This document shows, one piece after another, positions 1 to 36,033 of a stretch of DNA of 36,033 nucleotides. This DNA is from Actinomycetes bacterium. Its GTDB lineage: Bacteria; Actinomycetota; Actinomycetes; Streptosporangiales; Streptosporangiaceae. The stretch is taken from assembly GCA_021792405.1 (NCBI GenBank), contig JAJYUU010000038.1:1-36033 (forward strand). Direction: 5' to 3'. Made by a program: the position numbers and the translations under genes. The notes under the pieces were generated by a model, which did not search any database, was not told where the DNA came from, and saw nothing but the letters and a program-made list of their open reading frames with translations. How positions within the stretch are numbered: the first letter of the stretch is position 1; every line of letters begins with the position of its first letter.

Positions 1-207
1 GCTCCCGCCGAACCCGGCGCGACCACCGGGCCGTTGTCATGCCCGCACGCCAGGCCGGACAGCTTCAAGATCGTCTGCCCGATTGTGGATAACGGCTGAC
101 GCTTTACTCGTTGATTCGGGTCTGAGGTCGCCCGGCCGGAGTGCGCGGCAGCAGCAGTCCGTCTCGGCGCCTTCATCCGGGACGCCGTCTCCGGCCCGGA
201 CAGCGCG

Positions 208-1158
208 ATGGTGACTGAGCATCTGAGCCAGTGCGACGATTGCCGCGCCGTCTTCGCCGAGCTGTCGGACGTCAGCATGCCGCTGCGCGCTGTGGTCGCC
301 CCGGTATTCCTAGGTGATTCCGCCGGCTATTACCTCTCAGGGAGCGCCGGTGCCCGTACCGAAGTCGTGCCCGTCCCGCTGGCGGCGGTAGCTGGGGTTG
401 CGGCCGCGCGCACAGCCGGGCGTAGCGGAACTGTCCGGCACAGCGGGCGGCAGCTCCGCTGGATCGCCGCGGGAGGCATTACGGCGATCGCAGCCGGAGC
501 AGTCGTCTTCGCCTTCTCTCTCGCCGGAAACAGCACGCCCGTCACGGCGGGAGGCGAGTCACAGGCTGAGACATCGCCGACTACGGCGGCGACATTCGCG
601 CAGCCGTCTGCGGCCGGTGCCCGGTCAGCTTCGGGCCGGGTCGTAGTTCCGGTTTCCGCGAGCCGCGGACACAGCACGCCCGCCATCTCGCCGAGCAGTC
701 CGCAAAGATCACCGGACAGGCCGGGCCGGCGGCCGGGAGGGTCAACGTCGCCGACGCCTAGCCCGACCCCGTCCACTGCCCTGGTCCGGCTCGCAGCCAG
801 TGTCGATGTCTACAGTGGCCACCACTGGCAGGGCGCCACGGTGGTGTTCCAGGTCAGCGACACCGGATCGGGGAAGACCGGGACGCTCACCGTTTTGGTG
901 GTGCTGCCACCCGGCAGCGGGCTCATCAGCTGGGGGCATGGCCACGGGCATGACGGCAATCACGGCGGCTGGTCGTGCCGGGCAACTTCATCCGGAGCGT
1001 CCTGCTCCCGCAACCCCATCCAGGCTGGCAGTCAGTCACAGGGGACGATCCTCATCGGTATCGGCGGGCCCTCGGCGTGCGGCCGGCCAGTCTCGGTCAC
1101 CGCGACCTCCGGATCGGCAACGGCCAGGGCTCAGTCCGCCCAAGTCCTCGCGTGCTAG
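208..1158 (+). CDS. Sigma/anti-sigma zinc-finger tail with extracytoplasmic domain (probably N-terminally incomplete)
   Basis: The first residues carry an H-x3-C-x2-C motif (HLSQCDDC), the zinc-binding signature of anti-sigma factors and of actinobacterial sigma factors with a C-terminal zf-HC2 domain. The text that follows (AELSDV...LRAVVAP) is typical of the latter. One membrane helix lies at about residues 86-110, then a Ser/Thr/Pro-rich linker to about 190, then a C-terminal domain rich in beta-prone residues that should lie outside the cell. The reading frame stays open upstream to a stop near 111 with more family-like sequence (RLGAFIRDAV) but without a convincing start or the sigma-2/sigma-4 domains. 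The gene is therefore either a remnant or joined to lost sequence. If functional it would tether or sense for an ECF sigma factor. Start is uncertain; bases 1-207 show nothing else I can name. Confidence 0.6.
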   Translation: MVTEHLSQCDDCRAVFAELSDVSMPLRAVVAPVFLGDSAGYYLSGSAGARTEVVPVPLAAVAGVAAARTAGRSGTVRHSGRQLRWIAAGGITAIAAGAVVFAFSLAGNSTPVTAGGESQAETSPTTAATFAQPSAAGARSASGRVVVPVSASRGHSTPAISPSSPQRSPDRPGRRPGGSTSPTPSPTPSTALVRLAASVDVYSGHHWQGATVVFQVSDTGSGKTGTLTVLVVLPPGSGLISWGHGHGHDGNHGGWSCRATSSGASCSRNPIQAGSQSQGTILIGIGGPSACGRPVSVTATSGSATARAQSAQVLAC

Positions 1159-1182
1159 CCGACCGGTGCTAGCCGGGCGATG

Positions 1183-1357
1183 CCGCGGCGCCGCGGTCTG
1201 TTCGCCGGGCTTTCCCCGTTCCCCTGCCGCACGCCGCCGGCAACCGCCGGAGAGTAGACTGCGCGGCACTACATCGCGTGCCGGCGACCTACGATATGCC
1301 TGATATCGGATACCTTGCTACCAGATAAGGCACGTCAGCTCGCTGGCTCGAGCCAGC
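1183..1357. repeat. GC-rich palindromes in the gap after the sigma-tail gene
   Basis: The 283-base gap 1159-1441 holds a perfect 14-base palindrome at 1183-1196 (CCGCGGCGCCGCGG) and a perfect 16-base palindrome at 1342-1357 (GCTGGCTCGAGCCAGC). Neither is followed by a T-run, so they could be weak hairpin terminators or protein sites. No gene is seen in the gap. Confidence 0.4.
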
Positions 1358-1441
1358 AGCTCCGCCGACGGCCAGTCGGCACCGAGCGCGGCAAGTGCGC
1401 ACATATTTCTACCAAAATGTGATGATCCTAGGAGGAATCAG

Positions 1442-1687
1442 GTGAGTCAATCGACTTCGGCGGCTGCGCCAGGCCGGTCGTCTAACCGAGCGCTGGCAAT
1501 AGTGCTCGGGATTCTCGGAGTGCTGGCCATCATCCTGGGCGCGCTCTACGTTGCCGGGGCGCTGAACTCGGTGCACTTCCTGGTCGGTTCGGTACACCAC
1601 GGCTCACATATCGTTCGGGCCGGTGTCTCCTTCGTGGCCGGCGTCGTGCTGCTCATCCTGGCCTGGGCAGCGAGCCGCTCCCGCTGA
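1442..1687 (+). CDS. Small two-helix membrane protein
   Basis: An 81-residue protein starting with GTG, placed 6 bases after a strong AGGAGG ribosome site at 1430-1435, which fixes the start. Two hydrophobic segments are visible, about residues 17-40 (ALAIVLGILGVLAIILGALY) and 56-76 (VRAGVSFVAGVVLLILAWAA), joined by a short His-containing loop. The N-terminus is Ser/Ala-rich and the C-terminus ends in Arg/Ser, so both ends are probably cytoplasmic. It resembles the short membrane proteins of unknown function common in actinomycetes; no catalytic motif is seen. It stands alone, convergent with the DUF5715-like gene. Function unknown. Confidence 0.75.
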   Translation: MSQSTSAAAPGRSSNRALAIVLGILGVLAIILGALYVAGALNSVHFLVGSVHHGSHIVRAGVSFVAGVVLLILAWAASRSR

Positions 1688-1716
1688 CCTCACCGCGGGT
1701 TCTGGACCTGCGCAGC

Positions 1717-2727
1717 TCACCCCGAACTGCCCCGGCCACCGGGGAGCAGGCGCAGCGCACGGCCGGCTCCGGGCCGCACGCAAATGTGCCATGCCTGACC
1801 CTCGTCGATGACATTGAGTTCGCCAGCGTGCTGCCTCTCCAGTAGCACTCGCTGCAGCGCCTCGTCGGCGCCGAATTGCCGGAGCCAGGTCATCTCGATG
1901 TCTGCCGCGTAGCCGACGCAGTGCGCGCTCGGCAGCAGCGCCGCGTAACCGAGATCGCGCAGGTGACGCTGATGCGCGACGCTGCGAGCAAGGCTGGTCA
2001 CCCATAGCGGCGGCGACCCCGGCGGCGCGAGGGACGTGAAATCGGCGGCGATCTGGTTCAGCACCACGATCAGCTCCGGCCGGGCGCAGGGGAACAGCAG
2101 GCCCGCCGTCTCCGGTACCCGGCCGGGTGCGGCCGTCCGCTCGGCTAGCCGTGCCGCCCTGGCCAGCAGCGTCGACGCCTGGCGGCGGTACCGGAACAAC
2201 AGCAGGCCGTCACGCCGCAACCCGTCGAGGTCGAGCAGGTCAGCCGAATCGCGCACGTCGGCATCGGACTCGTACGGAGCCAGGTGGCCCCACCAGAGCG
2301 TTTCTATCTGGGCGAGCAGCGTGATGCGTATCATCGCGGCGAGATTCGCAGCCGAACTGTGCGCGATGTCCTGGCACGACCTCACCTCGCGCAGCACCCG
2401 CCGCACCACGGCGCCCTCGCCTTCGGGGGTCGCCGACAGCACCATTGCGAACTCCGGCCCGGACAGGCGCCGGGTCAGTATCCGCTCAGCCGCCGCCGCT
2501 TTGGGGCACTCCCCGTCAGGACCCGCTAATTCCGCGAGCACATCGGCGACAGCCTCACGATAAGCAGCCAGATCCGCAAGCCGCCGTATCTCGCCCGCGG
2601 TCAGATCGCCTGCCCTGATGTCGCTGAGCAACCAGCCTGCCACAAGAACCCCCATGCTCCAGCGCAGCCCCATACGCTGAGAACAGAGAGTAACAGATTC
2701 ACAACGTAGCGTGATGCGATGTGGCAA
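1717..2727 (-). CDS. DUF5715/M15-peptidase-like protein
   Basis: The C-terminal third contains SAHCVGYAADI, matching the S-x-H-x2-G-x-A-x-D zinc-ligand motif of M15 D-Ala-D-Ala carboxypeptidases and the related DUF5715 family, and about 45 residues later a WH pair (QAWHICV) that supplies the second histidine in that family. The usual Glu just before WH is replaced (GQAWH), so catalysis is uncertain. The N-terminal two thirds are helical without a recognised domain. The longest frame begins at 2727 but the first 18 residues look non-coding. The ATG at 2653-2655, preceded by GGAG, or the one at 2671-2673 are plausible true starts. No clear signal peptide. Murein-related activity is inferred from the motif only. 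Confidence 0.65.
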   Translation of the reverse strand: MPHRITLRCESVTLCSQRMGLRWSMGVLVAGWLLSDIRAGDLTAGEIRRLADLAAYREAVADVLAELAGPDGECPKAAAAERILTRRLSGPEFAMVLSATPEGEGAVVRRVLREVRSCQDIAHSSAANLAAMIRITLLAQIETLWWGHLAPYESDADVRDSADLLDLDGLRRDGLLLFRYRRQASTLLARAARLAERTAAPGRVPETAGLLFPCARPELIVVLNQIAADFTSLAPPGSPPLWVTSLARSVAHQRHLRDLGYAALLPSAHCVGYAADIEMTWLRQFGADEALQRVLLERQHAGELNVIDEGQAWHICVRPGAGRALRLLPGGRGSSG

Positions 2728-2874
2728 ATCGCGCCGGTGGCGTCACGGCGCGACTCCGAACGTGAGTATGTCGCCGCGAATCCCGAGATGGCGCGCGGCG
2801 CGTGGGAATTAACAGAACAACAGGAGGCCGCCGGGCACACCGAGCAGGACAACTAGGAAATACGGGGCAAGTCA

Positions 2875-3339
2875 ATGCACGACGACATGAGGGTGTCGGA
2901 CGCCGAACGAGAGCAGGTCGCAGAGCGGCTGCGTGAGCACTTCGCAGTGGGCCGGCTCACTTCCGAGGAACTTGACCAGCGGGTAACGGCGGCGCTGAGT
3001 GCCAAGACGGTGCGAGACCTGCGCGCGATCATGGCCGATCTGCCTGAGCCCGCTCCGGCCGGGCGGCAGGCGTGGCGGGAGTCACCGTACTTGGCAGCAC
3101 GCCCGATGTACGCTTACCGGCGCGGACCGGGCGTTCTGCCACTGGTGCTGATTGTGCTGCTAGCAGTGATCGTGCTGCCAAGCGCCGGGGTCTTCTTCGT
3201 GGCGTTCCTCAAGCTCATCTTGCTGTTCTGGCTGGTGGCCTGCGTCGCGGGAGTCTTCACGGCGGTTCGGTACCGGCGGCGCGCACGGCGCTCCTGGCAG
3301 TCCCGCCGGCGCAACTGGCACTACGACGACCATCGCTAG
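2875..3339 (+). CDS. DUF1707 (SHOCT-like) membrane protein
   Basis: Residues 1-60 form a DUF1707 domain: MRVSDAERE, then LREHFAVGRLTSEELDQRV, then LRAIMADLP, the usual order of this short helical domain of actinobacterial membrane-associated proteins. It is followed by a linker and a strongly hydrophobic region at about residues 84-125 that makes two membrane helices, then a basic Arg-rich tail facing the cytoplasm. 154 residues is normal for the family. The function is unknown; the domain probably mediates protein contacts at the membrane. It diverges from the DUF5715-like gene across about 150 bases. Its stop codon lies inside a palindrome shared with the convergent downstream gene. Confidence 0.85.
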   Translation: MHDDMRVSDAEREQVAERLREHFAVGRLTSEELDQRVTAALSAKTVRDLRAIMADLPEPAPAGRQAWRESPYLAARPMYAYRRGPGVLPLVLIVLLAVIVLPSAGVFFVAFLKLILLFWLVACVAGVFTAVRYRRRARRSWQSRRRNWHYDDHR

Positions 3340-3358
3340 CCCGGCCAGGCCGGGCTAG
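3336..3358. terminator. Perfect palindrome containing both convergent stop codons
   Basis: An 11-base arm (CTAGCCCGGCC), one central A, and its exact complement (GGCCGGGCTAG). The TAG stop of the plus-strand DUF1707 gene lies in the left arm and the TAG of the minus-strand Rv1733c-like gene in the right arm. It is a likely bidirectional hairpin terminator, though it has no T-tract. Confidence 0.6.
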
Positions 3359-3951
3359 CTGCGGCCATTCCAGCGCGGACCGACTGTCAGCCACGCGCGC
3401 TCCCAGCGTGCCAGTCTTCGCCGGTCCAGCGCGCGACGGATCAGCCACGTCAGGCCGGCCAGCAGCGCGGCCAGGGCCGCAAGGCCGACGGCGATGGCGG
3501 TATCGGCAAACCCGGCGACCTGGCTAGCCGACAGCGGCGGTACCTGGACGGCTCCGGCGTGGTTGAGCCACACCGTATGCGTGCTGCCAGCTGGTGAGTC
3601 AGCCGGAACCGGCACCGCGCCAGTCTCCTGGCGGCCGCCGATGCTCCAGCGGGCCGCTGTCCAGACCAGCCAGGTGTTCGCACCTGCATCGGGCTCCGCA
3701 GGTCCCGGAGCCGCCCGCACGAGCACCGCCCTGACCGGATGCCACGACTGCTCGGCGCGCAGAGCGGCCACATCGCCGGCCCGGACCCATGCGCTCGTCG
3801 CGATAGCGATGACCGGGCACAAGACCAGGAACATGACGATCACCGCTGGCGTGAGCCAGGCCTCGATCTTGTCTGCGGGCCGGCGCAGCGGGTTACCGTC
3901 CACGCCGAGCCGGCGGAAAAGCTTCACCCACTTCGACGTGGTTGCCATCAT
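3355..3951 (-). CDS. Rv1733c family two-helix membrane protein
   Basis: A 198-residue protein whose N-terminus (RRLGVDGNPLRRPADKIEAWLT) is the hallmark of the Rv1733c family, which in mycobacteria is a dormancy-associated membrane antigen of unknown function. One membrane helix follows at about 33-53. A loop of about 95 residues contains the family's W-x-A...VPVPADSPAG stretch. A second helix lies at about 148-170, followed by a basic tail. The start at 3949-3951 is chosen because GGAG stands 5 bases upstream and because a longer start would run into the WD40 gene; the adjacent ATG at 3946-3948 is also possible. It lies 86 bases after the WD40 gene on the same strand and could be co-transcribed with it. 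Confidence 0.85.
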   Translation of the reverse strand: MMATTSKWVKLFRRLGVDGNPLRRPADKIEAWLTPAVIVMFLVLCPVIAIATSAWVRAGDVAALRAEQSWHPVRAVLVRAAPGPAEPDAGANTWLVWTAARWSIGGRQETGAVPVPADSPAGSTHTVWLNHAGAVQVPPLSASQVAGFADTAIAVGLAALAALLAGLTWLIRRALDRRRLARWERAWLTVGPRWNGRS

Positions 3952-4037
3952 GGCCGCTCCATCGGCACCCGGCTGCGCCGACGCAGCCCGGGGTTCCACT
4001 CGGATTGTCTCCCCGCTGCCCGGTTGTCCGCCACCTG

Positions 4038-7000
4038 TCAGCGTGAGCACGGCACACGGTAAGGCAGGCCAGGCACGTAGGTCGCCCATTCTTGCCTGGT
4101 GAGCGGCTGGCCAGCAGCGGCGCAGACAGCTGACATGGCGGCCGCTGGGCTGGTGTCCCACAGCCGGACCGTGCCGTCGGCGCTCGCGGCGGCCAGCAGG
4201 TCACCTTCGGGCGCGAACGCGACAGAGTACACATGCCCTTGCGGCCCGGTAAGGGTGGCCAACAGCGCTGGATCGGCGGGCCGCGCAAGATTCCACAGCC
4301 AGACTGTGCCGTCGGTGACCGCCGCAGCGAGCATCTTCCCGTCCGGGCTGAACGCCACACCGTAGACATAGCCAGTCGGCCCCGTCAGCGGCGGGCCCAC
4401 TCGCACCGGGCGGCTGACGTCGGTGACGTTCCATAGCCGCACTGTCTTGTCGGCGCTGCCGACCGCGAGCAGCCGGCCGTCAGGGTTGAACGCCACCGAG
4501 ATGGCGTAGCTTGACGGGCCGGCCAGCGGCCGGCCGAGCAGTACCGGGTGCGCGAGGTCAGCGACATTCCACAACCGGGTGAGGCCGTCAGCACTCGCCG
4601 CCGCCGCCGTCTTGCCGTCAGGCGCGAACGCGACGCCGAACAGGTAGCTGCCGGCATCGTGCTCGGTCGCGAGCAATTGCGGATGCGCGGGATCGCGCAC
4701 CGACCAGAGCCGCAGCGTGCCGTCGTCGCCGCCGGTGGCGGCAACCTGGCCATCGGGACTGAACGCCACTGTCTCGGTCATGCCGGATGCCGAGGCCCGC
4801 ACCGGCGACCCGAGCGGCGTGAGGGTTCCCGTCGCGCGCCATAGCTGGAACATGCCGTCCGCATAGGCGGTCGCCAGGATGCCTCCGCGCGGCGCGAACG
4901 CGACCGCGTTCACAAAGGTGCCCGGGACAGCCCGTTCCGCAAGCTGCTGACGGCTGCCGGCGCTCCACAACTGCAGGCTGTCCTGACTGCTGACCGCCAG
5001 CATCCTGCCGTCCGGGCTGAACGCCGCGTCGTACGCCGGGCTACCGGTGAGCAGCACCGGAGTGGGCAGCTTCCAGATCGCGACGGTCCCGTCAGCGTCA
5101 CCGGCCGCCAGCAGGCCGCCGCCATCCCAGGCAAGCGAGGTGACCGGCTGCGGGTGCGGCAACTCAGCGATCAGCGAACGGCGGGCCAGGTTCCACACCA
5201 GCACGCTGGCATCGCTGCTGCCGGCTGCGAGCTCGGAGCCGTCCGGGCTGAACGCGACCGCGTTCACCCAGTCGGTGGCGCCCGTCAGGCTGCCGTCGGG
5301 CACCACCGCGGGGCCAGCTGGCCGTCCGTTCCGGCCGGACCTCGCTGGCATCAGCTTCCACAGCCAGACCCGGTCATCCTGGCTGGCTGCGGCGAGCAGT
5401 CTGCCATCCGGACTGAACGCCACTGCCGTGACGATGTCGCGGGGGCCGGTCAGCGGCTTGCCAAGTGCCACCGGGCGGGCCGGGTTGGCGATGTCCCACA
5501 GTCGCACTGTCTTGTCCGCGCTCCCGGCAGCAAGGACTGTGCCGCCCGGCGCGAACGCGACTGACTGGACGTAGCCAGAAAATCCGGTCAACGGCACGCC
5601 GAGAGGCTCCGGGCGGGCCGGGTCGCTGACATCCCACAGCCGTACCGTGTCGTCGGCGCTGCCGGCCGCGAGCGTCTTGCCGTCCGGGCTGAACGCGACC
5701 GAGTAGACGGTGTTGGCCGGCCCGGCCAGCGGCTTTCCGAGCCTGACCGGGTGATCGGGTGAGCTGACGTTCCAGAGCGAGATGGTGCGCCCGGCACCCG
5801 CTGCCGCCAGGATCGTGCCGTCCGGGCTGAACGCGACCGTGTAGAGCGGCTCGCTGCTGCGCTTCACCAGCGGGCCCCCGACCGGCACTGGATGGCCGGG
5901 CGCAGCAACGTCCCACAGCCGGAGCGACCCGTCAGCGGCCGCAACGGCTAGCAGCTTGCGGTCCGGGCTCAGGCTGACTGACTCGACCACGCCCGAGGAG
6001 TCCAGAATCCGGGCAGCCGACGGTGAGCCAGCTGCCGCCAGCAAGCTCGCCGTCCCCTGAGGGGTATGGGCGATCTCATAGGAGACCACGCCCAGCTGCG
6101 CCGCTAACGGCGGGTCCTGGCTACGTACCTGGCTGGCCTCGACAGCAACCTCACGCGAGTCGGCCGAGTCGCGTGCGGCGCTGGCCTCCTCCCGTTGCTG
6201 GAATGCGTAGCCCGCCAGCCCGAAGACCACCACGACTAGTACGGCCAGCGCAGCCACCAGCCGTTGCAACCTCCGGGTACGGCGGCGTACCCCGAATTCG
6301 CGAGCCTGCTCGGCGGCGACCGAGGCGCTGACGAACTCACGGGCCAGGGCTCCCAGCGACGCTCGCCTGGCTTCGCCGGCGATCCACTCGCCGGCGATTG
6401 CGAGCTGGGATCCGCGCCACAACGCGGCAGCTTCCCGCCCGGCTTCCTGCCAGTTCCGTGCGGCCTCGATGATCCGCCGCCGGGTCCGGAGGTCGGCTTC
6501 GCTGGCGTCGATCCACGACCGCAGCCGGGGCCACGCGGTGAGCAGCGCGTCGTGCGTTATCTGCGCCACGTGCGCATCCACAGTGATCAGCCGCTCGGCG
6601 ACAAACCTGTCCATGACCTGCTCGACGTCGGCGCCATCGGTCCAGGCTCGCAACTCGCTCAGCGTCACGACGGCCCGAGCCGGCGGGGCATCACCGGCGA
6701 CATGCACGAGAGAAAGGAACAGGCGCTGCGCGAGTTCTTGCTGCGCCTCCGGCAGCGCGCCGTAAGCTCGCTCAGCGGTCCGGACGACGGCCTGTCTGAT
6801 GCCACCGCCGGCCAGGTAGTCGGCGATGGTCAGCGTGGCGCCATGGCTGTGCTCCCAGGTGGCGAGCATGGCGTGGGAGAGCAGCGGCAGCGCTCCCGGC
6901 TCATGTGCCACGGCCACCTCGGGCGCCACGGCCGACCCGGACCCGCTCGATCGGCCGGTCGAAGTGCCGGCCGGAGCGTCCGGCGGAGCGAGGTCCTGTA

Positions 7001-7922
7001 GCAGCAGTTCGACCAGCCCATTCTCCACGTCAAGGCTGGCCAGCCGGGCCGGCCCGGTGATGGCAAGCCGGACCTGCTCGGCCGTCATCGGTCCGACAAC
7101 GACCCGCCTGGACTGCAGTGCGCGAGCGAGGCCCGGGTATCGCAGCGCCTGCGAGTAGAAGTCGGCGCGCAGCGCGAGTATCACCCGGAACGTGCTGGCC
7201 AGGTCGCAGACCGAAGCGACGAAGTCGCTTCGGTCTGCCTCGTCCACCGGCGACGTGAAGATCGCCTCGAACTGGTCGAGGATGACCGTCTGCCCGGTGC
7301 CAGGACCGGTGGCCGCGAGCTCGGCAAGCTGTGCCCGTAGCGCCGCGAGGGGCGTGGCAGTCGGATCGAGTAGCACCCAGGGCGTCGCCAGGCGCGCGAT
7401 CAGGCCAGCCCGCAACAGCGAGGACTTACCCGCGCCAGATGGCCCGACGATGATCAGCGGCATGGCCCCTGCGGCCGCCGGTCCGTCAGTGCCCTGGCCA
7501 GCGTCCCCGGCGGCCATCTCCGCGAGCCGGTCAGCAAGTTCGTCACGGCCGAAGAACCACCGCGCATCCTCCGGCTCGAAACTGGCGAGGCCACGGTACG
7601 GCGCGTCACGGGAGACCTTGCGGCCCGGAGCGCGCTTGGCGCGCATGGCGTCCGTCCAGCGCGCCAGCCGTCCAGGATCGGTCTCGCCGCACGCACGCAG
7701 GATCTTGAGCAGCTGTTCCGGCTGGCTGCTGACAGGCAGATGACGGCCGGCAAAGTAGTCGCCGGTCGTGCTGATCGGCAGCCCGGCCGCTCGCGCGACC
7801 TGCCGAACGGTCAGCCCGGCTGCCAGCCTGGTGGCTGTGAGCTCACGACCGAAATCCTGCAGGGTCGCGATCAGGTCCGGATCACCCCGCGCAGTGCGCG
7901 CCTGGTCAAGCTCATGCGTCAC
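4038..7922 (-). CDS. XRE-nSTAND1-transmembrane-WD40 repeat protein
   Basis: A 1294-residue multidomain protein. Residues about 20-80 form an XRE-type helix-turn-helix (LTVRQVARAAGLPISTTGDYFAGR). Residues 109-126 (YRGLASFEPEDARWFFGR) are the entry motif of nSTAND1 P-loop NTPases; Walker A is GPSGAGKSS at 160-168 and Walker B TVILDQFE at 212-219. A single membrane helix lies at 555-574. From about 645 to 1262 there are 14 WD40 units, enough for two seven-bladed propellers. The end (YVPGLPYRVPC) is typical of these proteins. STAND ATPases are signal-driven switches; some nSTAND proteins act in anti-phage defence, others in signalling. With a DNA-binding head and a propeller on the other side of the membrane, it may carry an outside signal to DNA or to a cytoplasmic partner (inference). 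Confidence 0.9.
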   Translation of the reverse strand: MTHELDQARTARGDPDLIATLQDFGRELTATRLAAGLTVRQVARAAGLPISTTGDYFAGRHLPVSSQPEQLLKILRACGETDPGRLARWTDAMRAKRAPGRKVSRDAPYRGLASFEPEDARWFFGRDELADRLAEMAAGDAGQGTDGPAAAGAMPLIIVGPSGAGKSSLLRAGLIARLATPWVLLDPTATPLAALRAQLAELAATGPGTGQTVILDQFEAIFTSPVDEADRSDFVASVCDLASTFRVILALRADFYSQALRYPGLARALQSRRVVVGPMTAEQVRLAITGPARLASLDVENGLVELLLQDLAPPDAPAGTSTGRSSGSGSAVAPEVAVAHEPGALPLLSHAMLATWEHSHGATLTIADYLAGGGIRQAVVRTAERAYGALPEAQQELAQRLFLSLVHVAGDAPPARAVVTLSELRAWTDGADVEQVMDRFVAERLITVDAHVAQITHDALLTAWPRLRSWIDASEADLRTRRRIIEAARNWQEAGREAAALWRGSQLAIAGEWIAGEARRASLGALAREFVSASVAAEQAREFGVRRRTRRLQRLVAALAVLVVVVFGLAGYAFQQREEASAARDSADSREVAVEASQVRSQDPPLAAQLGVVSYEIAHTPQGTASLLAAAGSPSAARILDSSGVVESVSLSPDRKLLAVAAADGSLRLWDVAAPGHPVPVGGPLVKRSSEPLYTVAFSPDGTILAAAGAGRTISLWNVSSPDHPVRLGKPLAGPANTVYSVAFSPDGKTLAAGSADDTVRLWDVSDPARPEPLGVPLTGFSGYVQSVAFAPGGTVLAAGSADKTVRLWDIANPARPVALGKPLTGPRDIVTAVAFSPDGRLLAAASQDDRVWLWKLMPARSGRNGRPAGPAVVPDGSLTGATDWVNAVAFSPDGSELAAGSSDASVLVWNLARRSLIAELPHPQPVTSLAWDGGGLLAAGDADGTVAIWKLPTPVLLTGSPAYDAAFSPDGRMLAVSSQDSLQLWSAGSRQQLAERAVPGTFVNAVAFAPRGGILATAYADGMFQLWRATGTLTPLGSPVRASASGMTETVAFSPDGQVAATGGDDGTLRLWSVRDPAHPQLLATEHDAGSYLFGVAFAPDGKTAAAASADGLTRLWNVADLAHPVLLGRPLAGPSSYAISVAFNPDGRLLAVGSADKTVRLWNVTDVSRPVRVGPPLTGPTGYVYGVAFSPDGKMLAAAVTDGTVWLWNLARPADPALLATLTGPQGHVYSVAFAPEGDLLAAASADGTVRLWDTSPAAAMSAVCAAAGQPLTRQEWATYVPGLPYRVPCSR
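4136..5990 (-). repeat. Array of 14 WD40-coding repeats
   Basis: Fourteen tandem units, each with the core V-x-S-V-A-F-S-P-D-G-x-x-L-A-A and ending L-W or I-W, spaced about 40-50 codons apart. Units 3, 4, 12 and 14 are the most regular. Units 7 and 8 are degenerate (AWDGGG; no GH-like turn). Fourteen is exactly two seven-bladed propellers. Confidence 0.85.
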
Positions 7923-7980
7923 GCCGGTCCCCCAACGTCGGCAACAGCACCGGACAGGCGAGCTAACGCCAAGTCAGCGC

Positions 7981-8003
7981 TGTCCGAAGTTGTCCGGACA
8001 TTA
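7981..8003 (-). promoter_or_regulatory. Candidate operator/-10 region of the XRE-nSTAND1-WD40 gene
   Basis: About 60 bases upstream of the start is a perfect 10-base palindrome TGTCCGGACA (7991-8000) with an extra half-site TGTCCG ten bases away (7981-7986). On the minus strand a TAATGT -10-like box (8003 to 7998) overlaps the palindrome. This fits autoregulation by the gene's own XRE domain; no clear -35 was found. The remainder of the gap to 8169 shows nothing recognisable. Confidence 0.4.
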
Positions 8004-8169
8004 GCGCAGCCAACGACCCAACAGCAGCGAAATGTCAGCATCGATAGCAGGGGACGCCGCGCGGTCCCGGCGCCGTCAGCGGGGCCGCGCGGCGAGGGGA
8101 TCCCGGCAAGCTGGAGGGCCCGTACCAAGCTGGCGGCGCGGCAGGCCGGCGGATTGCCCGCCTCGTGCG

Positions 8170-9732
8170 TCAGCCGCGCGGTGGCATCGCGGCCTCGATG
8201 AGGTGCGGGCCGGGCTCAGCGAACGCGTGCCGCAACTGAGCGGCGAAATCGGCCGCAGTGGTCGCCCTGCTGGCCGGCACTCCCATTCCAGCCGCGAGCG
8301 CGGTGAAGTCGATGTCGGGCCTGGACAGGTCCAGCAGGTCGCGCGCCGCTGAACCGCTCGCTGGTGCACCGGTCCGCTCGAGTTCCATGGTGAGGATCGC
8401 GTAAGCGCGGTTGCTGAAGATGACCGTGGTGATGTCGAGTTGCTCGCGTGCATGCGTCCATAGCGCGGACGCGGTGTACATCGCGCTGCCGTCTGCTTCC
8501 AGCGCCAGGACCGGGCGGTCCGGGCAGGCCACCGCCGCCCCGGTCGCGAGCGGCAGGCCCTGGCCGATCGCCCCGCCAGTCAGGCTCAGCCAGTCATGCG
8601 GCGGCGCGCTCGCCGTGGCGGCCGGCAGCCAGATGCCCGAGGTGTTCGCCTCGTCGCAGACGACGGCGCCGTCGGGCAGCAGCGCGCCGATGACGCCGGC
8701 GGCCGTCTGCGCGGTCAGCTCACCATCGGGCAGTCCAGGGCGTTCCGGCCGCGGTGGCTGCGGCGAGCCTGGCGCCTGGCCCCTGCCGACCAGGTCGGCC
8801 AGCGCGGCCAGCGCACCGGGCACGTCGTCGGCGGGCTCTGCGAGCACGTGCACCTGGCAGCCGGGCGGAACCGGCGTGCTGGGCTTGTCCGGGTAGGCGA
8901 AAAAGGACACCGGCGCGGTCGCTCCGGCGAGGATCAGATGACGCGTGCCGTCAAGCTGGCTGGCCGCCATTTCGACGAGGTAGGCCAGCCGGTCGACCGG
9001 CGGGATCCCGGCGCCGCGCTCGTGCCTGGCGGCGAACGTCTCGGCGAGCAGCCGCGCGCCCGTCGCCCTGGCGGCGCGGCTGGCGGCTTGGAGTGCGAGG
9101 CGGCGCAGTGCGGTGCCGCCGAGCAGGATCACTGCCGGTTCGCCGCTCCGCAGCGCGGCCGCCGCGTCCCGGATCACTTCGCCGGGAACCGGCGTGGGCA
9201 GCCGCGGGGCGACCGGCGCGGCGATCCCGCCGCCCTCGGTCCAGGTAACGTCGGCAGGCAGGATGAGCGTGGCAACCTGGCCGGGCGCGCGCAGCGCTGC
9301 GGCGACTGCCTCGGCTGCGTCGCTGCCCGCATCGCAGCTGCGGGCGATCCGCCGCACCCAGCCGGAAACCGACCCGGCAAGGGCGTCGATGTCGGACTCC
9401 AGCGGGGCGTCGAACCGCTTGTGGTAGGTGGCGTGATCGCCGACGATGGCCAGCAGCGGCGTCCGGGCCCGGCGCGCGTTATGCAGGTTGGCAAGTCCGT
9501 TGGCCAGGCCGGGGCCGAGGTGGAGGAGTGCCGCCGCCGGCCGGCCCGTCATGCGGCCGTAGCCATCAGCCGCGCCGGTTGCCACTCCCTCGAACAGGCA
9601 CAGTACGCCGCGCAGTTCGGGAACGGTATCGAGCGCCGCGACGAAATGCATCTCCGACGTACCGGGATTTGCGAAGCAGGTGGTAACCCCGCAATCCGCG
9701 AGCGTGCGCGCGACAGCCTGAGCACCGTTCAC
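8170..9732 (-). CDS. Thiamine-diphosphate enzyme, acetolactate synthase large subunit-like / benzoylformate decarboxylase group
   Basis: A 520-residue protein of the ThDP-binding superfamily (COG0028). The N-terminal PYR domain opens with FANPGTSEM and has the catalytic glutamate at about residue 48 (LFEGVATGAADGYGRM). A central domain (about 185-335) is of the transhydrogenase-like type. The C-terminal PP domain has the cofactor motif EADGS...FSNRAY, a variant of GDG-x(25-30)-NN with ADGS and SNR. This pattern matches acetolactate synthase-like and benzoylformate decarboxylase-like proteins rather than the biosynthetic IlvB, and no IlvN regulatory subunit gene is nearby. The reaction is therefore probably a 2-keto acid decarboxylation or carboligation with unknown substrate. 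The GTG start at 9730-9732 is chosen for the GAGAGGAA ribosome site just upstream; the frame itself opens earlier, to 9786. Confidence 0.88.
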   Translation of the reverse strand: MNGAQAVARTLADCGVTTCFANPGTSEMHFVAALDTVPELRGVLCLFEGVATGAADGYGRMTGRPAAALLHLGPGLANGLANLHNARRARTPLLAIVGDHATYHKRFDAPLESDIDALAGSVSGWVRRIARSCDAGSDAAEAVAAALRAPGQVATLILPADVTWTEGGGIAAPVAPRLPTPVPGEVIRDAAAALRSGEPAVILLGGTALRRLALQAASRAARATGARLLAETFAARHERGAGIPPVDRLAYLVEMAASQLDGTRHLILAGATAPVSFFAYPDKPSTPVPPGCQVHVLAEPADDVPGALAALADLVGRGQAPGSPQPPRPERPGLPDGELTAQTAAGVIGALLPDGAVVCDEANTSGIWLPAATASAPPHDWLSLTGGAIGQGLPLATGAAVACPDRPVLALEADGSAMYTASALWTHAREQLDITTVIFSNRAYAILTMELERTGAPASGSAARDLLDLSRPDIDFTALAAGMGVPASRATTAADFAAQLRHAFAEPGPHLIEAAMPPRG

Positions 9733-10003
9733 GTCGTTCCTCTCATGGCAGAGTCGCAGTGCCGTCAGCCTGAGCGCAGGGACCATGCGCGGCCCGGTTA
9801 CGACCGGGTGCTTTCCGGGCCGAACGCACGCCAGGGCCGGTTCAGGCGGACGGCTTACGGGTACCTGACACCCTACGGCCGCTACGGGCAGGGGGTGTGT
9901 GCGTAATGAGACCGGGACTTAGCCGGTATCTGCGGGGCACCAGGCGCCCCCAGTGCCGCTCGCTCGCGGCCTGACATTGCGCTCGGCGTGCTTTGCCCAG
10001 CTA

Positions 10004-10825
10004 TCAGCTCGCCCGCTTGTAGGCGCGAACCGCCAGCGGTCCGAAAACTATGAAGATCCCTGCCAGCCAGGCGATGCTCTTCCACAGGTTCGCTTCGATC
10101 GGGCCGCCGATGGCAAGGGCCCGCATGGTGTTGATGACGTATGTCACCGGCTGATTGTTGGCGAAAGCCTGCAGCCAGCCCGGCATCGACGAGATCGGCA
10201 CGAACGCCGAGCTGAGGAATGTCAGCGGGAAGAGCCAGATCAGCCCGAAGGCCTGGACAGATTCCTCGTCTCCGATCGCCAGGCCAGTGAACGCGGCGAT
10301 CAGGCAGATCGACAGCCCGAAGACCATGGCCAGCACGATCATCAGGACGGCCGGCCCCGCGCCGTTGCTGAACCGGAAGCCGACCGCGTAGCCGACGCCG
10401 ACGACGATCAGGACTGTCACCAGCATCCGCCCGGTGTCGGCCACCAGCCGGCCGGCCAGCACCGCCGATCTCGCCATCGGCATGGATCGCAGCCGGTCGA
10501 TCACGCCCTTCTTCAGCTCTTGCGCCAGCGCGATCGCCGTGCCGAAGGTTGCGAACGCCGCGGTCTGGCCGAGGATTCCGGGCATCAGGAAGTCCACATA
10601 CGGCCTGTTCCCCGACACGTGGATCGCGCCGCCGAACACGTAACGGAACATCAGCACGAACATGACCGGCTGGATCACGGTGAACACCAGGTACGCGGGC
10701 ACCCGCGTCCAGACCAGCAGGTTGCGGCGGGTGATCGTCAGGGTATCGATGATTGCCCAGCGACTCCGGACGACCAGGCCGGGATCATCCGGCGTGGCAT
10801 TCCTCAGGGCGATAGCGGCGGTCAT
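10004..10825 (-). CDS. ABC-2 type exporter permease, DrrB family
   Basis: A 273-residue integral membrane protein with six hydrophobic segments and the ABC-2 permease layout. An amphipathic N-terminus (TRRNLLVWTRVPAYLVFTVIQ) leads into the first helix. Then come the conserved PGILGQTAAFATFGTAIALAQELKKGVIDRLRSMP loop region (around residues 97-130) and the late LSSAFVPISSMPGWLQAFANNQPVTY stretch, which is the DrrB signature. It should pair with the ATPase encoded just upstream; the start ATG overlaps that gene's stop by 4 bases (ATGA), so the two are translationally coupled. Homologues export daunorubicin and other hydrophobic drugs; the substrate here is unknown. Confidence 0.9.
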   Translation of the reverse strand: MTAAIALRNATPDDPGLVVRSRWAIIDTLTITRRNLLVWTRVPAYLVFTVIQPVMFVLMFRYVFGGAIHVSGNRPYVDFLMPGILGQTAAFATFGTAIALAQELKKGVIDRLRSMPMARSAVLAGRLVADTGRMLVTVLIVVGVGYAVGFRFSNGAGPAVLMIVLAMVFGLSICLIAAFTGLAIGDEESVQAFGLIWLFPLTFLSSAFVPISSMPGWLQAFANNQPVTYVINTMRALAIGGPIEANLWKSIAWLAGIFIVFGPLAVRAYKRAS

Positions 10826-11853
10826 GATGCATCCTTCGCAGTGTCCTTGCTGGCGCGTTTCCGGCCGCGACGGCCGTTGGTCAGTGCTTTCTCGTCTTCG
10901 GCGGCATGCCCGGTCAGGGCCAGGAATACGTCGTCCAGCGACGGCCGGCGCAACGCGAGACCCTTCGTCCGCACGCCGACCTCGTCCAGAGCCCGGACCG
11001 CCTCGACCAGCGCGTCGGACCCGCGTCCGCCGACGCCGACATTCACCACGCCCGTCTCCTTGTCCGCGTGCGGCTCACCTTCGCCGATACTTGCCACGGC
11101 CGCGACCGCATCGCTGATCCGGGACCGGTCGGGCACCGTGAACTCGAGCACATCCCCGCCGACGCGGCTCTTGAGCTCCTCTGCCGTCCCGGCGGCGATG
11201 ACCAGGCCATGATCGATCACGACGATCTCGTCGGCCAGTTCATCCGCCTCGTCCAGGTACTGAGTGGTCAGTAGCGTCGTCGTCCCGCCGGCAACCAGCG
11301 ACCGGATGATGTCCCACATACCGAGCCTCGACCGGGGGTCCAGACCAGTGGTCGGCTCATCGAGGAACAGGACCTTGGGCCTGCCCACGAGGCTCGCGGC
11401 GAGGTCAAGCCGGCGCTGCATGCCGCCGGAGAAGTTCTTGGCCGCCCGCCCGGCGGCATCGGTCAGGTCGAACTGTGCCAGCAACTCGACCGCGCGCCGC
11501 CGTGCCTCCGCCCGGCTCAGGTGGAACAGCCGCCCGACGATCTCGAGATTCTCCCGGCCGGTGAGCTCCTCCTGGATAGCCGCCGACTGGCCGGACAGGC
11601 CGATCAGCCGGCGCACCGCTGCGGCCTCCCGGACGACGTCGCGGCCCTCGACTATTGCGCGGCCATTGTCCGGTCGCAACAGAGTGGTCAGGATCCGCAC
11701 AGCGGTTGTCTTTCCGGCGCCATTCGGGCCGAGTACACCGAGCACGGTGCCGCGCGGTACGGCAAGGTCGATACCGCGCAGCGCGCGTACCTCACCGAAC
11801 GCTTTCGTTAGACCCTCGACGAGAATCGCTGGCCCTGAACTGTCCTGTGACAC
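10822..11853 (-). CDS. ABC exporter ATP-binding protein, DrrA family
   Basis: A 343-residue ATPase powering the DrrB-type permease. Walker A is GPNGAGKTT at about residues 42-50, signature FSGGMQRRLDLA at about 141, Walker B VLFLDEPTTGLD at about 161, and an H-loop-like TTLLTTQYLDEAD follows. The roughly 90-residue C-terminal extension (VAAVASIGEGEPHAD..., then RRPSLDDVFLALTGH) is the DrrA-type domain that binds the partner permease. The frame opens at 11952, but the GTG at 11851-11853 has AGGAG five bases upstream and gives the usual family length. A basic tail rich in Lys/Arg follows the TGH motif. First gene of a two-gene operon with its own promoter. Confidence 0.92.
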   Translation of the reverse strand: MSQDSSGPAILVEGLTKAFGEVRALRGIDLAVPRGTVLGVLGPNGAGKTTAVRILTTLLRPDNGRAIVEGRDVVREAAAVRRLIGLSGQSAAIQEELTGRENLEIVGRLFHLSRAEARRRAVELLAQFDLTDAAGRAAKNFSGGMQRRLDLAASLVGRPKVLFLDEPTTGLDPRSRLGMWDIIRSLVAGGTTTLLTTQYLDEADELADEIVVIDHGLVIAAGTAEELKSRVGGDVLEFTVPDRSRISDAVAAVASIGEGEPHADKETGVVNVGVGGRGSDALVEAVRALDEVGVRTKGLALRRPSLDDVFLALTGHAAEDEKALTNGRRGRKRASKDTAKDAS

Positions 11854-11923
11854 TGGCACTCCTAGCGGCGCTGCGGCGACAACCGGCATTACCGCGAGCA
11901 CTGCTCGCCCCCGGTACCTCAGA

Positions 11924-11952
11924 ACCTTAAGTACTATCGTGTTGCCCGTCAA
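11924..11952 (-). promoter_or_regulatory. Sigma-70-like promoter of the drrAB-type operon
   Basis: On the minus strand, TTGACG (11952 to 11947), a 17-base spacer, then TAAGGT (11929 to 11924). Transcription would start near 11917, leaving a leader of about 64 bases before the GTG at 11853. Consensus-like hexamers and ideal spacing. Confidence 0.6.
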
Positions 11953-12002
11953 GCTATATCGCGTTCGCGACCGACATCATGATCGCACCGTCTTGCGGCC
12001 AG

Positions 12003-12368
12003 TCACGCGGCGCTGGCCGGCCGTTCGGCCCGCACGCCAAGCACCGGCTGCCCGCCACGCACGCCACGGTAGCCCACATCCCACGGCCAGTGCCCGCGGT
12101 CATCGGCATGCACTACCTGATGCGCGCGTATCCCCTTGCCGTAGATCTCAGCAGCAACGAAAAGATGCGCCGTCGGTTCGGTTAGCTCGACAATCTCTAT
12201 GACCGGGCCGCCCTCCAGCGCGTGCTGTTCACCCGGCGTCAGGGCTCTGGCATGCAGGACATGCGCGGCGACGTCGTTGAGCAGGACCTGCGCTCGGCTG
12301 GCGGACATGCCGGTGACGACCAACTCGGGCAGACCCGCAGCGGTCAGTTTCCAGGGAACTACGGCTCG
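12003..12368 (-). pseudogene. DUF4262 protein, N-terminally truncated remnant
   Basis: The readable frame contains GLPELVVTGMS, then TPGEQHALEGGPVIEIVE, then WPWDVGYRGVRGGQPVLG, which are the middle and C-terminal conserved blocks of DUF4262 proteins. The first block of the family (about 30-40 residues before PW-x-x-T-x-G-L) is missing. The frame extends back only to PWKLTAAG and then meets the TAG stop of the upstream alpha/beta hydrolase gene, in the same frame, at 12369-12371. A TTG at 12321-12323 could start a shorter product of 106 residues, but that would cut a conserved block. I read it as a 5'-truncated relic; a divergent short protein is possible. Confidence 0.6.
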
Positions 12369-13400
12369 CTAGCCCTTGCAGAACGCTGCGAGATCCCGTG
12401 CGGTGTCCCGGCTGATCTCCGGGCACGCGATCGTGAATATCTCGGTACCGTGCATGGTCCCCATCACCTGGCGGCACCGGGCTGGGACACCGGCCGAGAG
12501 CAGCAGCCGGTAGAAGTTGATGCCTTCGTCGCGCAACGGGTCGCATTCGTTCACGCTGATCACGGTCGGCGGGAAGCCCTCGACATCCCGAGCGGTCGCG
12601 AACGACGGCCAGGCCAGCGGATTGCGCTCGGTGAAGGCCTCGATCCCGTAGCCTACGGGACCGCGGTTGTTGTGCAGGTCGAGCAGGATGCCGTTGTTCT
12701 CCGCCGACGACGGGCACTCCGGCGTGGGCCACTCACCGCGGATGTACGGGCACATCGCGTACAGGCCCTTGATGAGGCCGAGGTCACCGTCCCGCCGGAG
12801 CTTGAGCCCGGTGGCGAGCGTCAGGTTCCCCCCGCCGCTCTCACCCGCGACGATGACACGGGACGGGTCGATGTTGAGTTGCGCGGCGTTCGCGACGACC
12901 CACTTCAAGCCGGACACGCAATCGTTAAGGCCAGCCGGGAACGTGGCCACCTCCGGTACTGACGAGGGCACCACTGAGTTGCGGAAGTCGACCATTACCA
13001 CGGCCACGCCATTAGCCGCGATGATCTTGCCCCAGCCGCGGTACATGCCGTCGTAGCACGACAGCGACGCCATCCCGCCGCCGTGGATGTAGTAGACGCA
13101 GGCGACCGTCTCGTCATTATCAGGGCGGATGACCTGAAGGTTGATGCTGTTGCCGTCGGGCGATGAGACCACTTTCTCGGTATGCACGCGCAGCCCGGCC
13201 GACGGAGCAGCCTCCTCGGTGTCACACAGATCCATGAACGAGCGGAAAAGCCCGGCCTGCTGGCGAGCCTCCTCGGAGTTGGCCTCAGCCAGCAGTGTCT
13301 CGCGGCTGTCCACGTCCCCGGCATGCTCGGCCGGGATACCGGCGAGGATCGCCTTCAGCCTTGGGTCCAGCCGGATGTCAGCCGCGATGTCATAGGCCAT
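12369..13400 (-). CDS. Alpha/beta hydrolase, hormone-sensitive-lipase-like esterase
   Basis: A 343-residue member of the HSL (family IV) carboxylesterases. The oxyanion-hole HGGG lies at about 106-109, the nucleophile elbow G-E-S-G-G with Ser at about 188, the acid Asp at about 287 (NECDPLRDEG), and the catalytic His at about 317 (GTMHGTE). It should hydrolyse short-chain esters in the cytoplasm; no signal peptide is visible. The start at 13398-13400 is supported by AAGGAG eight bases upstream; the frame opens earlier without a ribosome site. A C-terminal region with ACPEIS...DLAAFCKG is usual for the group. Divergent from the pRiA4b ORF-3 gene, with its own candidate promoter. Confidence 0.9.
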   Translation of the reverse strand: MAYDIAADIRLDPRLKAILAGIPAEHAGDVDSRETLLAEANSEEARQQAGLFRSFMDLCDTEEAAPSAGLRVHTEKVVSSPDGNSINLQVIRPDNDETVACVYYIHGGGMASLSCYDGMYRGWGKIIAANGVAVVMVDFRNSVVPSSVPEVATFPAGLNDCVSGLKWVVANAAQLNIDPSRVIVAGESGGGNLTLATGLKLRRDGDLGLIKGLYAMCPYIRGEWPTPECPSSAENNGILLDLHNNRGPVGYGIEAFTERNPLAWPSFATARDVEGFPPTVISVNECDPLRDEGINFYRLLLSAGVPARCRQVMGTMHGTEIFTIACPEISRDTARDLAAFCKG

Positions 13401-13489
13401 GGTGAGGTTCTCCTTGCTCGTGCTGCTCAAGCCGGCCGGGCGCGGTTCGGTGTGCCGGGCCGGGTCGTGTGCCCGGTTGCCTGTTACGG

Positions 13490-13518
13490 ACATTAACTGC
13501 AAGCAGGTGCCAAGTCAC
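13490..13518 (-). promoter_or_regulatory. Candidate promoter of the HSL-type hydrolase gene
   Basis: On the minus strand GTGACT (13518 to 13513), 17 bases, then TAATGT (13495 to 13490). The -10 is good and the -35 is fair. The predicted leader is about 80 bases and ends at the AAGGAG ribosome site. Confidence 0.4.
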
Positions 13519-13625
13519 CATGACCTGACAGTCTGCCTTCCGCCACCGAACCGGCACTCCTCCGCAACGATGCCCGCTACCGTGGCCAAGTGGCCAGCGA
13601 AGAGCACTCCGAACGAGGGACCGGC

Positions 13626-15023
13626 ATGTCAGCGCAGGCGCCGCGGCGCCGGCGAGTCCCGCGCCGAACGGACCTGGTGACCTACCGCGTACGCGCCGAA
13701 CTGCTTCAGACGAGTCCCCCCGTGTGGCGCACCCTTGAGCTCGCTTGTGACCTGAACCTGGCCGAACTGCACGACGTCTTGCAGGTCGCGTTCGGCTGGA
13801 CCGATTCTCACCTGCACGGATTCGTTGCCGGGCCGGAGTTCTACAGCAAGGAAGCCGAGCGCTACCTTTGCCCGTTCGACGAGGAAGAAGGCGAAGACGA
13901 TGGCGTACCCGAAGCGCAGGTGCGCCTGGATGAGGTGCTAGCCGAGCCGGGCGACACGTTGTCCTATGCCTACGACTACGGCGACGACTGGCAGCACCTG
14001 GTCACGCTCGAGGCGGCCGCACCTCGGGAGAACGGCGCACCGCGCGCGGTGTGCACTGGCGGCGAACGCGACGGGCCGGCCGAGGATTGCGGCGGCTCGC
14101 ACAGCTACGAGCTGATCGCCGCGGCGGTAGATTCGCGGCGACCTGACCACGTAGCCGCGCGGCTGGAATTCGCCGAGATCTACGGCGACGAGGTCGACCC
14201 GGCGGACTTCCGGACTACGCCATTCGACATCGACGAGATCAACACCGCGTTGCGCGGGCTAGGCCCGAACCCGTCGATCGACATTGCCAGCCTGCCAGTC
14301 CGCCTCGCCGAGCTGCTCCGGGCAGTTCGGACCACCGACGGCCTGCGAAGACTGCGACAGCTCTTGGCCGCCGCGGAGCTGACCCGGCCGGTCCAGGTGG
14401 ACCTGGCTACGGCGGAGCGAATGGTCCGGCCGTACGCCTGGCTGCTCGACCGGGTCGGCGCCCGCGGGATCAGGCTGACCAGCGCCGGTTACCTGCCACC
14501 GGTCCACGTGTCCGCAGCGTTCACCGAACTCGGCCTGGCCGGGGAGTGGATCGGCCAGGGGAACCGGGAAGCCGATACGTTGCCCGTCCTGGAGCTACGC
14601 GAGTCGGCGCAAAGGCTCGGCCTGCTCCGCAAGTACAGAGGCGAACTCCGTCAGACTTCTCGCGGCCGGGCTGTCGCCGACGACCCCGTTGCGTTGTGGT
14701 GGCACCTGGCCGCGCGCATGCCGGTCCCGTCCGTCGATCCATTCGAGTCGGAGGCGGGCCTGCTGTTCCTCGTCGCAATGGCCGGCGGGGCAGCCGACGA
14801 CATCGACGCGACCGTGGCGCACATCCTCGGCTCGATTGGCTGGACGGTGTCCGACGGCACGGCGCCGACGCCGTCGCTAGCCGCCACGGCGGCCCGCGAC
14901 ACATTCGAGCTGTTGCGGCGGATGGGCGCCGTTACTGGCAAGCGCTTCTCCGCACGCCCGCACCTGCCCACGACGGAGGGTGTGCTCTTCGCCCGGGCGG
15001 CCCTGACGAACTGGCCCACGTAA
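13626..15023 (+). CDS. Plasmid pRiA4b ORF-3 family protein with C-terminal extension
   Basis: Residues about 15-215 form a pRiA4b ORF-3 domain: YRVRAELLQTSPPVWRTLEL, then LAELHDVLQVAFGWTDSHLHGF, YDYGDDWQHLVTLE, ending in FDIDEINTAL. The domain is named after a plasmid ORF and is also found as a passenger protein in some IS elements. The remaining 250 residues contain helical winged-helix-like segments (GLRRLRQLLAAAEL, then LRKYRGELRQTSRGRAVADDPVALWWHLA), as in other long actinobacterial members. Biochemical role unknown. The ATG at 13626 follows GAGGGA; an upstream start at 13590 is possible. It may form an operon with the DUF2293 gene 65 bases downstream. No transposase or IS ends are seen around it. 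Confidence 0.85.
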   Translation: MSAQAPRRRRVPRRTDLVTYRVRAELLQTSPPVWRTLELACDLNLAELHDVLQVAFGWTDSHLHGFVAGPEFYSKEAERYLCPFDEEEGEDDGVPEAQVRLDEVLAEPGDTLSYAYDYGDDWQHLVTLEAAAPRENGAPRAVCTGGERDGPAEDCGGSHSYELIAAAVDSRRPDHVAARLEFAEIYGDEVDPADFRTTPFDIDEINTALRGLGPNPSIDIASLPVRLAELLRAVRTTDGLRRLRQLLAAAELTRPVQVDLATAERMVRPYAWLLDRVGARGIRLTSAGYLPPVHVSAAFTELGLAGEWIGQGNREADTLPVLELRESAQRLGLLRKYRGELRQTSRGRAVADDPVALWWHLAARMPVPSVDPFESEAGLLFLVAMAGGAADDIDATVAHILGSIGWTVSDGTAPTPSLAATAARDTFELLRRMGAVTGKRFSARPHLPTTEGVLFARAALTNWPT

Positions 15024-15088
15024 CACGATCCATGCAAGACAATGACGATATCGGCTCGTGCGGCTGGCCGTACCGGAGGTGATGCCGC

Positions 15089-15757
15089 GTGCCACCGGCT
15101 GAACAGCGCAACGGCATCGTCGTCATCCAACCGGTAAGGGACTGGACCTGCGCCGAATGCGGCGACGCTGGCGGCCTGCTGCGGATGCAGGATGCAGGCC
15201 CGCTCTGCCTCACCTGCTCCGACCTCGACCACCTGGTGTTCCTTCCGTCGGGCGACGCCGCGCTCACCCGGCGGGCCACGAAAGGGAGCACGCTGTCCGC
15301 AGTGGTCGTCCGCTGGAGCCGCAGCCGGAAGCGGTATGAGCGGCAGGGCGTCCTGGTCGAGGAACCGGCGCTTACGCTCGCCGAGGAACAGTGCATGTCC
15401 GACGCGGACGCCCGCATGCGCAGGCGGGAGCGCGATCAGGTCCGCCAGGCCGAGCTAGATACCCGCTTCCAGGCTCGGCTAGCAGCAGAGATAAGGCAGG
15501 TCTTCCCCGGCTGCCCAGCCGACCGCGCGATGGCGATCGCCGAGCATACCGGCCTGCGCGGCAGCGGACGGGTGGGCCGGTCCGCTGCCGGGCGCGCGCT
15601 GGACGAGAGCGCGATCGTGCTGGCCGTCGTGGCATCCGTACGCCACCAGGACACCGACTACGACTCGCTGCTCATGGCGGGCTTGCCCAGGGAACTGGCC
15701 CGCGAGCGGGTGCGGCCGGCCATCGACCGGGTCCTCGCGGCCTGGGCAGCGTCTTAG
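15089..15757 (+). CDS. DUF2293 protein with N-terminal zinc ribbon
   Basis: A 222-residue protein. Residues about 20-46 hold two Cys pairs (CAECG and CLTCS), a probable zinc ribbon. The middle is charged and helical (RMRRRERDQVRQAELD). The C-terminal 85 residues (IRQVFPGCP...IAEHTGLRGSGRVGRSA, then AVVASVRHQDTDYDSLLM) are the DUF2293 domain, found in bacteria and fungi and of unknown function. The GTG start at 15089 sits after a near-perfect GGAGGTGAT ribosome site. The last bases overlap the stop of the convergent phosphatase-like gene: its TAG (15755-15757) and the other gene's TAA (complement of 15754-15756) share two base pairs. Probably co-transcribed with the pRiA4b ORF-3 gene. Confidence 0.88.
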   Translation: MPPAEQRNGIVVIQPVRDWTCAECGDAGGLLRMQDAGPLCLTCSDLDHLVFLPSGDAALTRRATKGSTLSAVVVRWSRSRKRYERQGVLVEEPALTLAEEQCMSDADARMRRRERDQVRQAELDTRFQARLAAEIRQVFPGCPADRAMAIAEHTGLRGSGRVGRSAAGRALDESAIVLAVVASVRHQDTDYDSLLMAGLPRELARERVRPAIDRVLAAWAAS

Positions 15758-17787
15758 TTCTGTGCTGATCCGGGCGAGTTGCGCATCTGCTGTGGCATGC
15801 ATAACTCTCCGTGCTGAACCGAGATGAGGCTGAGTTCCCGGCGGCAGGAGATGCCGCGGCCGAAGACCACGGTCTCGTACGGCTTGTCCGGCAGCGTGGT
15901 CGTGCCGTCATGCAGCGGCCCGGCCCCGTTGCTCACCGCCGGGACGGCGAAGAACTGCATCGTGATCGTGGTTTCGCCGGGCCCTCCGCCAGGATCGACG
16001 TCGAATATCGCGTAGCCGTAGGGGTCTTCGGCGCTGGTCCCCGCCGACCAGAGGGCATCCTCAACCGAGTCTGCCGGATGGCGGCGGAGTCCGGTTGCCT
16101 GCGAGCCCGTTGTGGCGTTCCGCCGGGTGATCACCTTCGCGCGGGGAGCGCCGGTTGCCGGGTCGGTGCCGTAGCTGTTGGACGGAGCGTTGGTGCCGCC
16201 GCAGCCGAGCACCACGAAGACCGTGCCCTGCTGGGTGTCCCAGCCCGGCAGGTCACCGACGGCCACCGGCTCGGTTGTCACCACATGCGGGCGCCGGGTG
16301 TCGACCTTCTCGCCCCCGGCCTGGTCCGGGTGCGGGGAAACCACCCTCCCGTGTGCGCCGCGGTCGTAGCCGCGGATCGGGTAGCTGCGCTCGTAGTTGT
16401 GCTCGTGCCCGGAGAGAACCAGGTCGACCTCGTAGCGGTCGAACAGCGGCAACCACGCGCGGCGAATGCCCAGGTCTGAGCCATTCGCACGAGCGGACGA
16501 CAGCGCGCACTGATGCATGAACACCACGATCATGTCGATGCCCTTGTCCCGGCGCGCCGCCGCGAGCGTGCGCTCCAGCCACAGCGTCTGCAAGTTCGGT
16601 CGGCCACCAAGGTAATCCGGCACGGCCGCGTTGCCGGCCGGACTGAGCCTGAGATCTCCGGTGTAGCCGTGGTTATACGTGCTGGCGCCATTGGGGATCG
16701 CGGCGCCCGACGTGGTGATCATCGGCGGCGCATCGGGCTCGGCGCTGAGATAGCTGGCCGCGCTCTCCTGGTAGACCACGTCGTCGGCGTCCAGGCTGAT
16801 GAATTGCACGGTGCCCACCTTGAAGGCATAGAAGTTCCCGCGCAGGTGATTGCCGTCGTAATTGATCACCCCGTTGTCCGGCAGCAGGAACCGGGACAGG
16901 TAGTGGCCATAGCCATACGGCCCGTTCCAGAAGTTGCCGGCCGCCCCCTGGGCGGCGATGCCGCCCGGGGCGCCGCCCCGGCGTCCTGCCGGGTCGCACG
17001 TCCCGAACTCGATCTCGTGGTTGCCGAGTGCGGGCATCCACGGGCGGTTGCGGGCCGAACGAGACACGTTGACGGCGAAGTCACGCCACACGCCAGGCGC
17101 ATTGCCGTAGTCGAGGTTGGCGTAGCAAAGGTCGCCGTTCATGAGGTGGAACAGCGGCGGCCCGGCGCCATCGCCGGGTTCCTCGATCGCGTCCACCGCA
17201 TACCAGGCGTTGTCGCAGGACTGGAACCACTGATGGCCGGACGCGCTGCGATCGGAGGACGGGGTGGCCAGGTCGCCGAAGCTGGAGAAGCGGAAAGCGG
17301 CTCGGCCCGCCGGAGCGGTTTCGAATGATCCGTCCGCAGTCGAGGGATTCGGCATAGCGCCGTCGCTGATGCGGTAGTAATACCGCGTTCCCGGCTCGAG
17401 ACCGGTTAGCTGCACGTGGTAGTGGTACGTGGTCTGCCCGCCCAGGCCATCGGTGAAGCTGACCGCCCAGGCCTGCGGCCGCGGCCGGGTGACGTCGAGC
17501 GGCTGCGGCTCGGGCAGCCAGACGATGCGGCCCGGCCGGGCGGGCGTGATCGGGGCGGTCGAGTAGGCGAGCGCCGGCCTGGGCTGGGGCGTCGAGCCGG
17601 GCGCCGACCAGGACACCGTGACCGCGGTCGCGGGATCAGCGCCGAAGGACAGCCGCAGTTGCTCGGGCGCGGTTCCGGACGGCAGCGGCACTGTCGCGAG
17701 CGTCCGCCCCGACGGCGTCGTCGCCGCGTCAGTGGCGTCCGGAGGGGACTGGACCTGGCGCGAGACGACTCCTTCCGTTGCGGCCAC
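15754..17787 (-). CDS. Purple acid phosphatase-like metallophosphoesterase with fibronectin-like domain
   Basis: A 677-residue enzyme. Residues about 40-160 form the N-terminal purple-acid-phosphatase FnIII-like domain (TVSWSAPGS, then GLEPGTRYYYRISDG). The metallophosphoesterase core shows all five blocks: FGD at 170-172, GDLCY at 218-222, GNHE at 255-258, H425 in VVFMHQ, and GHEHNYE at 460-466. These ligate a dinuclear metal site with a Tyr (Y222) as in purple acid phosphatases. It should hydrolyse phosphate esters. Relatives are usually exported through Tat, but here the GTG start at 17787 gives no signal peptide. The open frame continues upstream with Arg pairs but no hydrophobic stretch, so the N-terminus is doubtful. 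Confidence 0.88.
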   Translation of the reverse strand: MAATEGVVSRQVQSPPDATDAATTPSGRTLATVPLPSGTAPEQLRLSFGADPATAVTVSWSAPGSTPQPRPALAYSTAPITPARPGRIVWLPEPQPLDVTRPRPQAWAVSFTDGLGGQTTYHYHVQLTGLEPGTRYYYRISDGAMPNPSTADGSFETAPAGRAAFRFSSFGDLATPSSDRSASGHQWFQSCDNAWYAVDAIEEPGDGAGPPLFHLMNGDLCYANLDYGNAPGVWRDFAVNVSRSARNRPWMPALGNHEIEFGTCDPAGRRGGAPGGIAAQGAAGNFWNGPYGYGHYLSRFLLPDNGVINYDGNHLRGNFYAFKVGTVQFISLDADDVVYQESAASYLSAEPDAPPMITTSGAAIPNGASTYNHGYTGDLRLSPAGNAAVPDYLGGRPNLQTLWLERTLAAARRDKGIDMIVVFMHQCALSSARANGSDLGIRRAWLPLFDRYEVDLVLSGHEHNYERSYPIRGYDRGAHGRVVSPHPDQAGGEKVDTRRPHVVTTEPVAVGDLPGWDTQQGTVFVVLGCGGTNAPSNSYGTDPATGAPRAKVITRRNATTGSQATGLRRHPADSVEDALWSAGTSAEDPYGYAIFDVDPGGGPGETTITMQFFAVPAVSNGAGPLHDGTTTLPDKPYETVVFGRGISCRRELSLISVQHGELCMPQQMRNSPGSAQN

Positions 17788-17904
17788 GACTGGCTGCGGC
17801 CCGGCTGGCCTCCTCAGACGATGGTAACCAGGCCAGGTGAACCGGCGGCCGCGCGGGAGTTGCCGCCGGATGACCGGGCCACGGCGAAGCGGCTAACCCA
17901 GGGC

Positions 17905-18627
17905 TCAAGCGGGGCGGTAGCCGCCGTAGATCACGTTCTCCAGCTTCTTCCAGAAGATGTCGATGCCCGCGAAGCCGGCCGAGCGCAGGTATCCGAGTTG
18001 CTGGTCGAGCGGGATCATATAGCGGACGTGGTTCTCCCAGCGCGCTTGCTGATCCGGCGTGCGGTGCTCCCGGCGCTGCGCGGCTTCCGGGTCCTCGCGG
18101 TCGCTGACGCGCCGCCAGACCTGCTCGACGGCAGGATCGGGCGCCCGCACCGGGTCGTAGTTGAAGTACCAGCCGCCGGGGACCAGGTGGTCGAAGATCT
18201 CCGCGAACAGCCCCTGCTTGCGCTCGTCGGTCAGGTGATGCACGCACATCGACGTCACGATCGCATCCAGCTGCGCCGGGATGCCGGCCGGCCATAGACC
18301 GGTCGTCATGTCGAACTCGAGGGTGCGGTAGCGGCCGGCATACGGCACCATCTGCGGCTCCCCAGCGGCCATCATCTGGGTAGAGAAGTCGGCGAGAATC
18401 GCGGTCGCGCGCGGATGCCGCCCCAGGATTGCGCGCGACGCGGCGCCGGTGCCCGCCCCGAGGTCCAGGAAGGTGAACTCCTCCCCGTCGCCGAACGGCA
18501 GCAGGTCGGCCATCAGCCGCCGCTGCTCAGCGCGGTTGCGTTCCTGAGCTGTCGCTTCCTTCACCCAGTTCTGGACCATCTGCTCCGAGTGCCAGATCTG
18601 CGCGTTAGTGTCTGTCGAATTGTCCAT
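17905..18627 (-). CDS. Class I SAM-dependent methyltransferase
   Basis: A 240-residue protein with the SAM-binding motif I FLDLGAGTGAAS at about residues 53-64, the acidic end of strand 2 (AILADFS), motif II/III region LDAIVTSMCVHHLTDERK, and the post-motif LVPGGWYFNYDPV. This matches the methyltransferase 11/25-like class acting on small molecules; the substrate cannot be told from sequence. The start at 18625-18627 is chosen because a longer frame (to 18729) would run through the end of the vapC-like gene, and MDNSTDTNAQIWHSEQ is a typical opening. No strong ribosome site is seen. Confidence 0.85.
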   Translation of the reverse strand: MDNSTDTNAQIWHSEQMVQNWVKEATAQERNRAEQRRLMADLLPFGDGEEFTFLDLGAGTGAASRAILGRHPRATAILADFSTQMMAAGEPQMVPYAGRYRTLEFDMTTGLWPAGIPAQLDAIVTSMCVHHLTDERKQGLFAEIFDHLVPGGWYFNYDPVRAPDPAVEQVWRRVSDREDPEAAQRREHRTPDQQARWENHVRYMIPLDQQLGYLRSAGFAGIDIFWKKLENVIYGGYRPA

Positions 18628-18652
18628 TGCCACAGCGTACTGACCCGGAGCG

Positions 18653-19063
18653 TCAGGCCTCGGGAAGGTCTGCGCGCTTGCCGAGGACGGCGAAGCCACG
18701 CTGGAGTGCGACGGCATAGAGCTGGTCATCGAACGTCGCTATCTGGGCGTCCCCCAGCTGCTCTGCCGCCAGGAGGACGCAGCAGTCCGGCAGCTTGAGC
18801 CTGGTCTCCGCTCGGAGCATCGCGAGCCGGATGGGAGCGCCAGCATCCATCGGAACGGTCCGGACGCCGAGCTGGGCCAGAGCGGCCACGGCCCGATCCA
18901 GCCTGCCGGCCCGAGCAGGGCCCGCGAGCACCTCTGCCTGGGTGAGCGGGCTGGTTCGGAACGGCTCGTCGGCCACCGACCGAAGCAGGCGCCTCGCATC
19001 ATCGTGCAGCGCATCCTCGGCGTCCAAGTGAGCAATCAAGACAGACGCGTCAAGGATGATCAC
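18653..19063 (-). CDS. vapC: VapC-type PIN-domain ribonuclease toxin
   Basis: A PIN-domain protein of about 136 residues with the acidic active-site residues in order: Asp in ILDASVLIA near the N-terminus, Glu in QAEVLAGP, Asp in LKLPDC and Asp in IATFDDQL. PIN toxins of this kind cut tRNA or rRNA, need Mg2+ and are held inactive by a VapB partner. The GTG at 19061-19063 overlaps the stop of the upstream antitoxin gene (GTGA), with AGGA about 9 bases ahead; a TTG at 19070-19072 is an alternative start. Gene order antitoxin-toxin with overlap is standard for vapBC. The exact RNA target is unknown. Confidence 0.88.
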   Translation of the reverse strand: MIILDASVLIAHLDAEDALHDDARRLLRSVADEPFRTSPLTQAEVLAGPARAGRLDRAVAALAQLGVRTVPMDAGAPIRLAMLRAETRLKLPDCCVLLAAEQLGDAQIATFDDQLYAVALQRGFAVLGKRADLPEA

Positions 19064-19329
19064 TCTGGCCAATCCTCGCGTAGCTCAGCCAGGTAAGCGT
19101 CACCGTAGGAACCGGTCAGAGCGGCGCTGGTCCGGTCGATGGCAGCGCGTCGGGCGGCAGCGTCATGCTCACGCTGCCTCAGAACAGCGCGGTGGCCCTC
19201 CTCTACTAGCCGGGTCAGTAGCTTCGCCCGGTTACCGCGATCGGCTGGCCAGTGGCGAGCTGCGTCATCAAGAGCGCGGATCATCTGATCGGTCTCGGTA
19301 ATCACGTGCCTTGGACGCGTTGTCGGCAT
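19060..19329 (-). CDS. vapB: VapB-like antitoxin
   Basis: An 89-residue charged, helical protein directly upstream of and overlapping the PIN toxin, so its identity as the cognate antitoxin rests mainly on position. I do not see a clear ribbon-helix-helix or AbrB motif. The central RAKLLTRLVEEGHRAV and the C-terminal AALTGSYGDAYLAELREDWPE (toxin-binding tail by analogy) are seen in antitoxins paired with actinobacterial PIN toxins. The ATG at 19327-19329 lies only 7 bases after a -10 box, so the mRNA is probably leaderless or nearly so; no ribosome site is present. Confidence 0.75.
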   Translation of the reverse strand: MPTTRPRHVITETDQMIRALDDAARHWPADRGNRAKLLTRLVEEGHRAVLRQREHDAAARRAAIDRTSAALTGSYGDAYLAELREDWPE

Positions 19330-19336
19330 ACCAGGC

Positions 19337-19367
19337 AGTGTAGCACCTGTGTCGAGGTGTCACACCT
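19337..19367 (-). promoter_or_regulatory. vapBC promoter and operator-like repeats
   Basis: On the minus strand, TACACT (19342 to 19337) is a -10 box 7 bases before the vapB ATG. Overlapping and upstream are three CACCT/AGGTG half-sites: CACCT at 19344-19348, and AGGTGT with its complement ACACCT separated by one base at 19355-19367. They are placed for autorepression by the VapBC complex. Confidence 0.55.
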
Positions 19368-19408
19368 TACTTGCTGCCTGGCCTGGCCCCGCCGGGCCGC
19401 GCACGGCG

Positions 19409-21043
19409 CTAGTGCGGGCCGACGAGGGCGCGGAGCATCGCGTTGGTGTCGGCATCGGGCGAATAGATGACGGTGCCGAGCATCCCGCGGGTCAGCAGGA
19501 CTTTGTAGACGTTGCGGACGAGCCGGCCGAACTCGTGATCGCTGACCTTAGCGCGGCTGCGAAAGTCCGGGTCCCTGCTGGCCTCACGGACGGCCCGCCA
19601 GCTGTCGCCGCGCCAGACCAGGTCCGGGCCAATGATGACCCCGTTCCAGTCGTACTCGAAGCCCTGCGCCGTATAGACGCAGCCAACCTGGCCGAATCCG
19701 GCCGGATCGCTCGCCCACAGCGCTGACGGCGGCGCGCCGCCGACGGCCCGGTCACCGCGCAGGTTCCACGGCCGCGACCAGTCGCCGATGACGACGTCGT
19801 TGACGAGCGTGCCGTCCGGGCGCGGGTCACTCCACGGCCAGCAGTAACCGGCCGCCATTCGCGCGCCGTACCCCTTGCCGAGCTCAGCCCGCAGCGCTTG
19901 CTCAAGCTCGCCCGGGCTGTCAGCGACCCGCACGGTGAAGGCAGGATCGCCAGCCCATGGCAGCGGCCCGCCCGGAGTCAGGCCGAGCAGCCGGCTCACC
20001 CACTCCAGGTATGCCTCGCTGCCGCCGCAGCGGAAATAGGCGTTCAGGTCGATCTTCTCGACCGCCAGGCCGAGCGATCGCGCATGGGCCTCGATCTCGC
20101 TCACCGTGCCGAGTTCGCCGGGCCGCACGACCTGATGCTGGTCGAGCAGGAACACCGGCACACGTCCCGCGCAGATCAGCTCGTCGAGCTGCCGCCGGCC
20201 GGTGCGTAGCTGGCGCGGCGTGTACCGGCTCATCGACGTTTCCCGGATCCGGTGTGCTTCGTCCAGGATGAGGACCTCCAGGCCGTTCCGGTCTGCGTCG
20301 ACGAACTGGTTGAAATACTTGAACAGGCTCCTGGTCCGCGGTGAGCCCCGCCCCGTCACCTGCCGCAGCGTCTGGGTGAAGGACCGGGAGCCGGTCGCGT
20401 GCACGACCGTTCGCCCGCGACGCGCAAGCTCGCCGAGAAGGGACAGCGCGATGACGCTCTTGCCGCTGCCCGGGCCACCGGAGACGATGACGACTGTCTT
20501 GGCATCGCCAGCACGCGCCGCCTCGGTCGCGTGCAGCACCAGATTGTAGGCAAGCCGCTGCTGGTCGAGCAGCACGAACTGCTCGCGTTTCCGGATCTCA
20601 TCGGCGGCGACCGCGAGTAGCTGCCGGCCGGGAGCCGTCCGCGAGCTGAGGAACTCATCAGCGTAAGCCGCGCCCGAAACCCCCGGATCCAGGCGGGAAC
20701 GCAGAAAGTCCAGGAACTCACCACGCCGCTGCCCGGTGAACATGCGCCCGTCTGCGGACTCCTGCATCTGGCGGAGTTGCGCCACGCCCATCTCGGTCGC
20801 GTTGTGCAGGTACGCGACCCCGGCGATGACGTCAGGCACCTCCTGGAGCGCGGAGACGAAGTCGCGAAGGTACTCGCAGTATCCACGGACCTGCTCAACC
20901 GGGTGCAGCCTCGGATGGCGGCCTGCCAGGATCGCATCGACCCGGCGGCTGCTCAGCGGCAGCCGCTGCTCCAGCATGACCTCGAACGCAGAGATCCGAA
21001 AGCCCGTCGGGCCGCAATTCGGGACTACCTTACCGAATTCCAT
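19409..21043 (-). CDS. DUF2075 helicase with a gutted N-terminal nuclease domain
   Basis: A 544-residue protein from the ATG at 21041-21043. Residues about 185-540 are a DUF2075 (Schlafen group 3-like) P-loop helicase: Walker A GGPGSGKS at 189-196, Walker B VLILDEAHRI, then CVYTAQGFEYDWNGVIIGPDLVWR and the late NVYKVLLTRG motif. The first 100 residues match the usual N-terminal region of this family (MLEQRLPLSSRRVDAILAGRHP and HPVEQVRGYCEYL). In relatives these two blocks are separated by a PD-(D/E)XK nuclease core with a V-V-E-L-K-Q-W segment; here they are joined directly. The catalytic Glu and Lys are thus absent. The start is uncertain: a GTG at 21119-21121 would add 26 residues, and the open frame reaches 21391. 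Confidence 0.85.
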   Translation of the reverse strand: MEFGKVVPNCGPTGFRISAFEVMLEQRLPLSSRRVDAILAGRHPRLHPVEQVRGYCEYLRDFVSALQEVPDVIAGVAYLHNATEMGVAQLRQMQESADGRMFTGQRRGEFLDFLRSRLDPGVSGAAYADEFLSSRTAPGRQLLAVAADEIRKREQFVLLDQQRLAYNLVLHATEAARAGDAKTVVIVSGGPGSGKSVIALSLLGELARRGRTVVHATGSRSFTQTLRQVTGRGSPRTRSLFKYFNQFVDADRNGLEVLILDEAHRIRETSMSRYTPRQLRTGRRQLDELICAGRVPVFLLDQHQVVRPGELGTVSEIEAHARSLGLAVEKIDLNAYFRCGGSEAYLEWVSRLLGLTPGGPLPWAGDPAFTVRVADSPGELEQALRAELGKGYGARMAAGYCWPWSDPRPDGTLVNDVVIGDWSRPWNLRGDRAVGGAPPSALWASDPAGFGQVGCVYTAQGFEYDWNGVIIGPDLVWRGDSWRAVREASRDPDFRSRAKVSDHEFGRLVRNVYKVLLTRGMLGTVIYSPDADTNAMLRALVGPH

Positions 21044-21255
21044 TCCTGACCGCTGCGGCCGGGAGGCCGAGCCATCAGCCGCTGCTGCGGCCCGCTCAGC
21101 GGTTAGTGCCTTGCGGACCACGCGTCCGGCTGTTCTCCGCGCGTTCCCTGGATAGATCTCGCGCCTTTGCGATAATGCGGAAAATGACCGCACGCTAATG
21201 GACGATTCCGGCCCGAACGGGCCGGACGGGCCAGATGCGGGACGCGGAGGCTCAG

Positions 21256-21759
21256 ATGCACGTGTACGCGGCAGAATGCACCGAGGCGGCGCCGGGCGCA
21301 CGCCCGGCAGACCACGGCACCGGCCACTCGGCAGATTTCGCCAACCGCGGCCGCGACGATCCATTCGTCGTGCTGCCGGCCGAGCAGACACCGCCGGACG
21401 GCATCCAGGTTGCCGAGGGTCTTTGGGGCATGGTGACGGTCGACGGATCGCCAGTCGCGTTCGTGTCGCCCGAAGTTGTCGGCGAACTGGACCCCGGACG
21501 ACGGGTGGGCTGGGTATTCGAGAACCTGGACCGGGCCTACGTCGCGCGGTTCGCTCGCGAGCCGCGAAGGTTCTTCGAAGCCGAACTCGGCTCGCCAGTC
21601 GTCAGCGGGCGGGTGGTCGTCCTCGACCACGACTTTGCGCGGCATTTCGGCGAGCACGTCGCGCTGAGCGACTTCGCCGCTGCTAGATGCCTGTACGGCC
21701 AAATCGTGCCGGCCGGAACTAAGTGCAGTCGATGCAGGTGCGAGCGGGCCACGCGGTGA
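21256..21759 (+). CDS. Hypothetical protein with Cys-rich tail
   Basis: A 167-residue protein of unknown family. The ATG at 21256 is preceded by CGGAGG at a spacing of 5-6, better than the in-frame ATG at 21235. Codon use fits neighbouring genes, supporting a real gene. Visible parts are a variable N-terminus, a beta-prone centre (GLWGMVTVDGSPVAFVSPEVVG), a segment with aromatic and basic residues (VGWVFENLDRAYVARFARE), VVVLDHDFARHFGEHVALSD, and a terminal CSRCRC. The Cys tail could bind a metal. It is divergent from the DUF2075 helicase gene; a GATAAT -10-like box lies at 21171-21176. Function unknown. Confidence 0.6.
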   Translation: MHVYAAECTEAAPGARPADHGTGHSADFANRGRDDPFVVLPAEQTPPDGIQVAEGLWGMVTVDGSPVAFVSPEVVGELDPGRRVGWVFENLDRAYVARFAREPRRFFEAELGSPVVSGRVVVLDHDFARHFGEHVALSDFAAARCLYGQIVPAGTKCSRCRCERATR

Positions 21760-21802
21760 CCAAGGCCGGGCAGCCCGGGTCGCGGCGCAACCGGGCGAGA
21801 AC

Positions 21803-22540
21803 GTGAAGCCGCTCTGGGCCGAGCCCGACGACCCTAACCCGGCCACCGCGCTTGGCGGTTATATCAGCAGCGGCGCGCCGCTGGTGGCCGGATTCGAGCT
21901 TGCGGCCATCGTGCTCGTGCTGACCGATCAGCACGTTGCTCATTACGTTCCGCTGGCCGGCCCGGCCATCGCCGCCATGACTGGCTCGGCGGCGCTCATG
22001 GTGTCGAGCATTCGCTACGGCTTTTGGGCAGTGAGCTACTGGACAACTCCAGCGGAGCGGCTGATGTGGGATCCGGCCGCAGTGGTCAGCCTAGAGTCGC
22101 TCATGCGCCAGCGCTTCATGCTCGCCGGACGGATGGTCAACTTCCAGAAGCTCCGGGCGCGCGCTGAGCACCTGTTCGAAGTAGGCCTGATCATCTTCCT
22201 GCTTGCCATCGCCATGATGCTGATCCCCGACCACTGGCGCGCATCGGGAACCGGCTGGCGATGGGCCGCGGTTGTGCTCGCGGGATTCGCCTTCCTCGTC
22301 CATCTGGCCTGGTCGGTGGGCAAGTGGCTGCACGAGCGGTTCCTCGCGTGGCTCGGCCGGCTGGAAAGCAAGGCCAAGAATGACGCCAAGTCGCGCACTA
22401 TCCGCATGCAGTTCGCCAAGCATGGTGATAACGTGCTGGTCAGCTGCCTGGTCCTGATCTGGCCGCCAGCCCACGAGACGGATTTCGATGACCCGGAACC
22501 GCCAGGCGCCGCCGACATCTTCGGCATTCGCCGCTCGTAG
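21803..22540 (+). CDS. Hypothetical membrane protein
   Basis: A 245-residue protein with four hydrophobic segments: about residues 27-42 and 47-68 (two close helices), about 128-145 (VGLIIFLLAIAMMLIP) and about 155-173 (WAAVVLAGFAFLVHLAW). A basic cytoplasmic-looking stretch and an acidic Pro-rich tail (ETDFDDPEPPG) follow. GTG start at 21803 with a weak GGGCGAGA ahead. It resembles actinobacterial membrane proteins of unknown function encoded near conflict genes, but I cannot name the family. It follows the Cys-tail hypothetical gene by 43 bases and may share its transcript. Confidence 0.65.
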   Translation: MKPLWAEPDDPNPATALGGYISSGAPLVAGFELAAIVLVLTDQHVAHYVPLAGPAIAAMTGSAALMVSSIRYGFWAVSYWTTPAERLMWDPAAVVSLESLMRQRFMLAGRMVNFQKLRARAEHLFEVGLIIFLLAIAMMLIPDHWRASGTGWRWAAVVLAGFAFLVHLAWSVGKWLHERFLAWLGRLESKAKNDAKSRTIRMQFAKHGDNVLVSCLVLIWPPAHETDFDDPEPPGAADIFGIRRS

Positions 22541-22605
22541 CGGCCAGGAACCCGCGCACCTCGGTCCACCTGAGAGCGCCACTCGCGGTCTAACTAACGG
22601 ACGGT

Positions 22606-22980
22606 AGGCGTCGTCCGTCTGCTCGCCTTCCACCGGCGGCTGCTGGCAGGAACGCGGCTGGATGCCCATGCGGGAGCGATCCACAAAGAGCAGAACTGGA
22701 TTGGCGGCAGCAGCTATAACCCGTGCTCGGCCGCGTTCGTGCCACCGCCGCCCGAGTTTGTGCCTGGCCTCCTCGACGACCTGTGCCAGCGGCAACTGCA
22801 GCAGTCATGGCGGGCACAGCTCGGCTCGGTTCGGGCCAACTCCGCGACGGACGTCCTGCTGCGCCGGCTACCGGGCGCGCCGATCGTGACGGTCTCGTCC
22901 GCAACCGCGCCTTCGAGGCACCTGATGTCATCGAGGCGTTCACCGCGCTGGAGCGCCAGCTTGCCAGCCCGCCGCGATAG
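22606..22980 (+). pseudogene. Fic-family gene, multiply deleted and frameshifted
   Basis: In one frame the sequence reads LLAGTRLDAHAGAIHKEQNW, then IGGSSYNPCSAAFVPPPPEF and VPGLLDDLC, which is the N-terminal region of Fic/DOC-type proteins just before the FIC core. It then jumps in the same frame to LQQSWRAQLGSVRANSATDV and LLRRLPGAPIVTVSSA, which is the C-terminal winged-helix region of the same family. The frame then changes by +1 to RNRAFEAPDVIEAFTALERQ, the usual family end, stopping at 22978-22980. The catalytic HPFxxGNGR core and the N-terminus are missing. The product would have been an AMP-transferase; it is dead here. A TAA at 22603-22605 precedes the readable part. Confidence 0.8.
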
Positions 22981-22990
22981 CGTTGGCCAG

Positions 22991-23266
22991 GTGAGCAGGG
23001 TGCACGACATGGGCGGGCAGACCGGGTTCGGGCCTGTCCCCGTCGAGGATGACGGCCAGTTCTTTCACGCCGACTGGGAAGCCAGGGTCTATGCGATCGT
23101 CCGGGTGCTGCAGCGGCGCGGGGTGATCAACGCCGCGTTCGATGATCTGCGCGACGCTATCGAACGAATCCCGCCAGCGGAGTACCTGACCATGTCCTAC
23201 TACGAGCGCTGGCTGCGGGCGGCAGAGATGTTGCTCGCGGAGCGGAAGCTGCTAGCTGATGACTAA
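22991..23266 (+). CDS. Nitrile hydratase beta subunit, N-terminal half (scnB/toyK-like subunit)
   Basis: A 91-residue protein matching only the N-terminal half of nitrile hydratase beta subunits: VHDMGGQTGFGPV at the start, HADWEARVYAI with the conserved Arg that contacts the metal-site cysteines in known enzymes, then ERIPPAEYLTMSYYERWL. The GTG at 22991 aligns exactly with the family's start (M-x-x-I-H-D-x-GG); ATG at 23009 is less likely because it would remove the conserved VHD. It overlaps the next gene by 8 bases. In thiocyanate hydrolase and toyocamycin nitrile hydratase the beta subunit is likewise encoded as two genes. Together the three products should form a heterotrimer with the metal at the alpha-beta interface. 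Confidence 0.88.
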   Translation: MSRVHDMGGQTGFGPVPVEDDGQFFHADWEARVYAIVRVLQRRGVINAAFDDLRDAIERIPPAEYLTMSYYERWLRAAEMLLAERKLLADD

Positions 23267-23525
23267 GTTCGCCGCTGGCAGCCGGGTGCGAGCCCAGGTG
23301 GCAGATCCTGACGGTCACACCAGGCTGCCGCGGTATGCCCGCGGCCATACCGGCGAGGTCGTCGAAGTCCGGGCGGCCTGGCAGCTGCCGGACGAGGCGG
23401 TGCGTGGCGTGTTCCGTGCCGAGCCGGTCTACGCTGTCCGCTTCAATGCGGCTGAGCTGTGGGGTTCGGGGTCGCACTCAGTCATCCTCGACCTGTGGGA
23501 GTCCTACCTGGAGGAGGCGCCGTGA
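23259..23525 (+). CDS. Nitrile hydratase beta subunit, C-terminal half (scnA/toyL-like subunit)
   Basis: An 88-residue SH3-like barrel corresponding to the C-terminal half of nitrile hydratase beta: FAAGSRVRAQ, then GHTRLPRYARGHTGEV, AEPVYAVRFNAAELWG and the end VILDLWESYLE. All conserved blocks of this domain are present, including the GHTR Arg. The ATG at 23259 lies inside the end of the preceding gene (8-base overlap), and the TGA overlaps the next gene's GTG, so translation of the three is coupled. The gene is a full domain on its own, not a frameshift product: it has its own start and GC-rich codon use, and the first half ends with its own stop after a conserved YYERWL...LL helix. Confidence 0.88.
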   Translation: MTKFAAGSRVRAQVADPDGHTRLPRYARGHTGEVVEVRAAWQLPDEAVRGVFRAEPVYAVRFNAAELWGSGSHSVILDLWESYLEEAP

Positions 23526-24106
23526 GTGGCGAGCATGGTGAGCTTCCCATAGCAGCCAGGGTCCGCAGGCTCGAAGAGCGGCTGATCGCTGCCGGGCTGG
23601 CGACCGACGAGGAACTCGATGAGATCCTCGAACGGGTTTTCACCTCGGCCTCGCCGGTCAACGGCGCCCGGATGGTCGCCCGTTCCTGGAAAGATCCGGA
23701 CTACCGTGATCGCCTGCTGGCCGACGGCAACGCAGCGGCAGCCGAACTAGGCTTCGGCGCCGGCACCCGCGGGTACCTGCTGAAGGCGGTTGAGAACACC
23801 CCGGACGTGCACAACATGATCGTGTGCACGCTCTGCTCGTGCTACCCGACCGCGCTGCTCGGGCCGTCACCAAGCTGGTACAAGAGCTTCGCCTACCGGT
23901 CGCGGGCGGTGCGCGAGCCGCGCGCCGTGCTGGCCGAGTTCGGGCTCGAGCTGCCCGATAGCACCGAGATCCGGGTCTGGGACGCCAACTCCGAGACCCG
24001 CTACCTGGTACTGCCGCTGCGGGCAGAGGGCGCCGACGAGATGGACGAGAGCGAGCTGGCGTCACTGGTCACCAGGAACGGGCTCATCGGCACCGCCATC
24101 CGGTAA
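23522..24106 (+). CDS. Nitrile hydratase alpha subunit / thiocyanate hydrolase gamma subunit-like, cobalt type
   Basis: A 194-residue catalytic subunit. The metal-binding claw VCTLCSC lies at about residues 101-107 (Cys 102, 105, 107), with Thr in the second position as in cobalt enzymes; iron enzymes have Ser there. Other conserved blocks are PDVHNMIVCTLC, SWYKSFAYRSRAVREPR, VLAEFGLELP, EIRVWDANSETRYLVLP and LVTRNGLIG. The enzyme should hydrate a nitrile to an amide, or thiocyanate; the claw cysteines need post-translational oxidation. GTG at 23522 overlaps the preceding TGA, with GGAGG about 7 bases ahead. No activator or cobalt-insertion gene is seen nearby, which is unusual for nitrile hydratases. 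Confidence 0.93.
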   Translation: MSGEHGELPIAARVRRLEERLIAAGLATDEELDEILERVFTSASPVNGARMVARSWKDPDYRDRLLADGNAAAAELGFGAGTRGYLLKAVENTPDVHNMIVCTLCSCYPTALLGPSPSWYKSFAYRSRAVREPRAVLAEFGLELPDSTEIRVWDANSETRYLVLPLRAEGADEMDESELASLVTRNGLIGTAIR

Positions 24107-24144
24107 CCAGAATCACGCCAGGTCCTATCCCGGATGAATAGGGC

Positions 24145-26631
24145 ATGGCAGATGTACCGTTGCGGGGCATGGAAACAGGAGCGGCCGCGAACGCCAGCGT
24201 CGAAGACGTCATCGCCAGCGGGCTGGACGGCGCTGGCCAGCCCGAGTCTGTCTCCGACCTGGTCCTGGCTGCCCTGCTCGGCGAGAGCGAACTGGCCGCG
24301 GTCATCGACGGCACCGCGGCGGCCGTGCCAGCGACGGCCTCAGCCGAGGCGGCCGCCGACCACGTCGCACCGGAGCTGTACCTGCAGGCGATCGCGGTCG
24401 AGGGATTCCGCGGGATCGGTGCCAAGGCCGAGCTGCGACTCCAGCCAGGACCCGGTCTCACCGTCGTGGCCGGCCGCAATGGCTCCGGCAAGTCGAGCTT
24501 CGCCGAGGCTGCCGAGCTGGCCCTGACCGGCGACAATAAGCGCTGGTCAGGTGACCGGAGCGCGGTGTGGCGAGACGGCTGGCGCAACCTGCACACCGCC
24601 GGCCAGACCCGAATCTGCGCCGAGCTGGCCGCTGGGGCGCAACCCGGCGTGATCAAGGTTGTCCGGGAGTGGCCGGCCGGCGCCAGGCTCGACGACGCGA
24701 CGTCCTACCTGCAGGCTCATGGCCAGGCCAGGCAGCCGCTCAGGGCGGCGGGCTGGACGCAACAGCTTGAGCTGTTCCGCCCGTTCCTGTCCTATGCCGA
24801 GCTCGGTGCCCTGCTCAACGGCAGGCCGAGTGAGATGTACGACGCCATCCAGGCCATCCTCGGACTGGACCAGCTAGTCGACGCCGAGAAGCGGCTGGAT
24901 GCCCAGCGCAAGCGGCTCGACGAGGCCAGCAAGGGTGCCGTCCGGACCCTGATTGACCTGCGCACCCGGCTGGCGGGCAGTTCGGACGACCGCGCGCGCC
25001 TGGCCGAGCGCGCGGTGGCTGGCCGGAACTTCGACCTTGACGCTATCGAGTCCCTGGCCGTTGGCGCCGACGACAGTCCCGAGTCAGCAATCAGCCTGCT
25101 GTCGCAGATCGTGGCGATCGAAGTGCCGTCGGCGGATACGGTCGCCACGGCAATCGAGGAGGTCCGGCACGCTGCCGAGCGCGTCGCCAGCCTGGCCGAC
25201 ACCCCGGCTGAGGACGCCCGTCGGCTGGCTGGCCTGCTCGCCGCCGCGCTCGATCACCAGGCCAGTCACCCGGACGAAGCCTGCCCGGTGTGCGGTGGCC
25301 GCGCCCTCGACACCGCGTGGGCGGAGGCGACCCGCGCCGAGATCACGCGGCTGCAGCGGCTGGCTCATGATGCGCAGGAAACGCGCACTGACCTGGCGGC
25401 GGCACTGGCTGCAGTACGCGGACTGACTGGGCCAGTGCCACAGGTCCTGCTGGCGGATCCGGGAAGCGAGGTCGATCCGGCGAGCGCGCGGACGGCCTGG
25501 CAGTCGTGGGCTGAGCTCGCCGGCAGCGGGACGGCCGAGCAGCTAATGGCGACCGGAGCTGACCAGTTTGCCGCCGTCGCAGACTCAGTCGGGGAGCTTC
25601 AGTCTGGCGCGGCGGCAGTGCTGGCTCGCCGCAGCGAGGCGTGGCAACCCGTCGCCGCCGCGCTGGCCGCGTGGGCGGAGCAGGCACGGGCAAGCGAGCG
25701 CGCTGCGGCGAAGCTGGCCGAGGTCAGGCAGGCGATCACCTGGCTCAGGCAGGCCGGCCAGGAGATCCGTGATGCGCGGATGGCGCCGTTCACGCAGATG
25801 TCGGCCGAGGTATGGAGCATGCTCCGGCAGGAGAGCAACGTCGACCTCGGGCCGATCCGCCTCGTCGGCGCCGCGACTTCGCGCAAGCTCAGCCTTGACG
25901 TGACCGTGGACGGTGTGGACGGTGCCGCGCTCAGCGTCATGAGCCAGGGCGAACTGCACGCTCTCGGCCTTGCGCTGTTCCTGCCCCGAGCGACTGCGCA
26001 GGAGAGCCCGTTCCGGTTCATTGTGATTGACGATCCGGTTCAGGCGATGGACCCGGCGAAAGTCGACGGGCTTGCCCGGCTGCTCAGCAGGGTAGCGAGC
26101 GAGCGGCAAGTCGTCGTCTTCACGCACGACGACCGGCTGCCGGAGGCGATCCGGCGCCTCCAGCTTCCCGCGACGATCTGGGAGGTAGTCCGCAGGGAAC
26201 AGTCCGTTGTCGAGCTGACCAAGAGCGAGGATCCGGTCAGCCGCTATCTCGACGACGCGCGTGCCCTGGCTCTTACCACGGAGCTTTCGGAGGATGCCAA
26301 GGGCGTCGTGGTCGCCGGGTTCTGCCGCAGCGCGCTGGAGGCTGCGTGCCAGGCAGCGATCCGGGCCCGGCTGATCGGCCGCGGAGTCCGCCACTCTGAC
26401 GTCGAGCAGGCGCTGACGAAGGCGAGCACCTTGCGCATGCTGATGGCTCTGGCGCTGCTGAAGGATGCCGAGCGCGGCCAGGACGTCGATGGTGAACTGC
26501 GTAAGCGCTTCGGCCAGGCCGGGGTCAATGCGCTCGCTGCGGCCAACGCCGGGACTCACGGTGCGTACCGGGGAGCGCTCAAGGCCCTGGTCAACGATGT
26601 TGAGCGCCTAGCCGGCGGATTGCGCGCATGA
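24145..26631 (+). CDS. SMC/Rad50-like ATPase with zinc hook
   Basis: An 828-residue protein. A unique N-terminal 75 residues precede the ATPase head: Walker A GRNGSGKSS at 110-118, then a helical arm (about 240-560) interrupted by a zinc-hook CPVCGG at 380-385, ABC-type signature MSQGELHALGLA at 599-610, Walker B FRFIVIDDPVQAMD at 623-636 and H-loop VFTHDD at 658-663. The final 125 residues form a separate helical domain ending with NAGTHGAY. The arrangement resembles RloC, Rad50/SbcC and Lamassu LmuB-type ATPases, which sense or tether DNA. The start may be at 24145 or 24169. The stop overlaps the next gene by ATGA, so the pair forms a unit. Likely a defence or DNA-damage sensor; unproven. 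Confidence 0.85.
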   Translation: MADVPLRGMETGAAANASVEDVIASGLDGAGQPESVSDLVLAALLGESELAAVIDGTAAAVPATASAEAAADHVAPELYLQAIAVEGFRGIGAKAELRLQPGPGLTVVAGRNGSGKSSFAEAAELALTGDNKRWSGDRSAVWRDGWRNLHTAGQTRICAELAAGAQPGVIKVVREWPAGARLDDATSYLQAHGQARQPLRAAGWTQQLELFRPFLSYAELGALLNGRPSEMYDAIQAILGLDQLVDAEKRLDAQRKRLDEASKGAVRTLIDLRTRLAGSSDDRARLAERAVAGRNFDLDAIESLAVGADDSPESAISLLSQIVAIEVPSADTVATAIEEVRHAAERVASLADTPAEDARRLAGLLAAALDHQASHPDEACPVCGGRALDTAWAEATRAEITRLQRLAHDAQETRTDLAAALAAVRGLTGPVPQVLLADPGSEVDPASARTAWQSWAELAGSGTAEQLMATGADQFAAVADSVGELQSGAAAVLARRSEAWQPVAAALAAWAEQARASERAAAKLAEVRQAITWLRQAGQEIRDARMAPFTQMSAEVWSMLRQESNVDLGPIRLVGAATSRKLSLDVTVDGVDGAALSVMSQGELHALGLALFLPRATAQESPFRFIVIDDPVQAMDPAKVDGLARLLSRVASERQVVVFTHDDRLPEAIRRLQLPATIWEVVRREQSVVELTKSEDPVSRYLDDARALALTTELSEDAKGVVVAGFCRSALEAACQAAIRARLIGRGVRHSDVEQALTKASTLRMLMALALLKDAERGQDVDGELRKRFGQAGVNALAAANAGTHGAYRGALKALVNDVERLAGGLRA

Positions 26632-27026
26632 CCGCGCAGGATCTCCTCGACGAAGCTCACCGGCTGCTCACCACTGTCGTGCCCGGAACCAGGGGGCGCT
26701 GGCCGCGTGCCTGTGCGTGGCTCATCCGGCTCGCCCTGGAGAAGTCGCTCGACGACTACTGGACCGCCCGCCTGCCCGAAGCCACGTCATGCAGCATGCG
26801 CGCGCAGTTGCTCCTGCTCCCCCGTTACGCCGGAGCCGAGCTGGCCGGGGACGCACGCGACGCCTGGTTCGGCCTGGCCCGCGCGACCCACCAGCACGCG
26901 TACGAGCTGGCACCAACCGCGGCCGAGTTGCGCACCTGGCACGACCTAGTCGCCAAGATCACCAGAGTCCTCCGCGAGAGCCCGGTTCTCAAGAGCGATG
27001 CGGCGAACTCGGTGCCGGCCGGGTGA
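26628..27026 (+). CDS. Small helical, HEPN-like partner of the SMC-like ATPase
   Basis: A 132-residue all-helical protein translated from an ATG overlapping the ATPase gene's stop. I cannot assign a family with certainty. The helix WLIRLALEKSLDDYW followed about 60 residues later by ARATHQHAYELAPTAAEL has the look of HEPN proteins, with R-A-T-H-Q-H fitting the R-x4-H RNase motif, although such short motifs occur by chance. If it is a HEPN RNase, the ATPase may control it as in other two-gene toxin/defence systems. Alternatively it is a structural accessory subunit. It ends 9 bases before the convergent amidohydrolase gene, inside a shared palindrome. Confidence 0.6.
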   Translation: MTAQDLLDEAHRLLTTVVPGTRGRWPRACAWLIRLALEKSLDDYWTARLPEATSCSMRAQLLLLPRYAGAELAGDARDAWFGLARATHQHAYELAPTAAELRTWHDLVAKITRVLRESPVLKSDAANSVPAG

Positions 27027-27053
27027 GGGTTACCCTCAGCTCGCGGTGAGCTG
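27024..27053. terminator. Palindromes at the convergent stop codons
   Basis: TGAGGGT-T-ACCCTCA at 27024-27038 starts with the TGA stop of the small helical gene and ends with the reverse-strand stop of the M20 gene. It is followed by CAGCTC-GCGGT-GAGCTG at 27037-27053. Both stems are perfect, giving a likely bidirectional terminator without a T-run. Confidence 0.5.
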
Positions 27054-28283
27054 CTGGAGGGCGCGGATAGCCAGGTTCGCGTGCAGGAGGCAGCCGTCGG
27101 TCAGGACGGCGTCGTCGAAGGCCGCATGGGGGCTGTGGTTGTCCTGCGCAGCGTCGTAGTCGTCGTCCGGGCACGCACCGAGGAACAGGTAGCAGCCAGG
27201 CACCTGCTCCAGCACCCTGGAGAAGTCTTCTGCCCCGGCCTCGGGGTCGCGCATCGGGGTGAACCGGTCGTCTCCGAAGACGTCGGTGACCACGCCGGTC
27301 GCGAACGCGGCCTGCGCGACGTCGTTCACGGTGACCGGGTACTCGGTGGTGTACCGGGCCTCGGCCACTAGGCCGTGGGCCGCGGCGATCGCCTCGCACA
27401 GCCGCACCGACGCGTGCTGGACCCGCTCGCGCGCGGCCGGCGAAAACGACCGGACCGTCGCCTCGAACACCGCCTCCGCCGGGATGATGTTCCGCTTGGT
27501 CCCGGCGTGGAAGCTGCCCACGGTGATGACGACCGGGTCGAAGACGTCGAACTGCCGGGTCACCATCGCCTGCAGCGCGGTGATCATCTCCGCCGCCACG
27601 CTCACCGGGTCTTTCGCCCGGTGCGGCGCCGACCCGTGCCCGCCTGACCCGCGCACCGTCACGAACAGCCCGTCACTGGCCGCCATCAGCGTGCCCGGCC
27701 GGGTGGTGAACTGGTGCCGGGGCAGCTTGCCCGCCACCACGTGCACGCCGTACGCCCGCTGCACCCGCGGCCCGGCGGCGTCCAGCACGCCCTCGGCGAG
27801 CATGTGGCCAGCGCCGTCGAAGCCCTCCTCACCCGGCTGGAACATGAACACCACATCGCCGGCCAGCGCATCCCGGTGCGCGCTCAGCAGCCGGGCCGCA
27901 CCGACCAGCATCGCGGTGTGCAGGTCGTGACCGCACGCGTGCATCGCCCCGTCGATCGCGCTGGTGAACTCCACCCCGGTGGCCTCCTGCACCGGCAGCG
28001 CGTCCATATCCCCGCGCAGCAGCACCACCGGCCGCGGCCCGGCGTCCCCGGACGTGCCCGTGGTCCCGGACGTGCCCGTGCCGCGCAGCACCGCCGTCAC
28101 CGACGAGCACGACGAACCCGTCGAGATCTCCAGCGGCAGGCCCGCGAGCGCGTCCAGCACCGCCCGCTGCGTCTCCGGCAACTGCAGTCCGATCTCCGGA
28201 CGGCGATGCAGCCGGTGCCTCAGCTCCACCACGTCACGCTCAATCTCGGCCACGTCACTGCGCAGGCGCTCCTGCAGAGCCAT
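27036..28283 (-). CDS. M20 family amidohydrolase (hippurate hydrolase/IAA-amino acid hydrolase-like)
   Basis: A 415-residue metallopeptidase of the M20D group. Family blocks are LRHRLHRRPEIGLQLPET at about 21-38, RGDMDALPV at 90-98, the metal-ligand HACGHDLHTAML at 115-126, QPGEEGFDGAGHM, and the late AGAEDFSRVLE. These enzymes hydrolyse N-acyl amino acids in the cytoplasm; the substrate is unknown. Residues about 67-82 are a Gly/Thr/Ser insert encoded by a slipped 18-base direct repeat (28048-28080). Start ATG at 28281-28283 follows a purine-rich GAGGAGAG-like sequence. Monocistronic, convergent with the ATPase operon. Confidence 0.92.
   Translation of the reverse strand: MALQERLRSDVAEIERDVVELRHRLHRRPEIGLQLPETQRAVLDALAGLPLEISTGSSCSSVTAVLRGTGTSGTTGTSGDAGPRPVVLLRGDMDALPVQEATGVEFTSAIDGAMHACGHDLHTAMLVGAARLLSAHRDALAGDVVFMFQPGEEGFDGAGHMLAEGVLDAAGPRVQRAYGVHVVAGKLPRHQFTTRPGTLMAASDGLFVTVRGSGGHGSAPHRAKDPVSVAAEMITALQAMVTRQFDVFDPVVITVGSFHAGTKRNIIPAEAVFEATVRSFSPAARERVQHASVRLCEAIAAAHGLVAEARYTTEYPVTVNDVAQAAFATGVVTDVFGDDRFTPMRDPEAGAEDFSRVLEQVPGCYLFLGACPDDDYDAAQDNHSPHAAFDDAVLTDGCLLHANLAIRALQQLTAS
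28048..28080. repeat. Tandem 18-base direct repeat inside the M20 gene
   Basis: CCGGACGTGCCCGTG occurs twice, 18 bases apart, coding for a GTSG-TTGTSG insert in the amidohydrolase. Its length in whole codons keeps the frame, so it probably arose by slippage. Confidence 0.6.
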
Positions 28284-28413
28284 CTCTCTCCTCAGTCCCG
28301 GTCCGGTGGCGAGCCGGTGATCACGGCCGCCGACCCAGCAATGTCACAAGCTACACAGTTATGCGCCGCTCCGGGAAGTTCGGAACTTTCTCCTGTGAGC
28401 AGGGCACCGCCAG

Positions 28414-28441
28414 ACTAGTGATACCCGGTTATACTAGTTGC
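28414..28441 (+). promoter_or_regulatory. mazEF promoter with paired ACTAGT sites
   Basis: A perfect TATACT -10 box at 28430-28435 is followed by exactly 6 bases and the GTG start at 28442, so the transcript should begin at the start codon. Two ACTAGT palindromes (28414-28419 and 28433-28438), 19 bases apart, flank and overlap the box and may be the MazE/MazEF operator. No good -35 was found. Confidence 0.55.
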
Positions 28442-28687
28442 GTGAAGACCGCGATTTCATTGCCTGACGACACCTTCGAGCAGGCGACAAGGCAGGCCGC
28501 CGAGCTTGGCATCAGCCGATCGGAGTTCTTCGCCCGCGCAGCCCGCAGGTACCTGGACGAGCTCGCGGATGAATCACTCGCCCAGCAGATCGATGAAGCT
28601 CTAGCGGCAGCGGGCTCAGACGACTCTGCTGCACTAGCGGTAGCCGCAGGCCGCGCTCGCCTCGCTAGCGAGGACGACGACTGGTGA
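28442..28687 (+). CDS. mazE: MazE-like ribbon-helix-helix antitoxin
   Basis: An 81-residue protein beginning VKTAISLPDDTFEQATRQAA, then ELGISRSEFFARAARRYLDE, a standard ribbon-helix-helix DNA-binding domain. The acidic C-terminal tail (RLASEDDDW) should wrap the toxin. It should bind its own promoter and neutralise the MazF partner. GTG start at 28442, directly at the predicted transcript start and without a ribosome site. The TGA overlaps the toxin's GTG (GTGA). Confidence 0.88.
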   Translation: MKTAISLPDDTFEQATRQAAELGISRSEFFARAARRYLDELADESLAQQIDEALAAAGSDDSAALAVAAGRARLASEDDDW

Positions 28688-29025
28688 TCCAGCGAGGCAG
28701 CGTCTGGTGGGCCGACCTCGGAGAGCCGCAGGGCAGCAAGCCCGGCAAGCGGCGGCCGGTGCTGGTAGTCCAGGCCAACTCCTTCAACGCCAGCCGCGTG
28801 AACACCACACTCGCCGCCGTCATCACTTCGAACACGCGCCTGGCCGCGATGCCTGGCAACGTGTTCCTCCCGGCAGCTACCGCAGGCTTGCCTAAAGACT
28901 CCGTCGTCAACGTCACGGCCCTGGTCACACTGGACAAGGCCGATCTTCAGACGGAGGCGGGCCAGTTGCCGGTGTCCCTGATGCACGAGGTTGATCGCGG
29001 CCTGCGCAGAGTCTTGAGCCTTTGA
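28684..29025 (+). CDS. mazF: MazF/PemK-family endoribonuclease toxin
   Basis: A 113-residue PemK/MazF protein: IQRGSVWWADLGEPQGSKPG then KRRPVLVVQANSFN with the conserved Arg-Pro, VNTTLAAVITSNTRLAAMPGN, and the C-terminal LDKADL...LMHEVDRGLRRVL. MazF toxins cut single-stranded mRNA or rRNA/tRNA at short motifs. The gene overlaps mazE by 4 bases, so toxin synthesis depends on antitoxin translation. Full length for the family, and no damaged motif is visible. The cleavage sequence cannot be predicted here. Confidence 0.92.
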   Translation: MIQRGSVWWADLGEPQGSKPGKRRPVLVVQANSFNASRVNTTLAAVITSNTRLAAMPGNVFLPAATAGLPKDSVVNVTALVTLDKADLQTEAGQLPVSLMHEVDRGLRRVLSL

Positions 29026-29045
29026 TCACCTTGCGGCGGCTGTAC

Positions 29046-29264
29046 TCATGGACGCTTCAGGAACCTGAGATAGAACGCCACGAATACCAGGACGATTCCG
29101 ACATTCGACATCAGCCGGTACCAGAAGTATTGCCTGAAGAACAAGATGTCCACGCCGACCACGATGGCTACCATCGCGAGAAGGTAAAGCACGGTGGCTA
29201 CCTGTCGTCCCACGTTCTCCTTGTACTGCGTCCGGTGGAGCGGAGCAAGAGCCGAATGGCACAT
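29046..29264 (-). CDS. Small two-helix membrane protein
   Basis: A short protein of 72 residues at most with two membrane helices (about 23-40, VATVLYLLAMVAIVVGVDIL, and about 50-66, MSNVGIVLVFVAFYLRF) and a basic end FLKRP. The core ENVGRQVATVLYLLA...FFRQYFWYRL is a family of small actinobacterial membrane proteins of unknown function. The start is uncertain: GTG at 29211-29213 lies just after AAGGAG but too close to it; the upstream ATG at 29262-29264 has no ribosome site. Convergent with mazF, 20 bases away. No role can be assigned. Confidence 0.65.
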   Translation of the reverse strand: MCHSALAPLHRTQYKENVGRQVATVLYLLAMVAIVVGVDILFFRQYFWYRLMSNVGIVLVFVAFYLRFLKRP

Positions 29265-29283
29265 TCACGGGTCGCCCGCCCCC

Positions 29284-29430
29284 GGCGAGCTGCACCGCCT
29301 GAACGTGGTCACCTCACGCGCCCGTGCCCTGGCCATCATCGTCGCCAGCCCCGACCTGGCCCGCGTCGCCTGCCGGACTCCCCGCCAGATGCACCTAGCC
29401 AACGCCCTCTGCCATGCGCGGGAAATAGCA
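29284..29430 (+). pseudogene. C-terminal relic of a RecB/UPF1-like helicase-nuclease
   Basis: In one frame about 45 codons read LHRLNVVTSRARALAIIVAS, then DLARVACRTPRQMHLANALC. This closely matches the conserved final motif of TM0106/COG2251-type RecB-nuclease/UPF1-helicase proteins (R-L-N-V-A-x-S-R-A...CRT-x-x-Q-M-x-L-x-N-x-L-C). Nothing of the remaining protein is present upstream, where the opposite strand carries a membrane protein. It is a leftover of a large helicase lost by deletion. Confidence 0.7.
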
Positions 29431-29457
29431 ACGTCTACGACTACCGAGGCTCGTAGC

Positions 29458-29509
29458 CGGTTGGTCGGCCAACCGCGGCTTGCGGTCGGACCTGCGCCGT
29501 TTGTAATCT
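29458..29509 (+). promoter_or_regulatory. Hairpin and candidate promoter ahead of the HIT-PLD-helicase gene
   Basis: A perfect 7-base stem (CGGTTGG / CCAACCG) with loop TCGG at 29458-29475 may end incoming transcripts. Just downstream TTGCGG (29480-29485), an 18-base spacer and TAATCT (29504-29509) form a plausible promoter for the gene starting at 29567. Confidence 0.4.
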
Positions 29510-29566
29510 GGCCTGCCATACCCTGACGGCGGTCAGGCCAGGAGTACCGAACGCGTCGGAGCTGGG

Positions 29567-32500
29567 ATGCTCGAGAGGGACTCGCCTTTCCTGGCGATTC
29601 CAGCTTCGGAGTGGCTGGCATCCAACCGCTCTGCATTCGCTATTGCGGACCGTTACCCGGTAAGCCCCGGACATGCCCTTGTTGTGCCTCGCCGACTGAT
29701 CGCAACCTGGTGGGAGGCCACGGGCGACGAGCGCGCTGACATGCTGGCGCTCGTCGACGAGGTGAAGCGGCAGCTAGACGCCCAGCTGCAGCCCGACGGG
29801 TTCAATGTGGGCTTCAACGCAGGCGCAGCGGCCGGGCAGACCGTCGGGCACCTGCACGTGCATGTGATACCGCGCTATAGCGGCGACGTGCCCGACCCTC
29901 GCGGCGGCGTGCGGCACGTCGTCCCTGGTAAGGCCAACTATCTCCAGCCGGGAGCGCGCCCTCGCGGACTGATCGATGGTCAGGGTCGTCTGCTGCGCGA
30001 CGAGCTGCTCAGGTGCCTCCGCGATCCCCGATTCGACCGCGTGGACGTCCTTGTCAGCTTCGTCATGAAGTCCGGGCTCGAACTCGTCCACGGCGGCCTT
30101 GTCGATGCCCTCGACCGCGGCGCGAAGGTCAGGGTGCTGACGACGGACTACCTGACTGTCACCGATGCCGACGCGCTGGCTCGACTGCTGGATTTGGCCG
30201 AGCTCAGGCCTGAGGCCATCGCTACGCGCGTCTTCCACGATCCGGCGACCAGCTTTCACCCCAAGGCATACCTGTTCTCGTCTGGCGACCCGTTGGCCGC
30301 AGAGACGTTCGTGGGCAGCAATAACCTGAGCGCGACGGGAATCGCTGGGGGCATTGAATGGGCGATCGGCGCTGACAATGCGGTGCCACTGCTGACGGCG
30401 TTCGAACGGCTATGGTCCGACGAACGCAGCCGACCGCTGACGCATGAGTTCCTGGCGGACTACCGGGAGCGGTGGCAGCCAGCCGTTCACATCGCCGGTG
30501 TCGTGCCGGAGGCGCCAGCAACTGCGCCGGGCCCGCGTCCTGTGCAGCGGGAAGCACTGACGGCTCTGGAGCAGACGAGGCTCGCCGGCTTCCACGCCGG
30601 CCTGGTCGTCATGGCGACCGGTCTGGGCAAAACCTGGCTGGCCGCGTTCGATTCAGCCCGGCCACAGTTTCGCCGCGCGTTGTTCGTCGCTCACCGCGAG
30701 GAGATACTGCGCCAGTCCCTCGAGGTGTTCCGGCGTGTCCAGCCGGACGCCGACCTCGGCCTGTATTACGGCGGAGAGAAGCAACCCGGCGCCCGGGTGC
30801 TGTTCGCCAGCATTCAGGCGCTCGCCGGGAATCTCGGCCTGTTCAACCGGGACAGGTTCGACTACATCGTGATTGACGAGTTCCATCACGCTGCCGCTCG
30901 CAGCTACCGCCGGGTAATCGACCACTTCCGGCCGGACTTCCTGCTGGGTCTGACTGCGACGCCGAACCGGATGGATGGCGCAGACCTGCTCGCGCTGTGT
31001 TCCGACAACCTGGTATTCGAGTGCCCGCTGACCGACGGCATCGAGCAGGGAGACCTCAGCCCATTCCGTTATTTCGGCATCGCCGACGACGTCGACTACA
31101 CGCCGATCCCCTGGCGAGGCGGCCGGTTCGACACCACCTCGCTGACGAGGGCCGTCGAGACCCAGCAGCGCGCGCAGCATGTCCTAAAGGAGTGGCGAGA
31201 AAGGGGCGGCGGGCGCGCCATCGCCTTCTGCGTCACCGTCACGCATGCGGACTTCATGGCCGAGTTCTTCAGGCGCAACGGCGTGACTGCCGTAGCCGTG
31301 CACAGCGGCCCGACCAGTGCGCCGCGTACCGGATCGATCGAGCAGCTGCGCTCTGGTGACTTGCAGGTCATCTGCACGGTCGACGTGTTCAACGAGGGTC
31401 TCGATGTACCCGAGGTCGAGACGGTCCTGATGCTGCGGCCGACTGAATCTCCGGTCCTGTTCCTTCAGCAGCTTGGCCGCGGCCTTCGGCGCAGTCCCGG
31501 CAAGGCCGCCCTGACAGTCATCGACTTCATCGGCAACCACCGCAGCTACCTCATCAAGCCGCGCACGCTTCTCACACTCGGGACGGGGCAGCAGGCAGGC
31601 ACCGCTAAGGTCCTGCAGGCCATGCGGACCGGCGACTTCGGCCTTCCGCCCGGCTGCTCGGCGACGTATGACGTCGAGCTGGTCAGCATTCTGCGGGCGA
31701 TAACGCGGGTCGGGGCGCGGTCGGCCCTCGAGGACTATTGCCGGTCGTACGCGGACGAGCGCGGCCGCCGGCCCAGTGCAGTCCAGGCCTATCAAGCCGG
31801 CTACAACCCGGCCTCCGCTCGCAGCGAGCACGGGCACTGGTTCGCCTTCCTCGACGCCCTTGGCCTCCTGGACGAGCGCGAACGTGTGGTGACGCGACGC
31901 CACGGCGACGTCCTCGCCGGCTTCGAAAAGGAGGCGATCACCAAGTCCTACAAGCTCGTTACCCTTCAGGCGCTCCTGCAGATGAACGCGCTGCGGACCG
32001 GCACGAGCATCGCTGAGCTCGCGTTCGCCGTCCACCTGCTCGTCCGTGGTGACCCGCGGCTGCAAGCCGACACCCGCTCAGCTGAGATGCCCGATCCCGC
32101 ATCAGCGAGTAACGACTCCTGGCGGGACTACTGGCTGAAGTGGCCGCTGTCCGCCTGGGCAGGCCAGCTGCGAGGTTCCGCCGCCGGCTGGTTCCGCATC
32201 GACGGCCATCGGTTCGTCCCTGCGTTCAGCGTCGGCGCTGATGTCGGCGAAACCTTCGATGCCATGGTGGACGAACTGGTCGACTTCCGGCTCGCCCGTT
32301 ACCTCTTCGCCGAGCGCGGACGGCTGGGCGCGGCCGCCAGGCTGAAAGTCATCCAGGCGCAGGGCCGACCCATCCTCATGCTCGATCGCGAGCACAACCC
32401 ACCGCTGCCAGAAGGCGAGGCTTCGTTTGTCGCCGACGACGTGCTCTACACGGGCAGATTCGTGAAGATCGCGTTGAACGTTGCTCATCAGGGCGGCGAC

Positions 32501-32665
32501 TCGCGCAACGTCCTGCCCGACGTGCTCCGGTCGTGGTTCGGCTCCGACGCGGGCCAGCCCGGGACTGCTCAGTACGTCGAACTGATGCCCGGCCAGCCAC
32601 ACTGGCACATGCGGCCAGCATCACCGGCACCGAGCGGCCGGGATGCGCAGGAGGATGTCGTCTAG
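29567..32665 (+). CDS. HIT-PLD-superfamily II helicase-DUF3427 fusion
   Basis: A 1032-residue four-part protein. Residues 1-110 form a HIT domain with the triad GHLHVHVIP (His 95, 97, 99), a nucleotide hydrolase/transferase fold. Residues about 135-290 form a phospholipase-D-like nuclease with H-x-K (H231, K233) and GSNNLSATG. Residues about 325-660 form a superfamily II helicase: motif I ATGLGKTW at 350-357, DEFHHA at 437-442, TATPNRMDG, and motif VI QQLGRGLRR. The last 350 residues are DUF3427-like. Such fusions occur in bacterial defence islands and are probably nucleic-acid-targeting, but the HIT activity within them is uncharacterised. The start follows GGAGCTGGG. Long, intact and flanked by toxin-antitoxin genes. 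Confidence 0.9.
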   Translation: MLERDSPFLAIPASEWLASNRSAFAIADRYPVSPGHALVVPRRLIATWWEATGDERADMLALVDEVKRQLDAQLQPDGFNVGFNAGAAAGQTVGHLHVHVIPRYSGDVPDPRGGVRHVVPGKANYLQPGARPRGLIDGQGRLLRDELLRCLRDPRFDRVDVLVSFVMKSGLELVHGGLVDALDRGAKVRVLTTDYLTVTDADALARLLDLAELRPEAIATRVFHDPATSFHPKAYLFSSGDPLAAETFVGSNNLSATGIAGGIEWAIGADNAVPLLTAFERLWSDERSRPLTHEFLADYRERWQPAVHIAGVVPEAPATAPGPRPVQREALTALEQTRLAGFHAGLVVMATGLGKTWLAAFDSARPQFRRALFVAHREEILRQSLEVFRRVQPDADLGLYYGGEKQPGARVLFASIQALAGNLGLFNRDRFDYIVIDEFHHAAARSYRRVIDHFRPDFLLGLTATPNRMDGADLLALCSDNLVFECPLTDGIEQGDLSPFRYFGIADDVDYTPIPWRGGRFDTTSLTRAVETQQRAQHVLKEWRERGGGRAIAFCVTVTHADFMAEFFRRNGVTAVAVHSGPTSAPRTGSIEQLRSGDLQVICTVDVFNEGLDVPEVETVLMLRPTESPVLFLQQLGRGLRRSPGKAALTVIDFIGNHRSYLIKPRTLLTLGTGQQAGTAKVLQAMRTGDFGLPPGCSATYDVELVSILRAITRVGARSALEDYCRSYADERGRRPSAVQAYQAGYNPASARSEHGHWFAFLDALGLLDERERVVTRRHGDVLAGFEKEAITKSYKLVTLQALLQMNALRTGTSIAELAFAVHLLVRGDPRLQADTRSAEMPDPASASNDSWRDYWLKWPLSAWAGQLRGSAAGWFRIDGHRFVPAFSVGADVGETFDAMVDELVDFRLARYLFAERGRLGAAARLKVIQAQGRPILMLDREHNPPLPEGEASFVADDVLYTGRFVKIALNVAHQGGDSRNVLPDVLRSWFGSDAGQPGTAQYVELMPGQPHWHMRPASPAPSGRDAQEDVV

Positions 32666-32774
32666 CGGTGACTGCAGCTAACGGCCACTCTTCGTTGACT
32701 GTCTACAACAAGCTCGTCCGTGAGGGATCCCAGAGTTGAACGAGGCGGACGGTTATCAGGCAACTTTCGGCCGC

Positions 32775-32841
32775 AGCCGCCAGCCCCACAGTGCGGACGC
32801 TAGCACGGCTTCTTCGCGCGGCCGGGCGAGACCTGGTCCTC
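32775..32841 (+). pseudogene. Partial copy of the XRE region of the XRE-MNT antitoxin gene
   Basis: Sixty-seven bases match 33786-33852 with only three differences and keep the frame (AASPTVRTLARLLRAAGRDL), the last part of the XRE helix-turn-helix of the MNT gene 1 kb downstream. No start, MNT domain or HEPN is attached. The rest of 32666-32878 shows nothing recognisable. The region looks like the scar of a duplicated toxin-antitoxin module. Confidence 0.75.
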
Positions 32842-32878
32842 GTCAGCTGCACTAAGGTAGAGATGGGTCACGGCCAGT

Positions 32879-33133
32879 TCAGTAGTGGTAGCGGGCGGCG
32901 AGGATGATGATCTCTGCTTCCGTGACGAGGTAGACGAGACGGTGCTCGTCGTCTACCCGGCGTGACCAAGCTCCGGGCAGGTGGTATTTGAGTGGCTCAG
33001 GCTTACCAATGCCGGTGAACGGATCTCGCCGTACGTCTTCGATCAGCTTGTTGACGCGCGCGAGCATCTTACGGTCGGTCTTGAGCCAGGACGTATAGTC
33101 TTCCCAGCCCTGGTCTTCGAATGCGAGCCTCAC
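32879..33133 (-). CDS. yoeB: YoeB/Txe-family ribosome-dependent mRNA endonuclease toxin
   Basis: An 84-residue toxin of the Txe/YoeB family with all landmark sequences: WEDYTSWLKTDRKMLARVNKLI, IGKPEPLKYHLPGAWSRRV, EHRLVYLV and the C-terminal RYHY. Residues equivalent to the E. coli catalytic set (Glu, Arg, His, Tyr at the end) are present. YoeB binds the ribosomal A site and cuts mRNA. The ATG overlaps the antitoxin stop by 4 bases (ATGA). Full-length and apparently intact. Confidence 0.93.
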   Translation of the reverse strand: MRLAFEDQGWEDYTSWLKTDRKMLARVNKLIEDVRRDPFTGIGKPEPLKYHLPGAWSRRVDDEHRLVYLVTEAEIIILAARYHY

Positions 33134-33408
33134 CGGGGCTGCTGGGCGTCCGACGCTTCGGGGTCTATCAGGGCATGCTCGGCGACGCGGACACCGTTGA
33201 GGGCGTTTTCGTAAGCCTTGAGCAGCCGGCGGGCGTTGGCCGGCGAACGCAGCAGGTAAGCACCCTCGCGCAGGGCAGCGTAATCTTCAGCGGAGACTAG
33301 GACGGCATTGCCGTGCCGGGAGACGATCTCTATGGCCTCGTGGTCCTCGTTGACCTTCTTGATCAGCGGGAACAAGCCCTTGCGTGCCTCGCTCGCGGTG
33401 ATCGACAT
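33130..33408 (-). CDS. yefM: YefM/Phd-family antitoxin
   Basis: A 92-residue Phd/YefM protein: SITASEARKGLFPLIKKVNE, then AIEIVSRHGNAVLVSAEDYA, LREGAYLLRSPANARRLLKA, with an acidic C-terminal tail for toxin binding. It represses its own promoter together with YoeB. The ATG at 33406-33408 is preceded by AAGGGG, so this antitoxin, unlike the neighbouring ones, uses a normal leader. The long open frame upstream (to 33501) is non-coding, containing the operator. Gene order antitoxin-toxin with overlap is standard. Confidence 0.92.
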   Translation of the reverse strand: MSITASEARKGLFPLIKKVNEDHEAIEIVSRHGNAVLVSAEDYAALREGAYLLRSPANARRLLKAYENALNGVRVAEHALIDPEASDAQQPR

Positions 33409-33423
33409 AACAGCTAGCCCCTT

Positions 33424-33455
33424 CAGCAGTGGTACAAGATAAAGTACCACTGCTG
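33424..33455 (-). promoter_or_regulatory. yefM-yoeB operator/promoter: perfect 12-base inverted repeat
   Basis: CAGCAGTGGTAC, an 8-base AT-rich centre, then the exact complement GTACCACTGCTG. The centre read on the minus strand (TTTATCTT) supplies a -10 box (TTATCT or TATCTT), so a dimer bound to the arms would block RNA polymerase. It lies 16 bases upstream of the yefM ATG. The GTAC cores recall the TGTACA cores of known yefM operators. Confidence 0.7.
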
Positions 33456-33540
33456 ACGACCTTGGCGCCACCGGGCCGGCTTGGCGGAAGCTGTGCTGCA
33501 CACAGGTCCGCGGCCGTCCCGCCTAGATGACAGCACCCTT

Positions 33541-33584
33541 GCGGTGCCGCTGTACTCGCTCTGGAGCGAGTACAGCGGCACCGC
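33541..33584. repeat. Perfect 44-base palindrome (21-base arms, TG loop)
   Basis: Arms 33541-33561 and 33564-33584 are exact complements, separated by the two bases TG. It lies in the divergent gap between yefM and the XRE-MNT gene, about 90 bases before the latter's -10. No T-run follows. It could be an operator, a cruciform or hairpin structure, or a transposon/repeat end. Confidence 0.75.
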
Positions 33585-33654
33585 CTTCAGCCTTCCCTGC
33601 AGCAGCCCTACGTGTCGATCAGCCTGGAGCAATGAAGTCCTATGCCTGAAAAGG

Positions 33655-33666
33655 TATACTGATTAC
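33655..33666 (+). promoter_or_regulatory. -10 box of the XRE-MNT gene, leaderless arrangement
   Basis: TATACT at 33655-33660, then 6 bases, then GTG at 33667, identical in layout to the mazE promoter. Transcription should begin at the start codon. Confidence 0.55.
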
Positions 33667-34182
33667 GTGAGTGCAGATGCTGCTGCCCTGCTGGCAACCG
33701 TCCGCCGCGAGGCTGGCCTGAGCCAGGCCGAACTGGCCCGCCGCGCGAAGACCTCACAGGCAATGGTGGCGCGATACGAGACCGGAGCCGCCAGTCCCAC
33801 CGTGCGGACGCTAGCACGGCTTCTTCGCGCGGCCGGGCGAGAACTGGTCCTCGCTGGCCCGGCGACCACAGAACAGCCGGCCATTAGCAGACCGGTGGCA
33901 GTGCTGCTCCGTGAACGCCGGACGGAGATCCTCGCAGCGGCAGAGGCTGCCGGCGCGTCGGACGTACGGATCTTCGGTTCGGTAGCCCGCGGCGAGGAAA
34001 CGCCAACATCTGACATAGATTTGCTCGTCGACTTCGACGCCCAGGAACGTGGGCTATTCCCGCTTCTCAAGCTGGCCGAGGAGGTCGAGGCCATCGTCGG
34101 CAGGACGGTCGACGTGGCGGCGGTGCAGGTCATGTCGCCGCCAGTTCGCGAACGCGCGCTGGCTGAGGCGATTCCGCTGTGA
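33667..34182 (+). CDS. mntA: XRE-MNT antitoxin (minimal nucleotidyltransferase with N-terminal HTH)
   Basis: A 171-residue fusion. Residues about 1-62 form an XRE domain (GLSQAELARRAKTSQAMVAR and YETGAASPTVRTLARLLRAA). Residues about 78-171 form a minimal nucleotidyltransferase with the GSVARGEETPTSDIDLLVD motif (GS-x10-D-x-D). In HEPN-MNT systems the MNT inactivates the HEPN RNase by tri-AMPylation of a Tyr in its R-x4-H-x-Y motif. The HTH would provide autoregulation. The GTG at 33667 is set by the -10 box 6 bases upstream; the open frame from 33481 includes the 44-base palindrome and is not coding. GTG of the HEPN gene overlaps its stop. The catalytic residues appear intact. Confidence 0.88.
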   Translation: MSADAAALLATVRREAGLSQAELARRAKTSQAMVARYETGAASPTVRTLARLLRAAGRELVLAGPATTEQPAISRPVAVLLRERRTEILAAAEAAGASDVRIFGSVARGEETPTSDIDLLVDFDAQERGLFPLLKLAEEVEAIVGRTVDVAAVQVMSPPVRERALAEAIPL

Positions 34183-34549
34183 GCCGGACGCCTCGAGAGC
34201 GCTTGACCGACATCGCGAACGCAGTTGACGGAGTGCGAAGAGCAGTCCAGGTGCTGCAGCAGGCCGAGGCGCGGAGGATGCCGCGGAACTCGCCTTCGAT
34301 GCGCTGCTGTACCGGTTGGTGGTGATCGGCGAGGCAGTCAAGGCCCTGCCCGCGGAACTGCTCGCGCTGCAGCCACAGGTTCCGTGGCGGGAGATCGCTA
34401 AGCTGCGCGACTTGCTGGCTCATCACTACTACAGGGTGGACGCGCAGGTCATCCGTCACACAGTCGAGGCGCCCATGGAACAGCTCACGGATGCGGTTGC
34501 CAACCTCATTGCCACGCGCACCGGGTCACCGGCAGACCCGTCTTCGTGA
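34179..34549 (+). pseudogene. hepT: HEPN (DUF86) toxin with a frameshift
   Basis: The GTG at 34179 overlaps the MNT stop and opens a HepT-like N-terminus (SRTPRERLTDIANAVDGVRR) up to near 34280. In that frame a TGA soon follows. The expected continuation (EDAAELAFDALLYRLVVIGE, then AVKALP and KLRDLLAHHYYRVDAQVIR) is in the -1 frame, up to 34549. It contains the RDLLAHHY R-x4-H-x-Y active-site motif, so the C-terminal half is otherwise well preserved. A single base lost near 34270-34290 explains it, but a sequencing error or programmed -1 shift cannot be excluded. As written, no full HEPN RNase is made and the MNT antitoxin is left without a partner. Confidence 0.8.
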
Positions 34550-34604
34550 ACACGCCGGCCTCTACGCTGGGGCAGGCGCAGACCAGAGCAGCACATGGAC
34601 ATCA

Positions 34605-35129
34605 CTAATCCGTCGGCGCGGTCCGGAAGACGGGCCAGCAGACCTCGGTGACGTACGCGGACTCGTCGCTCGTGTCGAACGGTGACGCCAGGTACAGCTC
34701 CCGGATCGGCCCGTCCACGCCGATCTCGCGTTCGGCGACGTATGTGCCCAGCGCCGAATAGGTCTGGTCCAAGCTCTTGTTGACACATAGCAATTCTTTC
34801 CTCTTTCCAGTTCGCCCATCCAAATGGATGGACTGTCCGGAAAGTTCGGGGCACCTCAGGTCCCGAAGGAATGCTTTTTGCTCGGGCGTCGGAGGGATCG
34901 CCAGACTGCCGCGCCTGACCTGATTGCGGAACGACCAAGCCATCTGCGAGTCGGAGTCCCCGCCCTCGGTGCGCAGCACTTCGAGGATGACGCGCCCGCT
35001 CACGGGATCTTGCTGGTCGTCGTCGGCCAGGCGAACGAACCAGAACTGCAATCGGTCCATCGGCACGTAGCCAATGTTCCAGATACGGGCCTTCTTCAAG
35101 GCGGCGCGCTGACACCATGCCTGCCACAC
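34605..35129 (-). CDS. Chimeric ORF ending in a GyrI-like effector-binding domain
   Basis: The last 50 residues (SALGTYVAEREIGVDGPIRE, then SAYVTEVCWPVF) are the C-terminal half of a GyrI-like small-molecule-binding domain as found in actinobacterial MerR-type regulators. The other half of that domain and the DNA-binding head are missing. The first 120 residues (RLQFWFVRLADDDQQDPVSG, PPTPEQKAFLRDLRCPELSG) have no family I recognise. The joint lies near 34757. The start may be the GTG at 35129 or the ATG of PMDRLQF (about 35060). It is either a fusion of two gene fragments or an unknown protein with a GyrI tail. Confidence 0.45.
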   Translation of the reverse strand: MWQAWCQRAALKKARIWNIGYVPMDRLQFWFVRLADDDQQDPVSGRVILEVLRTEGGDSDSQMAWSFRNQVRRGSLAIPPTPEQKAFLRDLRCPELSGQSIHLDGRTGKRKELLCVNKSLDQTYSALGTYVAEREIGVDGPIRELYLASPFDTSDESAYVTEVCWPVFRTAPTD

Positions 35130-35459
35130 GCTCGTACGTCCAGACGCTCGCTGCCGTTAACGCCGATAGGCCGGTAGGCCGGTAGGCCGGTAGCCATCGT
35201 GGCGATGTCTACGCCGTAGGTCCAAAAGTCCATGACGGGCAGTCTGCACGACCACGTCATAACCCTTGCGTTCGCTGCCACTGTTGCCGAGGGTTGCCCG
35301 TCGATCAGACTTCAGCCCTGCGTGCAGTCTGGTTCCGCATAAACCGAGGTAAACCGGGAGCTTGCCTCATGCGTCGCACTAGACGCAGTAGCAACATGGC
35401 CTCGGAGCCCTCGCAGTCCGCATGATCCGCAGGCCCAGGCACCGAGGAGCGTCCTCTCT
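35130..35459. other. Gene-free 330-base stretch with short repeats
   Basis: No convincing gene. It contains the TAGGCCGG tandem repeat, two copies of TAAACCG 13 bases apart near 35338, and two direct copies of GCAGTCTG (35239 and 35324). No tRNA-like fold or clear attachment site was found, but the gap separates chromosomal-looking genes from the compact small-gene operon to the right. Confidence 0.4.
35167..35195. repeat. Tandem repeat TAGGCCGG x3
   Basis: Three perfect head-to-tail copies of TAGGCCGG (35167-35190) followed by a partial TAGCC. Eight-base period, non-coding; probably a slippage product. Confidence 0.85.
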
Positions 35460-35771
35460 ATGAACAACAGCGGCGGCTTCTGGCAGAGCACCCTTGGGCA
35501 CTGGATCATCATCGTCGGCGTTATCAGCGTCATCGGAAGCTTGATCGGCTCTGCGCGCGAGAAGAACAACAAGCGCACACAGGCCAACATCGCCGAGGGG
35601 ATCCGGCAGGCCCAGGGCGGCGCCGGACCCAACGTTACGAGGGTCGCGGAGATCCCCGAGTACGCGCGTCCGCACCCCTACAGGATGAGTGTCCACAATG
35701 CGGGAGCCGACTGCGCCGTGTGCGACCTGCCGAGTAGCCACCGAATCCACCGAGAGGGGCAGGGCAAGTGA
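35460..35771 (+). CDS. Small membrane protein with Cys/His tail
   Basis: A 103-residue protein. One membrane helix lies at about residues 14-31 (HWIIIVGVISVIGSLIGSA), followed by a charged helical segment and a C-terminal segment with C-x2-C and H-x2-H (CAVC...HRIH), a likely zinc site. The layout resembles small proteins of actinobacterial phages and integrative elements, but no family is certain. ATG at 35460 with GAGGAG about 10 bases upstream. Its TGA overlaps the GTG of the next short frame, suggesting an operon of small genes that continues beyond the window. Confidence 0.65.
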   Translation: MNNSGGFWQSTLGHWIIIVGVISVIGSLIGSAREKNNKRTQANIAEGIRQAQGGAGPNVTRVAEIPEYARPHPYRMSVHNAGADCAVCDLPSSHRIHREGQGK

Positions 35772-35959
35772 GACTCAGCTTCGCAGGGCTCAGCATCCGA
35801 GGCCCTCTGGGCACTCGTCTCTACTTTCGGGCTCAGCCGTGTTGCGGCCGCCGAGCCCACCGCAGGCCATGCGCCAAGCCCGGCGCTTGGGCTACCTACC
35901 TCAGAGCTACCGGGCGTGCGGGACTCGCAGACCAGTACACCGAGGAGACCAGATCATGA
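35768..35959 (+). CDS. Possible short coupled ORF
   Basis: A 63-residue frame starting at a GTG that overlaps the preceding stop and ending in a TGA that overlaps the next ATG. The two 4-base overlaps argue for a real gene, but the protein (basic, Arg/Gly/Ala-rich, with CCGRRAHRR) resembles nothing I know and the codon pattern is unconvincing. Confidence 0.35.
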   Translation: MRLSFAGLSIRGPLGTRLYFRAQPCCGRRAHRRPCAKPGAWATYLRATGRAGLADQYTEETRS

Positions 35960-36033
35960 GCGGCGGAACGTCTATCGACAACCTGAAGGCTCGCCTCTGG
36001 CGCAACGGTTCGGACGCCGAGCCGCAGCTAACC
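35956..36033 (+). CDS. 5' end of an unidentified gene, cut by the window
   Basis: ATG at 35956 after GAGGAG (spacing 8), overlapping the previous stop as ATGA. Only 26 codons are present (MSGGTSIDNLKARLWRNG...), not enough to name it. Confidence 0.5.
   Translation, partial: MSGGTSIDNLKARLWRNGSDAEPQLT

Follow-up and report, generated by a model that had tools for sequence, protein, structure and literature searches.

The question raised by this locus is which enzyme its three overlapping genes encode, and how that enzyme comes by its metal. The window, meaning the whole stretch of 36,033 nucleotides that was analysed, corresponds to contig C6 in the draft genome of a soil-type actinobacterium (G000; 5.39 Mb, 98.4% complete), and this genome has one nitrile hydratase (NHase) alpha gene. 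A first-pass annotation had described a beta-N half, a beta-C half and an alpha subunit with a VCTLCSC claw, in this order, and the coordinates, frames, lengths and Pfam matches all agreed with that description:

22723..22977, plus strand: Fic/DOC gene remnant, outside the enzyme; matches the end of the intact Fic gene of same-genus genome G004 in two frames
22991..23266, plus strand: beta-N subunit (AnhD-like); GTG start, 91 aa, PF21006 (NHase_beta_N), E 6.7e-28
23259..23525, plus strand: beta-C subunit (AnhE-like); ATG start, 88 aa, PF02211 (NHase_beta_C), E 1.1e-24
23522..24106, plus strand: cobalt-type (Co-type) alpha subunit; GTG start, 194 aa, PF02979 (NHase_alpha), E 2.6e-75

The beta-N and beta-C genes overlap by 8 bp and the beta-C and alpha genes by 4 bp, and the three probably form one translationally coupled operon. 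The alpha subunit scored 252.3 bits with PF02979 (cut-off 27.2) and 249.7 bits with TIGR01323, 0.15 bits below the equivalog cut-off of 249.85. Its cobalt claw reads V-C-T-L-C-S-C (C102, C105, C107), so that it carries both the alpha domain and the C-[ST]-L-C-S-C claw that define the NHase superfamily, and its top PDB match was a Co-type NHase alpha. Beta-N aligned to residues 1-86 of the Pseudomonas putida Co-type beta chain (3qxe_B), and beta-C to residues 130-219 of the same chain and 141-226 of 7qom_B, indicating that about 40 linker residues are absent. Separate beta-N and beta-C reading frames were also found in other genomes of the genus and family, and the synonymous/nonsynonymous differences between the window and G004 were 9/0, 6/2 and 17/4 for beta-N, beta-C and alpha, respectively; the same split in relatives, together with mostly synonymous change, indicates that the genes are real and under selection and that neither an assembly artefact nor a frameshift produced the split. 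The subunits had been called short, but their computed masses (10.5, 9.8 and 21.3 kDa for beta-N, beta-C and alpha) are normal for the type: those of the Streptomyces canus enzyme ScNHase are 10.41, 11.35 and 21.33 kDa (available text of PMC7329996), and those of toyocamycin NHase 10, 11.4 and 21.2 kDa (PMC8574189).

Gene layouts were scored by script in a pool made of genome-search loci and the best 80 of the 587 stretches confirmed in a contig scan. Among the 171 loci with an alpha match (duplicates included, the scan part being those best 80 of 587), 90 had a split beta in the beta-alpha order with no second beta-N-like gene nearby, six of them thiocyanate hydrolases (SCNases), while 61 had a fused beta with an activator-like gene and seven a fused beta without one; in two of these seven the contig ends just past alpha. 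Three more loci (L057, L073 and L090) combined a split beta with the alpha-beta order and an activator, and could be either frameshifts or real independent splits, and the remaining 10 were without a beta-N or beta-C match. Among the matches listed, split loci occurred in Streptomyces, Lentzea, Umezawaea, Kibdelosporangium, Geodermatophilus, Goekera, Klenkia, Pseudonocardia and Actinomycetospora, as well as in metagenome-assembled genomes (MAGs) of Frankiales, Egibacteraceae, Eremiobacterota and Streptosporangiaceae (L024). The alpha gene is patchily distributed, with matches at E up to 0.001 in 18 of 60 genomes (G000 included, G057 marginal, and some of the loci with a fused beta), in three of the eight other genomes of the window's genus, and, at E up to 1e-40 with split and fused loci pooled, in 67 of 392 Streptomyces genomes. 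At L020 (G037) and L022 (G036) alpha is followed by beta-C, with no beta-N found beside them; L020 is a second alpha of G037, whose sole PF21006 match belongs to its split locus.

The phylogeny that the first-pass annotation had suggested was built from alpha plus both beta halves, as a quick tree of 84 of 172 loci (duplicates, near copies and incomplete loci left out) and a careful tree of 62 rows, for which 22 of the 84 were dropped, including the long rows L018 and L171. The window fell within 40 split rows plus the fused L168 and L170 in the quick tree (42 rows, support 100), and within 32 split rows forming one side of a branch in the careful tree (99/96). It thus belongs to one three-gene split clade, apart from the SCNases and with the rows from toyocamycin-type clusters inside it, and since this clade spans several actinobacterial families, the window gene is not an orphan. 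The two fused rows joined the split clade at 94/84 in the careful tree. Both come from Streptomyces (G428 and G679, each with one PF21006 match), have a fused beta on a long branch adjoining the clade, and would represent either an intermediate or a re-fusion.

That the beta-N, beta-C, alpha order is common to SCNase had been pointed out before, and it was indeed found in six SCNase loci of the order Burkholderiales, all above the TIGR03887 cut-off and all with the same split; on these grounds the window enzyme could itself be read as an SCNase. However, the window scored 176.5 bits with TIGR03887, against a cut-off of 291.45, and the SCNases formed a separate set in both trees, with a support of 99 in the quick tree and, together with L081, L172 and L021, of 100/100 in the careful tree. 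Window residue E58 of beta-N is as in NHases and is N in 6/6 SCNases, alpha H97 is K in 5/6 and alpha W153 is A in 4/6, and the best PDB matches of the window subunits were NHases, with SCNase chains ranking last. Membership of the SCNase family, an option left standing by the first-pass annotation, was rejected on the score, the tree placement and the residues, and we regard it as exceedingly improbable. A shared origin of the split is a separate matter: a constraint placing the SCNase set and every split row in one group cost 4.5 log units (p-AU 0.084), so that two origins are favoured but not proven, and a single one is not rejected. L172 (G515, Streptomyces genus) and L081 (a Rubrobacteraceae MAG) have a split beta and group with the SCNases, as a possible new SCNase-like branch.

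In NHases, cobalt sits in a claw with two oxidised cysteines, and an arginine and a tyrosine of the beta subunit complete the active site. R54 and Y70 of beta-N and R22 of beta-C occupy the columns that we take to be those of the active-site beta Arg/Tyr, and they were kept in all split (40/40) and all fused (35/35) rows; the claw residues C102-C107 of alpha were likewise kept in the 40 split rows. An alpha signature distinguished the split clade, P115 being present in 40/40 and S116 in 39/40 split rows, and in 2/35 and 1/35 fused rows, respectively.

Two studied enzymes could be tied to this clade, ScNHase through primers alone and the toyocamycin enzyme ToyJKL through cluster-embedded homologues alone. 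Four published anhD/anhE primers matched the beta-N and beta-C ends, with at most two mismatches, in two Streptomyces genomes (L029/L150 and L148), and L029 lies in the split clade. A gene for an HPPD-type dioxygenase lies directly before the NHase trio, on the same strand, at seven Streptomyces loci (L026, L027, L028, L155, L156, L157 and L158). Its start is 1.8-2.1 kb before alpha in 7/14 Streptomyces split loci, and it lies about 20 bp from the NHase genes in L157; for the one such gene run against Pfam, the HPPD N-terminal model scored below its cut-off.

As for the toyocamycin type, the toyocamycin/sangivamycin cluster of Streptomyces rimosus is described as encoding a three-subunit NHase with toyJKL (available part of PMC12648386). 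In two Streptomyces genomes, G419 and G431, a clade member was located 6-7 kb from a PTPS gene; Pfam matches in the G431 cluster comprised a radical SAM protein (read as QueE-like), PTPS, PurA-like, PurB-like and HAD proteins and a LuxR-type regulator, and those in the G419 cluster QueC and a phosphoribosyltransferase. This gene set fits the description of a toyocamycin/sangivamycin-type cluster in the available part of PMC12648386. The toyocamycin-type enzyme therefore branches inside a general actinobacterial split clade, a placement that is new within the searches made.

The window enzyme could accordingly be imagined as a cyano-deazapurine hydratase of a nucleoside antibiotic pathway, since the toyocamycin-cluster rows are the nearest side branch to its 10-row subclade (98/72), nearer than the ScNHase-like rows, and their alphas are 64 and 66% identical to the window alpha. 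Yet those two rows share a long branch (0.58 in the careful tree), as if specialised, the three genes lie between a Fic relic and genes of a defence-like kind, and PTPS (PF01242) had no match in G000 or in G004. The earlier statement that a toyocamycin-type gene set is lacking thus held for G000, and a role in this pathway was rejected for want of a PTPS in that genome; we consider it very unlikely.

A Fic relic had been proposed upstream, and this received support from G004, where an intact Fic/DOC gene of 408 aa (L104:7883-9109) lies directly before beta-N. What is left of it in the window is an 85-aa reading frame without a Pfam match of its own, and the gap before beta-N is about 450 bp, against about 1360 bp in G004. 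Downstream of the enzyme (24145-27026) is an SMC/Rad50-like ATPase gene with LmuB/mad3-like PADLOC matches, overlapped by 4 bp by the gene of a 132-aa protein without an assigned function; the pair is a candidate two-gene defence module, also present in G004. The protein encoded at 29567-32665 (1032 aa) combines HIT, PLD-like and SF2 helicase domains, and its residues 156-662 strongly match PADLOC models of type IV methyl-directed restriction. On the minus strand, 19409-21391 encode a Schlafen group 3 (SLFN-g3) helicase-domain protein with weak PDC-S41/Nhi/AbiO matches in PADLOC. The gene neighbours of the enzyme vary beyond the genus, and none common across families, as a clue to the substrate or as a candidate activator, was found among the neighbour clusters listed. 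An aldoxime-nitrile pathway was also rejected, as aldoxime dehydratase (PF13816) had no match in G000; it was found in three of the 39 genomes searched (G063, G068 and G507), and at 5 kb or less from an NHase only in G507, which has a fused beta.

Since PF21006 covers both beta-N and the classical activators, a genome-wide search with this model was used to look for an activator. It yielded a single match in G000, beta-N itself, so that the earlier remark that no activator gene lies nearby also holds genome-wide as far as this model sees, other activator families being outside it. The locus was therefore rejected as a classical two-gene Co-type NHase, which has a single beta chain and an activator gene. 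The count was extended to 60 genomes with a split locus, i.e. G000, 33 others and 26 from Streptomyces (G060, which duplicates G010, was not counted, nor were G080 and G515, which carry L081 and L172 and lie outside the clade); part of them were tree rows (11 of the 26 from Streptomyces), the others being placed on the basis of gene layout and alpha identity. Exactly one PF21006 match was found in 55 of these 60 genomes. Two had none (G005 and G028), their alpha being at a contig edge and the locus cut, and three had extra matches: G075 (4), G078 (5) and G082 (2). In G078 each of two activator-like matches has a fused-type beta match at a distance of about 1 kb, and in G075 one has such a partner while another stands alone on a different contig. 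Among the genomes chosen for a fused enzyme, 9/11 had at least two matches (G081, G083, G084, G085, G507, G708, G557, G657 and G578). The other two, G428 and G679, had one, indicating that activator absence goes beyond split loci.

From the 55/60 genomes with a single match, activator loss looks clade-wide, as far as genome sequences tell, and new within the searches made: in a literature search with most subscription journals outside its reach, no report was found in which ScNHase and toyocamycin NHase are placed in a single clade, or in which activator loss is shown across it. PF21006 is an imperfect detector, as seen in the six SCNase genomes, where a second match lay beside the enzyme in three, each time under the cut-off, and further distant matches occurred in three; a very divergent or unrelated activator could escape it. 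A separate, unlinked protein such as a COG0523/P47K-type GTPase might then mature the enzyme, as in Fe-type NHases, for which the available part of PMC8955678 describes P47K as the activator. The window claw, however, is of the Co type, no neighbour gene recurs across families in the clusters listed, and ScNHase, according to the available text of PMC7329996, is active when its three genes are expressed in Escherichia coli, its apo-enzyme being activated in vitro without an activator. We therefore judge a separate activator to be unlikely.

More is reported on ScNHase in the same available text (PMC7329996). The enzyme of S. canus CGMCC 13662, which accepts acetamiprid as a substrate, is encoded by anhD-anhE-anhA in a genome described as having no activator. 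Its apo-enzyme recovered 36% of holo-enzyme activity with cobalt and DTT, 54% with holo-AnhDA and 12% with holo-AnhEA; an AnhD2A complex is reported, and beta-N (AnhD) is presented as a metal and subunit-swapping chaperone. The suggestion of a possibly new maturation route for the window enzyme was thus mostly not upheld, both the architecture and the activator-free route having been published for this enzyme. The same source states that the alpha subunit of toyocamycin NHase suffices alone (Nelp 2014, as cited there) and that ScNHase differs from it, suggesting that maturation may follow more than one route within the clade; with the toyocamycin-cluster rows on the nearer branch, the window enzyme may differ in detail from the ScNHase route.

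Taken together, the three-gene operon very probably encodes a three-subunit Co-type NHase of the ScNHase/toyocamycin-NHase clade, probably a hexamer of composition (alpha beta-N beta-C)2. By established NHase chemistry, alpha would bind cobalt through its oxidised C-T-L-C-S-C claw, and Arg and Tyr residues from the two beta halves would complete a site that hydrates R-CN to R-CONH2. If ScNHase is a guide, reducing conditions may let cobalt pass straight into alpha, and beta-N as a free subunit, being homologous to the classical activators, may serve as a metal and self-subunit-swapping chaperone, which would make a separate activator unnecessary. A general nitrile-processing enzyme is more likely than one that serves an antibiotic or thiocyanate pathway. 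Tentatively, and with somewhat less than even confidence, we propose that beta fission and activator loss were one linked step in which the freed beta-N took over metallochaperone work, and that the clade kept this state, the toyocamycin enzyme being recruited from it and the window enzyme being self-maturing.

The three-gene layout, odd at first sight, is the norm for a clade of actinobacterial NHases in which two types, ScNHase and toyocamycin NHase, have been studied. With activators almost uniformly absent from this clade, the published idea that beta-N replaces the activator can be tested on many natural homologues, and the clade is a source of small activator-free enzymes for use in nitrile biocatalysis.

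Among known systems, classical two-gene Co-type NHases (P. putida 3qxe, P. thermophila 1ire) share the alpha claw and the beta Arg/Tyr columns with the window enzyme, but their beta is fused through the linker, whereas that of the window is in two chains, and fused loci usually have an adjoining activator-like gene (61/68), which the window lacks. The thiocyanate hydrolase ScnBAC (PDB 2dd4) has the same gene order and a split beta, but falls in the separate tree set, under a TIGR03887 model whose cut-off the window does not reach, and has different conserved letters. ToyJKL likewise has three subunits, with masses near 21, 10 and 11 kDa, and its cluster-embedded homologues lie in the window's clade, although it sits in a toyocamycin cluster and the window genome has no PTPS. 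ScNHase agrees with the window enzyme in gene order, split beta, Co type, lack of an activator and subunit masses within 1.6 kDa, the largest difference being in beta-C (9.8 kDa in the window, 11.35 kDa in ScNHase); its look-alikes, however, belong to a different subclade, made up of Streptomyces rows, the HPPD-type dioxygenase gene being upstream in 7/14 Streptomyces split loci. The window enzyme is a further case of the three-piece, activator-free build already described for Streptomyces enzymes.
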